From NCBI GenBank assembly GCA_900313005.1, contig ONZJ01000002.1, positions 1,752,996 to 1,816,995 on the forward strand: a DNA stretch of 64,000 nt, read 5' to 3'. This document shows positions 1 through 64,000 of this stretch, piece by piece. Within the stretch, counting starts at the first letter, position 1, and every line of letters starts with the position of its first letter. This stretch comes from Rhodobacteraceae bacterium EL129 (GTDB lineage Bacteria > Pseudomonadota > Alphaproteobacteria > Rhodobacterales > Rhodobacteraceae). A program made the position numbers and the translations under genes. The notes beneath the pieces are model-generated. The model saw nothing but the letters and a program-made list of their open reading frames with translations. It was not told the DNA's origin and did not search any database.

Positions 1-56
1 CCTACCGGGCCGAAGGCAAATCACCCGAGGACATCCGACGCATGGTCGGGCTCTGA
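1..56 (+). CDS. C-terminal end of an unidentified protein (partial)
   Basis: An open frame enters from the left edge and stops at TGA 54-56. The last residues read YRAEGKSPEDIRRMVGL. This is too short to assign a family. It converges on hisI, whose stop lies 21 bases further on. No function is proposed. Confidence 0.5.
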   Translation, partial: YRAEGKSPEDIRRMVGL

Positions 57-77
57 AGTCCTAGAATCGCAGAAAAA

Positions 78-440
78 TCAGTCTTGCATCGGGGTTAAAA
101 GCTCAACTTCTTCGCCATCCCGCACAGCGGTGTAAAAGCAATTGCGGCGGTTGGTGTGGCAGGCAGCACCCGTCTGGCGCACCTGCAGCAGCAGGCAATC
201 TCGGTCACAATCGACGCGCAAATCAACCAGTTCCTGCGTGTGGCCGCTGGTTTCGCCCTTGATCCAAAAGGCTTTTCGGGATCGACTCCAATAGGTCACC
301 CGACCGGTCTCAAGGGTTTGCGTCACGGCCTCGGCATTCATCCAGGCCATCATCAGCACCTCGCCCGTTTCAGCCTCTTGGGCGATAGCGGGGATCAGAC
401 CGGCCTCGTTGAATTGCAATGTTGACGGATCAAATGCCAT
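78..440 (-). CDS. hisI: Phosphoribosyl-AMP cyclohydrolase HisI
   Basis: Opens the purine ring of phosphoribosyl-AMP in histidine biosynthesis (third step), as a cytoplasmic Zn/Mg-dependent dimer. At 120 residues it matches the stand-alone HisI form, without a fused HisE domain. The conserved stretch YWSRSRKAFWIKGETSG lies in the middle. The metal-binding region is DCDRDC followed by GAACHTNRRNC. The ATG at 440 is the natural start. The gene is divergent from the scaffold gene at 506, leaving a 65-base shared upstream region. No other his gene is in the window. Confidence 0.97.
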   Translation of the reverse strand: MAFDPSTLQFNEAGLIPAIAQEAETGEVLMMAWMNAEAVTQTLETGRVTYWSRSRKAFWIKGETSGHTQELVDLRVDCDRDCLLLQVRQTGAACHTNRRNCFYTAVRDGEEVELLTPMQD

Positions 441-505
441 GACTGTACCCTTTGCATCTTGCCTCTGCGGCTCTATTTACGTCGCTGAAACTGAAAGGGA
501 AAGCC

Positions 506-961
506 ATGAGCAGTGACACGGATCTGATCAAGCTGTATTCGGCGCGTATTCTGGCGCTCGCGGCGGACATGCCCCGGCTGGATCGGCTGGAGCAACCTGA
601 TGCCACAGTGAAAAAACGCGCGCCCTTATGTGGATCAACAGTGACAGTGGATATCACCTGCACTGATGACAAGATCACCGGATACGGGCAGGATGTGAAG
701 GCCTGCGCCCTGGGGCAAGCCGCCGCCAGCATTGTGGGGTCCAACATCGTAGGCGCCAGCGCCGAGCAGGTCCGTGCGGCCCGCGATGAGCTCAAGGAAA
801 TGCTGAAAAACGACGGGCCACCGCCCCTTGCCCCGTTTGACGGTCTCGAAGTCTTGTTGCCTGCGCGGGACTACAAAAACCGCCACGCGTCGATCATGCT
901 GACACTGGATGCCTCCGTCGAGGCATTGGACGCCGCCGCTGCGTCCTCCTCTTGTGCATGA
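506..961 (+). CDS. Iron-sulfur cluster assembly scaffold protein (NifU/IscU-like)
   Basis: A 151-residue protein of the IscU/SufU/NifU N-terminal fold. Scaffolds of this family receive sulfur and iron and pass assembled clusters to target proteins. Visible cysteines are in RAPLCGS, in DVKACALGQ and in the C-terminal SSSCA tail; the first two sit where cluster-ligand cysteines of the family occur. The region KNRHASIMLTLD resembles the C-terminal helix. The start chosen is ATG 506, preceded by GAAAGGGAAAG; an upstream in-frame ATG at 452 would place the start in the hisI leader. A short membrane protein follows closely. Which Fe-S pathway it serves cannot be told here. Confidence 0.85.
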   Translation: MSSDTDLIKLYSARILALAADMPRLDRLEQPDATVKKRAPLCGSTVTVDITCTDDKITGYGQDVKACALGQAAASIVGSNIVGASAEQVRAARDELKEMLKNDGPPPLAPFDGLEVLLPARDYKNRHASIMLTLDASVEALDAAAASSSCA

Positions 962-975
962 AGGGTCGTCCCAAG

Positions 976-1173
976 ATGTCAGAGCGTAAAATCTGGGCGT
1001 ACAATTTCACGGGCTGGGTTCTGTTTACCGTCTCGGCGGTGTTTTTCCTCTGGGGCACGTGGAAAGCGGCAGATGTGATTGGAATCATCGCCAGTCTTGC
1101 GTTTCTTGTCGCCTGCATCGTTTTCATGATCCCTGCCTGGATGACACGACCTAAACCTGACGACGAGGCATAA
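976..1173 (+). CDS. Small inner-membrane protein, two predicted TM helices
   Basis: I do not recognise the family. From ATG 976 the product has 65 residues and two hydrophobic stretches, about residues 9-27 (GWVLFTVSAVFFLWGTW) and 32-50 (VIGIIASLAFLVACIVFMI). A charged tail rich in proline, lysine and aspartate follows. An ATG at 958 overlaps the stop of the previous gene (ATGA) and would add six residues, so translational coupling with the scaffold gene is possible. The start is therefore uncertain. The stop lies within a terminator that belongs to the opposite strand. Confidence 0.7.
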   Translation: MSERKIWAYNFTGWVLFTVSAVFFLWGTWKAADVIGIIASLAFLVACIVFMIPAWMTRPKPDDEA

Positions 1174-1208
1174 AAAAACCGCCGCGCATCCGGACAGGGA
1201 TGGCGGCG
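1172..1208 (-). terminator. Intrinsic terminator reading leftward
   Basis: Read on the minus strand, a GC-rich stem pairs CGCCGCCATCC with GGATGCGCGGCG (one bulged base) and is followed by a run of seven T (A run at 1172-1178 on the plus strand). It is oriented to end transcripts coming from the microprotein gene at 1380-1502. It overlaps the stop codon of the rightward gene. Confidence 0.75.
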
Positions 1209-1301
1209 ATCAGGTAAAGCTCGGTTCCGTAAAATCCCGTCATGCCGGAAGGGGGAAGTTGAGGCAAACCCCTGAAAAGGACAGTGGGACAGGCAGTGTC
1301 T

Positions 1302-1351
1302 TGTCGGGTCGCATTCGGGAAAAGGGACTGAGAATGCGGGATTACACGACA
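1302..1351 (-). other. Hairpin in the 3' untranslated stretch of the microprotein transcript
   Basis: Between the microprotein stop (1380) and its terminator (1172-1208) lie about 170 bases without a credible reading frame. They contain a bulged hairpin: CGCATTC (on the minus strand) pairs with GAATGCG, and outer TGTCG pairs with CGACA. This could be a long structured 3' UTR or a processed small RNA. No known RNA family was recognised. Confidence 0.3.
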
Positions 1352-1379
1352 GGATACAGAACGTCGCAGGCAGAAAGAG

Positions 1380-1502
1380 TTACAAAAATCCGGGCATATA
1401 CAGCCCAACAACCAGCGCGGCCATCAACGCCATTGCGCCCAGTGCGTCAGCAAGCAAGGTATCCTGAGAGCGGCGGGCGGCGTCTTTGATTTGGCGTATC
1501 AT
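1380..1502 (-). CDS. 40-residue single-pass membrane microprotein with SOS-type promoter
   Basis: An ATG at 1502 opens a 40-codon frame ending in TAA at 1380. The N-terminus is cationic (MIRQIKDAARRSQDT). One hydrophobic segment follows, about residues 19-38 (DALGAMALMAALVVGLYM), ending in PGFL. The predicted topology is N-in with one helix. GAGGA lies nine bases before the ATG. A LexA-like operator sits about 60-80 bases upstream and a T-tailed terminator downstream, so this looks like an independent transcription unit. By analogy, the SOS-induced cell-division inhibitor SidA of Caulobacter is also a tiny inner-membrane protein; homology is not shown and the function is inference. The gene is short enough to be missed by default gene callers. 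Confidence 0.75.
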   Translation of the reverse strand: MIRQIKDAARRSQDTLLADALGAMALMAALVVGLYMPGFL

Positions 1503-1559
1503 TGGTGTTGGTCCTCAATATGTCGTCTTCTTGTTGCCTCTTTGTTCTCATTTATGATG

Positions 1560-1585
1560 CGACATGTAAAGAACTTTTTAAGAAC
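1560..1585 (-). promoter_or_regulatory. LexA (SOS) operator, three phased half-sites
   Basis: On the plus strand the bases read CGAC-N7-GAAC-N7-GAAC, with half-sites at 1560, 1571 and 1582. The core GAAC-N7-GAAC at 1571-1585 is a perfect match to the known alphaproteobacterial LexA box. It lies 69 bases upstream of the microprotein start. The surrounding 50 bases align with the recA promoter at 32880-32925, including a common TTGTTCTCAT block. Confidence 0.8.
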
Positions 1586-1623
1586 ATTTGTGAACTTATT
1601 GCGACTTATTCAGTTAAGCCATT

Positions 1624-1647
1624 GGAACAATTTAATTTAAATGTTCC
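1624..1647. other. AT-rich near-palindrome after recG
   Basis: GGAACA at 1624 pairs with TGTTCC ending at 1647 around an AT-rich core of TTTAAT/TTTAAA. It lies between the recG stop codon and the divergent-looking SOS promoter. It may act as a weak terminator for recG or an extra protein-binding site; neither is demonstrated. Confidence 0.35.
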
Positions 1648-1649
1648 AC

Positions 1650-5911
<4,262 letters not shown>

Positions 5912-5951
5912 TCACTTGAAAGAGTGATAGGACTGTGCCGGGCCAAGGTCC

Positions 5952-5976
5952 AGACCAACCGCAACAAGGTTGGTCT
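5952..5976 (-). other. Perfect 9-bp hairpin between ctrA and ligA
   Basis: AGACCAACC and GGTTGGTCT form a perfect stem with a seven-base loop, just after the ctrA stop. There is no T tract on the leftward strand, so it is not a classic terminator. It may attenuate readthrough or protect the 3' end of ctrA mRNA. Confidence 0.45.
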
Positions 5977-5992
5977 AATGCGCCTTCAGGGA

Positions 5993-6712
5993 TCACGCCC
6001 CGACAGCAAGGGGGGCATCATTATCCACCGTTTCGGGGTTGGGATCGCGCAAAACATAGCCGCGTCCCCAAACCGTTTCGATGTAGTTGTCGCCGCCTGT
6101 CGCCTCGGACAATTTTTTGCGCAGCTTGCAGATGAAGACGTCAATGATCTTCAATTCCGGTTCGTCCATACCGCCGTAGAGGTGGTTAAGAAACATTTCC
6201 TTGGTCAGGGTCGTTCCCTTGCGAAGGCTCAGAAGTTCAAGCATCTGATATTCTTTACCGGTCAGATGCACGGTCTTGTTGCCCACATCCACTGTCTTCG
6301 CATCAAGGTTCACGTTGATCAGCCCGGTGCGAATGACAGATTGAGAATGACCTTTGGAGCGTCTGATTATGGCATGGATGCGCGCCACCAGTTCATCCCG
6401 GTGGAAGGGTTTGGTCAGGTAATCATCTGCCCCAAAGCCGAATCCGCGTAACTTGTTTTCATTGTCGTCTGATCCCGACAGGATCAGCACCGGTGTTTCA
6501 ACACGCGCCAGTCGGAGTTGCCGCAACACATCGTGACCATTCATATCCGGCAATCCGAGATCCAGAAGGATCAAATCGTAATCATACAGTTTTGCAAGAT
6601 CGATCCCTTCCTCCCCTAGATCCGTCGTGTAGACATTAAGATTGGCATGAGTCAGCATCAATTCGATGCTTTTGGATGTGGTTGGATCGTCTTCCACCAA
6701 GAGGACACGCAT
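5993..6712 (-). CDS. ctrA: Cell-cycle response regulator CtrA
   Basis: A 239-residue OmpR-type regulator. The receiver domain occupies residues 1-120 with acidic pocket EDD at 7-9, phosphorylation site Asp51 in LLDLGLPD, and Lys in LTKPF. The C-terminal winged helix ends with [11 protein letters not shown]. In alphaproteobacteria CtrA binds TTAA-N7-TTAA. In Rhodobacterales it governs motility, gene transfer agent, and repair or competence genes rather than being strictly essential. Its partners SciP (upstream, same strand) and the kinase CckA (33634-35946) are in this window; ChpT is not. A CtrA-like box sits in its own promoter. The C-terminus is LAVGA, a modest match to the hydrophobic tail recognised by ClpXP in Caulobacter CtrA. 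Confidence 0.98.
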
Positions 6713-6763
6713 TAGAATTCTCCGCTAAGTCAATTCATCTCATTTCAAATTGAACAAAATTGG

Positions 6764-6778
6764 TTAACCACACGTTAC
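6764..6778 (-). promoter_or_regulatory. CtrA box in the ctrA promoter
   Basis: TTAA-CCACACG-TTAC at 6764-6778 matches the TTAA-N7-TTAA consensus with one mismatch and carries the preferred TTAACCA half-site. It lies 52 bases upstream of the ctrA start, between ctrA and sciP. This supports autoregulation. Confidence 0.7.
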
Positions 6779-6805
6779 TTTAGGAGAACATTGTGCGAAT
6801 TCTAC

Positions 6806-7084
6806 TCAAGGTTGTCTATATATTTTTAGCGCTGTCACCTTTAAAGCATCTTCGCCATGGTCGCTAACCGCTTTAACCCATTCGGTAAACTCATCTTTAG
6901 ATAAGTCATATCGATCCAGCGCTTCGGATTGGCTGATCAAGCCATAGAGCACCCCACGCACGACGGTCAGCTTCCGTGAGGCCACCCAACGTACAGTTGT
7001 TGGCGGCGGCAAATCGGCGCGGGTTAAGGTTGTGCCATCGGGCAAGGTCACTGCACGCGGGCCATCCACTTTTTTCAGATACAT
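6806..7084 (-). CDS. sciP: CtrA-inhibitory protein SciP (DUF1153)
   Basis: A 92-residue helix-turn-helix protein of the DUF1153 family. Caulobacter SciP binds DNA-bound CtrA and blocks its activity. Diagnostic stretches are GPRAVTLPDGTTLTRADLP, RWVASRKLTVVRGV and LSKDEFTEW. Translation could start at ATG 7084, behind GAAGGGG, which gives the usual family length; an in-frame ATG at 7165 would add 27 residues and also has a plausible AGGAAA. Position directly upstream of ctrA places regulator and antagonist together. Confidence 0.92.
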   Translation of the reverse strand: MYLKKVDGPRAVTLPDGTTLTRADLPPPTTVRWVASRKLTVVRGVLYGLISQSEALDRYDLSKDEFTEWVKAVSDHGEDALKVTALKIYRQP

Positions 7085-7273
7085 TGGTCTCACCCCTTCA
7101 ATCTGGAGTAAGTTTGCGCTTTCGGGTTTAACGTGCGGTGAAACCAGCGGCACGATCTGTTTCATATTTTCCTAAAGCGTTTCACAAATCCGAGCGACCA
7201 CAGCAGATGCTGGTTCAAACCGGGTGGCAAACCCCCTATATACCGCCCATCTGAAACCCAAAGGGCGTTGACC

Positions 7274-8413
7274 ATGTCTCTGGATCATCCACTGAATTCG
7301 CTTGGGCTGCCTAAACCTGCGTCCGAGACCCGTGTCGTCGTGGCGATGTCAGGTGGTGTCGACAGCTCGGTCGTGGCGGCACAGCTGGCCGAAGAAGGCT
7401 ATGATGTGGTGGGGGTCACTCTGCAGCTTTACGACCACGGTGCGGCCCTTGCCAAGAAAGGCGCGTGTTGCGCCGGTGTGGATATCCATGATGCCCGCCG
7501 CGTGGCCGAGGACATGGGCTTCCCGCATTATGTGCTGGATTACGAGAACATCTTCAAAGACGCCGTGATTGACGAATTTGCTGACAGCTATCTGGCAGGC
7601 GCTACCCCTGTACCCTGCATACGGTGCAACGAGCGGGTGAAATTCAAGGATTTGTTGGAGACGGCCAAGGATCTGGATGCCGACTGTATGGCAACCGGAC
7701 ACTACATCCAGCGCAAGATGGGCCCGCACGGGCCCGAGTTGCATTCGGCCGAAGATGCCAATCGTGACCAATCTTACTTCCTGTTCTCGACCACACCGGA
7801 ACAACTGGATTTTTTGCGGTTTCCCCTGGGACACCTGCCCTCAAAAGATGCGACACGCGCTCTGGCCTCAAAATACGGGCTGGTTGTAGCAGACAAACCG
7901 GACAGTCAGGATATCTGCTTTGTGCCGGATGGCAACTATGCGAGTGTGATCGAGAAGCTGCGCCCCGGGGCCGCCGAGCCCGGCGATATCGTGGATGTGG
8001 ATGGCAAGGTGCTGGGCCAACACAAGGGTGTGATCCACTATACCGTTGGTCAACGCCGCGGTTTGGGCATCGGCGGATTGGCGGATCCGCTCTATGTGGT
8101 AAAGCTGGACGTCGATGCAAAACAGGTGATTGTCGGCCCCAAAGAGCTGCTGACCACCCGCATCGTCCCGGTGCGCGAGATCAATTGGCTGGGCGATACG
8201 GCGTTCACCGCGCAAGACGAATGGCATGTGAAGGTCAAGGTCAGGTCGACCCGCCCCCCACGTGAGGCGATTATTCGGCCCATCTCAGCCACCGAGGCCG
8301 AGGTGGAGCTGTTGACAGCGGAGGAAGGGGTTTCCCCGGGGCAGGCCTGCGTGTTTTACGAAACCGAAGGCAGCCGCATTCTGGGCGGCGGCTGGATCTG
8401 GCGAGGATACTAG
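7274..8413 (+). CDS. mnmA: tRNA-specific 2-thiouridylase MnmA
   Basis: Thiolates U34 of tRNA-Lys, tRNA-Glu and tRNA-Gln using persulfide sulfur and ATP. It has 379 residues. The PP-loop motif is SGGVDSS, with the catalytic cysteines in [10 protein letters not shown] and [11 protein letters not shown]. The C-terminal part has the usual beta-barrel ([10 protein letters not shown]; later PREAIIRP). ATG 7274 follows AAAGGG; a TTG two codons earlier is less likely. It is divergent from sciP and convergent with lpxB, 14 bases from the lpxB stop. Confidence 0.97.
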
Positions 8414-8427
8414 GCGGCGAACGCCAG

Positions 8428-9585
8428 TTAGTTTCTGTTGATCCGGTCCAAAACGGATCGGGCTGCACGCAGTCCCGGAGCCTCGCCACCGCGCCCCAAT
8501 CGCTCCATCGTCACGCGCATGGCATCAGACTGTGCCGCGTGATCAGACATCATCTGTAACACGCCTGCGCCAATTATGTCGGGGGTGCAGTCCTTACCGA
8601 TGTATTCCGGCACCGCGCGGGTCTCAGACACCAGGTTGACCAAGGTTACGGTATCAATCTTGATCATCGCTTTCATGATTGCGCGGGTCAGCGGGTTGGT
8701 GTCATAGGCAATCACCATTGGCACGCCCGCCGCGGCCAACTCCACAGACACGGTGCCAGAGGCCGCAAGGGCCCAATCCGCCGCGTAAAAGGCTGCTTTC
8801 TTTTCGGCAACATTCGCCGCGCTGGGCTGATCGCCTGGTGCAAGAATCAAAGGCCGTTCAGGCCAGCTTAGAACCGCTTCGCGCAACAACGGCTCTGCCG
8901 CAGCGGTGGTTGGACACACCAACTGAACGTCGGGATGCGCTCGCAGGACAGGACGCAGAGCGTCGCCAAACACCGGCGCCAGACGGGTGACTTCTGAGCG
9001 GCGAGATCCGGGCAAGACCAACAAAATCGGTTTGTCGCCAATCCCGTGGTTTGAGCGAAATTCTGCGATGTCGTTCTGTGTCGGTTCGGGTTCGGCGACC
9101 ACCGGATGCCCAACGAATTCACAACTCATCCCAGCGGCTTCCATATAGGGTGGCTCAAACGGCAACAGCGCAAGGACATGATCAATGTGCCGCGCCATTT
9201 TCTGCGCCCGACCGGCACGCCATGCCCAGACCGACGGGGCAACGTAATGCACTGTTCGGATATCGCATTTTGCTTTCACCAGCTTGGCCACGCGCAGGCA
9301 AAAGTCAGGGCTGTCTATGGTGATCAACACATCTGGTTGTGCTTCAAGAACAGCTTGGGCCGTTTGATGCAAACGCCTGCGCAGCGCAGGATACTTGGGC
9401 AGGACCTCGGCCAGGCCCATCACGCTCAGCTCCTCCATCGGAAAGAGGCTAGTCATCCCCTCGGCCTGCATCAATGGGCCCCCGACGCCCATGAATGTGA
9501 CGTCAGACAGCTCTTTCAGGCCTGCCATCAAGGCTGCACCCAACTTGTCGCCCGAGGGCTCTCCGGCCACCAGAAACACTCGCAT
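8428..9585 (-). CDS. lpxB: Lipid-A-disaccharide synthase LpxB
   Basis: Joins UDP-diacylglucosamine and lipid X to form the lipid A disaccharide at the inner face of the inner membrane (GT19 family). It has 385 residues. The N-terminal motif is VAGEPSGDKLGAALM; the central region has YVAPSVWAWR and LPGSRRSEV. ATG 9585 shares one base with the TGA of lpxI (TGATG). It is last gene of the lipid A block of the operon. Confidence 0.97.
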   Translation of the reverse strand: MRVFLVAGEPSGDKLGAALMAGLKELSDVTFMGVGGPLMQAEGMTSLFPMEELSVMGLAEVLPKYPALRRRLHQTAQAVLEAQPDVLITIDSPDFCLRVAKLVKAKCDIRTVHYVAPSVWAWRAGRAQKMARHIDHVLALLPFEPPYMEAAGMSCEFVGHPVVAEPEPTQNDIAEFRSNHGIGDKPILLVLPGSRRSEVTRLAPVFGDALRPVLRAHPDVQLVCPTTAAAEPLLREAVLSWPERPLILAPGDQPSAANVAEKKAAFYAADWALAASGTVSVELAAAGVPMVIAYDTNPLTRAIMKAMIKIDTVTLVNLVSETRAVPEYIGKDCTPDIIGAGVLQMMSDHAAQSDAMRVTMERLGRGGEAPGLRAARSVLDRINRN

Positions 9586-10388
9586 CACAGCGAGCGGGCA
9601 ATGAGAAACAGCCCTGCCTTCTGAATGGCCTGCAAAGTGGTCTCGCGCTCGATCAGCATGACGTGGCCCGCCTCGACCACGATGCCGGCCAATCCAGCAG
9701 CGACCACTCCAGCCACAGTGTCCGGGCCGATCGTAGGCATATCAACCCGCAAGTCTTGGCCTGCCTTGGCTGCTTTAACAAAAACACCCTTCGCGTCCCG
9801 GCGCAAATGTGCAGGCGTTTCGCCAACAAAGCGCAGCAACGCGTCAGTGCCCTGAACGGTCTCAATCCCCAGAACCTGCCCACCGGCCACAACACAGCCC
9901 TGCCCGATGTCCATCGGCGACAGAACATTCAAGATTGCAATGGCCCGATCTGCGTCTTGCACATCAATCTTTGACGGCTTGCCAATACGCAGCTCAGCCG
10001 AGACCGTGATGTCCGGCAGCAGGCTGTGCGCCCCGACCACCTCAAACCCCTGATCTTCGAAAATTGTGATCACGGTGCGCAACAGGCCATCATCACCGCC
10101 TTGCATGGCCTTCATGATGCGGGGCACCAACGTCAGTGTCTTGGCGTCCATTTGCGCAGGTTTAAGGGCAGGCCGCGCCAATCCACCCGCAAAGACCAGA
10201 CGGGTCACACCTTGCGCCTTCATTGCCTTGAACAGTCCGCCCAGCTTTTCAATCTGGTGGACCTGCGTGGTGTCCCCCAATTCATGTGGAATGCCTTGCA
10301 GGGAAAATCGCAGTGCCTGCGGGTGGGCCTTGGCCAACATCACGGGCAATTGCCCGCCACAGGCCAATATGGCCAATTGGCCCGACAC
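9585..10388 (-). CDS. lpxI: UDP-2,3-diacylglucosamine pyrophosphatase LpxI
   Basis: Hydrolyses UDP-2,3-diacylglucosamine to lipid X in organisms that lack LpxH. It is a 267-residue DUF1009-type protein. Family features include LAILACGGQLPVMLA at the N-terminus, the GGLARP segment, SLLPDITV and a C-terminal lobe with MPTIGPDTV. GTG at 10388 is the start, preceded by GAAGGGC inside the end of lpxA; only three bases separate the genes. It sits between lpxA and lpxB, as expected for alphaproteobacteria. Confidence 0.95.
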   Translation of the reverse strand: MSGQLAILACGGQLPVMLAKAHPQALRFSLQGIPHELGDTTQVHQIEKLGGLFKAMKAQGVTRLVFAGGLARPALKPAQMDAKTLTLVPRIMKAMQGGDDGLLRTVITIFEDQGFEVVGAHSLLPDITVSAELRIGKPSKIDVQDADRAIAILNVLSPMDIGQGCVVAGGQVLGIETVQGTDALLRFVGETPAHLRRDAKGVFVKAAKAGQDLRVDMPTIGPDTVAGVVAAGLAGIVVEAGHVMLIERETTLQAIQKAGLFLIARSL

Positions 10389-10391
10389 GGG

Positions 10392-11186
10392 TTAGCCCTT
10401 CTCCGGCGTCAGGAAGGATCGGTCACTGGCACCGGTAACAAAGTCCACGATCTGGCGCACATATACGCTTTCGGTTTCTTCACCCAGACGCCGCGCGCGG
10501 TCCTGAAAGGCACCTTCCCCCTGCGCCAGCATCTGGAAGGCAGCACGCAGGGCGGTGATGTCGCTGCGCGCCACGCCGCGGCGCTTCAGGCCCACAAGGT
10601 TCAACCCATCCAATTCGCCGCGTGGCGCCTGCACCAGGCCATAGGGAATCACATCATTGGTCACCATCGTGACAGCCCCGACAATGGCCCCCTGACCGAT
10701 ACGCACGAATTGGTGCACGCCCGAGAGGCCGCCGATGATCACGTCATCCTCGATCACGCAATGCCCGGCCAAAGCAGCGTTGTTCACTATGATCACCCGG
10801 TTGCCCAATCGCACATCATGCGCCACGTGACAGCCAGCCATAAAGAGACCATCGTCTCCCACCTGCGTCAGCCCGCCGCCACCATCGGTACCGGTGTTCA
10901 TGGTCACGTGTTCACGGATGCGGTTGCGCGCACCGATCGTCAGCCGCGTCTTTTCGCCATTGAACTTCAAATCCTGCGGCACTTCACCGATGCAGGCGAA
11001 AGGATAGATCACCGTGTCTTCGCCCACATAGGTCTGACCTGTAATCACCACATGCGATTTGACCTCAACCCGGTCAGCCAGTTGCACCTCGGGGCCGATG
11101 TGGCAGAAAGGGCCAATCTGAACCCCCTGCCCGATCTGAGCGCCGTCTTCGACAACCGCACTGGGATGGATCAGCGTCTCGCTCAT
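10392..11186 (-). CDS. lpxA: UDP-N-acetylglucosamine acyltransferase LpxA
   Basis: First step of lipid A synthesis: transfers a 3-hydroxyacyl chain from ACP to UDP-GlcNAc. It has 264 residues with left-handed beta-helix hexapeptide repeats ([20 protein letters not shown] onward) and a helical C-terminal domain. The catalytic His lies in the [13 protein letters not shown] region. ATG 11186 overlaps the fabZ stop by four bases. FabZ and LpxA compete for the same 3-hydroxyacyl-ACP pool, which fits their coupling. Confidence 0.97.
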
Positions 11187-11650
11187 GCCGAGGCACTCAG
11201 GTCCATCATGGCTGTAAATTCAACCTCGGTCGCCATTTCACCTTCGACTTCGGCCCGCCCACCAAAGCGCCAGACCTTGCCACCGGGCTTGCCGCGCAGG
11301 GTTTCCACCTTCATTTCCAGAACGTCACCCGGGATCACCATGCGGCGAAACTTGCATTTGTCGATGGACATGAAATAGACCAACATGTTCTTGTCTTCCA
11401 TGCCAAGCGCTGTGCCCACCATGACGGCTGCGGTTTGCGCCATAGCCTCAACAATGGTCACTCCGGGCATGATGGGTTTGCCAGGAAAATGGCCCTGGAA
11501 ATGGGGCTCGTTCATCGTGACATTCTTGAGGCCGCGCGCAGATTGATAGCCATCAATGTCGACAACCTTGTCGACCAGCAAGAACGGATAACGATGCGGG
11601 ATAAGCCGCTGGATCAGATGGATATCTGCGGTTTGCAGCGTCTCGCTCAT
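11183..11650 (-). CDS. fabZ: 3-hydroxyacyl-ACP dehydratase FabZ
   Basis: Dehydrates 3-hydroxyacyl-ACP in fatty acid elongation. It has 155 residues with a hot-dog fold. The active-site His is in [17 protein letters not shown] and the Glu in TIVEAMAQ. The conserved N-terminus is [13 protein letters not shown]. It lies 85 bases downstream of ompH and overlaps lpxA. Confidence 0.97.
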
Positions 11651-11735
11651 GGGCGTGTCCCTTTGATTGTCCTGCGCGGTTCGGGCGCAATATTGGTTTC
11701 AAGTGTCCTATCAATAAGCCTGCGCGCGGGCAAGT

Positions 11736-12341
11736 TTACTCGACAGGTTGATCCGAAGAGGTCTCTGGTGTTGGATCGGCTGGCTGGGTCGCGCCGTCAG
11801 GCCCTGCGCCGATCCGTTGGTCGATCCGGGCGATGGCCACGTCGGTGATATCAATGACATCGGCGCGCAACAGCACGCTGCGCACATCCATCACCACCGC
11901 GCCTCCTGCATCGCGCATCAGCTCGACCAGCACGGGTTCGACTGCACGCATGAAAATCACTGGCGCGCGTTCGCGGCTGAGCTCCAAATCCCGCACAGCA
12001 CGGTCGCTATCACGGCGTATTTGCTGGACGCGGGCGTCAAAGGCATCTGCCAGATCCCGAAATTCTTCGGGCGTCTTCTCGGCGCGCATGTTGGTCAGTT
12101 CTTGCTCTTCGGCTTCCAACGAGATTTCCAGCTCGCGGTTGCGGGCTATCAGCTGCTCGCGTTGTGCAAGATAGTCATCGTTCAGACGTTGGCCAAACTG
12201 CGTTTCGGTGAACAGGCGATCCGGGTCGAGCACAAGGACATCGCTTTGTACGACCCCCACGTCCTGCGCCTGAGATGCCAGCGGTGCCGCTGCGAAAAAC
12301 ACAGCGACAACTGCAAGCCAGCCGAAGCGGCTACGGCGCAT
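11736..12341 (-). CDS. OmpH/Skp-family periplasmic chaperone
   Basis: A 201-residue exported protein. The signal peptide spans about residues 1-25 (WLAVVAVFFAAAPLASQAQ). Then comes a long charged, coiled-coil central part (REQLIARNRELEISLEAEE), typical of the tentacles of Skp trimers, which escort unfolded outer-membrane proteins to BamA. The tail is proline- and threonine-rich. The start overlaps the bamA stop by one base (TGATG), so chaperone and insertase are coupled. Confidence 0.9.
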   Translation of the reverse strand: MRRSRFGWLAVVAVFFAAAPLASQAQDVGVVQSDVLVLDPDRLFTETQFGQRLNDDYLAQREQLIARNRELEISLEAEEQELTNMRAEKTPEEFRDLADAFDARVQQIRRDSDRAVRDLELSRERAPVIFMRAVEPVLVELMRDAGGAVVMDVRSVLLRADVIDITDVAIARIDQRIGAGPDGATQPADPTPETSSDQPVE

Positions 12342-14728
12342 CAGAATTCCGTTCTGACCGTCAGATCGAAGGTCTGTTCGATATCACCGGGCTCTTTCTT
12401 GATGGCCTGGCTGAGGTTCATACGCAGCGGACCAAAGGGCGATTCCCAAAACAATGAGACACCTACAACATGTCGATCTTCAAACCCGGTCGAGGCCAAC
12501 GCCCCCACGGCGTTTGAGGTGTCCACGCCCCAAATGGCCCCGATATCATAAAACGCACCGCCGCTGATGCCATATTCCTCGGGCAAGCCCAGTGGAAATT
12601 CCGCTTCAAACTTCAGAGCGGCAAAGAAATCACCGCCCAGGTGTTCGCGACCTTCCGTCGGTCCGATGCCATTGGGTTCAAAACCACGGATGATCTGTTG
12701 GCGGAAACGGTCGATGGCCCGGCTTTCCTTACTTCCAAAGAAGTGCAACGCGCCGCCTTCCAGCGTGGCCCGCAACGTGACCTCTTCATTCAGGATTTTA
12801 GTCTGGCCAATGACGCGCGCCGTTGAACGTACAAAATCCTGATCGCCGCCCAAGCCCGCAAATTCCTGACCAAATGACAGCAGAACACCTCGGTTGGGGT
12901 CCAGACCTGATCGGCGCGTATCGTAGGTGTAGTTGTACCCGATCCCACTTGAAAACAGCCCGCCCTGATTTGCCTCGTTCGCCAGAATACCATTGGGCTC
13001 GACAGCCACAGTCGTCGGATCATCACGGAACGTCCCGTCGTAATTATCCATTTCGCCGTAGGTGGCGTTATAGAACAACGCCAGGCGGCCGTTTTCGCTG
13101 ACCGGAAAGGTCAGAGACGGGCGGAAGTTGCCTTTGATACTGTCAAAGAACTCGTTTGTATCGCCTGAGGTTTCGATTAGCGAGGAAGTGAAGCCAAATT
13201 CAACATCACGCCCCAGGAAAGCGGGTTCCGCAAAGGTCAGAGAGTATTGAGCGTTGTTTGAGGATGCGGTGACGCTGGCGGCCAAGGTCTGGCCACGTCC
13301 AAGGAAGTTGCGTTCCGAGAAGCCTGCCGTGGCCCCTACCCCTGAGTTCGTCGAATAGGTCACACCAAACGACAGCGTGCCGGTTGTGGTTTCTTCCACG
13401 TCCACATCGACCACCACCTGATCCGGGCGCGACCCTTCGCGGGCATCGACTGAAGAGTTGGAGAAGTAGTTCAACGCCCGAATGCGCTCGGCCGCTTCGC
13501 GAATGCGGCGTGGGTTAAACGGATCGCCTTCGACCACATCAAACTGGCGGCGGATTACGCGGTCCAGCGTGGTCGTGTTGCCTTCGATGTCAATGCGTTC
13601 CACAAAGACGCGGGGGCCTTTTGTCAAAACAAATTCGACATCCAGTGTCAGGTCACGGTCGTTGCGGGTGATACGCGGCTCAACCCGCAAGAAATCCAGG
13701 CCCTGCTTAACCGCAAGGCGCTCCATCCGTGCAATCGAGTTTTCGACCAACGTGGGCGAGTAGACAACACCGGGGCGAATTTTCAATACAGATTGATATT
13801 CGTCAGCCTCGGCCCCTTCCATTTCGGAAATGGTGGTGATTTCACCGAACTTGAATTGTTGGCCTTCCTGGATATTGAAGGTGACGAAATAGGCGTCGCG
13901 TTCGCGGGCCAATTCCGCATTTGTGCCTGTCACGCGAAAATCAATGTAGCCGCGCGCTTGGTAAAAGTCGGTCAACAGCTGTTTGTCGAATTCAACCCGA
14001 TCTTCCACAAAGGTATCACGGCCGATCAGGGCGCGCAGCAGACCAGCTTGCTTGCTGTCGATGGCACGGCGCAAACGACGGTCTGAATACTGACGGTTGC
14101 CCACGAACCCGATGCGGTTCACCTCGGTCAAACGACCTTCGAAGATTTCAAACACCAGATCGACACGGTTGTCGCTGCGCCGAATGATGCGTGGGGTCAC
14201 ACGGGCCGAGACACGTCCGTTTTCCTCATAGGCTTCGGTAATCACCGCCGCATCGCGTTCGGCCTTAGTGGGGCTGAACACTTGTCGTGATGTGCTTTCG
14301 ATAAAGCCTGCCAGATCTTCGTCTTTCAGGCGCTTATTGCCCTCAAACGCCACCTTGTTGATGGTTGGGTATTCCGTGACCTTGATCACCAGCCGAGAGC
14401 CCTGAGGCTCGATCGACACGGTTTCAAAAAGACCCGATGCCAAAATGCGCTGGTATGCCTGGTTAAGATCGTCTGCCGAAACGGCTGCTCCACGAGCGAT
14501 TCCGGCGTAGCTCAGGATGGTCCCGGCCTCGACCCGCTGGTTCCCTTCGATGGACACCGTGTTGAACCGATAGTTCTGCGCTTCGGCCCCCTGTGGCAAG
14601 CCCAGGCAGATGATTGTAATTATTGCAAAAATAACTGTATGGAGCGCGCCTGTCTTCGACTTCGCTTCCAATCCTGTATCACTGCGCCACTTTATTGTTT
14701 TAAACATGTTCCGAACCCAGTCAGACAT
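12341..14728 (-). CDS. bamA: Outer membrane protein assembly factor BamA
   Basis: Central beta-barrel of the BAM complex, inserting outer-membrane proteins. It has about 795 residues. A signal segment (VIFAIITIICLGLPQGAEA) ends near residue 50. Five POTRA domains follow (first: YRFNTVSIEGNQRVEAGTIL), then a C-terminal 16-strand barrel with the VRGF-type motif IRGFEPNGIGP and a terminal RTEF ending in phenylalanine. The start is uncertain: ATG 14728 is used, with a TTG at 14740 and an ATG at 14707 as alternatives. Located between rseP and ompH, as in other proteobacteria. Confidence 0.96.
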   Translation of the reverse strand: MSDWVRNMFKTIKWRSDTGLEAKSKTGALHTVIFAIITIICLGLPQGAEAQNYRFNTVSIEGNQRVEAGTILSYAGIARGAAVSADDLNQAYQRILASGLFETVSIEPQGSRLVIKVTEYPTINKVAFEGNKRLKDEDLAGFIESTSRQVFSPTKAERDAAVITEAYEENGRVSARVTPRIIRRSDNRVDLVFEIFEGRLTEVNRIGFVGNRQYSDRRLRRAIDSKQAGLLRALIGRDTFVEDRVEFDKQLLTDFYQARGYIDFRVTGTNAELARERDAYFVTFNIQEGQQFKFGEITTISEMEGAEADEYQSVLKIRPGVVYSPTLVENSIARMERLAVKQGLDFLRVEPRITRNDRDLTLDVEFVLTKGPRVFVERIDIEGNTTTLDRVIRRQFDVVEGDPFNPRRIREAAERIRALNYFSNSSVDAREGSRPDQVVVDVDVEETTTGTLSFGVTYSTNSGVGATAGFSERNFLGRGQTLAASVTASSNNAQYSLTFAEPAFLGRDVEFGFTSSLIETSGDTNEFFDSIKGNFRPSLTFPVSENGRLALFYNATYGEMDNYDGTFRDDPTTVAVEPNGILANEANQGGLFSSGIGYNYTYDTRRSGLDPNRGVLLSFGQEFAGLGGDQDFVRSTARVIGQTKILNEEVTLRATLEGGALHFFGSKESRAIDRFRQQIIRGFEPNGIGPTEGREHLGGDFFAALKFEAEFPLGLPEEYGISGGAFYDIGAIWGVDTSNAVGALASTGFEDRHVVGVSLFWESPFGPLRMNLSQAIKKEPGDIEQTFDLTVRTEF

Positions 14729-14832
14729 CTCGATTATCAATGTCAGTAACGGGTCTGCGGGGCCTTGTCAAAACGCCAATGGGCGCCTGCACGTTGCGGC
14801 GCCACATTGCCTGTCCGAGTGTGGATATCGTG

Positions 14833-14961
14833 TTACAGAACCGAGCCCAGAAACGCTCCAGCCCACAGTGCCACCAAAATGGTCACAAGGTACAAAAGCC
14901 GGTCCCAGTTCAGGTTGAACAGCAGGTGAAGTCCGCGATATCCGCTTGCAATATGTTGCAT
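14833..14961 (-). CDS. 42-residue membrane microprotein between rseP and bamA
   Basis: ATG 14961 opens a 42-codon frame ending with TAA at 14833. Residues 1-20 contain a GYRGLHLLFNLNWDR segment. Residues 21-42 are strongly hydrophobic (LLYLVTILVALWAGAFLG), predicting one membrane helix. AAGAAAGAG precedes the ATG. The orientation and position match the envelope-biogenesis operon, inside a 440-base gap otherwise without genes. I have an impression of similar short proteins in other roseobacters, but could not verify it. Function unknown; the location suggests an accessory role in envelope assembly (inference). Confidence 0.7.
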   Translation of the reverse strand: MQHIASGYRGLHLLFNLNWDRLLYLVTILVALWAGAFLGSVL

Positions 14962-15169
14962 GGCTCTTTCTTCTGTTTGTGTCTATTTTCATTACACGTA
15001 CCAGCAAGATGCCTTGCAATTGTGGCAAAACAAGGCGGCCAATTGTGTCAAATTTGGGGCATTTTCACTAATTAGGCCAACAGCGCCTCTCATATCCGGA
15101 CAGTCAAAAGGTCAACAACCCTTTGATATGTAAGGAAACCATCTAAATATGAGGCGTGCTTGCCCCCTC

Positions 15170-16516
15170 TTATGGGCAGAACAGATCGTTGGTGATCGCA
15201 AAGACCATCAAGGACAGCACCAGCGTCAGCCCAACGGTCATGGCGATCCGCAAGGCCTTGTCGGAAGGAGGTTTCTTGAACACAGCCTCGTAGGCGTAAA
15301 ACATCAGATGCCCGCCGTCCAAAATGGGCACGGGCAGCAGGTTCAACAGTCCAACGGCGGCAGACAAAACTGCAATGAACCACACAAAGCTGCTGACCCC
15401 TTGGCTGGCCATAGCCCCTGACACCTGGGCAATTCCGATGGGACCAGACATGTTACAGCTGCTGATGGCACCAGTGATCATGTGATACAGCCCCGACAAC
15501 GAGCCGGATACGACCCTATAGGTCTGCTCGGCCCCGCCTGAAATGGCAGCCAAGGGCCCCAAGGGCTCGGTTGCGGCATCAAAGGCAAAGCCACCCGAAA
15601 TGCCTATACGCCAATGGGTTTTGAACCCACCTTCGGGCTGAGGCTCGTCCAGGCGGCGCGGGGCCAGTGCGAAATCCAGTGTTTCGCCCTCGCGCCAGAT
15701 GTTCATCTGTAAAACACGCCCGTCAGATCCTTCGACCACGTCTTTCAACTGTGAAAAGGCATGGATCGGTGTGCCATCAATGGCGGTGATCACGTCACCG
15801 GGACGCATATCTACAGAATAGGCCGCCGATCTCGGGGCCAATTGTTCGGCTAATGGGGGCCATGGATGGGGGCCTTTGACCATTTGCTCGGCACCATCGC
15901 GGTTAACCAAGTAGTCGAGTAGTGGCGCTTCGGGCAGGCTATCCGAAAACGCCTCGAATGCTTCACGATCATCAAAGGCGGGTAAGGTGATATCGGCCAC
16001 AGTGATGATCTGATCACCGGGTTGCAATGTCACCCCTTGCACCGGCAAAGGCTTGAGAGATTTGACGATCAGCGGCTCGGCGGTTTTGCCATCGGCCATC
16101 ATCACCGCGCCAAAGACAATCACAGACAGAATGAAGTTAAACACCGGCCCTGCCGCGACCGTCGCCGTGCGCGCCCAAAGCGGCGCGCCCTGCATCGTCT
16201 GACGTCGCTCGGCCGGACTGAGGTCGCTGACCGTGTCCGTTGTGTTGGCGGAGGCCGCATTGGCATCGCCTTTAAATTTCACATAGCCGCCAAAGGGCAG
16301 CAGTGCGAATTGCCATTTCGTGCCATGTTTATCGAACTTCGAGAACAGCACCGGGCCAAATCCCAGAGAAAACACATCCGCCTTGATGCCCGACCAGCGG
16401 CCAACAATGTAATGTCCATATTCATGCACCGCGACGATGACTGACAAAGCCAAGATAAACGCGGCGATAGTATAGGTCAGACTTCCAAATTGCGGCAAAA
16501 GGCCAATGACATCCAC
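15170..16516 (-). CDS. rseP: Site-2 protease RseP
   Basis: Membrane zinc metalloprotease for regulated intramembrane proteolysis of anti-sigma factors. It has 448 residues. The zinc motif HEYGH is in the first helix and the third-ligand motif PVPILDGGHL is near the C-terminus. Two central PDZ-like regions are visible (LQPGDQIITVAD; MRPGDVITAIDGTPI). The start is GTG 16516, with AGGA about ten bases upstream; an out-of-frame ATG overlaps it. It lies between dxr and bamA. Confidence 0.96.
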   Translation of the reverse strand: MDVIGLLPQFGSLTYTIAAFILALSVIVAVHEYGHYIVGRWSGIKADVFSLGFGPVLFSKFDKHGTKWQFALLPFGGYVKFKGDANAASANTTDTVSDLSPAERRQTMQGAPLWARTATVAAGPVFNFILSVIVFGAVMMADGKTAEPLIVKSLKPLPVQGVTLQPGDQIITVADITLPAFDDREAFEAFSDSLPEAPLLDYLVNRDGAEQMVKGPHPWPPLAEQLAPRSAAYSVDMRPGDVITAIDGTPIHAFSQLKDVVEGSDGRVLQMNIWREGETLDFALAPRRLDEPQPEGGFKTHWRIGISGGFAFDAATEPLGPLAAISGGAEQTYRVVSGSLSGLYHMITGAISSCNMSGPIGIAQVSGAMASQGVSSFVWFIAVLSAAVGLLNLLPVPILDGGHLMFYAYEAVFKKPPSDKALRIAMTVGLTLVLSLMVFAITNDLFCP

Positions 16517-16525
16517 GGTGTTGTC

Positions 16526-17698
16526 CTAACTTATTCGTTCTTTGACCAGCCGGTCGGCGCTCTGCCTAGACAGATGGTCCACATGCAGGACCTGATCAAG
16601 GGTAATCTCGGCATCAATAAGGCCGGGAGAGGAAGATATATCGTTCAGCACATCTTCGATCACGCGGGCCATGTCCACAAAGCCCATGCGACCAGCAATA
16701 AAATGATCAAGGCACCGCTCTTTGGCGGCGTTAAACACCGCCCCGCTCAAACCGCGACGCTCCATCACCTCGCGTGCAAGGCGCAGTGCCGGATAGCGTT
16801 GCAGGTCCGGATGCACAAACGTCAGTTGTCCGAGCGCTGCAAAATCAAGTTGCTCCAGAGGCAGATCCTCACGCTGAGGCCAGTTCAGCGCATAGCCAAT
16901 GGCGTGTCGCATATCATGTGGGCCGATATGGGCCATAAACCCACCGTCGCAAAACCCGACCATGGCATGGACGATGCTTTCCGGGTGTACCAAAACCTCG
17001 ATCTGTTCGGGGCGAAATCCAAAAAACTCACGGGCTTCAATGACTTCCAGTGCCTTATTGAACATAGAGGCACTATCAATCGTGATGCGTTGACCCATGT
17101 CCCAATTGGGGTGCGCGCTCGCCTGTTCCAGCGTTGCATTGGCCAAATCCTCAACCGGCCACTCGCGAAAGGCGCCGCCCGACGCAGTGATGATCACCCG
17201 GTCCACGGCGGCTACGTCCTCGCCCACCAGTGATTGATAGATCGCCGAATGTTCGCTGTCGACGGGCAGGATACGCGCGTGATTCTGACGCGCAGTGTTC
17301 ATCAAGAGCTGCCCGGCGGTGACCAGTGATTCCTTGTTGGCCAATGCCAATGTTGTGCCCTGCTTCAACGCCTCGAAGCTGGGCGGCAGCCCTGCCACGC
17401 CCACGATGGCCGACATGATCCATTGGGCCGGACGGGCTGCGGCCTCGGTCACGGCGTCCGCACCTGCAGCAACCTCGACCCCAGTGCCCGCCAAAGCCAA
17501 GCACAGATCCTCTGCCAAGTCGTCAAAGGCGGTCACGGCCAAGTCTGCGTTGAATTCGATTGCGTCTTCGGCCAGCTGGCGAATGTTGCGCCCGCCCGTC
17601 AGAGCCACCACATCAAATCGTTCAGGCGAGCGACGGATCAGATCAAGCGTGTTTTGCCCGATAGAGCCTGTCGCCCCCAGAATGCTGACCCGCTTCAT
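16526..17698 (-). CDS. dxr: 1-deoxy-D-xylulose 5-phosphate reductoisomerase Dxr
   Basis: Converts DXP to methylerythritol phosphate with NADPH in the non-mevalonate isoprenoid pathway. It has 390 residues. The N-terminal NADPH motif is GATGSIGQNTLDL. Substrate and metal motifs are LANKESLVTAGQ, PVDSEHSAI, and TASGGAFR. ATG 17698 overlaps the cdsA stop (ATGA). Its place next to uppS links it to undecaprenyl carrier supply. Confidence 0.97.
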   Translation of the reverse strand: MKRVSILGATGSIGQNTLDLIRRSPERFDVVALTGGRNIRQLAEDAIEFNADLAVTAFDDLAEDLCLALAGTGVEVAAGADAVTEAAARPAQWIMSAIVGVAGLPPSFEALKQGTTLALANKESLVTAGQLLMNTARQNHARILPVDSEHSAIYQSLVGEDVAAVDRVIITASGGAFREWPVEDLANATLEQASAHPNWDMGQRITIDSASMFNKALEVIEAREFFGFRPEQIEVLVHPESIVHAMVGFCDGGFMAHIGPHDMRHAIGYALNWPQREDLPLEQLDFAALGQLTFVHPDLQRYPALRLAREVMERRGLSGAVFNAAKERCLDHFIAGRMGFVDMARVIEDVLNDISSSPGLIDAEITLDQVLHVDHLSRQSADRLVKERIS

Positions 17699-18492
17699 GA
17701 ACCACCCGCCGCAGCACCCAGAAGCCAGAACGGAATCATGAAAATGGAGGCACCTAGCATGGCGTCAAAGCGATCAAACACACCGCCATGGCCGGGGATC
17801 AGGTTCGAGCTGTCCTTGATCCCCTTACGTCGCTTGGCGGCACTTTGCGCAATATCGCCTATCTGGCCGGCAAAGGAGACCGCGACGGACAAAGGAATCA
17901 AGATCAGCCCCGCCTGTGTCATGCCTCCTGAGAAAATCAGACCGACCAAGGCCGCGGCCACCCATCCTGCGATCGTACCGGACCATGTTTTCTTGGGGCT
18001 GATGGCCGGCCAGAATTTGGGTCCTCCCAACAAACGCCCCGCGAAATACCCTGCCACATCTGTCGCCACGACAACCGTGACCAACCAAAGCGCCCACCCC
18101 AAACCATCCAGCAGACGCAGCTCCAGAAACGCGTAACAGCCCACCAATATCCAGATCACATAGATGGCAAAGATGCGTTTGTCAGATTTCACCTGCCCCA
18201 CAGCGACAAGAACCACCGCCAGAAACAACGGTGGGATCACCGTATAGGTCATCAGCGTGGCAGGCAGGTAATCGGCCAAAAACAGCGCGCCGCTCGAAAG
18301 CACACCCAGGGCCACTGGATAGGTCGCCCCGAACATGCGCGACAATTCCCAAATGATCAACCCGCAAACGATCAGAATCATGATCAGAAAAGGAAGACCA
18401 CCCCAATAGAGATCAAGCGCCCCGATGATGACCAGCAAAATGCCCGAGATCACCCTTGGCGCCAGATCGGCCCATTGTGAGGATGTACTCAT
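17695..18492 (-). CDS. cdsA: Phosphatidate cytidylyltransferase CdsA
   Basis: Makes CDP-diacylglycerol for phospholipid synthesis. It is a 265-residue polytopic inner-membrane protein with about seven hydrophobic helices. The conserved C-terminal signature region reads KRRKGIKDSSNLIPGHGG with a following FDRFD. ATG 18492 overlaps the uppS stop by four bases. Confidence 0.96.
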   Translation of the reverse strand: MSTSSQWADLAPRVISGILLVIIGALDLYWGGLPFLIMILIVCGLIIWELSRMFGATYPVALGVLSSGALFLADYLPATLMTYTVIPPLFLAVVLVAVGQVKSDKRIFAIYVIWILVGCYAFLELRLLDGLGWALWLVTVVVATDVAGYFAGRLLGGPKFWPAISPKKTWSGTIAGWVAAALVGLIFSGGMTQAGLILIPLSVAVSFAGQIGDIAQSAAKRRKGIKDSSNLIPGHGGVFDRFDAMLGASIFMIPFWLLGAAAGGS

Positions 18493-19229
18493 GCAGTGAT
18501 GGCCCCAAAACGCCGGTCGCGCGCGCCATAGTGGCTGAGCAGCTCGGTGAATTTATCCGCCGTAAAGTCAGGCCAAAGCGTGTCGATGAACTCGTATTCC
18601 GCATAGGCCGATTGCCACAGTAGGAAGTTTGAGATGCGCGCCTCTCCGCTGGTGCGGATCACCAAGTCGGGATCAGGTAAAACGCATGTATCTAAATACT
18701 TTGTCAGCGTTTCTTCATCCACATTTTCAGGGTCAAGTCGTCCAGCCGCGACATCCTGCGCCAATCGTTTGGTGGCGCGGGATACCTCATCCCGCCCCCC
18801 ATAATTCAGAGCGATTGTTAGGTTTGTCCCGGTGCAGGCCGATGTCATGGTTTCGGCCTCATCCATCAGACCGCGCAGCTTTTTGTCCAACCGGGGGCGG
18901 TCGCCGATAAAGCGGACACGTACGTTTTCGCGCACGAACTCCTGCATCTCTTTCATGATATATCGACGAAACAGACTCATCAGCCCGGACACCTCGGTCT
19001 GGGTGCGTTTCCAGTTTTCGGTCGAAAAGGCAAAGATGGTCAGATATTTTACGCCTAAATCAGGACAGGCGCTGACGATCTCGCGCACCCGGCGCGCACC
19101 GGCGTGGTGGCCGAACAGACGCGGCCTGCCCCGGCTTTGCGCCCAACGCCCATTGCCATCCATGATGATCGCCACGTGGCCGGGCCCCTGCGTGCGCCCT
19201 GCCCCTGGCTTATCTGCATCCTTTGCCAT
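18489..19229 (-). CDS. uppS: Undecaprenyl diphosphate synthase UppS
   Basis: Cis-prenyltransferase making the C55 lipid carrier for peptidoglycan and O-antigen. It has 246 residues. Motif I is IMDGNGRWAQSRG with the catalytic Asp. YLTIFAFSTENW and the C-terminal DLVIRTSGEARISNFLLWQ follow. Start ATG 19229 shares one base with the frr stop. Confidence 0.97.
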   Translation of the reverse strand: MAKDADKPGAGRTQGPGHVAIIMDGNGRWAQSRGRPRLFGHHAGARRVREIVSACPDLGVKYLTIFAFSTENWKRTQTEVSGLMSLFRRYIMKEMQEFVRENVRVRFIGDRPRLDKKLRGLMDEAETMTSACTGTNLTIALNYGGRDEVSRATKRLAQDVAAGRLDPENVDEETLTKYLDTCVLPDPDLVIRTSGEARISNFLLWQSAYAEYEFIDTLWPDFTADKFTELLSHYGARDRRFGAITA

Positions 19230-19792
19230 CAGACCTGCATGATCTCGGCTTGTTTGCTTTCCAGCGCTTCATCCACGTTTGCGATGTAGGTGTCTGTGAT
19301 CTCCTGCACTGCGCTTTCCCAGAATTTCTGATCGTCCTCGGACATGCCGTCTGCCTTGGCCTTTTTGATCTGGTCCATCCCATCACGGCGCACGTTGCGC
19401 ATCGCGACGCGGGCGTTTTCTGCATATTGCCCGGCCACCTTGGTCAGATCGCGGCGACGCTCTTCGTTCAGTTCGGGGATGGGCAGCATAATTATTGTGC
19501 CGTTCAGTTGAGGATTGATCCCCAACCCGCTCTCCCGAATGGCTTTTTCTACTTTCCCGACAAGACCTTTGTCCCAGACGTTCACTGTCACCATCCGGGG
19601 CTCTGGAACGTTGACCGTCCCCACCTGGTTGATCGGTGTCATGGCGCCGTAGGCATCAACCATCACGGGTTCCAGCATCGAGGCGCTGGCACGTCCGGTG
19701 CGCAAGGATGAAAATTCGGTGCGAAGCGATGTCATGGCGCCTTCCATGCGGCGTTCAAGATCATCAGTGTCGAGCATGAAATCGTCTGACAA
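19229..19792 (-). CDS. frr: Ribosome recycling factor Frr
   Basis: Splits post-termination ribosomes together with EF-G. It has 187 residues in the usual two-domain form ([34 protein letters not shown]). The start is TTG 19792, chosen because AGGAG lies seven bases upstream and the N-terminus then reads MSDDFMLD, as in relatives. The first ATG (19777) has no ribosome binding site. pyrH lies upstream. Confidence 0.97.
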
Positions 19793-19872
19793 GGGACGGC
19801 TCCTGTTTTTCTTATTCTTATTATGCGCTGGTTTTAGAGCATGGCCGCACGCTTGTATAGCGGCTGATCCGG

Positions 19873-20598
19873 TTAGCCGTGAACCATCGTAAATGTACCA
19901 CTGCCATCCAGGATCGAGCGGAATCCCCCCGGCTCGTCAAGCGAGAACACAATGATCGGAAGGTTGTTATCGCGCGCCAAGGCAATGGCGCTGGCGTCCA
20001 TCACACCCAGACGTTTGGCCAGCACGTTATCATAGCTGACAGTATCATACCGCGTGGCGTCGTCATGTTTGGCTGGGTCTTTGTCGTACACGCCGTCCAC
20101 CTTGGTGCCTTTGAAGATCGCCTGGCAATTCATCTCGGAAGCCCGCAGGGTCGCGGCAGTGTCGGTCGTGAAGTATGGGTTTCCGGTGCCCGCAGCGAAA
20201 ATGCATACACGTTTCTTTTCAAGGTGACGCACGGCACGGCGCCGGATGTAGGGCTCGGCCACTTCGTCCATACGGATCGCAGTGATCACCCGGCAATAAA
20301 CGCCGATGCCTTCCAGCGCAGATTGCATCGCTAGCGCGTTCATCACCGTCGCAAGCATGCCCATGTAGTCCGCCGTCGTGCGTTCCATCCCCTGCGCGCT
20401 GCCTTGCAGACCGCGAAAGATATTGCCGCCCCCGATGACCATGCAAATCTCGGCCCCGGTTTCATGAACGGATTTCACCTCCTGGGCGATCCGTTCCACG
20501 GTGGGCGGGTGCAATCCATATCCCTGATCTCCCATTAGTGCCTCGCCTGAAATCTTGAGCATGACACGGTCGTACGACGGTCCAGGGGTTTCGGACAT
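19873..20598 (-). CDS. pyrH: UMP kinase PyrH
   Basis: Phosphorylates UMP to UDP. A hexameric amino-acid-kinase fold protein of 241 residues. Motifs: [11 protein letters not shown], the glycine-rich [10 protein letters not shown], and [16 protein letters not shown] 20598 follows GGAGG; a longer upstream frame is not needed. It is the first gene of the long leftward operon reaching lpxB. tsf and rpsB, its usual neighbours, are not in the window. Confidence 0.97.
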
Positions 20599-20745
20599 GG
20601 GGCAGCCTCCGGGGGTATATGAAATATTGTGGCGCAAAATGTATGAAATGTGGCTGAGGTTCAATCACATAGTCTTGTGCCCGGGCAAAAACGCGTAAAT
20701 TCGCCTCGCAATCCTATCCGATCTTGCATAAGCCCGAGGGCGATG

Positions 20746-21624
20746 ATGCAGATTTCTGACATAAATCCGCAAAAACCGGTGCTGATCGCGGGGCCCACGG
20801 CCTCGGGTAAATCCGCACTGGCGCTGCAGCTGGCTGAAACCCAGGGCGGCGTGATCGTGAACGCGGATGCATTGCAGGTCTATGCCAACTGGCGCGTGTT
20901 ATCCGCACGCCCGGGGGCTAAGGACGAAGCGCGCGCGCCGCACCACCTCTATGGTCATGTCGCCTTTGATGCCCCCTACTCCGTGGGGCATTGGCTGCGC
21001 GACGTGGCGGCCTTGCAAGATTCGGGACAGCGTATGATCATCGTGGGTGGGACAGGTCTCTATTTCTCGGCGCTCACCGATGGTTTGGCCGAGATCCCGG
21101 CCATTCCCTCCGATGTGCGCGCCCAGGCAGATGCATTGCGCAGCAATGGCGCGATTGAGCAGATGCTTGAAGCGCTTGATGCGCAGACCAGGGCGCGGAT
21201 CGACACGCTCAATCCGATGAGAGTGCAGCGGGCCTGGGAAGTGCAATGCGCCACAGGGCGATCCCTGGCGGACTGGCAAGACGAAACCCCTGCCCCGCAC
21301 CTGCCGCTGGACGAGGCAACCCCGCTGTTGCTGAACGCGGATAAGGATTGGCTGAATACCCGGATCGCGCGGCGGTTTGACCAGATGCTGGAACACGGCG
21401 CGCTGGATGAGGCGCGAGACAACCTTGAGCATTGGGATCCTGACCTTCCGTCATCCAAGGCGATTGGTGCACCCGAACTGATCGCATACTCGCGCGGTGA
21501 AACAACTCTGGACGCCGCGCGAGAAGCAGCGACAATTGCCACCCGCCAGTTTGCGAAACGCCAGCGTACATGGTTCCGTGCTCGCATGAAAGCATGGACA
21601 AGGGTTGACGCAGAAACCATCTAG
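20746..21624 (+). CDS. miaA: tRNA dimethylallyltransferase MiaA
   Basis: Adds a dimethylallyl group to A37 of tRNAs reading UNN codons. It has 292 residues. The P-loop is [13 protein letters not shown], with NADALQVY (catalytic Asp) and the C-terminal [16 protein letters not shown] 20746 (or 20743) follows GAGGG. It is divergent from pyrH. Its substrate dimethylallyl diphosphate comes from the pathway containing Dxr. Confidence 0.97.
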
Positions 21625-21757
21625 GCCCCGGTCAGCCCCCTTCCTTTTTCATTTTCGCAATATATTTCTCTGGATTTCCCCAGTTTTTTGTTCGTTAATC
21701 GTTATTTCACGATGTTTGATTAAGGCGAAGATATTGCTACTCACGTCCCCCTTTGTA

Positions 21758-22552
21758 ATGACGATCGCTGCCTGGGCCGACGGGCGCCCGTGGAGTGTGG
21801 AGTTGCAACACAGTCGCGACTATCACACGTTGATCTGGCAAACCCGCGGGCAAACCCGCAGCGTCATCGAAGGGCTGCGGCGCGGGATTGGTGCACATAA
21901 CGTGTTGGTCATTCCTGCGGGCACGATGTTCTCGATTGAAATGAGCCGCCAGAGCTTTGGACAAGTGTGCCTGATCCCAACCGGCACAAGTTTGTTGATG
22001 CCCGACGCCCCTTTGCTGCTGAGCATACAGGACGTGCGAAATCAGGCAGAGCTGACTGGCATACTCGAGGCGATGTTGCGCGAGCAATCCCAGACATCGC
22101 CATTCGAGGACGAAGCCCTTTCGGCCCATGGTGCGCTGCTGACCATCTGGCTGCGCCGGGCCATGCTGCGCCATGCGTCCCCCCCAAACCGACAGACGGC
22201 CGCGCAGAAGTTGATGCGCGCCTTTGCAGCGCTGGCGGAACGCGACCATGCGTCTGGCCGCCCGATGGCCGACTATGCGAAAACCCTGGGTGTCACGCCC
22301 ACCCATCTGTCACGGGTGTGCAAACAGGCCACGGGTCTCACCGCTGCGGATGTGTTGGTGCAACGCTGCCTTCATGCCGCACGCAGCCTGTTGGAGGACA
22401 GCGACCGCGCGATCACTCAGATCGCAGCCGAACTTGGCTTTACCTCTGGCGCGTATTTCTCGCGGTTTGTGCAGCACCATACGGGGGCCTCTCCCTCGGC
22501 CTTGCGCAAGGCAGCAAAGGCGCGACGTTCGGTAGATGTCGCCAAAAGTTGA
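21758..22552 (+). CDS. AraC-family transcriptional regulator
   Basis: About 264 residues. The N-terminal part looks like a cupin-type sensor (HTLIWQTRGQTRSV; HNVLVIPAGTMFSIEM). Two helix-turn-helix motifs lie at the C-terminus (MADYAKTLGVTPTHLSRVCK; ITQIAAELGFTSGAYFSRFV). The start is uncertain: ATG 21758 has no clear ribosome binding site and the frame is open upstream into the miaA end. It is followed by a substrate-binding protein gene on the same strand, a likely regulatory target. Confidence 0.85.
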   Translation: MTIAAWADGRPWSVELQHSRDYHTLIWQTRGQTRSVIEGLRRGIGAHNVLVIPAGTMFSIEMSRQSFGQVCLIPTGTSLLMPDAPLLLSIQDVRNQAELTGILEAMLREQSQTSPFEDEALSAHGALLTIWLRRAMLRHASPPNRQTAAQKLMRAFAALAERDHASGRPMADYAKTLGVTPTHLSRVCKQATGLTAADVLVQRCLHAARSLLEDSDRAITQIAAELGFTSGAYFSRFVQHHTGASPSALRKAAKARRSVDVAKS

Positions 22553-22566
22553 ACGGATTATTGTTC

Positions 22567-22595
22567 CTCGGGGGCTGGTCGTTTGATGCCCCGAG
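22567..22595 (+). terminator. Hairpin after the AraC-type gene
   Basis: CTCGGGG pairs with CCCCGAG around a 15-base loop, 15 bases after the stop codon. There is no T tract, so termination is only probable. Confidence 0.4.
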
Positions 22596-22664
22596 ATATA
22601 AGACAGCGGCAGCGTCCCACGGGCCGCGCCACGTGTTTATCGTCATTCGAAATCGAGTTTTTTC

Positions 22665-24326
22665 ATGTCCCTTCCATGCACCCGCTCCGATCATCCCATC
22701 GCGCAGACCGCTCTGTCTGACTATCAGTCAGGCCAGTTGACGCGTCGCGATTTCCTGACCCGGACGACTGCAATGGGCCTCAGCGCGACAACAGCAGGCG
22801 TTATGGCGGGCATTGCTGCCCCAGCCAAAGCGCAATCTTCGATCCAGCAAGGTGGCACGCTGCGCATTCAGCAAAGCGTGAAGGCGCTTAAAGATCCGCG
22901 CAGCTATGACTGGAGCGAAATGGGCAATCAGACCCGTGGGTTTTTGGAATACCTCGTGGAGTATCAAAGCGATGGCAGCTTTACCGGCATGTTGTTGCAA
23001 AGCTGGACGGTCAATGACGATGCCACTGAATACACGTTGATCCTGCGTCCAGATGTCCGTTGGAGCAACGGCGACACCTTCACCGCAAGTGATGTGATCT
23101 TCAACTTTGAGCGGTGGTGTGACAGCACAGCTGCCGGAAACTCCATGGCAACCCGGTTGGCCCCGTTGGTGGACGACGAGACCGGCAAGCTGCGTTTGGA
23201 TGCGGTGGAGGTCGTGGATGACACCACCCTTCGGCTGAATCTGTCGAAGCCGGACATCAGCCTGGTTGCGAACCTCTCGGATTATCCCGCGGCGGTGATG
23301 CATCCCACCTATGAGGGGGGCGATCCCTTTGCATTCGGCATTGGCACCGGCCCCTTCCGCCCGGTTGAGATGGCTGTCGCAGAAAGATGTGTGCTGGAAC
23401 GCAACACCGATCAGCCGTGGTGGGGCACAGACATCCTTGGTGGCCCCTATGTGGACCGGGTTGAATTTATCGACTTTGGCACCGATCCCTCCAGCTGGCT
23501 GGCTGCCGCCGAAGGCGATGAAGTTGACATGGTCTATGAGACCGTCGGCGACTTCATCGAGGTGTTTTCCGCAAGCGGCTGGCAAATGTCCCATGTGGAA
23601 ACGGCGGCCACCCTCGTGATCCGCGCCAATCAAACCGCCGAAGTCAACAGCATGCGTCCCTATGAACAGGTCAATGTCCGGCAGGCGTTGGCGCGGGTTG
23701 TGGACAACGCGATCTGTCTCGAGCTTGGCCATTCAGGCCATGGCACCGTGGCTGCCAACCATCATGTCAGCCCGATTCATCCCGCCTATGCCGACATCGG
23801 CCTGGCTGAGAACGATGTCGCCCAGGCCCGCGCTGATCTTGAAGCGGCGGGCCTGCTTGAGTTTGAGCACGAGCTGATCACCATCGACGACGAATGGCAG
23901 TCTCGCACCGGTGATGCGGTGGCCGCCCTGTTGCGCGATGCGGATCTGAAGGTCGTGCGCAAAGTACTGCCCGGTCCGACGTTTTGGCAAAACTGGCAGG
24001 GATATGCGTTTTCCGCCACGGAGTGGAATCACCGCCCTCTGGCCGTGCAAGTATTGTCGCTGGCCTACCGATCGGACGCGGTGTGGAACGAGACCGGTTA
24101 TGACAACCCCGAATTCGACGCCCTCTTGGATCAGGCCATGGCCATACCCGACGCCGACACGCGCCGCCCGGTGATGGAACAGATCGAGACGATGATGCGC
24201 GAAGACGGGGTGATCATCCAGCCCTATTGGCGCACGCTCTATAACCACCAGAACGGACTTTTGGTGAATGCCGAGAAGCATCCATCCCATGAAATCCATC
24301 TCTATAAGATTGGCTTTCGCGCCTAA
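22665..24326 (+). CDS. Tat-exported ABC substrate-binding protein (family 5, peptide/nickel type)
   Basis: A 553-residue DppA/OppA-like periplasmic binding protein. The N-terminus has a twin-arginine motif TRRDFLTRT followed by a hydrophobic stretch and cleavage near PAKAQ. The SBP_bac_5 signature includes [20 protein letters not shown]. Family members bind peptides, nickel complexes or opines. No permease or ATPase genes are adjacent, so it is an orphan receptor, presumably working with a transporter elsewhere. The AraC-type regulator upstream is a plausible controller. Ligand unknown. Confidence 0.92.
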
Positions 24327-24329
24327 GGT

Positions 24330-24932
24330 TTAGCTGCCCCAGATCACCTTGACGTAGTTGCGGGTCTCTTTGTAAGGCGGCACGCCACCGTATTTGATCA
24401 CGGCACCCGGGCCTGCGTTATAGGCCGCAAGGGCCAAACGCCAAGACTTGAATGTCTTGTATTGCTGGGCCAGATACCGCGCCCCACCATCCAGATTTTC
24501 ATAAGGGTCATAGGCGTTTACACGCAAGACCCGCGCAGTGCCCGGCATCAGCTGCGCCAGACCGATCGCCCCCGCGTGGGACTTCGCATGAGGCTTCCAC
24601 CCGCTTTCCTGCTGCACCAGACGCAGAAACAGTTCTTCCGGCACGCCGTAGCGACGCGCCGCATCCTTGGCCATGCCAACATATTGACCACGGTACTTGC
24701 CGTTATAGCGTTTGTTGAACGTGCCGTCGCTATTGCCCCATTTTGTGGGCGTGTTGATTTTCTTGGGCTGCAGCCGGACCGAGCTTTTGTATTGCTGGCT
24801 TGCCCGGCTATCGAGAACTTTGGTTTGTGATTTGAAAACCTTGTTGCGGCTTTTCGACGAGAAAATATCTGCCGCGGCGACCTCTGGCAGCATCAGCCCC
24901 AAAGACACTAACGTGACCCAAACAATCTTCAT
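24330..24932 (-). CDS. SLT-family lytic transglycosylase
   Basis: A 200-residue exported peptidoglycan lyase. The signal peptide is at residues 1-20. A basic linker is rich in Lys and Arg. The C-terminal transglycosylase domain has catalytic Glu in [12 protein letters not shown], then [13 protein letters not shown] and [13 protein letters not shown]. Small enzymes of this type remodel the wall or open it for envelope-spanning machines; the role here is not defined. It is convergent with the binding-protein gene (3 bases apart) and divergent from ssb. Confidence 0.93.
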
Positions 24933-25123
24933 TAATCAAGCCTGCCCCATTCCCAAGTCCCGCGAACTATACTCATATCAAAGGAGTTTTCCAGAAGGAA
25001 CTCACGCGCAGGCACGATCTTGCGAGGTTTCTGAAAAATTTCCGGGTTGCTTTTAGGACTTATTAACCGTCCTCGGGTGGTGTAACCAAGGATAGTCTTA
25101 ATGTGAATCATCTGGAGGGCGCC

Positions 25124-25618
25124 ATGGCCGGTTCCGTAAACAAAGTTATTCTGATCGGCAATCTCGGCCGTGATCCCGAGGTGCGGACGTTTCAAAACGG
25201 CGGCAAGGTCTGCAATTTGCGGATCGCCACATCTGAGACGTGGAAAGATCGCAATACCGGCGAGCGCCGCGAACGTACCGAATGGCATCAGGTCGCCATC
25301 TTCCAGGAAGGTCTGGTTCGGGTGGCTGAACAATATCTCCGCAAAGGCTCAAAAGTTTACATCGAAGGCCAGTTGCAAACGCGGAAGTGGCAGGATCAAT
25401 CCGGTGCCGATCGCTATTCGACCGAGGTTGTCTTGCAAGGGTATGGCGGGACGCTGACCATGCTTGATGGCCGTTCCGAAGGTGGCAGTGGCGGCGGTGG
25501 TTACGGCGGCGGCCAGGGCGGCGGCAGCGGTTACGACGAACGTGATATGGGCGGCCCCGATGGCCAGAGCCAGCCTAGCCAACCTGCCCGCGATATGGAT
25601 GATGAAATCCCATTTTGA
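25124..25618 (+). CDS. ssb: Single-stranded DNA-binding protein Ssb
   Basis: A 164-residue protein that coats single-stranded DNA in replication, repair and recombination. The OB fold covers residues 1-110 ([28 protein letters not shown]). A glycine-rich linker follows and the acidic tip ends DDEIPF, the docking peptide for partners. ATG 25124 follows CTGGAGGG. No GAAC-N7-GAAC box was found upstream. A strong terminator follows. Confidence 0.97.
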
Positions 25619-25642
25619 CGTAGGGCCAAGACGTCACGTCGC

Positions 25643-25669
25643 AAAGCCGCCTTTCGGGGCGGTTTTTTT
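25643..25669 (+). terminator. Intrinsic terminator of ssb
   Basis: CCGCC and GGCGG form the stem around TTTCGG, extended by A/T pairs, and are followed by seven T. It lies 25 bases after the ssb stop. Confidence 0.9.
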
Positions 25670-25689
25670 CGTAGTCAGGCCCATTTGAG

Positions 25690-25704
25690 TTAACCGGGAT
25701 TTAG
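25690..25704 (+). promoter_or_regulatory. CtrA-like box before the FemAB-like gene
   Basis: TTAA-CCGGGAT-TTAG matches TTAA-N7-TTAA with one mismatch, 24 bases before ATG 25728. Its closeness to the start would favour repression, or a leaderless transcript. A single-copy match of this degeneracy can occur by chance. Confidence 0.4.
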
Positions 25705-25727
25705 GACTTACCGGGGCTACTACAGGT

Positions 25728-26660
25728 ATGACCCTAGTTCCCTCCCCCAAAGATTTCGCATCACTCGGCCCGATGTCGATGCAGCAACACCCCCATTATG
25801 CCGCTACGATCGAAGCTCTGGGCGGGCGCGCACAGGCCTATCTGTGCAAAGATGGCGATACCCCATTGGCACGCGTTCAGGTGATTGAACGGAAAATCGG
25901 TCCGGTGAACGTGGCTTGGGTGCCGCGTGGGCCTGCATGGCCTCAGGTCATCTCGGACAATGACAAGATCCTTGTGCTACAGAAACTGAACCGGTCATTG
26001 CCTCCTCGGTCGGTCCGGTTGATGACCCCAAACGCCGCCGCAGATCAGGCACTGTTGCAGGACATGCATTTCAAGGATGTGGTCGCAGGGCAAAGCTTCG
26101 CGATCCTCGATCTCACTCGCTCCACCGAAGACAGATTGGCCCGACAGCATGGCAAATGGCGCAACAGGCTGCGCCAGGCCCAAAATGCACGGATAATGGT
26201 GCAGTCCCGCCTCTTTCATCCGGATCATGACCGAATGTTGCTTAAGCTAGAAAATCTGCAACGGCGTAAGAAAGGGTATCGCGCCCTGCCGCCTGCATTT
26301 TCTCAGGCTTGGGCCTCGTCCAATCGCAATGCAGCTCAGGTGTTTACCGCCGAAGATCAAACTGGCTTAATCGCCTTTGTCCTTGTTCTGATCCACCCAC
26401 CAGGTGCCACATATCATATCGGCTGGACCAGTGATCGCGGTCGTCTGACGTCTTGTCATAACCTTCTGCTGTGGCGCGCGTCAAACTGGCTGGCGGAACG
26501 TGGTGTGACAGAGTTGGACCTGGGCCTGATCGACGCTGAAGCTGCCCCGGGCTTGACCCGGTTCAAACTTGGAATGGGGGCTCAGACACATACCACAGGA
26601 CCCACCATGGTCGGTGTTCCAAAGCTACGCATCCCCAAATTATGGTCACGGGCCGCGTGA
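25728..26660 (+). CDS. FemAB/GNAT-like acyltransferase
   Basis: A 310-residue cytoplasmic protein. The second half has GNAT/FemAB features: a charged segment RQHGKWRNRLRQAQNARI, then YHIGWTSDRGRLTSCHNLLL with the substrate-binding loop, and LGLIDAEAAPGLTRFKLGMG near the end. FemABX relatives transfer amino acids or acyl groups to peptidoglycan precursors or lipids. The acceptor cannot be read from sequence. A CtrA-like box lies directly upstream. typA follows after about 95 bases. Confidence 0.75.
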   Translation: MTLVPSPKDFASLGPMSMQQHPHYAATIEALGGRAQAYLCKDGDTPLARVQVIERKIGPVNVAWVPRGPAWPQVISDNDKILVLQKLNRSLPPRSVRLMTPNAAADQALLQDMHFKDVVAGQSFAILDLTRSTEDRLARQHGKWRNRLRQAQNARIMVQSRLFHPDHDRMLLKLENLQRRKKGYRALPPAFSQAWASSNRNAAQVFTAEDQTGLIAFVLVLIHPPGATYHIGWTSDRGRLTSCHNLLLWRASNWLAERGVTELDLGLIDAEAAPGLTRFKLGMGAQTHTTGPTMVGVPKLRIPKLWSRAA

Positions 26661-26755
26661 TGATTTAACCGCTCAGCTGGAGGGAGTGTGATTGCCTCTG
26701 GCCTTTTGGCAATAGGGCGTATAGGGCGCGTGCAGGCAGTCAAGAGAGAGACAAA

Positions 26756-28579
26756 ATGGACCTGCGCAACATCGCGATCATCGCCCACGTGGACCACGGC
26801 AAAACCACCCTCGTGGATGAATTGCTCAAGCAATCCGGCGCGTTCCGGGAAAATCAGTCGGTGGACGAACGTGCCATGGACAGCAACGATCTTGAGCGTG
26901 AGCGTGGGATCACGATCTTTGCCAAACCCACATCCGTGGAATGGAAAGGCCATCGCATCAATATCGTCGACACGCCCGGTCACGCCGATTTCGGCGGCGA
27001 GGTGGAGCGTATCTTGTCGATGGTCGATGGCGTTGTATTGCTGGTCGATGCCGCCGAAGGGCCGATGCCGCAGACAAAATTCGTCACCTCCAAGGCTCTG
27101 GCTCTGGGTCTACGCCCCATCGTGGTGCTGAACAAAGTCGACAAACCCGATGCCGAACCGGATCGCGCGTTGGACGAATGCTTTGATCTCTTTGCCAACC
27201 TGGACGCCAATGACGACCAGCTGGATTTTCCGCATATGTACGCCTCGGGCCGCTCAGGCTGGGCCGACCACGACCTGGACGGACCTCGCAAGGATCTGAC
27301 CGCCCTGTTTGATTTGATCGTCAACCACGTGCCCGCCCCCAGACAGCTTGCCAGAGCTGATGAGGATTTCCGCATGCTGGCCACAACGCTGGGCGCTGAT
27401 CCTTTTGTGGGACGCCTTCTGACCGGTCGTGTCGAATCGGGCAAACTGAAAGTGGGTGCCACGGTTCAGGCGCTCAGCCGCGTGGGCCAAAAGATCGAAC
27501 AATTCCGCGTCACCCGCATTCAGGCCTTTCGTGGCCTGTCTACGGCCGACATCGAAGAAGCCCAGGCCGGCGACATCGTCAGCCTTGCCGGTATGACCAA
27601 AGCCACCGTCGCCGACACCATCTGCGCTTTGGCCGTGGACGACCCGCTCGAGGCGCAACCGATTGACCCGCCGACCATTACCGTCACCTTTGGCATCAAC
27701 GATTCCCCGCTCGCCGGACGCGAAGGCAAGAAGGTCCAAAGCCGGGTCATCCGCGAACGCCTGTTGAAAGAGGCTGAATCCAACGTAGCCATCCGCGTGA
27801 CCGACACCCCCGGTGGTGAGGCCTTTGAAGTGGCCGGCCGCGGCGAATTGCAGATGGGTGTTCTGATCGAAAACATGCGCCGCGAAGGGTTCGAACTGAG
27901 CATTTCCCGCCCGCAAGTTCTGATGCGCGAAGATGAAAACGGCACCAAGGTCGAACCCATCGAAGAAGTGACGATTGACGTCGACGATGATTACTCGGGC
28001 GCCGTGATCGAAAAGATCACCGGAACCCGCAAGGGTGAGCTGTCCGAGATGAAACCCGCCGGTGCGGGCAAAACACGCATTATTGCGCATGTCCCGTCGC
28101 GGGGTCTTATCGGCTATCATGGCGAGTTCCTGACCGACACGCGTGGCACAGGCGTGCTGAACCGCGTCTTTCACGGCTGGGCCCCTCACAAAGGATCCAT
28201 TCCCGGACGTCGCGCAGGTGTTCTGATTTCGATGGAAAACGGCGAGGCCGTGGCCTACGCCCTGTGGAACCTCGAAGAGCGCGGCAAGATGTTCATCACG
28301 CCTCAGGAAAAGGTCTACACAGGCATGATCATCGGCGAACATAGCCGTGAGAATGATCTTGAAGTGAACCCCCTGAAGGGCAAGAAACTGACCAACGTGC
28401 GTGCGTCGGGCACAGACGAAGCCGTGCGCTTGACCACACCGGTCATCATGACGCTGGAGCAGGCAATTGCTTATGTCGACGATGATGAACTGGTCGAAGT
28501 AACGCCGAATTCCATCCGTCTGCGCAAGCGCTATCTTGATCCGCACGAGCGCAAGCGCCACGCAAAATCAAATGGCTAA
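26756..28579 (+). CDS. typA: Ribosome-associated GTPase TypA/BipA
   Basis: A translational GTPase of 607 residues that acts on ribosome assembly and stress-dependent translation. G motifs: [12 protein letters not shown] (P-loop), [10 protein letters not shown] (switch I), [11 protein letters not shown] (G3), NKVDKPDA (G4). EF-G-like domains follow, then the TypA-specific C-terminal domain ([18 protein letters not shown]). No partner gene adjoins it; it is convergent with the DUF1330 gene. Confidence 0.97.
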
Positions 28580-28646
28580 ATGAAATTTCGGATGTGCCTC
28601 CATGGGGCGCACCCAACGCATTCGGTTTTGACGAACAAGCCGATGG

Positions 28647-28934
28647 CTATTCTGTGGTTTCCAGTACCATCAGATCACGCTCGGACGCATCCCGCGCATG
28701 GCTAAGCGCTTCCTGATACTCAGGTGAATGATAGCAAGCCTCTGCCGCTTCCACTGAGGGAAATTTTGCCACCACATTGCGGGCCCGGTCCCGGCCTTCC
28801 AGCTGCACATAGCGGCTGGCGCGGGCTATGAAATATCCCCCGTGTTTTTCAATCGCCGGTCCGGCCAGCTTGGCATACTTGCCGTATGCCTCTTCATCCG
28901 TCACGGTCACATGAGCAATCCAGAGTGCTGGCAT
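28647..28934 (-). CDS. DUF1330 domain protein
   Basis: A 95-residue ferredoxin-like dimeric alpha/beta-barrel domain protein. Typical features are ALWIAHVTVTDEEAYGKYAK and ARNVVAKFPSVEAAEACYHS with EYQEAL near the end. The family is related to monooxygenase-like small proteins and its biochemical role is unknown. It starts three bases after alaS ends and is probably co-transcribed with it. Confidence 0.88.
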   Translation of the reverse strand: MPALWIAHVTVTDEEAYGKYAKLAGPAIEKHGGYFIARASRYVQLEGRDRARNVVAKFPSVEAAEACYHSPEYQEALSHARDASERDLMVLETTE

Positions 28935-28937
28935 ATC

Positions 28938-31601
28938 TTATCCTCCCAGGGTTTTCTCGGCGGCAGCAATCGCAGCGTCAGCCTTCGAAGCATCGGACCC
29001 ACCGCCTTGCGCCATGTCAGGTCGGCCACCGCCACCTTTGCCGCCTAGTTCAGCCACCGCCGCGCGGACCAGATCCACAGCCGAGATCGTGTCTGTCAGA
29101 TCAGGCGTGACACCCGCAGCGACTGCGGCTTTGCCACCTGTATCGGCAATCAGCAAAACGGCGCCTGATCCGATGTTGGCTTTGTGTTCATCAATGAGAG
29201 GTGGCAAGTCCTTGCCGGACACACCCGAAACGACCTGCGCCAGGAATTTCACGCCGTTCACATCGCGCGGGGCGGTTGCGTCCCCTTGGCCCGCTCCACC
29301 GGACATGGCCAATTCACGTCGCAGCTGCGCCACTTCGTTGGTCAGTGCTTTGCGCTCGGCCATCAGGGCGCGCAGCCGGTCCAAGACCTCGTCTGGTCGC
29401 GCTTTCAGTTCGGATGCAGTTTCCGTCATGCGCGCATCCTGTGCGGTCAGATAGGCCAGGGCTTCGGACCCAGTCAGCGCCTCGATCCGCCGCACACCTG
29501 AGCTTGACGCACTTTCGCTTAGCAAAGCAAAGACCCCGATGTCGCCCGTGCGCCGCACATGGGTGCCGCCGCACAGCTCGATCGAATAGGTCTGGCCATC
29601 CAGCCCTTTGCCTGATCCATCCTGCGTGCCCATGGAGACCACGCGCACTTCATCCCCGTATTTCTCTCCAAAGAGCGCTTGCGCACCCAGATCACGCGCG
29701 TCATCCGGGGTCATAATACGTGTCTCAACCGGGGCGTTTTGACGGATGTAAGCGTTGACCTCATCCGTCACCTGCGCCAGTTCATCTGCCGTCATCGCCT
29801 TGGTGTGACTGAAATCAAACCGCAGCCGATCCTGCGCGTTCAGCGACCCCCGCTGTGCCACGTGATCCCCCAAGGCATTGCGTAACGCTTCGTGCAACAA
29901 ATGCGTGGCCGAGTGATTGGCGCGGATAGATGTTCGACGACCGTGATCCACCGTCAATTGCGCGGCATCACCCGCTGCGATTTCGCCCTCTGTGATCCTG
30001 GCCATATGCACAAACAGACCCGCGATTTTGCGGGTGTCGGTGATTTCAGCTCGCCCCGCGCTTGTGGTCAATGAGCCTGTGTCGCCCACCTGGCCGCCAG
30101 ATTCGGCGTAAAACGGTGTTTGGTTTAGAACAATCTGCACCTCACCCCCTGTTTTCACGGCAGACACAACAGTTCCGTCCTGCACCACTGCCAAGATCTG
30201 ACCTTCGGCAACTTCAGTGTCATAGCCCAGGAAATCGGTTGCGCCATGCGCATCCGCCAGTTCGAACCAGATCGGTGCATCTGCGGCCTCGCCTGATCCC
30301 GACCAGGCTGCACGTGCCTTGGCCTTTTGTTCCGCCATCGCGCTGTCAAAGCCCGAAACATCGACCTCCCGCCCTTTTTCGCGCAGGGCGTCCTGGGTCA
30401 AATCCAGCGGGAAACCATATGTGTCATATAGTTTAAACGCTGTTTCACCGGGCAGCGCTGTTTGGTCAGGCAATTGGTCCAGCTCATCGTCCAACAACTT
30501 CAGTCCGCGTTCAAGCGTTTGTTTGAATCGGGTTTCTTCCAACTCCAGGGTTTCCTGTATCAGCGATTGCGCCTGCCCCAACTCTGGAAAGGCCTGTCCC
30601 ATTTGAGTCACCAGAGCCGGTACCAACTGGTGCATTACTGGGTCTTTCGCCCCTAACAAATGTGCATGGCGCATGGCCCGTCGCATAATGCGGCGCAGAA
30701 CGTATCCGCGCCCCTCATTAGACGGCAAAACCCCATCTGCGATCAGGAAAGACGTGGACCGCAGATGATCCGCGATGACGCGGTGGTGGACATTGCCCGT
30801 CCCGTCCGGGTCGCTGTTGGTGGCATGCGCGCTGGCTTCCATCAGGCTGCGCATCAGATCAGTATCGTAATTATCGTGCTTGCCTTGCAACAAGGCGCCG
30901 ATACGTTCCAATCCCATGCCAGTGTCGATGGATTGTATATCCAGCTCGGTCATCGAGCCATCTTCAAACCGCTCATTTTGCATGAAAACGAGGTTCCAAA
31001 TTTCGATAAACCGATCTCCGTCTTCCTCGGCACTTCCAGGAGGGCCGCCCCAGATATCAGGGCCATGATCGTAGAAAATCTCGGTGCATGGACCACAGGG
31101 GCCCGTGGCCCCCATCGACCAAAAGTTATCATCGGTTGCGATGCGGATGATGCGATCATCCGACAGGCCTGCGTGTTTTTTCCAGATCTCCGCCGCTTCG
31201 TCGTCGGTGTGATACACGGTGACCAGCAGTTTGGATTTGTCCAACCCGAAATCTTTGGTGAGAAGGTCCCAGGCAAAGGGAATGGCATCCTCTTTAAAGT
31301 AATCCCCAAAGCTGAAATTGCCCAACATTTCAAAGAACGTATGATGGCGCGCCGTATAGCCGACGTTGTCCAGATCGTTATGTTTGCCCCCGGCTCGGAC
31401 ACATTTTTGGCTGGTGGTCGCACGGTTGTAGTCGCGGGTTTCCAGGCCCGTGAACAGGTTCTTGAACTGCACCATACCCGAGTTAACAAACATCAGTGTC
31501 GGGTCATTACGCGGCACCAAGGGGGAGCTGTCCACGACCTGATGGTCATTGCGATCAAAGAAGTTCAGAAAGGTTGAACGAATGTCATTCAGCGTGGGCA
31601 T
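28938..31601 (-). CDS. alaS: Alanyl-tRNA synthetase AlaS
   Basis: Charges tRNA-Ala. It has 887 residues. The class II catalytic core begins [15 protein letters not shown], with the editing domain zinc-binding motifs NHSATHLLH and [10 protein letters not shown]. The C-terminal C-Ala domain is glycine-rich ([16 protein letters not shown]). ATG 31601 is the start because the N-terminus then matches the family; the open frame extends 26 codons further upstream without support. It lies downstream of recA, separated by a terminator. Confidence 0.98.
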
Positions 31602-31677
31602 GATACATCTCAAATTTAGGGGGCGAAGCCCGGGCACGTCGAGATTTATCCGCCCCTCACGGATGAGTCCACAGCAC

Positions 31678-31707
31678 AAAAACGCCCGAAGCCATAAGCT
31701 CCGGGCG
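31678..31707 (-). terminator. Intrinsic terminator of recA
   Basis: On the minus strand CGCCCGGAGC pairs with GCTTCGGGCG (one G-T pair), with a five-base loop and a following T5 (A run at 31678-31682 on the plus strand). It lies 22 bases after the recA stop. Confidence 0.9.
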
Positions 31708-31729
31708 GTGATGTCATCAAATGCGAGTT

Positions 31730-32821
31730 TCAGACTTCGAGGATGTCGCCATCTTCGCTGTCAGACACGTCAGGGTCTGCCTCGGGCATGTCGAAATCCA
31801 GACCGTGGGCTGCGCGCACTTTGTCTTCGATTTCAAGTGCGATCATTTTGTTTTCCTTCAGGAAAATCTTGGCGTTTTCGCGCCCCTGCCCGATGCGTTC
31901 ATCTCCGTAGCTGAACCAGCTGCCGGATTTTTCGACAACGCCAGCTTTAACGCCCAGGTCAATCAGCTCACCCATCTTCGAGATGCCTTCGCCGTAGATG
32001 ATATCAAACTCAACTTGCTTAAAGGGCGGAGCCACTTTGTTCTTGACCACTTTGACGCGGGTGGCGTTGCCGACCACTTCGTCGCGGTCCTTCACGGCAC
32101 CGATGCGGCGGATATCCAGGCGTACGGAGCTGTAGAATTTCAGCGCGTTACCCCCCGTTGTGGTTTCGGGGCTGCCGAACATCACACCGATTTTCATGCG
32201 GATTTGGTTGATGAAGACGACCGTGCATTTTGACCGGCTGATCGAGCCTGTCAACTTGCGCATGGCCTGGCTCATCAGGCGGGCCTGAACGCCAACGCTG
32301 CTGTCGCCCATATCGCCTTCCAGCTCGGACTTGGGCGTCAAGGCGGCGACCGAGTCGACCACGATCATGCTCACCGCGCCGGAGCGCACCAGCGTATCGA
32401 CAATCTCCAGCGATTGTTCGCCCGTGTCGGGTTGCGAAATCAGCAATTCATCCAGGTCCACGCCCAGCTTCTTGGCGTAAATCGGGTCAAGCGCATGTTC
32501 AGCATCGACAAAGGCGCAGACGCCGCCCTTTTTCTGTTCTTCCGCGATGCAATGCAGGGTGAGTGTGGTTTTGCCCGAGCTTTCGGGGCCGTAAATCTCA
32601 ACGATCCGCCCTTTTGGCAGACCGCCGATGCCCAGTGCGATATCCAGCCCAAGCGATCCGGTTGACGTGGATTCGATGTCCTGTGCGGGGTTGTCCGCGC
32701 CCAGTTTCATAATCGAGCCTTTGCCAAACTGACGCTCAATCTGCGCCAGCGCGCTGTCCAGCGCCTTTTGCTTGTCTGAATTTGCTTTGTTGTCCATCTT
32801 CAAAACTTCTGCCGTTGCCAT
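31730..32821 (-). CDS. recA: Recombinase RecA
   Basis: Strand-exchange protein and co-protease for LexA cleavage. It has 363 residues. Walker [10 protein letters not shown]; the core contains [19 protein letters not shown] and the L2 loop region [21 protein letters not shown]. The acidic C-terminus contains [17 protein letters not shown] 32821 follows AAGGA; an ORF extension upstream is not supported. A LexA-like operator lies 78-104 bases upstream and a terminator follows. Confidence 0.98.
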
Positions 32822-32898
32822 GTTGTCTATCCTTATTCCACATGCAGTTGCGTGCCACAATCATTGCTTTCGTTCACCTCTTGTTCTCATCTGTATGG

Positions 32899-32924
32899 GG
32901 ACAAAAAGAGAACATTTCAAGAAA
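32899..32924 (-). promoter_or_regulatory. LexA (SOS) operator of recA
   Basis: Plus strand reads GGAC-N7-GAAC-N7-GAAA with half-sites at 32899, 32910 and 32921, each pair one mismatch from GAAC-N7-GAAC. On the minus strand TTGAAA and CATACA, spaced by 17 bases, form a plausible promoter over the operator. It aligns with the operator of the microprotein gene at 1560-1585. Confidence 0.75.
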
Positions 32925-33013
32925 ATTATTCGCATCTTCACTTTTGGGAAAAACCGTTAAAGAGTGGTTTACGATGAAATAAATTTCCTTCTCAGGCAGG
33001 GGCCCGACCATAA

Positions 33014-33637
33014 ATGTTAGTGTTTTCAACAGCCAAGCTGGTATTCCTCTCGGTCCCCAAAACGGGCACAACCGCCTATGAGGAGGCCTTGAAGGACCAT
33101 GCCTCGATGTGGGTTGGGGCGCCTCCCGAGCTGAAACATGCGCCGGTGTTCCGCTACAACCGCTTTTTCAGGCCAGTGCTTGAGAAATTCGTTGGCCAAG
33201 ATCTGACGGTTCTCGCCGTCATGAGAGAGCCTGTGTCCTGGCTGGGCAGTTGGTACCGTTATCGCCAACGCGGCGAGGTGAGAGGTCATCGGACCTCAAC
33301 CCATGAGGTCAGTTTCGATGGCTTCGTAGAGGAATATCTCAAAGGGCAATCCGCACCTTTCGCCAATGTCGGGTCACAGGCGAAGTTTCTGGAGCCGCAA
33401 AAGAATGGCACCGCTGTCACCCATCTGTTCCGATACGAGGATCAGGCGGGGTTGAAAGCGTTTTTACAAGAGCGCCTGAGCATGACCTTTGAGACGCAAG
33501 AGCATAATGCTTCACCCAAAAAACCACTTGAGCTTTCCGATAAAATTCTGGAACGGCTCAGACGCAAAATGCCGCAGGACTTCATGCTCTATAACAGCAT
33601 TCAACCAGGGGGCCATTACACCCCGGTTGAGGCCTAA
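33014..33637 (+). CDS. Sulfotransferase-like protein
   Basis: A 207-residue protein. The N-terminal LVFLSVPKTGTTAYEEAL matches the PAPS 5'-phosphosulfate loop of sulfotransferases, and VLAVMREPVSWLGSWYRYR matches the second PAPS-binding motif (REP...). Related roseobacter proteins are often misnamed gamma-glutamyl kinase. Acceptor unknown. It is divergent from recA, sharing a 190-base upstream region, and its stop overlaps the convergent cckA stop by four bases. Confidence 0.8.
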   Translation: MLVFSTAKLVFLSVPKTGTTAYEEALKDHASMWVGAPPELKHAPVFRYNRFFRPVLEKFVGQDLTVLAVMREPVSWLGSWYRYRQRGEVRGHRTSTHEVSFDGFVEEYLKGQSAPFANVGSQAKFLEPQKNGTAVTHLFRYEDQAGLKAFLQERLSMTFETQEHNASPKKPLELSDKILERLRRKMPQDFMLYNSIQPGGHYTPVEA

Positions 33638-35946
33638 GTCGTTTCGCGGACAGGCATTTGGCGCTGCACCGTTTCTGTCAATTCGGTCAAAGAAAACGGC
33701 TTTGGCAGAAAGACCGAATTCGGGATTTTTGACTGGCTGTCGCTGAAAGTTTCTTCGGCATATCCTGACATAAACACCACATGAACGTCCGGTCGGTTTG
33801 TCAAAGCCTCCTTGACCCAGCTTGGCCCGTCTTTGCCCGGCATGACGACATCTGACACGAAGATATCAATCTGTAAGTCTTTGTCTTGCAGCAGCTCAAG
33901 CGCATCTTCGGCCGATTCCGCCTCAAGCACGTTGAACCCGCGCAGCTGCAAGGCCCGGCTTGCGAAGGCCCGCACCGGGGCTTCATCTTCCACCAGCAAA
34001 ACAACGCCGTCGCTTTGAGATACAACAGGCTTTTCGATGGCCGGTTTGGGTTGCTTGCGTTCCACGGCTTCATAGGCCGGTAGGAGGATCTGGAATTCCG
34101 TGCCTTGATTGAGTTCACTATGTGCGAAGATAAAACCACCGGATTGTTTGACGATCCCGTAGGCGGTGGACAGCCCCAGGCCCGTCCCCTCGCCCGTGCG
34201 TTTGGTGGTAAAGAAAGGTTCAAACACTTTTTGCAACTTGTCCTTTGGGATGCCCATGCCCTCGTCGATGACCTTTATGGACACATACTGCCCCGGAGGG
34301 ACAACGGCGCGGTTGTAACGCAGGGGCTCCTCAAGCGTGATGTTCTCGGTCTTGATTTGGATTTTCCCACCCTTGGGCATGGCATCGCGCGCGTTGACCA
34401 CAAGATTGACAACCACCTGCTCCAATTGCCGCTTATCGGCTTTGACCTTCGACAGAATAGGATCATGGCTAAGCGACAGATCCATCTTTTCACCGACCAA
34501 ACGGTTCAGCAAATGGCCGAGATCTGATAACGTGTCCTGCAAATCCAGGATTTCGGGCCGCAATGTTTGCTTGCGTGAATATGCCAACAGCTGCCCCACC
34601 AAGGCCGCCGCGCGGTTGGCATTTTGATTGATTTGCGTTAGATCCGCAAAATCTGCATCGCCCTGATCATGACGCAACAACAGCAGATCACAATGCCCCG
34701 AGATTGCCGTGAGCAGATTGTTAAAATCATGCGCCACGCCGCCCGCCAACTGACCTATGGCCTGCATTTTTTGGCTTTGCACAAATTGCGCCTCGAGAGA
34801 TTTCAGCTTGGTCGCGTCATTCAATCCAGCAATCAGGACGGTTTCCCCGTCTTCCATTGCGCGATTCAGCGTCACCTGAGCAAAGATTTCCTTGTCCTCG
34901 CGTTTTATGCGCAGAATTTCAGAATGAGATGTGCCACGCCCGGCCGCCGCATCATCCAGCCAATCGGTGATCGAGCGCCCTAACCCTTCCATGAAATCAC
35001 CCAGAGTGGCCCCCTGACAGGCCGGCACACCCAACAAATCGCGCGCATGCCGGTTGGACAGTTGAATTTCACCGGTCCGGGCCAACTTCAGCAGGGGCAC
35101 AGGAAGTTCATCAAAAAACGCCCAGCCGTCAGGCTGGCTTTCGGTGGCCTCAACACCGGGTATCAAGAACACTTCGCGGCGTCCGGCGACGCCTTCCAAT
35201 TCAAGAGCGAAACATGACACGGCGCCCGAAGGCGTGTTAATGTCGTTCAGCTGCCCTGATCGCAGAGGCATCTTGGCGCAAATGCGATCCAAGCTACGCG
35301 CCCGTTCACCAATCAGATCGCGGGCTGCTGGATTCATGAACAATACGGCATCGTTTCGCCCCAGGGTGAACATGGGCAACGGCATGGGATCCGCAGTGCG
35401 TTGCGGCCCGTCTGCCGAACGCTCCACGCGCCAAAGAAACTGCGCTTCTCCGACCTTATGCACGGACAGACGCACATGGCCCTGACGTGTCACGATATCC
35501 TCAACCGCGGAACCCTTTGCCTCGGCACGGGTTTCAAGGCGAAACAGGATCGCGCCGGGGTTGGCCAGCGTCTTTTGCAAAGCGCCCGCAAGCGTGGTGG
35601 CATCCTTGGCTGAAAGAGACTTTTGAGCCGCTTTATTTGCAAACAAAATTGTGCCATCCGCCCCGGTCAGCAAACTGGCCGCAGGGTCATTTTGGATCAC
35701 ATCAGCGCAGAGGCTGACACCCGTCTGATCCACCGACTGGACAGAGCGCGCAGCAAGCATCGACCAACCTGCCACAAACAAGAGCGTCACCCCAACGGCC
35801 CAGACCGCCATATTCATCAAATCATTGGGGACAAAAAACCCGGCTGCGCCGCACGCAAGCGCCGCCAGTAAAATAAGGCCCACCTGGGGATGAAGCGATG
35901 CCGCTGCTTTGCCTGTTTCGCCTGTTGTACTGCTCGGGAATGCCAC
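33634..35946 (-). CDS. cckA: Hybrid histidine kinase CckA
   Basis: A 770-residue membrane sensor kinase. Two N-terminal TM helices lie at about residues 22-65. PAS-like domains follow to about residue 390. The HisKA box is GQLAGGVAHDFNNLLTAISG with the phospho-His. HATPase motifs are VVNLVVNARDAM and TGEGTGLGLSTAYGI. The C-terminal receiver has the phospho-Asp in IFVSDVVMPG. In alphaproteobacteria CckA passes phosphate through ChpT to CtrA. Start is GTG 35946 behind AAGAGGG. A perfect CtrA box lies 54 bases upstream, suggesting feedback from CtrA on its own kinase. chpT is outside the window. Confidence 0.95.
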   Translation of the reverse strand: MAFPSSTTGETGKAAASLHPQVGLILLAALACGAAGFFVPNDLMNMAVWAVGVTLLFVAGWSMLAARSVQSVDQTGVSLCADVIQNDPAASLLTGADGTILFANKAAQKSLSAKDATTLAGALQKTLANPGAILFRLETRAEAKGSAVEDIVTRQGHVRLSVHKVGEAQFLWRVERSADGPQRTADPMPLPMFTLGRNDAVLFMNPAARDLIGERARSLDRICAKMPLRSGQLNDINTPSGAVSCFALELEGVAGRREVFLIPGVEATESQPDGWAFFDELPVPLLKLARTGEIQLSNRHARDLLGVPACQGATLGDFMEGLGRSITDWLDDAAAGRGTSHSEILRIKREDKEIFAQVTLNRAMEDGETVLIAGLNDATKLKSLEAQFVQSQKMQAIGQLAGGVAHDFNNLLTAISGHCDLLLLRHDQGDADFADLTQINQNANRAAALVGQLLAYSRKQTLRPEILDLQDTLSDLGHLLNRLVGEKMDLSLSHDPILSKVKADKRQLEQVVVNLVVNARDAMPKGGKIQIKTENITLEEPLRYNRAVVPPGQYVSIKVIDEGMGIPKDKLQKVFEPFFTTKRTGEGTGLGLSTAYGIVKQSGGFIFAHSELNQGTEFQILLPAYEAVERKQPKPAIEKPVVSQSDGVVLLVEDEAPVRAFASRALQLRGFNVLEAESAEDALELLQDKDLQIDIFVSDVVMPGKDGPSWVKEALTNRPDVHVVFMSGYAEETFSDSQSKIPNSVFLPKPFSLTELTETVQRQMPVRETT

Positions 35947-35999
35947 AGTCTGCCCTCTTGGTTAACGTATCCGTCTGAGCCATTTCTGGAGGAAAAGAC

Positions 36000-36014
36000 T
36001 TAATCGAGATTTAA
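36000..36014 (-). promoter_or_regulatory. Perfect CtrA box upstream of cckA
   Basis: TTAA-TCGAGAT-TTAA is an exact TTAA-N7-TTAA match. A second TTAAC half-site occurs at 35962-35966. Both lie in the 103-base gap between the rsmB-like gene and cckA, which gives cckA its own promoter. Confidence 0.75.
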
Positions 36015-36049
36015 CGTCAGCCCAATTAGCACGTCAAGATTGTGCAGCA

Positions 36050-37222
36050 TCAAATACCCACACGTGTTAGGTGTGCCACAAAAAACCCATCGCCCGCAGG
36101 AGACACATTCCATTTGCGCGACTTCGCGCAAACCCATTCGGGATTCTGCGAGAGAAACTGATCAATTTGCAGCTCGTTTTCCTGACCAAACAGCGAACAG
36201 GTGGCATAGATCAAAGTGCCTTGCGGGCTGACCAATCGCGCCGCCTGGGCGAGAATCTGAGCTTGAACACTTCTCAATTCCTCCAACGCTTCGGGGGCAA
36301 GCAGCCATTTCGCCTGAGGCGTGCGCCGCCAAGTGCCGCTGCCCGAACACGGCACATCACACAAGACTACGTCAAAGGGGTCTTGTGACGCCAAGTCAGC
36401 CGTGTCGAGCTGCGTGATCTTGATCCCTGCACGGTTGGCCCGCTCTGGGATGTCCGTCATTCGCTGCGGCAAGGCATCATGGGCAAACCACTTCGCCTCG
36501 TGTTCAGCAGCCAGGGCCAGTGTTTTTCCACCGCCGCCGACGCAATAGTCCAGGACCCTGCCACCGGCTGGAACCGCCACTGTCTGCATCGCCGCCTGGC
36601 TTGAACCATCTTGCAGTTCAATCCACCCATCGCCGTAAACACTTGTGTTCTGCACCCGTGGCCCGCCGTGGGCGACACGCAGTGCGTTTGGGGAGATGTC
36701 ACAACGGTCTGCCTCGATTTGATCTTCGCTAAGCCTTGTAATGCATTGATCTAGCGTCGCTTTGCGAGAGTTCACCCTCAGCATGATTGGCGCCCGTTCG
36801 GTCAGCGTCTGTGCTGTCGACATCGCGTCCTCGTCAAGTGAGGCTTGGAACAGCGGGATCATCCAATCAGGCAGGTCCCACGCAGCCTGAGGGTCGGCGT
36901 TGGTGTCAGGGCTTTGGCGTTCGGCCACGGACAGCGGTTCGGGCGCGTGGCCTTGCCCCGAGAACACAGCCGACAGATCTGCGCCAGCTGCGCGGCAAGC
37001 TCCGATCATCAAACCTCGCCCGGTCAGAGCGCCCCCAAGGGCCGCAAAGGAGCGTCGGGACCGTAATGCCTCGTAGACATGATCCCGAACGGCGCGGCGG
37101 TCTTTGGATCCTGCGAATCGAGATCGACGCGCCCAATTCGTCAAACACTTCTCGGCCGGAGTGCCGGTCAGAACGTCATCCAGCACCTCAATCGCAGCTT
37201 GGACACGGGCGGCGGGTGTCAT
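36050..37222 (-). CDS. RsmB/NOP-family RNA (cytosine-5) methyltransferase
   Basis: A 390-residue SAM-dependent methyltransferase of the RsmB/Nop2 type. The SAM loop is DYCVGGGGKTLALA. The two catalytic cysteines are in DVPCSGSG and YATCSLFGQ. The N-terminal NusB-like domain (KCLTNWARRSRFAGSKDR) supports an RsmB-like 16S rRNA enzyme, but the target base is not proven. It follows guaB after 39 bases and is probably co-transcribed. Confidence 0.9.
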   Translation of the reverse strand: MTPAARVQAAIEVLDDVLTGTPAEKCLTNWARRSRFAGSKDRRAVRDHVYEALRSRRSFAALGGALTGRGLMIGACRAAGADLSAVFSGQGHAPEPLSVAERQSPDTNADPQAAWDLPDWMIPLFQASLDEDAMSTAQTLTERAPIMLRVNSRKATLDQCITRLSEDQIEADRCDISPNALRVAHGGPRVQNTSVYGDGWIELQDGSSQAAMQTVAVPAGGRVLDYCVGGGGKTLALAAEHEAKWFAHDALPQRMTDIPERANRAGIKITQLDTADLASQDPFDVVLCDVPCSGSGTWRRTPQAKWLLAPEALEELRSVQAQILAQAARLVSPQGTLIYATCSLFGQENELQIDQFLSQNPEWVCAKSRKWNVSPAGDGFFVAHLTRVGI

Positions 37223-37261
37223 TGCGGCACCTTAATAATATGGCTCAAGCCATTGATAAAA

Positions 37262-38896
<1,635 letters not shown>

Positions 38897-38960
38897 CGTG
38901 GCTGGACGGGGGCGATATTTCGCGGCACGGTCGTGGGGCAGATCTATATAGGGGGCGATC

Positions 38961-39923
38961 ATGGCGAAACACGGCTACGAGGCAGGACGGCTGAACCTGC
39001 CGTTTGTGGGGATCTCAACCTTTGGCAAGCGGCCTTACGTGGAAGATTGGGACAGCATCGAAGCGGATGTCGCCATCTTGGGGGCGCCGTTTGACTTTGG
39101 CACGCAGTGGCGCTCGGGCGCGCGATTTGGCCCTCGGGGGGTGCGCGAGGCCTCAACCCTCTTCAGCTTTGGGCATGCAGGTGCCTATGATCACGAAGAT
39201 GACGCGACCTATCTGCCAGGTGATGTAAGGATCGTGGATTTGGGGGACGCGGATATCGTGCATACGGACACGATGACGAGCCACGCCAACATTGAAACCG
39301 GCGTGCGGGCTGCCTTGAAAGCAGGCGCGCTGCCTGTGGTGATTGGCGGCGATCATTCGGTAAATATCCCATGTGTGAATGCCTTTGACGACCAGGGCGA
39401 CATTCACATCCTGCAAATTGACGCCCATCTGGACTTTGTCGATGAACGCCACGGAGTGCGCTACGGCCACGGCAACCCGATGCGCCGGGCGGCGGATAAG
39501 GACTATGTCACTGGCCTCACACAGCTGGGCATTCGCAACGTCAGCTCAACGGCCAAGGAAGGTTATGCGGATGCGCGGAAGATGGGATCAGACATCCTGT
39601 CAGTACGGCAAGTGCGCAAGCTCGGCCCCGAGGCCACTGTGGAACGTATCCCTGAGGGTGCACGTCTCTACATCACAATCGACATTGACGCTTTCTGTCC
39701 TTCAATTGCCCCCGGCACAGGGACACCTAGCCACGGCGGGTTTCTCTACTATGACGTGCTGGAGATCCTGCAACTGGTGGCGCAACGGCACGAGGTGGTG
39801 GGGATTGATCTGGTCGAGGTGGCCCCGGATTATGACCAAAGCGGTACAACCTCAATCCTGGCGGCTCAGGTATTGCTAAATCTGCTGGGGTTCATCTTTC
39901 ACGCGAAATCCCAGAGAAGTTAA
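38961..39923 (+). CDS. speB: Agmatinase-family ureohydrolase SpeB
   Basis: A 320-residue manganese enzyme of the arginase/agmatinase fold, probably hydrolysing agmatine or a related guanidino compound to putrescine-type amines and urea. Metal motifs: GGDHS, IDAHLDF, and TIDIDAF. The usual DP after the third motif reads [15 protein letters not shown], so one signature Asp is Cys; the metal-binding Asp pair is intact. Substrate assignment is by family only. Its stop overlaps that of convergent yidD by four bases. Confidence 0.88.
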
Positions 39924-40156
39924 AGCGTATCTTTCTTTTCCGGCACCGGGTCATACCCACTTTTGCCCCAGGGATGGCAACGAAAGATACGCCGTGCCGC
40001 CAGCCAGCCGCCTTTGAGGCCGCCATGGCGTTGTAGCGCCTCCATCGCATAAACGCTGCAGGTGGGTTGGTACCGGCAATTGTGGCCCACCCAGGGCGAA
40101 AAGATCAACCGATACGCGCGAACAGGCAATGACAGGATATAGGCCAGCGGGGTCAT
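39920..40156 (-). CDS. yidD: Membrane protein insertion efficiency factor YidD
   Basis: A 78-residue amphipathic membrane-associated protein assisting YidC-dependent insertion. Hallmarks: [20 protein letters not shown] with two cysteines, YAMEAL, and [21 protein letters not shown] 40156 overlaps the rnpA stop by four bases. Part of the conserved rpmH-rnpA-yidD order; yidC itself is not seen. Confidence 0.96.
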
Positions 40157-40545
40157 GTGTGCAGCTTGCGCAGGGCATAGCGCAAATCACGAAGGAGTTG
40201 ATCGAAGGGGGCATCAACCGTCGCGCCGTGCTTTCCGATCAGCACGTAGTCCCAGCCGGGTTTCGCCATCTCAGGTAAAACAACCCGGGCCGCTTCACGC
40301 AGGCGGCGCTTGGCACGGTTGCGCATCACGGCGTTGCCAACTTTCTTGGAACAGGTGAAGCCGATGTTTGCAACAGGATCGTCATCGTCCCGGTTGCGCG
40401 CTTGCACCAGCATCGAAGAGGTGCCTTGCCGCCGGCCTCGGGCTGTGGCCAGGAACTGAGGCCGGGTCTTCATGACCTTTAAGCAAAGCGAAGCCGCCGG
40501 GGGCGTCGTCCCCGCTTGATCTTCGGGGGCCTCCGGCGGCGTCAT
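40153..40545 (-). CDS. rnpA: Ribonuclease P protein component RnpA
   Basis: Protein subunit of RNase P, which matures tRNA 5' ends. It has 130 residues with the central RNA-binding motif [20 protein letters not shown]. The proline-rich N-terminal extension ([12 protein letters not shown]) lies ahead of the conserved fold, and a start at ATG 40473 is possible. It lies 33 bases after rpmH. Confidence 0.95.
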
Positions 40546-40578
40546 ATCGCTTTACCTGTAAAGTAAGTGCTGGAGGGC

Positions 40579-40713
40579 TTACGCGCTCAGCGACTTACGG
40601 CCACGCGCACGGCGGGCGTTAAGGATCTTGCGGCCGGCCTTAGTGGCCATGCGCGCACGGAAACCATGGCGGCGTTTGCGAACCAGGTTCGATGGTTGAA
40701 AGGTGCGTTTCAT
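40579..40713 (-). CDS. rpmH: 50S ribosomal protein L34
   Basis: A 44-residue basic ribosomal protein. It begins [20 protein letters not shown] and ends [13 protein letters not shown] 40713 is the start. A near-consensus promoter is 73 bases upstream. Confidence 0.98.
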
Positions 40714-40785
40714 CGCTCCGTCTCCGGTATCTGTGGGGGCAGTGCCAAGGAATCGCACCGAACCCGTATGTGTTACGAAGCCCGG

Positions 40786-40814
40786 TCTATAGACAGGCCC
40801 GGACCCCAAGTCAA
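40786..40814 (-). promoter_or_regulatory. Sigma-70-type promoter of rpmH-rnpA-yidD
   Basis: On the minus strand TTGACT and TATAGA are separated by exactly 17 bases. The position, 73 bases ahead of rpmH, suits a strong housekeeping promoter for the ribosomal operon. Confidence 0.75.
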
Positions 40815-40998
40815 ACCGTACCAAGGCGTTTTGCAACAAAAACCGTGGCCTGTCGCCCACAGAATGTTACAAAGTCAGACAATCCGGGCAAAAGCGATGC
40901 CAAATCCATCACCCGCGATCACTGGCCCGTGAGGGCTGTAGCAATACTGCGCATTCTCCAGCATCTAAAGGGCAACGCAAATCAAACCGGATAGACCC

Positions 40999-41730
40999 AT
41001 GGAAGATGTACAACCCGATCGCAAGCCTGGCCTTTTGCGCCACGCCCCTCTTGCGGCGATCCTGCTGGCGGCTGTTGTGGGGTATTTCACCCTTGGCGAC
41101 TACCTGAGCTTTGACACGCTGCGCGACAACCGCGAGGCTTTACTGGAGTACCGCGACAGCAACTACCTATCTCTGGTGGGCATTTTCATCGCCATCTATT
41201 TCGTGATCGTCGCCTTTTCGTTGCCCGGCGCGGCCGTGGCGTCGGTCACGGGCGGGTTTTTGTTTGGTCTGGCGTTGGGCACCGTATTCAACGTCACGGC
41301 TGCCACACTGGGTGCTGTTGCAATTTTCCAGGCCGCTCGATGGGGTTTGGGCAAAACACTGGCGGCCAAAATGGACGCATCGGACGGCAGCTTGAAGAAA
41401 TTGAAAGACGGGCTTGAAGAGCATGAAATTAGTGTTCTTTTCCTTCTCCGCCTTGTTCCTGCCGTGCCTTTTTTCGTCGCAAACCTGCTGCCAGCCCTGG
41501 TGGGTGTGAAGTTTCGAAACTTCCTCTTCACCACCGTATTGGGCATCATTCCCGGGGCCATCGTCTTTACCTGGATCGGTGTGGGCTTGGGCGAAGTGTT
41601 TGACCGCGGCGAAAGCCCTGATCTGAGCCTGCTGTGGGAGCCGCAAATCATCGGGCCGATCCTGGGACTGTGCGTCCTTGCCGCCCTGCCCATCGCCATC
41701 AAGACCCTGACGGGCAAGAAGGACATCTGA
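40999..41730 (+). CDS. TVP38/TMEM64-family (VTT domain) membrane protein
   Basis: A 243-residue polytopic protein with about six hydrophobic segments. The VTT/DedA-like core has FSLPGAAVASVTGGFLFG and LLRLVPAVPFFVANLLPAL with the conserved FRNFLFTTVLGIIPG. Family members are proposed lipid scramblases or transporters; substrate unknown. It is followed after three bases by a flavoprotein disulfide oxidoreductase, a pairing known from many proteobacteria. Confidence 0.9.
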   Translation: MEDVQPDRKPGLLRHAPLAAILLAAVVGYFTLGDYLSFDTLRDNREALLEYRDSNYLSLVGIFIAIYFVIVAFSLPGAAVASVTGGFLFGLALGTVFNVTAATLGAVAIFQAARWGLGKTLAAKMDASDGSLKKLKDGLEEHEISVLFLLRLVPAVPFFVANLLPALVGVKFRNFLFTTVLGIIPGAIVFTWIGVGLGEVFDRGESPDLSLLWEPQIIGPILGLCVLAALPIAIKTLTGKKDI

Positions 41731-41733
41731 GCT

Positions 41734-43152
41734 ATGAATGAGTTGAAAACAGACGTGTTGGTCATCGGGGGTGGCTCGGGCGGCTTGTCCGTCGCCGCAG
41801 GAGCAGTACAGATGGGCGCAAGCGTGATCTTGCTGGAAGGCCACAAGATGGGCGGCGATTGCCTGAACTATGGCTGCGTGCCCTCAAAGGCGTTGATTGC
41901 TAGCGGGAAAGCAGCCCATGCGCAGGCGCATTCTGCCAAATACGGCGTGGCCGATGTCAAACCCAAGGTCGATTATGCCGCCGCCAAGGATCATGTGGCA
42001 GATGTAATTGCTCAAATCGAGCCGGTGGACAGCCCCGAACGGTTCGAAGGCCTCGGCGTGACGGTCATTCAAGAATACGGCCATTTCATCTCAGACACCC
42101 AAGTGCAGGCCGGCGACAATGTCATCACCGCGCGCCGGGTGATCATCGCAACGGGCTCCTCGCCCTTTGTGCCGCCCATACCTGGGTTGGACCAAGTTCC
42201 ATATGAAACCAACGAAACCCTGTTTGAGCTGCGCGAACAACCAAAACACCTGCTGATCGTGGGCGGTGGCCCCATTGGAATGGAAATGGCGCAAGCGCAT
42301 CTGCGATTGGGCAGCAAGGTAACAGTGATCGAAGGCATGAAAGCCCTGGGCAATGATGATCCAGAAATGGCTGCAGTCGTGCTGGACAACCTGCGCGCAG
42401 AGGGGCTGGAGATCGCCGAAGATGCCATGGCCTCGGAAATTCGTGGCAAAGCGGGTGCGATTGAGATCGAAGCCAAGGATGGCCGTATCTTCAAAGGCAC
42501 GCATCTGCTGATGGCCGTGGGGCGCAAATCCAACATCGACAAGCTGAACCTTGAAGCCGCAGGCATTGAAACCACCCGCCGTGGGATCAAGGTGGACGCC
42601 AGCATGAAAACAACCAACCGCCGCGCCTATGCCATTGGCGATGTTGCGGGTGGGCTGCAGTTTACCCATGTGGCGGGTTATCATGCAGGCGTGATCATCC
42701 GTTCGGCACTTTTTGGCCTACCATCCAAGCAGCGCACCGATCACATCCCCTGGGCCACCTACACGGACCCCGAACTGGCGCAGGTGGGTATGACCGAAGT
42801 GCAGGCGCAAGAAGCCCATGGCGACAAGCTGGAGGTGGTGCGGTTTCACTATGAACACAATGACCGTGCCATTGCCGAGCGCAAAACGAAGGGCCTAATC
42901 AAGCTGATGGTGGTCAAAGGCCGCCCCGTCGGGGCCTCTATTGCCGGGTATCAGGCGGGCGAGCTGATCAACCTCTGGGCGCTGGCACTGGCCAATAAAA
43001 TGAAGATGAGCCAGATCGCCGCCATGGTGGCCCCCTACCCTACAATCGGAGAGATCAACAAACGCGCCGCTGGGGCCTATTTCTCGCCACGCTTGTTTGA
43101 TAGTCCTTGGGTCAAACGGGTGGTTGGCTTTGTGCAACGCTGGCTGCCGTAA
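41734..43152 (+). CDS. FAD-dependent pyridine nucleotide-disulfide oxidoreductase
   Basis: A 472-residue class I flavoprotein related to dihydrolipoamide dehydrogenase and mercuric reductase. FAD motif VIGGGSGGLSVAAGA. The redox disulfide is GGDCLNYGCVPSKAL. The NAD(P) loop is IVGGGPIGMEMAQAH. A second FAD motif, YAIGDVAGGLQFTHVA, precedes the dimerisation domain. There is no N-terminal lipoyl or HMA domain and no 2-oxo acid dehydrogenase or mer genes nearby. The substrate is open. Confidence 0.9.
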   Translation: MNELKTDVLVIGGGSGGLSVAAGAVQMGASVILLEGHKMGGDCLNYGCVPSKALIASGKAAHAQAHSAKYGVADVKPKVDYAAAKDHVADVIAQIEPVDSPERFEGLGVTVIQEYGHFISDTQVQAGDNVITARRVIIATGSSPFVPPIPGLDQVPYETNETLFELREQPKHLLIVGGGPIGMEMAQAHLRLGSKVTVIEGMKALGNDDPEMAAVVLDNLRAEGLEIAEDAMASEIRGKAGAIEIEAKDGRIFKGTHLLMAVGRKSNIDKLNLEAAGIETTRRGIKVDASMKTTNRRAYAIGDVAGGLQFTHVAGYHAGVIIRSALFGLPSKQRTDHIPWATYTDPELAQVGMTEVQAQEAHGDKLEVVRFHYEHNDRAIAERKTKGLIKLMVVKGRPVGASIAGYQAGELINLWALALANKMKMSQIAAMVAPYPTIGEINKRAAGAYFSPRLFDSPWVKRVVGFVQRWLP

Positions 43153-43173
43153 CCTCATATTGGTGTAGCTGAA

Positions 43174-44565
43174 ATGCTCAACACTCTCTCTGGCCGTTTC
43201 CTGATCCTGACAGCTGTCTTCGTGATGTTGGCCGAAGTACTGATCTTTGTGCCCTCGATCGCGCGCTACCGCGAAGATTTCCTGATGGATCGGCTGGAAC
43301 GCGCGCAAATCGCGTCGCTAGCCCTGCTGGCCGACGATATGATCGACCAGTCTGTCCAAGAGGAGCTCTTGGACAACGCAGGTGTCTTCAACGTGGTGTT
43401 GCGCCGCGATGAAGCCCGCCAGCTGGTACTTTCAGCGCCCATGCCCTCGCCCATCGTGGATACGTTTGATTTGCGCGATGCCAGTGCCGTGGATCTGATC
43501 GGCGATGCCATGGCGCGGCTAGCCGAGCCAGAAAGGGAAGTGATCCGGGTCATCGGTGATCCTACCAACATGAGTGGATTGTTGATCGAAGTCACGTTGG
43601 AGACCTCGGAGTTGCGCGATGCCATGATCGACTACGGCCTGCGCATTTTGGTACTGTCGGCGGTTATCTCTCTGATAACGGCGGTGATGCTGAACCTCGC
43701 GGTGCGCCGGGTGCTGGTGCGTCCGATCAAGCGCGTTGTCGGGCACATGAAATCCTACGCCGCGTCCCCCGAGGATGCCCGTCTGGTCATTGAACCCAAC
43801 TCCAACCTGCGCGAAATCCGCGAAGCCGAGGAAAGCCTGCAAAACCTGCAAACCCAGCTGACCTCGGCGCTAAAGCAAAAAGAACGCCTGGCGCAGTTGG
43901 GATCCGCCGTGGCCAAGGTCAGCCACGATCTGCGCAATATTCTGACCTCCGCACAGTTGTTCACTGACCGAATTGAAATGTCAGAGGATCCCACGGTCTC
44001 TCGACTTGCGCCCAAGCTCGTGAACTCAATCACCCGAGCGGTTCATCTGTGTGAAAGCACCTTGGCCTTTGGCAAAGCTGAAGAGCCCTCACCGACCCTC
44101 AGCGTCTTTACGCTGGAGGATATTGTGCATGATGTGATTGAGAGCGAACGGTTGTCCGTGGGGGAACATGATCTGAGTTACGCCGTCGACATTCCGCCGG
44201 GTTTGGCCATTCGCGGCGATTCCGAGCAGCTTTACCGCGCCATCTTGAACCTTGCCCGCAATGCGCGACAGGCGATCACCGGCACGGGAAACCCCGGCGA
44301 AATTAGTGTCTCGGCATCGGATCAACCCGATGCCTGGATGATCTATGTCTCCGACACAGGCCCCGGCCTGCCCCCCAAGGCGCAAGAGCATCTGTTCACT
44401 CCGTTTCAGGGCGGCACCACGCGTGGAGGGACCGGTTTGGGGCTGTCCATTGCAATGGAACTGGTGCGCGGTCACGGCGGCGCGCTCACCTTGGATGAAA
44501 CGGGGCCGCAAGGCACCCGGTTCCAGATTTCGCTGCCCAAAGGTGATGTTCAACCACCCGCGTAA
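43174..44565 (+). CDS. Sensor histidine kinase, no cognate regulator nearby
   Basis: A 463-residue membrane kinase. Two TM helices (about residues 7-28 and 158-180) flank a periplasmic sensor domain. A HAMP-like linker (RRVLVRPIKRVVGHM) follows. The HisKA box is AKVSHDLRNILTSAQ. N, G1 and G2 boxes: NLARNARQAI, VSDTGPGLPP, GGTGLGLSIAM. The closing upstream gene ends 21 bases before, so it may belong to the same operon. No response regulator is adjacent. Confidence 0.92.
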   Translation: MLNTLSGRFLILTAVFVMLAEVLIFVPSIARYREDFLMDRLERAQIASLALLADDMIDQSVQEELLDNAGVFNVVLRRDEARQLVLSAPMPSPIVDTFDLRDASAVDLIGDAMARLAEPEREVIRVIGDPTNMSGLLIEVTLETSELRDAMIDYGLRILVLSAVISLITAVMLNLAVRRVLVRPIKRVVGHMKSYAASPEDARLVIEPNSNLREIREAEESLQNLQTQLTSALKQKERLAQLGSAVAKVSHDLRNILTSAQLFTDRIEMSEDPTVSRLAPKLVNSITRAVHLCESTLAFGKAEEPSPTLSVFTLEDIVHDVIESERLSVGEHDLSYAVDIPPGLAIRGDSEQLYRAILNLARNARQAITGTGNPGEISVSASDQPDAWMIYVSDTGPGLPPKAQEHLFTPFQGGTTRGGTGLGLSIAMELVRGHGGALTLDETGPQGTRFQISLPKGDVQPPA

Positions 44566-44582
44566 ATTCTGGAGCTTGCCTC

Positions 44583-44611
44583 TTGCAAAGCGTCACGGGG
44601 CAGGCTAGATG
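44583..44611 (+). promoter_or_regulatory. Promoter of tRNA-Arg
   Basis: TTGCAA and TAGATG are spaced by 17 bases, and the tRNA begins 11 bases after the -10 element. The spacing fits a sigma-70 promoter. Confidence 0.6.
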
Positions 44612-44621
44612 CAGCGGCAAC

Positions 44622-44698
44622 GGACCGATAGCTCAGCTGGATAGAGTACCTGACTACGAATCAGGGGGTCGGGGGTTCGAATCCTCCTCGGTCCGCCA
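44622..44698 (+). tRNA. tRNA-Arg (anticodon ACG)
   Basis: A 77-base cloverleaf. Acceptor stem GGACCGA pairs with TCGGTCC. The anticodon stem CCTGA/TCAGG holds loop CTACGAA with anticodon ACG. The T arm contains GGTTCGAATCC, and CCA is encoded. A34 would be deaminated to inosine by TadA. It stands at the left edge of an accessory segment that contains a tyrosine recombinase, a common integration setting, although no duplicated tRNA 3' end was found in the window. Confidence 0.98.
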
Positions 44699-44783
44699 CC
44701 TCTCAAACGTAAGACGTCAGACGAATTTGACTTTCGCGTCAGTAATTGACCTTTTCCGCAAGAACCGGGCGTACTTGCAACAT

Positions 44784-44929
44784 GCAGCGAATGCCCAGTT
44801 CGAGCCCACAGCAGAAGTGCCAAATTCTTGCTGCGTGCGCTCGCAGCGCCGATTTCACTGCAACAGCGAAATATTTCACGCCGCCTCACAGCGGGAAAAG
44901 CAGTCGTTCATGCATGGCGCAGAAAAATC
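44784..44929. repeat. Dispersed extragenic repeat, copy A
   Basis: About 146 bases that align along their whole length with copy B at 51449-51595 in the same orientation. Shared blocks include GCGAATGC, GCAGAAGTG, GCTGC-TGCGC and CGTTCATGCA. It lies in a 355-base gap between tRNA-Arg and the GlxA-type gene. Its short reading frames look incidental. Confidence 0.7.
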
Positions 44930-45053
44930 GAGTTGGCCAATAGCCGGGTCGTGGCAGAAGTGAGCTTTCGCTGCAGCTATATGAATATCCGCTCCAGTGA
45001 ACGAGCTTTTCATGAGCCGGTTACAAGATGTTTCAAGATTACCCCTGAATTTT

Positions 45054-46094
45054 CTAAGCCTTCGCAGCCATAGGTTTTGCGATTTGTGAGATACGTTGGA
45101 ACTTTTTCCTATAAGCGGCGGGAGACAGGCCAACGCCGCGTTTGAACACCCGTCTGAACGATGCGGGATCTTCATAGCCAATCAAAGCGCCAATTTCATC
45201 GACAAGCTGTTCGTCGGTCTCCAGAATCTGCTTGGCCTCTTCAATCCGAAGGGCCTGCACATACTCTATCGGTGCAAATCCTGTGGCCGCCTTGAACCGA
45301 CGGGAAAATGTTCGGGCATTCAGGCCAGAACGCGCCACCATTTGTTCAACTGGCTTGGCAACCTCGTAGTTTTCGGCAATCCATGTCTGGCAGTCGGATA
45401 TTTGCGCATCGGATGTCTCCATCGGCCGGGTCATCACAGCATAGGGGGATTGTCCTTCAGAATGCCCGCTGATCAAGAACACTTTCGCGGTTTCAATCGC
45501 ATGCTGGTATCCGCAAAGCTTGGCAATCAGATAAACGGTAAGATCATGCCACGCGCTTACGCCGCCTGCTGTCACAATCCCGTCAGCTTCTTCTGTTAAG
45601 CACAAGATGCTTTCGTTGCGAAAGGAAACTTGGGGATAGTGGCGCTGAAACATGTCACGATATGCCCAATGGGCTGTTGCCTCTCGGCCATCCAGCATTC
45701 CACCTTCGGCAAGCAAGAGCGAACCTGAACAAACAGAAGTTACAAGCGCTCCCTTGTCATGAACTTTCCGCAGCCAAGCAATTTCGCGCGGATAGCGTCC
45801 CTTTGGGACGTCATAAATCGAGGTATACATATCGCAAACAACAACAGCGTCGGGCGTGGCCTCGTCGTCGGTTGCCATATGCGGCTCAACTGGAATATTG
45901 CCCAGACAGTGAAATGGTTTTCCGTCTGCAGAGGCAATCTTGATATCCAAAACTTCATTTCCCGGCGTTCCGGCCAACATGTCAGAGTAGACAGCCCCAA
46001 CCGAGGCCAGCACATCGTATAACCCGTATAATACTGAGGCTGAAGTTTCTGGTGCTGCCAGCAACACAATCAGGGGGTTCTTTTCGTGGTTCAT
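45054..46094 (-). CDS. GlxA-type regulator (DJ-1/PfpI + AraC domains)
   Basis: A 346-residue regulator. The N-terminal DJ-1/PfpI-like domain (residues 1-190) has VTSVCSGSLLLAEGGMLDG with the nucleophile-position Cys. The C-terminal AraC domain has two HTH motifs (VEQMVARSGLNARTFSRRFK; VDEIGALIGYEDPASFRRVF). ATG 46094 follows AGGAGG. It is divergent from the flavin oxidase gene and is its likely controller. It lies just inside the left repeat. Confidence 0.9.
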   Translation of the reverse strand: MNHEKNPLIVLLAAPETSASVLYGLYDVLASVGAVYSDMLAGTPGNEVLDIKIASADGKPFHCLGNIPVEPHMATDDEATPDAVVVCDMYTSIYDVPKGRYPREIAWLRKVHDKGALVTSVCSGSLLLAEGGMLDGREATAHWAYRDMFQRHYPQVSFRNESILCLTEEADGIVTAGGVSAWHDLTVYLIAKLCGYQHAIETAKVFLISGHSEGQSPYAVMTRPMETSDAQISDCQTWIAENYEVAKPVEQMVARSGLNARTFSRRFKAATGFAPIEYVQALRIEEAKQILETDEQLVDEIGALIGYEDPASFRRVFKRGVGLSPAAYRKKFQRISQIAKPMAAKA

Positions 46095-46238
46095 CAGGGC
46101 CTCCTGTCTATTACAGCACGGTTTTGGCACGTTTGCCGTGGTCATTTGTCCAGTATGCCTTGGCGGCGTCCATATTGCCACTTCTTGCGGTATGAGGAGT
46201 TGGGTTAGCCTGAAAAGAAATCAAAAGGGGTAACTACG

Positions 46239-47633
46239 ATGAACGACTTATCCAACATGTTAGAGACGCTCTCACTTGAGTTTAGTGGTAATCTGATCGA
46301 CTCGGATGATAACCGGTTTGATGGCGCGCGTGCGGTCTGGAATGCGATGATAGATCGCCGCCCTGCTGTCATAGCCCAGTGCAAATCTGCATCCGATGTC
46401 CAAGCGGCTGTGAAGCTCGCCGTCGCCCAGAATTTGCCGATTGCGATTAAGGGCGGCGGCCACAATGTAGCAGGGCACGCGGTGTGTGATGGCGGCGTGA
46501 TGATCGACCTTTCTGGGATGCGCGGTGTTGAAGTCGACCCAACCGCTCGTTTAGCCAAAGTTCAAGGTGGCGCATTGTGGCGCGATGTAGATACAGCGAC
46601 ACAAGAACATGGGCTCGCCACTCCGGGTGGTTTGATTTCTGACACCGGTGTGGCTGGACTTACGCTGTCTGGTGGCATTGGCTGGCTGCGCGCCAAACAC
46701 GGGCTTTCTATCGATAACTTGGTCGCGGCTGATGTAGTGACGGCTGACGGATCATTGTTGCGCGCCAGTACTGACGAAAACCCAGATCTATTGTGGGCGC
46801 TCCAAGGTGGTGGCGGCAATTTTGGCGTTGTAGTTAATTTTGAATTTGCTCTGCATCCCATGGGTCCAGAAGTTATGTTTACTGCTCCGATATATTTGGT
46901 TGAGGACGGCCCAGAACCTATACGCGCATGGCGAGATTTTTTAGCTCAACACGGGGACAAGGTTGGTTCACTGTGCGAGTTTTCAACGGCAGGCGGCGAA
47001 GATTTTCCTGAAGAACACTGGGGCAAACGGGTCTTTACCCTTGCATGCATCTACAACGGAGACGCCGCCGAGGGCGAAGCGCTGACTCAGCCGCTTCGTG
47101 AACTTGGCGAACTGTCGACGGATTTTTCCGGGCGGATGAACTACTGCGATGTGCAGCAGTTGTTTGATACTCTGGTCCCCGCCGGAGATTTCCGGTGTTA
47201 TTGGAAGGCGCGTTATCTCAGCGACTTGTCAGATGAAATGATCGACCTGGCGATTTCTAATGCATTGGCGGCCCCATCAGACAATTCGATTTCATCGCTT
47301 TGGAATTTTGGCGGCGCAACAGCAAAGGTCGCCGTCGACGCCACCGCATTTGGAGATCGTTCTTTTGGTTGGATGTATTCTCTCGACGGAATTTGGTCAG
47401 ACCCAGCAGACGATGTTGCCAATATTGCTTGGTCTCGTGACGGCTGGTCCAATTCCGAACGCTTTGGCCATCATGGGCGTGCCTACCTGAATTTTGCGGG
47501 CCATGGCGAGGACAACGCGGAGCTGACGCAGACAAGTTTCGGCCCTAACTATAAGCGGCTAGTCGAGATAAAAACCAAATACGACCCGCAAAATCGGTTC
47601 CGATTCAATCAGAACATTGCACCTGAGGTATAG
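46239..47633 (+). CDS. FAD-linked oxidase (PCMH/BBE family)
   Basis: A 464-residue berberine-bridge-type flavoprotein. The PCMH domain has IKGGGHNVAGHAVCDGG, whose His is at the position that binds FAD covalently. GVAGLTLSGGIGWLRAKHG follows, and the BBE tail contains YLNFAGHGEDN. The second covalent Cys of plant enzymes is not apparent. Homologues oxidise sugars, alkaloids or aromatic alcohols; substrate unknown. A good ribosome binding site AAAAGGGG precedes ATG 46239. The base composition looks richer in A+T than the core genes. Confidence 0.88.
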   Translation: MNDLSNMLETLSLEFSGNLIDSDDNRFDGARAVWNAMIDRRPAVIAQCKSASDVQAAVKLAVAQNLPIAIKGGGHNVAGHAVCDGGVMIDLSGMRGVEVDPTARLAKVQGGALWRDVDTATQEHGLATPGGLISDTGVAGLTLSGGIGWLRAKHGLSIDNLVAADVVTADGSLLRASTDENPDLLWALQGGGGNFGVVVNFEFALHPMGPEVMFTAPIYLVEDGPEPIRAWRDFLAQHGDKVGSLCEFSTAGGEDFPEEHWGKRVFTLACIYNGDAAEGEALTQPLRELGELSTDFSGRMNYCDVQQLFDTLVPAGDFRCYWKARYLSDLSDEMIDLAISNALAAPSDNSISSLWNFGGATAKVAVDATAFGDRSFGWMYSLDGIWSDPADDVANIAWSRDGWSNSERFGHHGRAYLNFAGHGEDNAELTQTSFGPNYKRLVEIKTKYDPQNRFRFNQNIAPEV

Positions 47634-47664
47634 CCCCAGCGAAGCGTTTTGAAAGGAGCATGAA

Positions 47665-48609
47665 TTGTCCCAACCTGCACCCCGATTGCCACATCAGACG
47701 GATGACATTTTCTTAACCGATGGCGGAACCGAGACATGGCTTATGTATAAGCGTGGCCTCGAGCTTCCTGAATTTAGCGCATTTCACTTGCTGAACGATC
47801 AACGATCAGCCGCAGCCCTGCGGGAGTACTACACAGCTTTCGCCAATGTCGCCGTGAAGCTTGGAACGCCATTCATCTTTGACAGCCTGACTTATCGCGC
47901 GAGTCGGGACTGGGGTGCGTTGCTTGGATACTCTGCTAATGCCCTGGCTGAGATGAACCACAAGTGCTTCGAGCTTTACCGTGAGTGCGCCGCTGAGGCT
48001 GGTTTGACAGCGGAAAACACCGTTATCAGTGGCTGCATCGGACCGAAGAGTGATGCCTATCGAACAAACCAAAACCTCACTCCAGAAAGTGCACAAGCCT
48101 ACCATCGTGAACAGATTGATACCTTCAAAGCTGCCGGGGCCGATATCGTCACAGCACTGACCCTGAACACAACAGACGAGGCGATTGGTATTGCAAAGGC
48201 GTCAGCCCAGGCAGGCATCCCGTCGGTGATTTCCTTTACGATTGAGAAAGACCGCAAACTTCGCAGCGGTGAAACGTTGAAGCAAGCGATTGAAATGGTC
48301 GATGCCGCAACGTCAAATGCTCCTGCCTATTACATGATTAACTGCTCGCATCCGGTCGATTTTGGCCCCGCACTTGCCAACGAACCCTGGGCGAACCGCA
48401 TCCGTGGACTTCGGGCCAACGCGTCTTCCTTAGATCATGGCACCTTGTGCCAGTTGGGCCATCTTGAAGAGGGCGATCCCGATGAATTGGCGTGCCAATA
48501 CGTTAATATCAGGGCCGCACATCCGACAATGAATGTATTTGGTGGGTGTTGCGGCACCGACTATGTCCATGTCGAGAAAATCGGGCGAGCCTTGTTGGCC
48601 GCAACGTGA
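47665..48609 (+). CDS. Homocysteine S-methyltransferase-family protein
   Basis: A 314-residue zinc-dependent methyltransferase-like TIM barrel. The zinc ligands are visible in INCSHPVDF and FGGCCGTDYV. The N-terminal TDGGTETWLMYKRGLELPEF is typical of the Mmu/BHMT-like group. The methyl donor (S-methylmethionine, betaine or other) is open. The start is TTG 47665, six bases after GGAGC; the ATG at 47660 is too close to the ribosome binding site and runs into a stop in another frame. It lies 31 bases behind the flavin oxidase, probably one operon. Confidence 0.88.
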   Translation: MSQPAPRLPHQTDDIFLTDGGTETWLMYKRGLELPEFSAFHLLNDQRSAAALREYYTAFANVAVKLGTPFIFDSLTYRASRDWGALLGYSANALAEMNHKCFELYRECAAEAGLTAENTVISGCIGPKSDAYRTNQNLTPESAQAYHREQIDTFKAAGADIVTALTLNTTDEAIGIAKASAQAGIPSVISFTIEKDRKLRSGETLKQAIEMVDAATSNAPAYYMINCSHPVDFGPALANEPWANRIRGLRANASSLDHGTLCQLGHLEEGDPDELACQYVNIRAAHPTMNVFGGCCGTDYVHVEKIGRALLAAT

Positions 48610-48815
48610 GCGATCTGCACCAAAGTACATGCGACGCTGGATGCCATTCGATAAATGCTCAGCAACCGGCAAAGTGGGCTCATACCAGTCCGATGCATAC
48701 GCAGTATTGCCCGCCAAGAACTGACATGAGAAGCCGATGTTCCGGTAGCAGATAGAATGCTGACGTCAGCGCGGTGCTGATGTTTGGGCTCGGAGGGTGG
48801 ATTGGAGGGCATATT
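48610..48815. other. Intergenic gap before the recombinase
   Basis: About 200 bases without a gene. A perfect 12-base palindrome GCTGACGTCAGC lies at 48759-48770, and GGAGGG at 48804 serves the recombinase. Nothing else was recognised. Confidence 0.5.
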
Positions 48816-49448
48816 ATGCCAAGAGTCCAACTTCCCGCCGTCACCCCGAAACGCAAAGTCTGGAACAAAGGGCGTCTTGTCGGACAGAAACGCCCGCTCT
48901 TGCCAAAACAGGTCTGGGCAATCCGCGCGCGGCTCGAACTTGCAGGGAGCCTGCGCGACGTCGCATTGTTCAACGTTGCAATCGATAGCAAGTTGCGCGG
49001 CTGTGACTTGGTGAAACTCAGAGTTACTGATTTGGTCAATACCGAGCGCGTCCGTGAGCGGGTGTCAGTAATTCAGAGCAAGACAAATCGCCCTGTGCAG
49101 TTCGAACTAACTGAAAACACGCGCGTTTCCGTGGCTGATTGGGTTACTTCGCCTGAAATGATCGGTTGCCGCTTTATGTTTCCAAGCCGGTTTCATGATC
49201 GTCCGCACATCTCTACCCGTCAGTATGGGCGGTTGGTGCGTGATTGGGTGACGTCAATTGATCTCGAGCCGAGCGGATACGGCACACATTCACTACGCCG
49301 AACCAAGGCGGCTGAGATATATCGGAAAACCGGGAACTTACGAGCGGTTCAGCTCTTGCTCGGTCATACGAAGGTCGACAGCACCGTGCGTTACCTGGGC
49401 GTCGAACTTGAAGATGCGCTGAGCATAGCCGAAAAAATCGACATATAA
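48816..49448 (+). CDS. Short tyrosine recombinase/integrase
   Basis: A 210-residue single-domain tyrosine recombinase. It lacks the usual N-terminal arm- and core-binding domains. The catalytic set is present: Arg in SKLRGCDLVKLR, Lys in SKTNRPVQFE, His-x-x-Arg in THSLRRTKAA, His in LLLGHTKVDS, and Tyr in TVRYLGVE. Such short forms are common on proteobacterial plasmids and islands. ATG 48816 follows GGAGGG. It lies mid-segment in the region next to tRNA-Arg, not at the boundary. Confidence 0.9.
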   Translation: MPRVQLPAVTPKRKVWNKGRLVGQKRPLLPKQVWAIRARLELAGSLRDVALFNVAIDSKLRGCDLVKLRVTDLVNTERVRERVSVIQSKTNRPVQFELTENTRVSVADWVTSPEMIGCRFMFPSRFHDRPHISTRQYGRLVRDWVTSIDLEPSGYGTHSLRRTKAAEIYRKTGNLRAVQLLLGHTKVDSTVRYLGVELEDALSIAEKIDI

Positions 49449-49454
49449 GGATTG

Positions 49455-49478
49455 GGCGAACGGCGTTTGCCGTTCGCC
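49455..49478 (+). terminator. Strong hairpin after the recombinase
   Basis: GGCGAACGGC and GCCGTTCGCC form a perfect 10-bp stem with GTTT loop, six bases after the stop. The tail is only TTCC, so termination is likely but not classic. Confidence 0.6.
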
Positions 49479-49647
49479 TTCCAAGTGGGTAATCTGCCGT
49501 TGGGTGGGCCTTCTGTTTATTCACGCAAATGCCGTAGAAATTGAACCCGGACGCTAAGCGACATTTATTCAAGATCGTGATACGGTCAGTCAAAGGTTTA
49601 TGAATTGCTTGGTTGATTGGGTTTGACGAAAACTTTGCGAGGATCTC

Positions 49648-50655
49648 ATGGAATTGACGGAGGCAGAAATCCAGATACTGGCGTCGATTGCTGTATTGGA
49701 GGCAGATAGAAAATCAACAAAGCCAGAAGATGTTAAAAAACGTGGCGAAGCCTATTGGACCTACAAAGAAGACTGGTCTGGCGCATTTGACAATCTTCTG
49801 GATCAGGGGCTTCTCAAAAATGGCGATACCGGTTTGATCTTAACCGAAGCAGGTCGCCCACATGCCGATAAGTTCCGCAAAGAACGACCTGACCTTTACT
49901 GGTACCAATACCAAAAGTTCTACACCGCTGCGCATGCAAGCCAGGCACATACAGAACTCTGCAGACGAGTCTTTGGTAAGGATCTTTGCCAGGACGGCCA
50001 GACAGACATGCCAGCATTAATGCATCTTCTAGAGGTGCTGAAGCTGCGCCCCGGAGACAAGGTCCTCGACCTTGGTTGCGGCGCCGGGATGATTGCCGAA
50101 TTTATCTCGGACAAAACCGGGGCCGAGGTTGTGGGCCTCGATTATTCCCAACCAGCCATAGATGCAGCGATGAATCGAACTCAGGCGAAAGGCGAGCGGA
50201 TTAGGTTTGTCACCGGCAATTTCAACGATCTCGATTTTCCTAGCCGAAGTTTCGACGCAATTGTATCGCTGGATACGCTCTATTGGGCGGCTAACCTGAA
50301 AGAGGTCACTGCGCGATTGATTTCCATGCTCAAATCTGGTGGACGTATGGGTGTTTTTATGAACCACCACCTTGGCGCTTCCGACCCGGCTGACAAATTA
50401 GCAATTGAACACTCTGATTTCGCGAACGCATTGAACCAACTTAAACAGCCATACCAAGGCTTTGATTACACGAAAGAGATTGGCGAGTTCTGGATAAGAA
50501 ATTGCAACGCGGCCGAAGAACTCCTGCCTCAGTAAAAAAAGGAAGGAAACGGGTTTATTGCTAAAGGCCTCATTCGGGAGTCGCGCGAAGATTATCTGCC
50601 AGACGTAGAAGCTGGATGTATAGCCAGATACCTGTATTTGGTGACACGAGTTTAG
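49648..50655 (+). pseudogene. Class I SAM methyltransferase split by an in-frame stop
   Basis: The intact frame from ATG 49648 gives 295 residues. An N-terminal winged-helix-like part precedes a Rossmann methyltransferase core with VLDLGCGAGMIAEF. It stops at TAA 50533-50535. Directly after this stop, the same frame continues KKEGNGFIAKGLIRESREDY and ends at TAG 50653-50655. This tail reads like the normal C-terminus of the family (EGNGF, later ARYLY). The stop lies before a run of A. So the gene has a nonsense mutation, or a stop that is read through. If the short form folds, it lacks about 39 residues. Methyl acceptor unknown. Confidence 0.75.
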
Positions 50656-50695
50656 CTGTCTCGCCCGTTGTAGGGCCCTAGCTATCGCCAGACAC

Positions 50696-51178
50696 CTATT
50701 CGATAATTTTCGGCTTATCGAACACCGTAGGGTCGATAGGTGTTCCGTCATTCTCCGTGGCGTGTACCAAAAACGTGTTGATGCCCGGAGGAATGATTGT
50801 TCCCTTTTGTGCCACCCCGAGGAATATTTGTTTGGAGTTTTCGGGGGTCCGATCAAACCAATTCGGGTCATCAAATGTCCCGCCGTAAACGCCCACCACA
50901 TTCGAAAACCGTTCGAAAGTCAGGCAGAGCTTCGTTCCACAATTGTCACAAAAATGAATGAAGACCTGTTTTCCGCTACCTTCTGATTGATGCGTAAATG
51001 TCTTGGGACTTCCCTTAATGAAGGCAAAGTCGTGTGAATCAAATATTGGCTCGACGAGATATGCTCCGCCCGTCGCTCGTTGGCAAAACTTACAATGACA
51101 TATGGTCACCCGGTTGGGTTTGGATTGAACCTCGTATCTTATTTGCCCACAGATGCAGCCGCCTTCAGCGATACTCAT
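50696..51178 (-). CDS. GFA-family zinc protein
   Basis: A 160-residue member of the Gfa (glutathione-dependent formaldehyde-activating-like) family. Zinc-binding cysteines occur in GGCICGQIRYEV, ICHCKFCQRATG and FCDNCGTKL. Most members have unknown substrates; true formaldehyde activation is doubtful. ATG 51178 is preferred over 51190. It converges on the methyltransferase remnant and may be linked to thiol or methyl chemistry of the segment (inference). Confidence 0.9.
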   Translation of the reverse strand: MSIAEGGCICGQIRYEVQSKPNRVTICHCKFCQRATGGAYLVEPIFDSHDFAFIKGSPKTFTHQSEGSGKQVFIHFCDNCGTKLCLTFERFSNVVGVYGGTFDDPNWFDRTPENSKQIFLGVAQKGTIIPPGINTFLVHATENDGTPIDPTVFDKPKIIE

Positions 51179-51448
51179 TTTCGGTCCCACTTCCGTTTCC
51201 TATTGTTGGCTACCATATGAGAAAAGCCAGCTTTTTTCTATTCGATCTACTTTGGACCTCAACGACTGCGCCCTATGACCGGTTCAGTGACGTTCGCTGC
51301 GTGGCAGCGCTCTGCATGCTGCAAGCGCCAACCTATGCTGCGTGAGCGAAGACCGCCAACCTGAAAGTCGGCAAATGTCCGCATCGGTCCAGTTCGTTAG
51401 CAGTGCAGCGAAAGAGTGTTTGTACCAGATCAGCCGTTCGTTGACCGC
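51179..51448. other. Intergenic stretch left of repeat copy B
   Basis: About 270 bases without a credible gene. The portion from 51330 contains short G/C-rich words such as AATGTCCGC and GCAGCGAAAG reminiscent of the flanking repeat. Further repeat-like sequence with CCGTTCATGAGC occurs near 51720, right of copy B. Confidence 0.4.
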
Positions 51449-51595
51449 GCGGCGAATGCTGGTCGAGAGCCCATTGCAGAAGTGTCAAAATTTCGCTGCA
51501 TGCGCGCGCAGCAGAGATTTTTCCGAAGCGGCGAAAGGTTTTATGCTGCCTGGCAGCGGAAACAGCAGCCGTTCATGCAACGCGCAGCAAATCTG
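51449..51595. repeat. Dispersed extragenic repeat, copy B
   Basis: Direct, diverged copy of 44784-44929, about three quarters identical by eye with several short insertions. It closes the 6.7-kb accessory segment on the right. The 150 bases that follow, up to the LysR gene end, also carry no gene. Confidence 0.7.
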
Positions 51596-51747
51596 AAACC
51601 ATGAATTCGAAAATTGCGGAACAATCCCGCCTTTTTGCTTTTGCCTCTTTCGCTGACGCAGAAAACCTTGGTAAATTCGGCGCAGAGCGCGGTGTTCTTG
51701 CAAATTTCCCCAAAACCGCCGTTCATGAGCTGAACGTCCACAGGATT

Positions 51748-52632
51748 TCAAGCCCGCCTCTCGCTGCGATCATTTTCAGCCCGCAACCAGTTCAAAAATG
51801 CCTCCGCACCCTGAGACATCGGCCGATCCGTGAAAATGACAAAGTAGCCCGCGTTTTCAACTCTGATGTCGGACAATCTGACAAGTGTTCCGTCGTCGAA
51901 CTCAGGCGCGACCAGATCATCCCAGAGGGCGATCCCCTGACCATCCACCACCGCCTGCACGCGGCTGTTGGAGTCCGGGATCGTCAGGCTGGATCGGCTG
52001 GGGGCGTAAGGTAGCCCTGCTGCTGCGTGCCAGGCCCTCCACCCCGCATCGCCGGAGCTGTCACCCAAAAGCGGAAGCTGCCTGAGCGCTTCGGCCAATC
52101 CAAGTTGCGTTACCTGATCTGCGACTGCGCGGTTGGCGGTTGGCACGGCAGGCAGAGATAAAAGAAGCTCGCATTTGTGCCCTTCCCAGCCGCCAATTCC
52201 CCAGAGGACGGCCATGTCCACGTGTACGCTCTTCAGCATGCTTACGGAATTGATCGGTTCGATCCGCAGGCTGATACCGGGATTGGCCTCGAAGAAGCGG
52301 GTAAGCCTTGGTGATAGCCAGCGTGAAGAGAAGTAGGTCAGTGCGCCAACGGTCACGGCACCTGAGACAGTGCCACGCAGGTCTTCGATTTCACGATCAA
52401 TCTGGCTCAGGGCCGTTTGGGACACATGCCACAACCTGCGCCCTGCCTCGGTGAGCTCCAGCTTGGCATGCGCGCGCTCGAACAGTCGAAATCCGAGCTC
52501 GGCTTCAAGCTTGCCCACTTGGTAACTGATCGAGCCTTTCGATTGATGCACCTCGTCGGCCGCCTTGGTCATCGACAGAGTGCGGGCAACGGCATCAAAG
52601 ATCTTGAGGGCATCATAAGAACGAAAGCGCAT
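51748..52632 (-). CDS. LysR-family regulator (GcvA-like)
   Basis: A 294-residue LysR regulator. The HTH is near residues 18-40 (SMTKAADEVHQSKGSISYQV). A co-inducer domain follows (SLRIEPINSVSMLKSVHVDM). The N-terminal RSYDALKIFDAVART is GcvA-like. It is divergent from the GcvT-like gene, with two palindromes between them, so that gene is the likely target. Confidence 0.92.
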   Translation of the reverse strand: MRFRSYDALKIFDAVARTLSMTKAADEVHQSKGSISYQVGKLEAELGFRLFERAHAKLELTEAGRRLWHVSQTALSQIDREIEDLRGTVSGAVTVGALTYFSSRWLSPRLTRFFEANPGISLRIEPINSVSMLKSVHVDMAVLWGIGGWEGHKCELLLSLPAVPTANRAVADQVTQLGLAEALRQLPLLGDSSGDAGWRAWHAAAGLPYAPSRSSLTIPDSNSRVQAVVDGQGIALWDDLVAPEFDDGTLVRLSDIRVENAGYFVIFTDRPMSQGAEAFLNWLRAENDRSERRA

Positions 52633-52663
52633 GGATATCGTCTAAATTTTTCGAACGACTTGT

Positions 52664-52702
52664 GCAAATCATTAGATTTGCGCCAAGCGCATTTGGCCAA
52701 AT
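52664..52702. promoter_or_regulatory. Two palindromic LysR-operator candidates
   Basis: GCAAATC-ATTA-GATTTGC (52664-52681) is a perfect inverted repeat and contains the T-N11-A type layout of LysR sites. ATTTGGCCAAAT (52691-52702) is a perfect 12-base palindrome. Both lie in the 152-base region between the divergent LysR and GcvT-like genes. Confidence 0.65.
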
Positions 52703-52784
52703 ATGCTCAACTCAATGCGAGGAACCCATCTGCCGTTGTCGGAGATCACCCGCAGGTGTCTAACAACTCTGAACGGTAAATATC

Positions 52785-53996
52785 ATGACAACTGATCTCT
52801 CCCACTTCCGCTTCGTCGCCAAGGCTCTCCCCAATCAAGGGGCACGCCCGCGCGAGCTTGCCCGCACCATGCCTGCCCATCCGCTAAGCTACATGGAACT
52901 GCCCTATGATCCCGAATACACGCTCTACAATTCGCGCCTGACGCCAGAGAAACTCGATACGGCCACGGATGACGAGATGTACTGGGCCGTGCGTACCAAT
53001 GTCATCTTTCGCCATACCGGCGAGTTGCCGATTGAAATCAGCGGGCCGGACGCCGAAACGCTGCTGAACAAGGTGTTCACCCGCAGTGTCAGCAAGGTGA
53101 AACCGGGGCGCTGCTCCTATCAGTTTGCCTGCTATCACGATGGCGGCATGATCACCGACGGGGTGCTGTTGCGGTTGTCGCAGGACAGGTTCTGGATGGC
53201 GCAGGCAGACGGCGACCTGTTCAGCTGGTACAAGGCCCAGGCGCAAGGGCTGGACGTGAAAATCCACGACCCGAATGTCTGGGTCAGCCAGATCCAGGGG
53301 CCGCGGTCGTTGGACCTGCTGGCTGCCGTGTTGGACGGGCCAATGCCTGATCCCTTCCGCTATTTCGACTGCGCCGAGGTCTCCATCGCGGGTCAGTCCT
53401 GCTGGATCAGCCGGTCAGGCTTCACCAACGAGCTTGGTTGGGAAGTCTACATGCTGCCCGACACCGACATTCCCGCCATCGGTGACAAGATCATGGAAGT
53501 CGGCGCGGACTTCGACATTCTGTTGACCGGCACGCCGGTGTTCCGCGCACGGCGGATCGAGGCCGGGTTGCTCAATGCTGGCTCGGATTTCGGGGCAGAA
53601 ACAACACCGTTCGAGGCGGGTCTGGGCGCTTTTGTTGAGTTCGACGACCGTGACTTTGTTGGCCGCAAAGCGCTGGAAGCCGCAGACAAATCCTGCTGCA
53701 CATGGGGCATGCGGGTCACCGGCGGTGTCGCACAGCTTGGCCGCGTCATGACCATTGATGGCAAAGATGTCGGCCGGGTCTGCTCCTCGGGCTATTCGCC
53801 TTATCAGGGCTGCGGTGTCTGCATCGTGCGCATGGACGACCCTGCGCGGGGTCCCGGCACAAAGGTGGAAGTGCTTTGCGCTGATGGGTCCACCCAGAGC
53901 GGTGAGCTCTGCACCCTGCCGATGTATGATGCGGACCGCCTGATACCACGCGGCAAGCTGGTGGACATCCCGACCAAACCCATTGCTGCAGAATGA
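52785..53996 (+). CDS. GcvT/DmdA-like folate-dependent aminomethyltransferase family protein
   Basis: A 403-residue member of the glycine-cleavage T-protein fold. Family-typical blocks: LPIEISGPDAETLLNKVF, FWMAQADGDLFSWY, VSQIQGPRSLDLLAAV, ARRIEAGLLNAGSDFG and GYSPYQGCGV. The layout resembles DmdA (DMSP demethylase) and other THF-dependent demethylases as much as GcvT. No gcvH or gcvP is nearby, so a glycine cleavage role is unlikely. The substrate is probably a methylated amine or sulfonium compound (inference). It converges on the hydrolase gene 9 bases away. Confidence 0.85.
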   Translation: MTTDLSHFRFVAKALPNQGARPRELARTMPAHPLSYMELPYDPEYTLYNSRLTPEKLDTATDDEMYWAVRTNVIFRHTGELPIEISGPDAETLLNKVFTRSVSKVKPGRCSYQFACYHDGGMITDGVLLRLSQDRFWMAQADGDLFSWYKAQAQGLDVKIHDPNVWVSQIQGPRSLDLLAAVLDGPMPDPFRYFDCAEVSIAGQSCWISRSGFTNELGWEVYMLPDTDIPAIGDKIMEVGADFDILLTGTPVFRARRIEAGLLNAGSDFGAETTPFEAGLGAFVEFDDRDFVGRKALEAADKSCCTWGMRVTGGVAQLGRVMTIDGKDVGRVCSSGYSPYQGCGVCIVRMDDPARGPGTKVEVLCADGSTQSGELCTLPMYDADRLIPRGKLVDIPTKPIAAE

Positions 53997-54004
53997 CTTG
54001 GCAA

Positions 54005-54889
54005 CTAGGCTGCGTTCGCAAGGAACCCTTCGAGTGCAGCCGCGGCCACTGACGCGCGTTCAACATGAAGGAAATGTCCGCAATCATGGAAGATTTGAAG
54101 CTGAGCCTTTGGAATTGCTTGCGCCATGGCATTGATTTCAGCGGTTTTCACCAAGCGATCTTCCTGCGATGCAAGGATCAATGTCGGGACTTGAAGCGCT
54201 GCCAACTTTGCGCTCAGGTCCAGTTTTGAACATGCAGTGAAATCGTTCAGCAGAACGTTTCCTCCGGCAGACATCATCCTTTGCTGTGTGGTCTTCACGA
54301 AGTGTTCTGGCGTTGATTTGTGCCAGCAAGAGCGGGCGATGGCGGCGACGGTATCTTCGGTTTGGTTCTGCAACCCCTTCAGCAATTCGGGTGTGACTGG
54401 CATTCGCGCCGCCCCGGCGATCAGGCATAGTGAGGAAATCCGCTCGCTAGATTGCAACGCGGCTGACAAGACAACGCCGACACCCATTGAGTGCCCCACC
54501 AGACAGACGTTTTCCAGATTGAGCGCCTGCAGGAAACCGGTGACTGCGCGGCTATGGCCAGTGATATCAGGCAAGCTTAGGCCACCCGAGCCACCATGGC
54601 CCGGAAGATCAATCGCAATCACGGGATGCGCGTGCAGCGCCTGCCCCCCTTGACCGGGCAGAACAGCCGTCGACGACGGAAGGCCAAACGGGGCAGTCGC
54701 CTCGGCCACACTCCGCCAAGATTGCGGCCAGTCGAGTTTGGACCCTCCAGCACCGTGCACCAGAACAAGTGTGGGCCGCTCCGGCGTCACTGCAATTCCG
54801 TTGGTGCTAAAGCAGATTTTTTGCCCGCCGATGCTGACTTTTTGGTTGGCGTATGTCTCAAAGCGAGGGTGAGGCGTCACAACGATCAC
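54005..54889 (-). CDS. Alpha/beta hydrolase
   Basis: A 294-residue serine hydrolase. Oxyanion motif LVLVHGAGGSKLDW, nucleophile elbow CLVGHSMGVGVVLS, acid Asp in LILASQEDRLV, and His in FHDCGHFLHVE. It resembles lactone or ester hydrolases of carboxylate catabolism. The start is placed at GTG 54889, overlapping the stop of the dehydrogenase gene by four bases (GTGA); GTG 54880 is also possible. It is the last gene of the TRAP operon. Confidence 0.88.
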   Translation of the reverse strand: MIVVTPHPRFETYANQKVSIGGQKICFSTNGIAVTPERPTLVLVHGAGGSKLDWPQSWRSVAEATAPFGLPSSTAVLPGQGGQALHAHPVIAIDLPGHGGSGGLSLPDITGHSRAVTGFLQALNLENVCLVGHSMGVGVVLSAALQSSERISSLCLIAGAARMPVTPELLKGLQNQTEDTVAAIARSCWHKSTPEHFVKTTQQRMMSAGGNVLLNDFTACSKLDLSAKLAALQVPTLILASQEDRLVKTAEINAMAQAIPKAQLQIFHDCGHFLHVERASVAAAALEGFLANAA

Positions 54890-55701
54890 ACCAGCTTGTG
54901 CATGGCTTCCAGATCTGTGGACCCGATCTCGTCTACAATTTTGCTGCGCAGTTTTCGCATCGCGCCCAGCCATTTGTCGTAGTTGGCAGACTTGAATTGG
55001 ATGAATTGCGCGACATCCGCGTGCGGCAAAATCAGGAAGCTTTCCTGCGCAACACCCTCAACCACGGTTTCTGCAAGTGCTTCTGGTGTGATCACACCCG
55101 GCAGATCGCTTGATGCGCCTTTATCGGCATACCCCAGCATCGGGGTTGCCACATATTGCGGACAAATGACCGAAACCTTGATCCCGTCACCGCCATGGGT
55201 GATCGCGACGGATTCAGCGAACCCAATGGCCGCATGTTTGGTCGCGGAATAAGCCGCATCACCGATTTGGCTCAGCAACCCGGCAGCCGAAGACATCTGC
55301 AGCAGATAGCCGCTCCCGCGTTCGATCATGCCTGGCAGAACCGCGCGGGCGGCATAGACATGCGCCATCACATGAACGTCCCAGCAAAGGCCCCAGGTGT
55401 CATTACTGGCCGAGGCTGAATGTGATGGCTCGCCTAAACACACACCCGCGTTTGAGCAGAACATATCCACCGGGCCAAAGTGCTGCTCTGCCTGCTGAAC
55501 CAACGCCTGCACATCGGCCTCCTTGGTGACGTCGCATGTCACAGCCAAACCATCAATCACGGCCGCGGTTGCACGAGCCGCACCTTCGTCCAGATCGGCG
55601 ACAACAACCTTTGCACCCTCCTTGGCGAACCGAGTGGCTAAGGCCGCACCAATGCCGCGTGCACCGCCGGTGATAATGATCGTCTTATCCTTAAGATCCA
55701 T
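54886..55701 (-). CDS. Short-chain dehydrogenase/reductase
   Basis: A 271-residue classical SDR. The cofactor loop is IITGGARGIGAALA with Asp after beta-2 (VVVADLDEGAA), indicating NAD(H). The NAG motif is CSNAGVCLGE, and the active site is SSAAGLLSQIGDAAYSATK. Probably a hydroxyacyl or alcohol dehydrogenase of the pathway served by the TRAP transporter. It lies 22 bases after dctM. Confidence 0.92.
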   Translation of the reverse strand: MDLKDKTIIITGGARGIGAALATRFAKEGAKVVVADLDEGAARATAAVIDGLAVTCDVTKEADVQALVQQAEQHFGPVDMFCSNAGVCLGEPSHSASASNDTWGLCWDVHVMAHVYAARAVLPGMIERGSGYLLQMSSAAGLLSQIGDAAYSATKHAAIGFAESVAITHGGDGIKVSVICPQYVATPMLGYADKGASSDLPGVITPEALAETVVEGVAQESFLILPHADVAQFIQFKSANYDKWLGAMRKLRSKIVDEIGSTDLEAMHKLV

Positions 55702-55723
55702 GGGACTTTCCTATCGCAAATTT

Positions 55724-57007
55724 TTACAGAAGAGATGGCAGCCACAGCGCCATCGAGGGAAATGCAATCACAAGGCCAATCATCACGAACATGGCGAAAA
55801 CGAACGGGATCGCCCCTTTGATTACGTCTTTGATTGGTCCGCTTTGGCGGATGGATTGCACAACATAGAGGTTCAGCCCAATAGGCGGTGTGATCAAAGC
55901 GGTTTCCAGCAGCAACATCAGCACCACACCGAACCAGATCGGATCGTACCCAAGGGCGACGATCACCGGCACGACAATGGGGGTCGTTGTGATCAACATG
56001 GACAGGCTCTCCATGAAACACCCCATCACTAGATAGATGGCGATAATGATCAACAACACCTGAAACGGGGACAGGCCCAGGCCTTCGATAAAGCTTTGGA
56101 ATGCGGCCGCGAGGCCGATGACGGCAAGCACGAAGTTCAAGAAGGCCGCTGCCAGAATGATCAGCATGATCATCGCTGTTGTCCGCATGGTGCCTTCGAA
56201 TGATTTCAGAAGCATATCCCGTGTCAGCTTGCCGTTTTTCCACGACAGCAAGAGTGCCGCAAGAACGCCCAGAGAGGCACTTTCCGTCGGCGTCGCCCAA
56301 CCCGCATAAATGGAGCCGATGACCACAATGAAAATGAACAAAGGTTGCAACAGATTTGGCAGGCTCGCGAAACGCTCAGACCACGAAATTGAGATCTTTT
56401 CGCCGCCCCAGCCTTTGTTGGCGAGGCAGAGAAGGACGATGGTAAGACTGTAGAGCCCCGCCAAAACCAGCCCCGGTAAGATTCCCGCGAGGTAAAGCTT
56501 GGGCACGGATGTATTGGTCAAAAGCCCGTAGATGATCAGGCCAACGGAAGGCGGTATCAGAATGCCAAGTGTCCCACCGGCGGCAAGCGAGCCAAGAAAC
56601 AGGGGTGTGTGATAGCCGCGCTTGTCGATCTGCGGCACCGCAACCGTCCCAACGGTGGCCGCCGTGGCAACGGAAGACCCAGAGGTCGCCGCAAAGATAG
56701 CGCTGGAACCGATATTGGAATGCATTAGCCCGCCCGGCAGCCATGACAGCCATTTTGCCATCGCATCATACATCTTTTCAGCGATGTCCGAGCGCAGCAT
56801 GATCTCGCCCAGCATAACAAACATGGGCACCGCAACGAGCAGAAATTCGATCGAGTTTTCCCACATCATGTCACCAATGGCGCGACGCAAAGGCATGATG
56901 GAAAAGCTCTCGTCCAGCACCACACCCAACAGGCCAAGTGCTGCAGCAACCGGAATTGCAAGGAAGATGAACAGAAGTAGAAGTGAGAAAGTGACGATAA
57001 GGATCAT
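55724..57007 (-). CDS. TRAP transporter large permease (DctM-type)
   Basis: The 427-residue, about 12-helix ion-coupled subunit. Signature regions: GSSAIFAATSGSSVATAATVG and GILIPPSVGLIIYGLLTNTS. Later PPIGLNLYVVQSI. It overlaps the small-permease gene by four bases. Together with the P and Q subunits it imports a carboxylate or sulfonate across the inner membrane using the sodium gradient. Confidence 0.96.
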   Translation of the reverse strand: MILIVTFSLLLLFIFLAIPVAAALGLLGVVLDESFSIMPLRRAIGDMMWENSIEFLLVAVPMFVMLGEIMLRSDIAEKMYDAMAKWLSWLPGGLMHSNIGSSAIFAATSGSSVATAATVGTVAVPQIDKRGYHTPLFLGSLAAGGTLGILIPPSVGLIIYGLLTNTSVPKLYLAGILPGLVLAGLYSLTIVLLCLANKGWGGEKISISWSERFASLPNLLQPLFIFIVVIGSIYAGWATPTESASLGVLAALLLSWKNGKLTRDMLLKSFEGTMRTTAMIMLIILAAAFLNFVLAVIGLAAAFQSFIEGLGLSPFQVLLIIIAIYLVMGCFMESLSMLITTTPIVVPVIVALGYDPIWFGVVLMLLLETALITPPIGLNLYVVQSIRQSGPIKDVIKGAIPFVFAMFVMIGLVIAFPSMALWLPSLL

Positions 57008-57585
57008 GATTTGCCCTCCGTCTCGACCAGCTCCGCTTTGATTTCGCCTTCGATGCCTTCGGAACCGATAAGCTCAGAGACTGCATCCCAGTTGCGGCGC
57101 AGGACATTGCCTGAAACACGAAGCGCAATCAAAACCCACATCGCCAATGCAAGCCCGATCCCGCTGATCCAGACAATCTGAGGAATAGAAAGCGGTGTGC
57201 GCAGCGGCGTGACCGAGATACGGCCGGTTTCAACCGTCCCTTTGACCAATTCAAACCCGTACCAGCCAATAAGTGCGAACAGCGCGCCAAGTGCGAGAAA
57301 GCTGAGAATGTCCAATGCAATACGCAAAGGGCGCGGCATCAGATTATAGACAACGTCGATCCGCACATTTCCTTTCTTTCTGATCACGGCGGCGTAGGAC
57401 CAGGCCGTAGCTGCCGCGAAGACATAGCCTGAAATTTCATCCGCGCCCCCAAGCGACGAGTTAAAAAGCTTACGCATGATGACTTCCAATCCCACCATGA
57501 AAGCTGTCATCAAAAGGGCCGCCCCTGCGACCCAAACGGCAATTTCTGAGACACGGTCAAGCGCGCCTTGTGTTCGGATCAACAT
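57004..57585 (-). CDS. TRAP transporter small permease (DctQ-type)
   Basis: A 193-residue, four-helix subunit that anchors the large permease. Helices include VAGAALLMTAFMVGLEVIM and FLALGALFALIGWYGF. The conserved LGGADEISGYVFAAATAW lies in the first third. The charged C-terminal tail of about 30 residues is unusually long. ATG 57585; the receptor gene is 57 bases upstream. Confidence 0.95.
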   Translation of the reverse strand: MLIRTQGALDRVSEIAVWVAGAALLMTAFMVGLEVIMRKLFNSSLGGADEISGYVFAAATAWSYAAVIRKKGNVRIDVVYNLMPRPLRIALDILSFLALGALFALIGWYGFELVKGTVETGRISVTPLRTPLSIPQIVWISGIGLALAMWVLIALRVSGNVLRRNWDAVSELIGSEGIEGEIKAELVETEGKS

Positions 57586-57642
57586 GGTAAACCCCCTGCA
57601 AAGTTGGATGGCGGCACCAGCATGCCAGTGCCGCCAAGCGCG

Positions 57643-58692
57643 TTACTGAATGGATAGAGCGTTGGCCGCGCCGATCGTGGCGTTCCACGGGCCTGCGCAG
57701 TCCGCGTCGCCGCAGCGCTCGAGCCAGCCTGGAAAGACATGGCTTTGCAGGATCCCTTTGGCCTGCGCGCTATCTTCTTCGGTCATCGGGATAAGGCTCA
57801 TGCCGACGGCATCACCTTTGGAACAACCCGCGTCATCACCCGTCAGACAGGCCAACCCCTCGTTTTCTTCGGTGACATAGTTCGTCCAGGTCGTGTCTTC
57901 CCAATTGCTGATCTGCTCGGCCAGTGCGGCGCGAGATGCGTCATCAATGCTCTGCCATTTGGAAAGGTTCGCGTAGAGCCCCGCCATGCCCATGTTAATC
58001 GGCAGTTCGCCAACATAGTTGATCACCTCGTGCCAGCTAGCGTCATAGGCTGGGATCGCACCAGTGACCGCGCAATCGACGACGCCGTTCTGAATGGCAG
58101 GAACAACTTCACCGAATGCAATCGTCACGTTCGTCGCCCCTGCGCCGGACAAGAAGTCTGCGTGGGTGGCGCTTGAAGTTCTGATCTTACGGCCTTCAAG
58201 TCCGGCCAAGCCATCGAACTCGTCCTTGCAGAACACGAACTGGCGACCAAAGGGGTAATGCGCCAGCATGATCAGGTTCTGCTCCGCCAGACGTGCATTG
58301 ATCACGTCGCGGTAGGCATCGGCGTTCGCGCGTGCGCTGGCCATATCGGTTGCGACACCAGCAAGATCGATGCCTTCCATCTCGGGCGTCGATCCGGTGA
58401 CATAGGCAACAACCATGTTGCCCATATCGAACACACCGTTTTGTAGCAAGTTGAGCGTCTCGTAGCCTTTCAAGCCCATGACAGAGATGGAGACGATTTC
58501 GCCGCTCATCTGACCTTCGGTGTTTGCAGACAAGGTTTCGGTCCAGAACGGCGCTTCGTAGTTTTTGAACTGGCTGAGACTACTCCAGGTCCCAAGCACC
58601 TTAAACTGGTGCGGCTGGATGTCGTCTGCCTCTGCCGTTCCAGCGGCGACTGCAAGACTTAGCCCTGCGATGGTGGCGAGTGATTTCAACAT
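57643..58692 (-). CDS. TRAP transporter solute receptor (DctP-type)
   Basis: A 349-residue periplasmic binding protein with an N-terminal signal peptide (about residues 1-22, cleavage near TAEAD). Ligand-carboxylate Arg is expected in GLEGRKIRTSSA; DCAVTGAIPAYD forms the second contact region. Four C-terminal cysteines (ACLTGDDAGC and RCGDADC) suggest two disulfides. ATG 58692 follows GGGAGGAAAC. Ligand not predictable; the neighbours point to a carboxylic acid activated to CoA. Confidence 0.93.
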   Translation of the reverse strand: MLKSLATIAGLSLAVAAGTAEADDIQPHQFKVLGTWSSLSQFKNYEAPFWTETLSANTEGQMSGEIVSISVMGLKGYETLNLLQNGVFDMGNMVVAYVTGSTPEMEGIDLAGVATDMASARANADAYRDVINARLAEQNLIMLAHYPFGRQFVFCKDEFDGLAGLEGRKIRTSSATHADFLSGAGATNVTIAFGEVVPAIQNGVVDCAVTGAIPAYDASWHEVINYVGELPINMGMAGLYANLSKWQSIDDASRAALAEQISNWEDTTWTNYVTEENEGLACLTGDDAGCSKGDAVGMSLIPMTEEDSAQAKGILQSHVFPGWLERCGDADCAGPWNATIGAANALSIQ

Positions 58693-58733
58693 AAGTTTCC
58701 TCCCTTGGATGTGTTGAATATGTGCCGCTGCGG

Positions 58734-59591
58734 TTATTCCGAGCGGTCGTTGATGGGTGTGTTGGTGGTCCAGTCAAAACGGCCCGTGTCGCGTTCCTGA
58801 ACGGCCTGTTTCCAGCCGACCGCCTCGACGCGGGCCTTGAAATTCATCCCTTCGGGCGAATGGCGGGTGATCCCGTCAAAGACGGTGGCCAATCTTTGGG
58901 TCTGATTGACCTTTTCTTCCACGGCCGCATTGATCACCATCTTCTGCATCGCCAGCTGGTTGATCGGAACGCTCGCCATTCGCTGCGCTAGCGCCTCGAC
59001 CTCGGCATCCAATTGCGCATCTGGCACGGATTTCAGCACCAGCCCCATCTCGGCAGCCTCAATCCCGGCGATCTTGTCGCCCGTAAACATCATGCGCTTG
59101 GCCTTTTCAGGCCCGAGCCGATGCACCCACATCGCAGTCGTCGGACAGCCCCAAACACGGGTGGGCATGTAGCCGATCTGCGCTGTGTCTCCCATAATCG
59201 TAAGATCCGCGCAGAGCGCGATGTCTGACCCGCCAGCAACGGCGAAACCATGCACCTTGCAGATAACTGGTTTCATCGCTCGAAAGAGAGACATGAAGGC
59301 CTGCGTATTGGCCCACATAAACTGGAAATCTTGCATCGGATCCCAAGGCATCTCCTGCACAACCTGATTTGTGCTATTGCCTTCGGCGTAATGCGCCAGG
59401 TCATAGCCCGAACAGAAAGCCTTGCCCGCACCCGACAAGACCATCACATGCACGTCCCTGTCGGCATCCGCTTGCGCCACCGCCGCAGCCAACTCGCCGG
59501 GCAAGTCATCGTCGATGGCATTCATCACCTCGGGGCGGTTCAGGGTGATCCGACCAATGCGGCCGTCTTTCTCGTAAAGAACTTTTGGCAA
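58734..59591 (-). CDS. Enoyl-CoA hydratase/isomerase (crotonase) family protein
   Basis: A 285-residue crotonase. Oxyanion-hole blocks: AFCSGYDLAHYAE and KVHGFAVAGGSDIALCADL, with MPTRVWGCPTTAMW downstream. The usual catalytic Glu positions are not clearly met, so the exact reaction is open. The start is TTG 59591, ten bases after GGAG; there is no ATG nearby. It heads the leftward TRAP operon and is divergent from the LysR gene. Confidence 0.9.
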   Translation of the reverse strand: MPKVLYEKDGRIGRITLNRPEVMNAIDDDLPGELAAAVAQADADRDVHVMVLSGAGKAFCSGYDLAHYAEGNSTNQVVQEMPWDPMQDFQFMWANTQAFMSLFRAMKPVICKVHGFAVAGGSDIALCADLTIMGDTAQIGYMPTRVWGCPTTAMWVHRLGPEKAKRMMFTGDKIAGIEAAEMGLVLKSVPDAQLDAEVEALAQRMASVPINQLAMQKMVINAAVEEKVNQTQRLATVFDGITRHSPEGMNFKARVEAVGWKQAVQERDTGRFDWTTNTPINDRSE

Positions 59592-59655
59592 GGTGCGTTG
59601 CTCCAGTTGTGACTCTCGGTTCGCTGACCGGTTATGGGAGCATGGTTGGCAAACC

Positions 59656-59706
59656 TGATATTTTCCATTATTAGTTTTCTATGTTTTGATAACTTTGGAA
59701 TATCAA
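59656..59706. promoter_or_regulatory. LysR operator candidates before the second LysR gene
   Basis: TTGATA-N9-TATCAA at 59686-59706 is an inverted repeat ending two bases before the LysR ATG, so binding would also block that gene. TGATATTTTCC at 59656 and GGAATATCA at 59698 form a second, wider dyad in the same divergent region. The same half-site words recur at 60619-60641. Confidence 0.65.
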
Positions 59707-59708
59707 TA

Positions 59709-60617
59709 ATGCTACCAACACTTCGCCAACTCCTCGTCTTCAAAACCGTAGTTGAGCAAGGCAGTTTTCGAAAAAGCGCTGACGTCCTGAACACATCCCA
59801 GCCAGCGCTGTCGAACTCTGTTAAGGCGCTGGAGGATGTTCTGGGAACGTCGGTGTTCTTCCGAACAACACGATCTGTGGAACTGACTGCGGCTGGCACC
59901 GCGCTTTATGCGCGCATCGATCAGATTTTTGAGATGGTTGAGACTGCCACATTGGAAGCCCGCGATGCGGCAGACGGCAAAGGCGGCAGGCTACGACTAA
60001 ATTACGTGGATTTTGCGATCCTGGGTGGATTGCCCGATGTGCTGGAAAATTTTCGGTCGAAAAACCCGAAGATACAGATTGACATAGGTTTCGCCCGCAC
60101 GCTTGAACAGATTGAAAAAATGCAGAAAGGCCAGATAGATATCGGGTTTATTTTTGACATGGACACGCCTATTCCGCCGGATTTCCGGCGATTGGTTTTC
60201 AGTGTTGAAGGACTTGCCGCTGTTGTGCCCAGAGCGCATCGGTTGGCCAAGAGGGCCACGCTGGGGCTGGAAGAGCTCAAAGGCGAACCGATCATTGCGG
60301 GCGACGCCAGATGGGAGCGGTATACGGATATGGTCAACGAGCATTGTATTGCCCGTGGCTTCTCGCTCGAGATTTCTCAGCGGGCTTACTTGCGCGACGA
60401 GATGCTGTCCCTCGTTCTGGGCGGCATGGGGGTTCTAATCTATCCCAATTGCATCATGAACGCCGCGCGCTTTGGTTTGCGGGCTATTCCGATCAGCGAT
60501 GTTGGCGATGTTATCACGACCTCACTGATTTGGCGCAGCGACAGCGCGAACCCAATTGTAGCCCCGTTTGTCGACGCTGTGCGCAAGTCGTTAGCCAACG
60601 CCGTTGATACAAAGTAA
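59709..60617 (+). CDS. LysR-family regulator of the TRAP/CoA cluster
   Basis: A 302-residue LysR regulator. HTH at about residues 18-40 (SFRKSADVLNTSQPALSNSV). The co-inducer domain has FAILGGLPDVLENF and GEPIIAGDARWERY. ATG 59709 matches the family N-terminus (MLPTLRQLLVF). It is divergent from the crotonase-TRAP operon and upstream of the CoA ligase gene, with matching dyads on both sides. Confidence 0.93.
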   Translation: MLPTLRQLLVFKTVVEQGSFRKSADVLNTSQPALSNSVKALEDVLGTSVFFRTTRSVELTAAGTALYARIDQIFEMVETATLEARDAADGKGGRLRLNYVDFAILGGLPDVLENFRSKNPKIQIDIGFARTLEQIEKMQKGQIDIGFIFDMDTPIPPDFRRLVFSVEGLAAVVPRAHRLAKRATLGLEELKGEPIIAGDARWERYTDMVNEHCIARGFSLEISQRAYLRDEMLSLVLGGMGVLIYPNCIMNAARFGLRAIPISDVGDVITTSLIWRSDSANPIVAPFVDAVRKSLANAVDTK

Positions 60618-60618
60618 T

Positions 60619-60641
60619 TATCAATACATAGATTTTTGATA
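60619..60641. promoter_or_regulatory. LysR operator candidate before the CoA ligase gene
   Basis: TATCAA-N11-TTGATA lies between the LysR stop codon and the ligase start, 65 bases upstream of the latter. It uses the same half-sites as the dyad at 59686-59706 in reversed order. Confidence 0.6.
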
Positions 60642-60705
60642 TTTGAGAATTCGCGGCACGTTGCCTCTGATATTTTATGAGAACAATGAATAATCAGAGC
60701 CACAA

Positions 60706-62325
60706 ATGTACAACTTACACCTCGAAAAAGCGTATTTCCCAGCTCAGTCAGACATGGATGCAATCGATGTGCCTATCGGCGAAGGCCTAAGGGAGGTCAC
60801 AGCAAGCAACATCTACAGGCCGGCACTGACTGAGATCCGTCAAGATGGCACACGGGGACGGTCCTGGACATATGGCGCGCTTTGGGAAGACTGCCAACGA
60901 TTGGCGCTTGCTTTGAGTACGCGTTTTGCCAAGGGCGAAAAGATCGTGGTCTGGTCTCCAAACAGCCCTGAATGGGTTTTGATGGAATATGCCTGTGCGC
61001 TAGCCGGTCTGGTTCTAGTAACGGCCAACCCATCGCTGCAGGTCAAAGAACTCCGCTACGTACTCGAGCAGTCTGGCGCTGTTGGCCTGTTCCATGTTCA
61101 GGAATTCAGGGGCAACCCGATGGCGCAGATCGCCAATCATGCCAGCGATGGCAATATCGTCTTGCGGGAAGTCACTGATCTTAATGACCACGACGTTTTG
61201 TTCGCACGAGGCTCAAACGAAGCAGCTCTTCCAAAGGTGTCGACCGCCGATCCGGCACAAATTCAATACACGTCAGGAACGACCGGGTTTCCAAAGGCCG
61301 CGCTTTTGTCCCATGGGGGGCTTTTGAACAACGCGCGCTTTTATGCAGATCGCTGCGGGGTCACACAAAACAGCATCTGGATCAACATCATGCAGATGTT
61401 TCACACATCCGGTTGTGGGATGGTGACGCTGGGCGCGATGCAGGCAGGCGCACATATGGTTCTTGTCAGCCTGTTTGACGCGCCGCGCATCGTCGATCTG
61501 ATTGAAAGCGAAAGGGCAGATATTATTCTGGGCGTTCCGACAATGGTCGTCGCCCTTCTTGAGGAACAGGAGCTTAATCCGCGTGATACATCTGCGCTGC
61601 GCGTGATCAGCTGCGGTGGCGCAAATGTTGCCGCGGATTTGGTACGACGGGTGAAGAAAGCGTTTGGATGCGGATTTTCGACCCTCTATGGCCAGACCGA
61701 GCACTGCCCGGTTATCACCCAGCACCATTTGGGCGACAGCATTAATGACATCTGCACCACAATCGGCCAGCCGATCCCACAAACAGACGTGTCCATCCGA
61801 CGTTTGAGCGATAATTCCTGCGCTGACCTGAACGAGCCGGGTGAAATCTGCGCGCGCGGGCCGTGCACAATGCTTGAATACCACGATAACCCGGCAGCCA
61901 CGCAGGCGACGATTGACGCAGACGGTTGGCTGCATACCGGCGATCTGGGCACCATGGATGCGCGGGGATATCTAAAGATCACCGGCCGGGTCAAAGAGAT
62001 GATTATTCGTGGCGGAGAGAACCACTTCCCCGCTGAAATCGAGAATGCGATGTTGACGCATCCAGAGATCCAAGAAGTCGCCGTGGTCGGCATCCCTGAT
62101 GAAAAAAGGGGCGAGTTGATTGCGTGTTTCATCCGAGCATCCGACGAAACAGGTTTAAGCGTGGCAGACTTAAAGTCCCATTGCCGGACCGAACTGTCTC
62201 CACAAAAAACGCCGAACCTTTGGGTTCAGGTCGATAGCTTTCCTATGACCGGGTCCGGCAAGATCCAAAAATTCGCCTTGCGTGATTTGTTCGAACGCGG
62301 TGAACTCACCCCATTAACTGCATAG
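60706..62325 (+). CDS. Acyl-CoA synthetase (AMP-forming)
   Basis: A 539-residue ANL-superfamily ligase that activates a carboxylic acid to its CoA thioester. Motifs: IQYTSGTTGFPKAALLSHGG (P-loop), STLYGQTEHCPVI, WLHTGDLGTMD, and GRVKEMIIRGGENHFPAEIE. The catalytic Lys is in GSGKIQKFALR. It resembles the fatty-acid/FadK-like branch, but the substrate is unknown. The upstream region has a LysR dyad; the molybdoenzyme gene follows after eight bases. Confidence 0.95.
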   Translation: MYNLHLEKAYFPAQSDMDAIDVPIGEGLREVTASNIYRPALTEIRQDGTRGRSWTYGALWEDCQRLALALSTRFAKGEKIVVWSPNSPEWVLMEYACALAGLVLVTANPSLQVKELRYVLEQSGAVGLFHVQEFRGNPMAQIANHASDGNIVLREVTDLNDHDVLFARGSNEAALPKVSTADPAQIQYTSGTTGFPKAALLSHGGLLNNARFYADRCGVTQNSIWINIMQMFHTSGCGMVTLGAMQAGAHMVLVSLFDAPRIVDLIESERADIILGVPTMVVALLEEQELNPRDTSALRVISCGGANVAADLVRRVKKAFGCGFSTLYGQTEHCPVITQHHLGDSINDICTTIGQPIPQTDVSIRRLSDNSCADLNEPGEICARGPCTMLEYHDNPAATQATIDADGWLHTGDLGTMDARGYLKITGRVKEMIIRGGENHFPAEIENAMLTHPEIQEVAVVGIPDEKRGELIACFIRASDETGLSVADLKSHCRTELSPQKTPNLWVQVDSFPMTGSGKIQKFALRDLFERGELTPLTA

Positions 62326-62333
62326 GTGCATCA

Positions 62334-64000
62334 ATGGCGAAATCCGATCGGGAGCTGCTGACAAGCACACATTGGGGCACCTACCGAGTTGAGGTGGACC
62401 ATGGGCGTGTCACTGCGCTGCGCGGGTTTGAGCATGACCCTGATCCCTCGCCAATCGGGCCGGGGATTGTGGATGTGCTGGAAGGGCCTGCGCGGATCAC
62501 CGCCCCGATGGTGCGCAAGAGCTGGCTGGAAGGTGGCCCGGGCACAGCGGGCGAGAAACGCGGCTCAGATGCGTTTGTCGAGGTCTCGTGGAACGAGGCA
62601 AATCGGCTTGTCGCAGCAGAGCTTACCCGCGTGCGCACCACCTATGGCAACAGTGCGATTTATGCCGGGTCCTACGGCTGGGCAAGTGCTGGGCGGTTTC
62701 ACCACGCGCAAAGCCAACTCAAACGGTTTCTGAACTGTATCGGTGGATATACCGGTTCCAAAAACACGTATTCCTTCGCTGCGGCAGAGGTGCTCGTACC
62801 TCATGTCCTCGGCACCTTCCGCGGGCATTTGGATACAACCACAAGCTGGGAAAGTATTGCATCAGATTGCGAGCTCTTCGTGGCCTTTGGCGGCGTGCCT
62901 TTGAAGAATGGGCAGATCAGCCAAGGCGGCACCGGCGCACATGTACAAAAAGACGGGCTTCTGGCCGCGCATGAGGCAGGTGTTGACTTCGTAAATATCT
63001 CGCCACTGTGCTCGGACCTGCTTACCCAAATGGATGGAGATTGGCTACCCATCCGGCCCAATACGGACGTGGCGCTGATGCTGTCGCTGGCCCATGTGTT
63101 GCTCACCGAAGAACTGCACGATCAAGCGTTCCTTGACAACTATACCGTCGGTTTTGCGCGTTTTGCTGACTATCTGTTGGGTAAAACGGATGGCATTCCC
63201 AAATCACCTGAATGGGCCGCAGATATCTGCGAACTACCTGCCGACACCATCCGTGATTTGGCCCGTCGCATGGCGCGCAGCCGGACAATGATCTCAACCG
63301 CTTGGGCTTTGACACGTCAGGATCACGGCGAACAACCGTTTTGGGCGGCCATCGCACTTGCGGCGATGCTGGGGCAGATCGGCCTGCCGGGGACGGGCCT
63401 TGGGTTCGGCTATTCGGCGATGAACAACACCGGATTGAACCGCACGCCAATCAACTATGCGTCCTTTCCGCAAGGCCATAATCCTGTGCCGGATTTCATC
63501 CCCGTGGCGCGCGTGACAGACATGCTGGAGACCCCGGGCGGGAAATTCGACTATGACGGCGCGTCTTACGAGTATCCCGACATCCGGCTCGTCTGGTGGG
63601 CCGGTGGCAACCCCTTCCACCACCATCAGGATCTGAACCGTATGCGGCGGGCCTGGGCCAAGCCCGAGACCATCATCGCCAATGAATGGTGCTGGAACGC
63701 ACTGGCCAAACATGCCGATATAGTGCTGCCCTGCACCACGCCACTGGAGCGCAGCGACATCGCACTGACGCCCAAAGACCCCTATCAAGTGGTGATGGAC
63801 CGCGCCATCGAACCCGTGGGACAGGCGCGTGATGATCACGAAATCCTACGTGGCATTGCCGCTGAAATGGGGGTAGAAGAGGCGTTTACCGAAGGGCGCA
63901 GCCCGCAGGATTGGCAACGCTGGATCTGGGAGGTTTCGCGCCAACAGGCCGCAGGACAACGTGTTGAGCTGCCCGGTTGGGAGAGCTTGCAGCGCGACGG
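62334..64000 (+). CDS. Molybdopterin oxidoreductase, DMSO reductase family (partial)
   Basis: From ATG 62334 the frame runs open for 555 codons and out of the window, so the C-terminus is missing. It resembles the DMSO/TMAO/biotin sulfoxide reductase branch. AGSYGWASAGRFHHAQSQLK contains the Ser expected to bind molybdenum. There is no Fe-S cysteine cluster and no twin-arginine signal peptide at the N-terminus, favouring a cytoplasmic BisC-like enzyme over periplasmic TorA/DorA. Further blocks are GGVPLKNGQISQGGTG and WWAGGNPFHHHQDLNR with IVLPCTTPLERSDI. The closeness to the CoA ligase gene suggests co-transcription. Confidence 0.9.
   Translation, partial: MAKSDRELLTSTHWGTYRVEVDHGRVTALRGFEHDPDPSPIGPGIVDVLEGPARITAPMVRKSWLEGGPGTAGEKRGSDAFVEVSWNEANRLVAAELTRVRTTYGNSAIYAGSYGWASAGRFHHAQSQLKRFLNCIGGYTGSKNTYSFAAAEVLVPHVLGTFRGHLDTTTSWESIASDCELFVAFGGVPLKNGQISQGGTGAHVQKDGLLAAHEAGVDFVNISPLCSDLLTQMDGDWLPIRPNTDVALMLSLAHVLLTEELHDQAFLDNYTVGFARFADYLLGKTDGIPKSPEWAADICELPADTIRDLARRMARSRTMISTAWALTRQDHGEQPFWAAIALAAMLGQIGLPGTGLGFGYSAMNNTGLNRTPINYASFPQGHNPVPDFIPVARVTDMLETPGGKFDYDGASYEYPDIRLVWWAGGNPFHHHQDLNRMRRAWAKPETIIANEWCWNALAKHADIVLPCTTPLERSDIALTPKDPYQVVMDRAIEPVGQARDDHEILRGIAAEMGVEEAFTEGRSPQDWQRWIWEVSRQQAAGQRVELPGWESLQRD

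Follow-up and report, generated by a model that had tools for sequence, protein, structure and literature searches.

A gene for a 40-residue membrane microprotein, placed behind an SOS-type operator and followed by a conserved RNA module, occurs in the genome of Rhodobacteraceae bacterium EL129, and its sequence makes it a strong candidate to be a new checkpoint factor in the response to DNA damage. According to our best explanation, to which we give a probability of roughly one half, it would be a LexA-repressed, monocistronic gene with two modules, of which the peptide most likely delays division and the 3′ RNA most likely base-pairs. The coding frame, the operator, the synteny, the family restriction and the RNA module are established by comparison with relatives. 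In the following, the window is the whole 64-kb stretch of DNA that was analysed (Table 1).

The interpretation in a preliminary description of this DNA, an SOS-controlled membrane microprotein and possible counterpart of SidA, is partly supported; that description had missed the further GTTC, the second near-consensus site, the 31-residue short form and the conserved 3′ RNA. If our explanation is true, one gene would let the SOS response reach both the envelope and mRNAs, and the coupled RNA, if active, would make this an SOS-controlled dual-function mRNA. A recG-linked candidate present in most of the family is directly testable. A non-exhaustive search of the available text of open-licence papers on SOS and LexA in this bacterial group found no SOS division inhibitor, and the microprotein gene is not described in the available text of the open-licence literature on LexA, SOS, recG, sRNAs and small proteins in the group.

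Table 1. Positions in the window of the microprotein gene, its control region, its RNA module and related genes.
Feature	Position	Strand	Basis
Conserved 3′ RNA module, repeated unpaired CUG[CU]C[CU] motifs	1172..1379	(-)	Covariance model, motif counts
Intrinsic terminator, sequence-conserved base and covarying upper stem	1172..1207	(-)	Alignment
Microprotein CDS, 40 residues, ATG to TAA	1380..1502	(-)	ORF and translation
Ribosome-binding site GAGGA	1512..1516	(-)	Read from sequence, 9 nt before ATG
Second near-consensus site GAAC-N7-CAAC	1533..1547	(-)	Footprint alignment
Conserved TTTACA, possible -35 element	1565..1570	(-)	Footprint alignment
Exact LexA-type operator GTTC-N7-GTTC	1571..1585	(-)	Exact in 143/144 loci
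Further GTTC, whose start is exactly 10 nt upstream of the operator	1592..1595	(-)	124/143 operator-bearing loci
recG, conserved upstream neighbour	1650..3764	(-)	Pfam
recA	31730..32821	(-)	Pfam RecA, E 7.6e-145
LexA-type operator of recA	32872..32886	(-)	Box search in window

Coding frame and predicted fold

Homologous loci were gathered by protein similarity and not by the box. The resulting 144 loci (L001-L030, L081-L154 and L176-L215) comprise 104 first collected and 40 further ones, mostly weaker matches from other genera; because species overlap between the locus sources, one of which is GTDB, the counts are not independent. The frame of EL129 encodes MIRQIKDAARRSQDTLLADALGAMALMAALVVGLYMPGFL. 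As the preliminary description had it, the 40-codon gene possesses a start and a ribosome-binding site, and an SD-like tetramer stands within 18 nt of the microprotein start in 137 of the 144 loci. The pN/pS ratio of the frame is 0.47, and pN is lower than pS in 3240 of 3240 pairs, which come from 81 unique coding sequences and are not independent; the synonymous bias that had been named as a check is thus present in relatives. One reverse-strand frame also yields a pN/pS of 0.60, but it is free of stops in only 33 of the 81 coding sequences. By this comparison, the microprotein frame is under purifying selection. A conserved upstream ATG (the MRTKxQ reading) was considered as an N-terminal extension or a leader peptide and was rejected: the pattern occurs in 108 of the 144 loci, is in frame with the microprotein in 43, and opens ORFs of 4 to 147 codons. 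Two loci, L027 and L099, were initially read from the upstream ATG, giving 56 residues. No significant match to the microprotein was found in Pfam, NCBIfam, PHROGs or PDB; the best PHROGs E value, 0.095, is below significance, and 51 members of the microprotein family gave three weak NCBIfam matches (best E 0.047).

The earlier claim of one hydrophobic helix agrees with the single hydrophobic stretch of the EL129 protein (Kyte-Doolittle score 2.18 over 19 residues) and with its AlphaFold2 model, in which one helix spans residues 2-39 (mean pLDDT 91.7). Among 137 homologous proteins, the best 19-residue hydropathy has a mean of 2.13 and a minimum of 1.57, and the C-terminal flank carries no net charge in 135. 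The microprotein would be a single-helix protein of the inner membrane with its N-terminus probably inside. The charge of the N-terminal flank is positive in 87 of the 137, zero in 32 and negative in 18, and this lack of a uniformly positive flank counts against our best explanation. An alignment of 52 diverse rows shows no variation at G22 and almost none at D19, L34, L36 and P37, and the core D-x2-G...L-x-L-P is kept even in the 31-residue forms.

Because the conserved positions fall within a single helix, a protein partner is suggested. The peptide might regulate another membrane protein of the damage response, such as a protease, a transporter or a sensor, and leave division untouched. Small membrane proteins often act by regulating other membrane proteins, and a single conserved helix with conserved polar positions fits such a role; against it, the product of the conserved neighbour recG is cytosolic. 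We consider this alternative unlikely and prefer a peptide that would delay division.

Operator and promoter region

The operator, GAACTTTTTAAGAAC, starts 83 nt ahead of the microprotein start codon, and the exact LexA-type box that the preliminary description placed upstream of the gene is indeed there. The window contains four exact boxes, against 2.1 expected, and the genome contains 96, against 128 for the reversed control pattern. Because the genome count lies below that of the control, the box is not significant by itself, and as sole evidence of regulation it was rejected. The evidence from relatives is of another order: the exact box is found upstream in 143 of the 144 homologous loci, where the density in the genome would give an estimated 0.35 or so. 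Frame and box are accordingly conserved together, as had been put forward for checking. The sole exception (L115) has an operator with one changed base, and 128 of the operator segments among the 143 are unique. In a further 17 loci outside the 144 (L155-L158 and L163-L175, partly from the same genomes), the box is found in 16; the one miss, L165, belongs to the genome of L007, where the box was found, and its microprotein start is apparently misplaced.

The second near-consensus site begins 38 nt away from the start of the operator in 135 of the 141 loci where this could be measured; its last four bases are CAAC instead of GAAC in 130 of the 141. This site, ATGAGAACAAAGAGGCAAC, is nearly the same as the recA operator, ATGAGAACAAGAGGTGAAC. 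A 20-base operator pattern, GTTCTNAWAAAGTTCTTNAC, was found exactly once in 14 of 16 genomes when up to two mismatches were permitted, and its control never; of five family genomes in a sample of the class, the pattern missed one, G114, which nevertheless carries the plain box (L157). Operator-like matches outside the family, in four of 380 genomes, each had one mismatch and none stood ahead of such an ORF, and these were rejected. A promoter scan of positions 950-1720 gave no sigma-70 match on the microprotein strand. In five Limimaricola loci (L106, L107, L108, L111 and L113), a further exact GTTC-N7-GTTC occurs 191-193 nt upstream of the microprotein start.

The identity of the box was considered from its other copies. 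Among 50 of the 96 genomic sites, 20 of them picked for A+T-rich spacers, a crude ORF test placed 11 between genes. Four of these 11 stand ahead of recA, lexA, mmcB and a gene that we take to be UvrA-like; the first three are confirmed by Pfam (RecA, LexA_DNA_bind and MmcB-like), and for the last the Pfam match is ABC_tran alone. Since copies of the box precede these genes, GTTC-N7-GTTC is very probably the SOS operator in the EL129 genome. It is also the LexA box consensus of Caulobacter (PMC12700426). Judged by conservation, the operator of the microprotein gene could be bound by LexA or by another GTTC-binding factor, and this, like the CAAC end of the second site, counts against our best explanation.

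Some observations concern other genes with such boxes. recA and its operator lie in the same window as the microprotein, 31 kb away, and the region upstream of recA holds a second near-box, GTTC-N7-GTCC. Elsewhere in the EL129 genome (L061), an intergenic box, GTTCCATTTTTGTTC, stands 248 nt ahead of a 184-codon lipoprotein-like ORF, which is possibly a further SOS gene. In D. shibae, predicted LexA sites concern lexA, recA, dprA, pde2 and flagellar, GTA and pilus genes (PMC6473078), and the word recG is absent from the main text of that study as available (PMC6473078).

Synteny with recG

The adjacency to recG, noted previously, holds well beyond EL129. On the same strand and 81-586 nt upstream of the microprotein start, recG is found in 143 of the 144 loci (103 of the 104 first loci and 40 of the 40 further ones); it is also on the same strand in 17 of the 17 loci outside this set and upstream in 11 of 12 diverged-ORF loci that were found through the operator. 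The gene-bearing loci without recG upstream are L084 and L224, where another gene is present. In at least five loci (L019, L026, L027, L094 and L099), recG and the microprotein may be separated by an ORF of 82-123 codons on the opposite strand. The next ORF (3737-5875, minus strand) is presumably ligA. On the other side, positions 952-1173 of the window encode a 73-residue small membrane protein whose 3′ end meets the microprotein terminator, and this neighbour is present in some relatives' loci.

The 3′ RNA module

The T-tailed terminator claimed for the gene is real, but it lies about 170 nt past the microprotein stop, outside the segment from 1380 to 1585 to which the preliminary description had assigned the gene. 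A simple terminator scan passed over it and reported a weaker one at 1408-1390, inside the end of the microprotein gene. In 140 of the 144 loci a G+C-rich stretch with a T-run occurs 100-235 nt after the stop, and 121 of the 144 pass a stricter hairpin test within 450 nt. The upper stem varies by compensating changes, with 8 of 12 pairs changed on both sides in 34 sequences, and the terminator was the only conserved structure found by consensus folding of the module.

The RNA between stop and terminator is marked by the motif CUG[CU]C[CU], which occurs 431 times in 124 unique sequences (mean 3.5 per sequence), against 64.8 (sd 7.4) in 20 dinucleotide shuffles. Its density per kb is 25.5 in the sense and 0.1 in the antisense orientation, 2.8 upstream and 1.3 downstream. 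Furthermore, its predicted probability of being unpaired is 0.73, compared with 0.43 for other hexamers that contain one G but lack A, and it is more unpaired than those hexamers in 115 of 123 sequences. An exposed motif depleted from the antisense strand is expected of a base-pairing seed, and a protein-binding site could show both properties too.

A covariance model of the module (R1) gave one strong match in the EL129 genome (E 3.4e-22; the next match has E 0.95). At E 0.001 it matches 109 of 149 family genomes and misses 40; the 34 training sequences derive in part from genomes among these 149. G114 and G269, which are not training rows, match at E 1.8e-22 and 6.6e-21. Among 240 genomes of the class, three family members match strongly, and matches in six genomes outside the family (E 7.8e-4 to 0.008), mostly to the terminator part, were rejected. 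The module lies directly behind the microprotein in 107 of the 109 positive genomes; of the two exceptions, one overlaps the microprotein one base beyond the cut-off and the other lacks a protein match. Genus g48 has a shorter module that ends in another terminator, and all 8 of its 8 loci retain CUGCCCCGCG just past the stop. Searches with Rfam 15 found no family in the window between 900 and 1700 at E up to 1, and in seven loci they gave five matches (Ysr141, sX13 and Prion_pknot), all below gathering. EcpR1 was rejected as a candidate for this RNA; it is encoded downstream of divK-pleD (PMC4414408).

Could the RNA be the main product, with the ORF of minor importance or serving to stabilise the RNA? 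The motif enrichment and the antisense depletion are in keeping with this. However, the protein is found in 136 of the 149 genomes (E 0.01), against 109 for the RNA model (E 0.001), it persists in genus g48, where the RNA changes, and the ORF is under purifying selection; we hold this alternative to be very improbable.

The main rival to a delay of division is a depolarising peptide of the TisB/DinQ kind, which would lower the proton motive force and slow growth while the RNA limits its synthesis. The size class, the single helix and the LexA operators are as in DinQ (27 residues; PMC3567139), and the conserved RNA of the same transcript could affect translation. Across 123 loci the complement of the leader is slightly greater to the 3′ part of the same locus (5.38 nt) than to 3′ parts from elsewhere (5.13 nt); none of 200 shuffles reached the first value, and the comparison is confounded by the relatedness of the sequences. 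Pairing of the leader with the 3′ part is weak and is not claimed. For an antisense RNA gene, one consensus scan of positions 950-1720 listed a promoter-like site on the opposite strand at 976-1005, near shuffle expectation. Several features argue against depolarisation. With a transcription start close to the second site, the leader would be some 40 nt long, which seems short. Moreover, the near-invariant D19, G22, L34, L36 and P37 suggest a specific partner and not a pore. The distribution of type I toxins is patchy, whereas the microprotein gene is widespread in the family. We regard depolarisation as somewhat unlikely and return to division delay below.

Distribution

With a single-sequence search, the microprotein was found in 33 of 35 other genomes of the same genus (E at most 2.9e-6), and matches in 24 genomes of other families appeared only at E 0.4 or worse. 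Of the two genomes without a match, G002 (76% complete) carries the operator where a contig ends; G018 (99% complete) yielded no microprotein and no 20-base operator, which reflects either gene loss or an assembly gap. From the named hits (46 loci), the genus of EL129 is probably Roseovarius, and Limimaricola, Thalassovita, Salibaculum, Loktanella and Histidinibacterium are among the other genera with homologues. With a profile of 24 rows, 323 of 394 family genomes were matched, and among the matches listed nearly every genome belongs to a different genus. A profile of 51 rows matched 183 of 196 genomes in a sample of the order, all of the same family among the matches listed. The broadest profile (52 rows) matched 136 of 149 family genomes at E 0.01, with 132 at E 0.001 or better and four above 0.001.

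In a sample of the class, all five family members match the profile strongly, and among 380 genomes of other alphaproteobacterial families there is no convincing match; weak matches in four of these (E 0.003-0.01), inside frames of 131-969 residues, were rejected. On the genomes sampled, the gene is specific to one large and mostly marine family, the Rhodobacteraceae, as named from the hits. Of the 13 genomes negative with the 51-row profile, 12 keep the operator ahead of a diverged ORF of 31-43 residues. All 12 ORFs share the microprotein core and seven have 31 residues; a search based on the operator also recovers microproteins whose shortness and divergence put them out of reach of a protein profile. 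In genus g48 (L219-L226), the microprotein lacks the N-terminal part and has 31 residues in 7 of 8 loci, and the operator is nearly unchanged.

Discussion

In the course of events that we propose, DNA damage would activate RecA, and LexA would be cleaved and leave the paired operator sites. The derepressed promoter would then yield a transcript of about 370 nt. Its 5′ part would be translated into an inner-membrane peptide of 31-44 residues with one helix, a conserved Asp and Gly towards the start and a Pro near the end. This peptide would bind a membrane partner in the septal wall machinery (FtsW, FtsI or FtsN) and delay division, as SidA does. The 3′ part would be a C/U-rich RNA that exposes several CUG[CU]C[CU] motifs and base-pairs with other mRNAs of the same response, whose predicted target sites follow the pattern [AG]G[AG]CAG. 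In this scheme, LexA binding, induction, topology, the divisome target and the action of the RNA in trans are the parts that we infer. That a gene of about 370 nt serves throughout the family as an SOS-driven dual-function mRNA, with a checkpoint peptide of 31-44 residues and a multi-seed RNA, is quite possible, and we propose it tentatively.

A delay of septation is the most likely function in view of the size of the peptide, its predicted topology, its control and the recurrent inhibition of the late divisome by damage-induced membrane proteins. In other bacteria, the late divisome is repeatedly inhibited by small membrane proteins following DNA damage (PMC13396833). The transmembrane part of YneA alone, however, localises but does not block division (PMC13396833), and against the divisome reading stands the fact that the microprotein has little besides its helix. 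The 40 family genomes missed by the R1 model, the altered 3′ part in genus g48, the two gene-bearing loci without recG upstream and the negative genome G018 also count against our explanation.

Among known systems, the closest in kind is SidA of Caulobacter, a 29-residue SOS-induced division inhibitor that acts on FtsW (PMC4211646). Both proteins are very small and alphaproteobacterial with a single membrane helix (predicted here), both lie behind the GTTC-N7-GTTC type of LexA box (PMC12700426), and the 31-residue short forms approach SidA's 29 residues (PMC4211646). The microprotein differs in its conserved 3′ RNA module, and its gene was not found in the sampled genomes of other families. 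YneA, SosA, ChiZ and DidA are likewise damage-linked small membrane proteins; however, YneA and ChiZ carry a LysM domain, SosA has an extended region, and DidA has 71 residues and SOS-independent control (PMC13396833, PMC4211646). TisB and DinQ share the single short helix, the LexA operators and the involvement of an RNA (PMC3567139). In contrast to these, the microprotein has near-invariant residues and is widespread in its family. The RNA module recalls the C-rich multi-loop sRNAs, such as sX13 and CcsR, which combine several exposed pyrimidine motifs with a terminator. The sX13 model gave a sub-threshold match at the 3′ module in one of seven loci (L131; 22.5 bits, gathering 50, E 1.6). 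Unlike in those sRNAs, the motif here is CUG[CU]C[CU], and it is embedded as the 3′ part of a microprotein mRNA.
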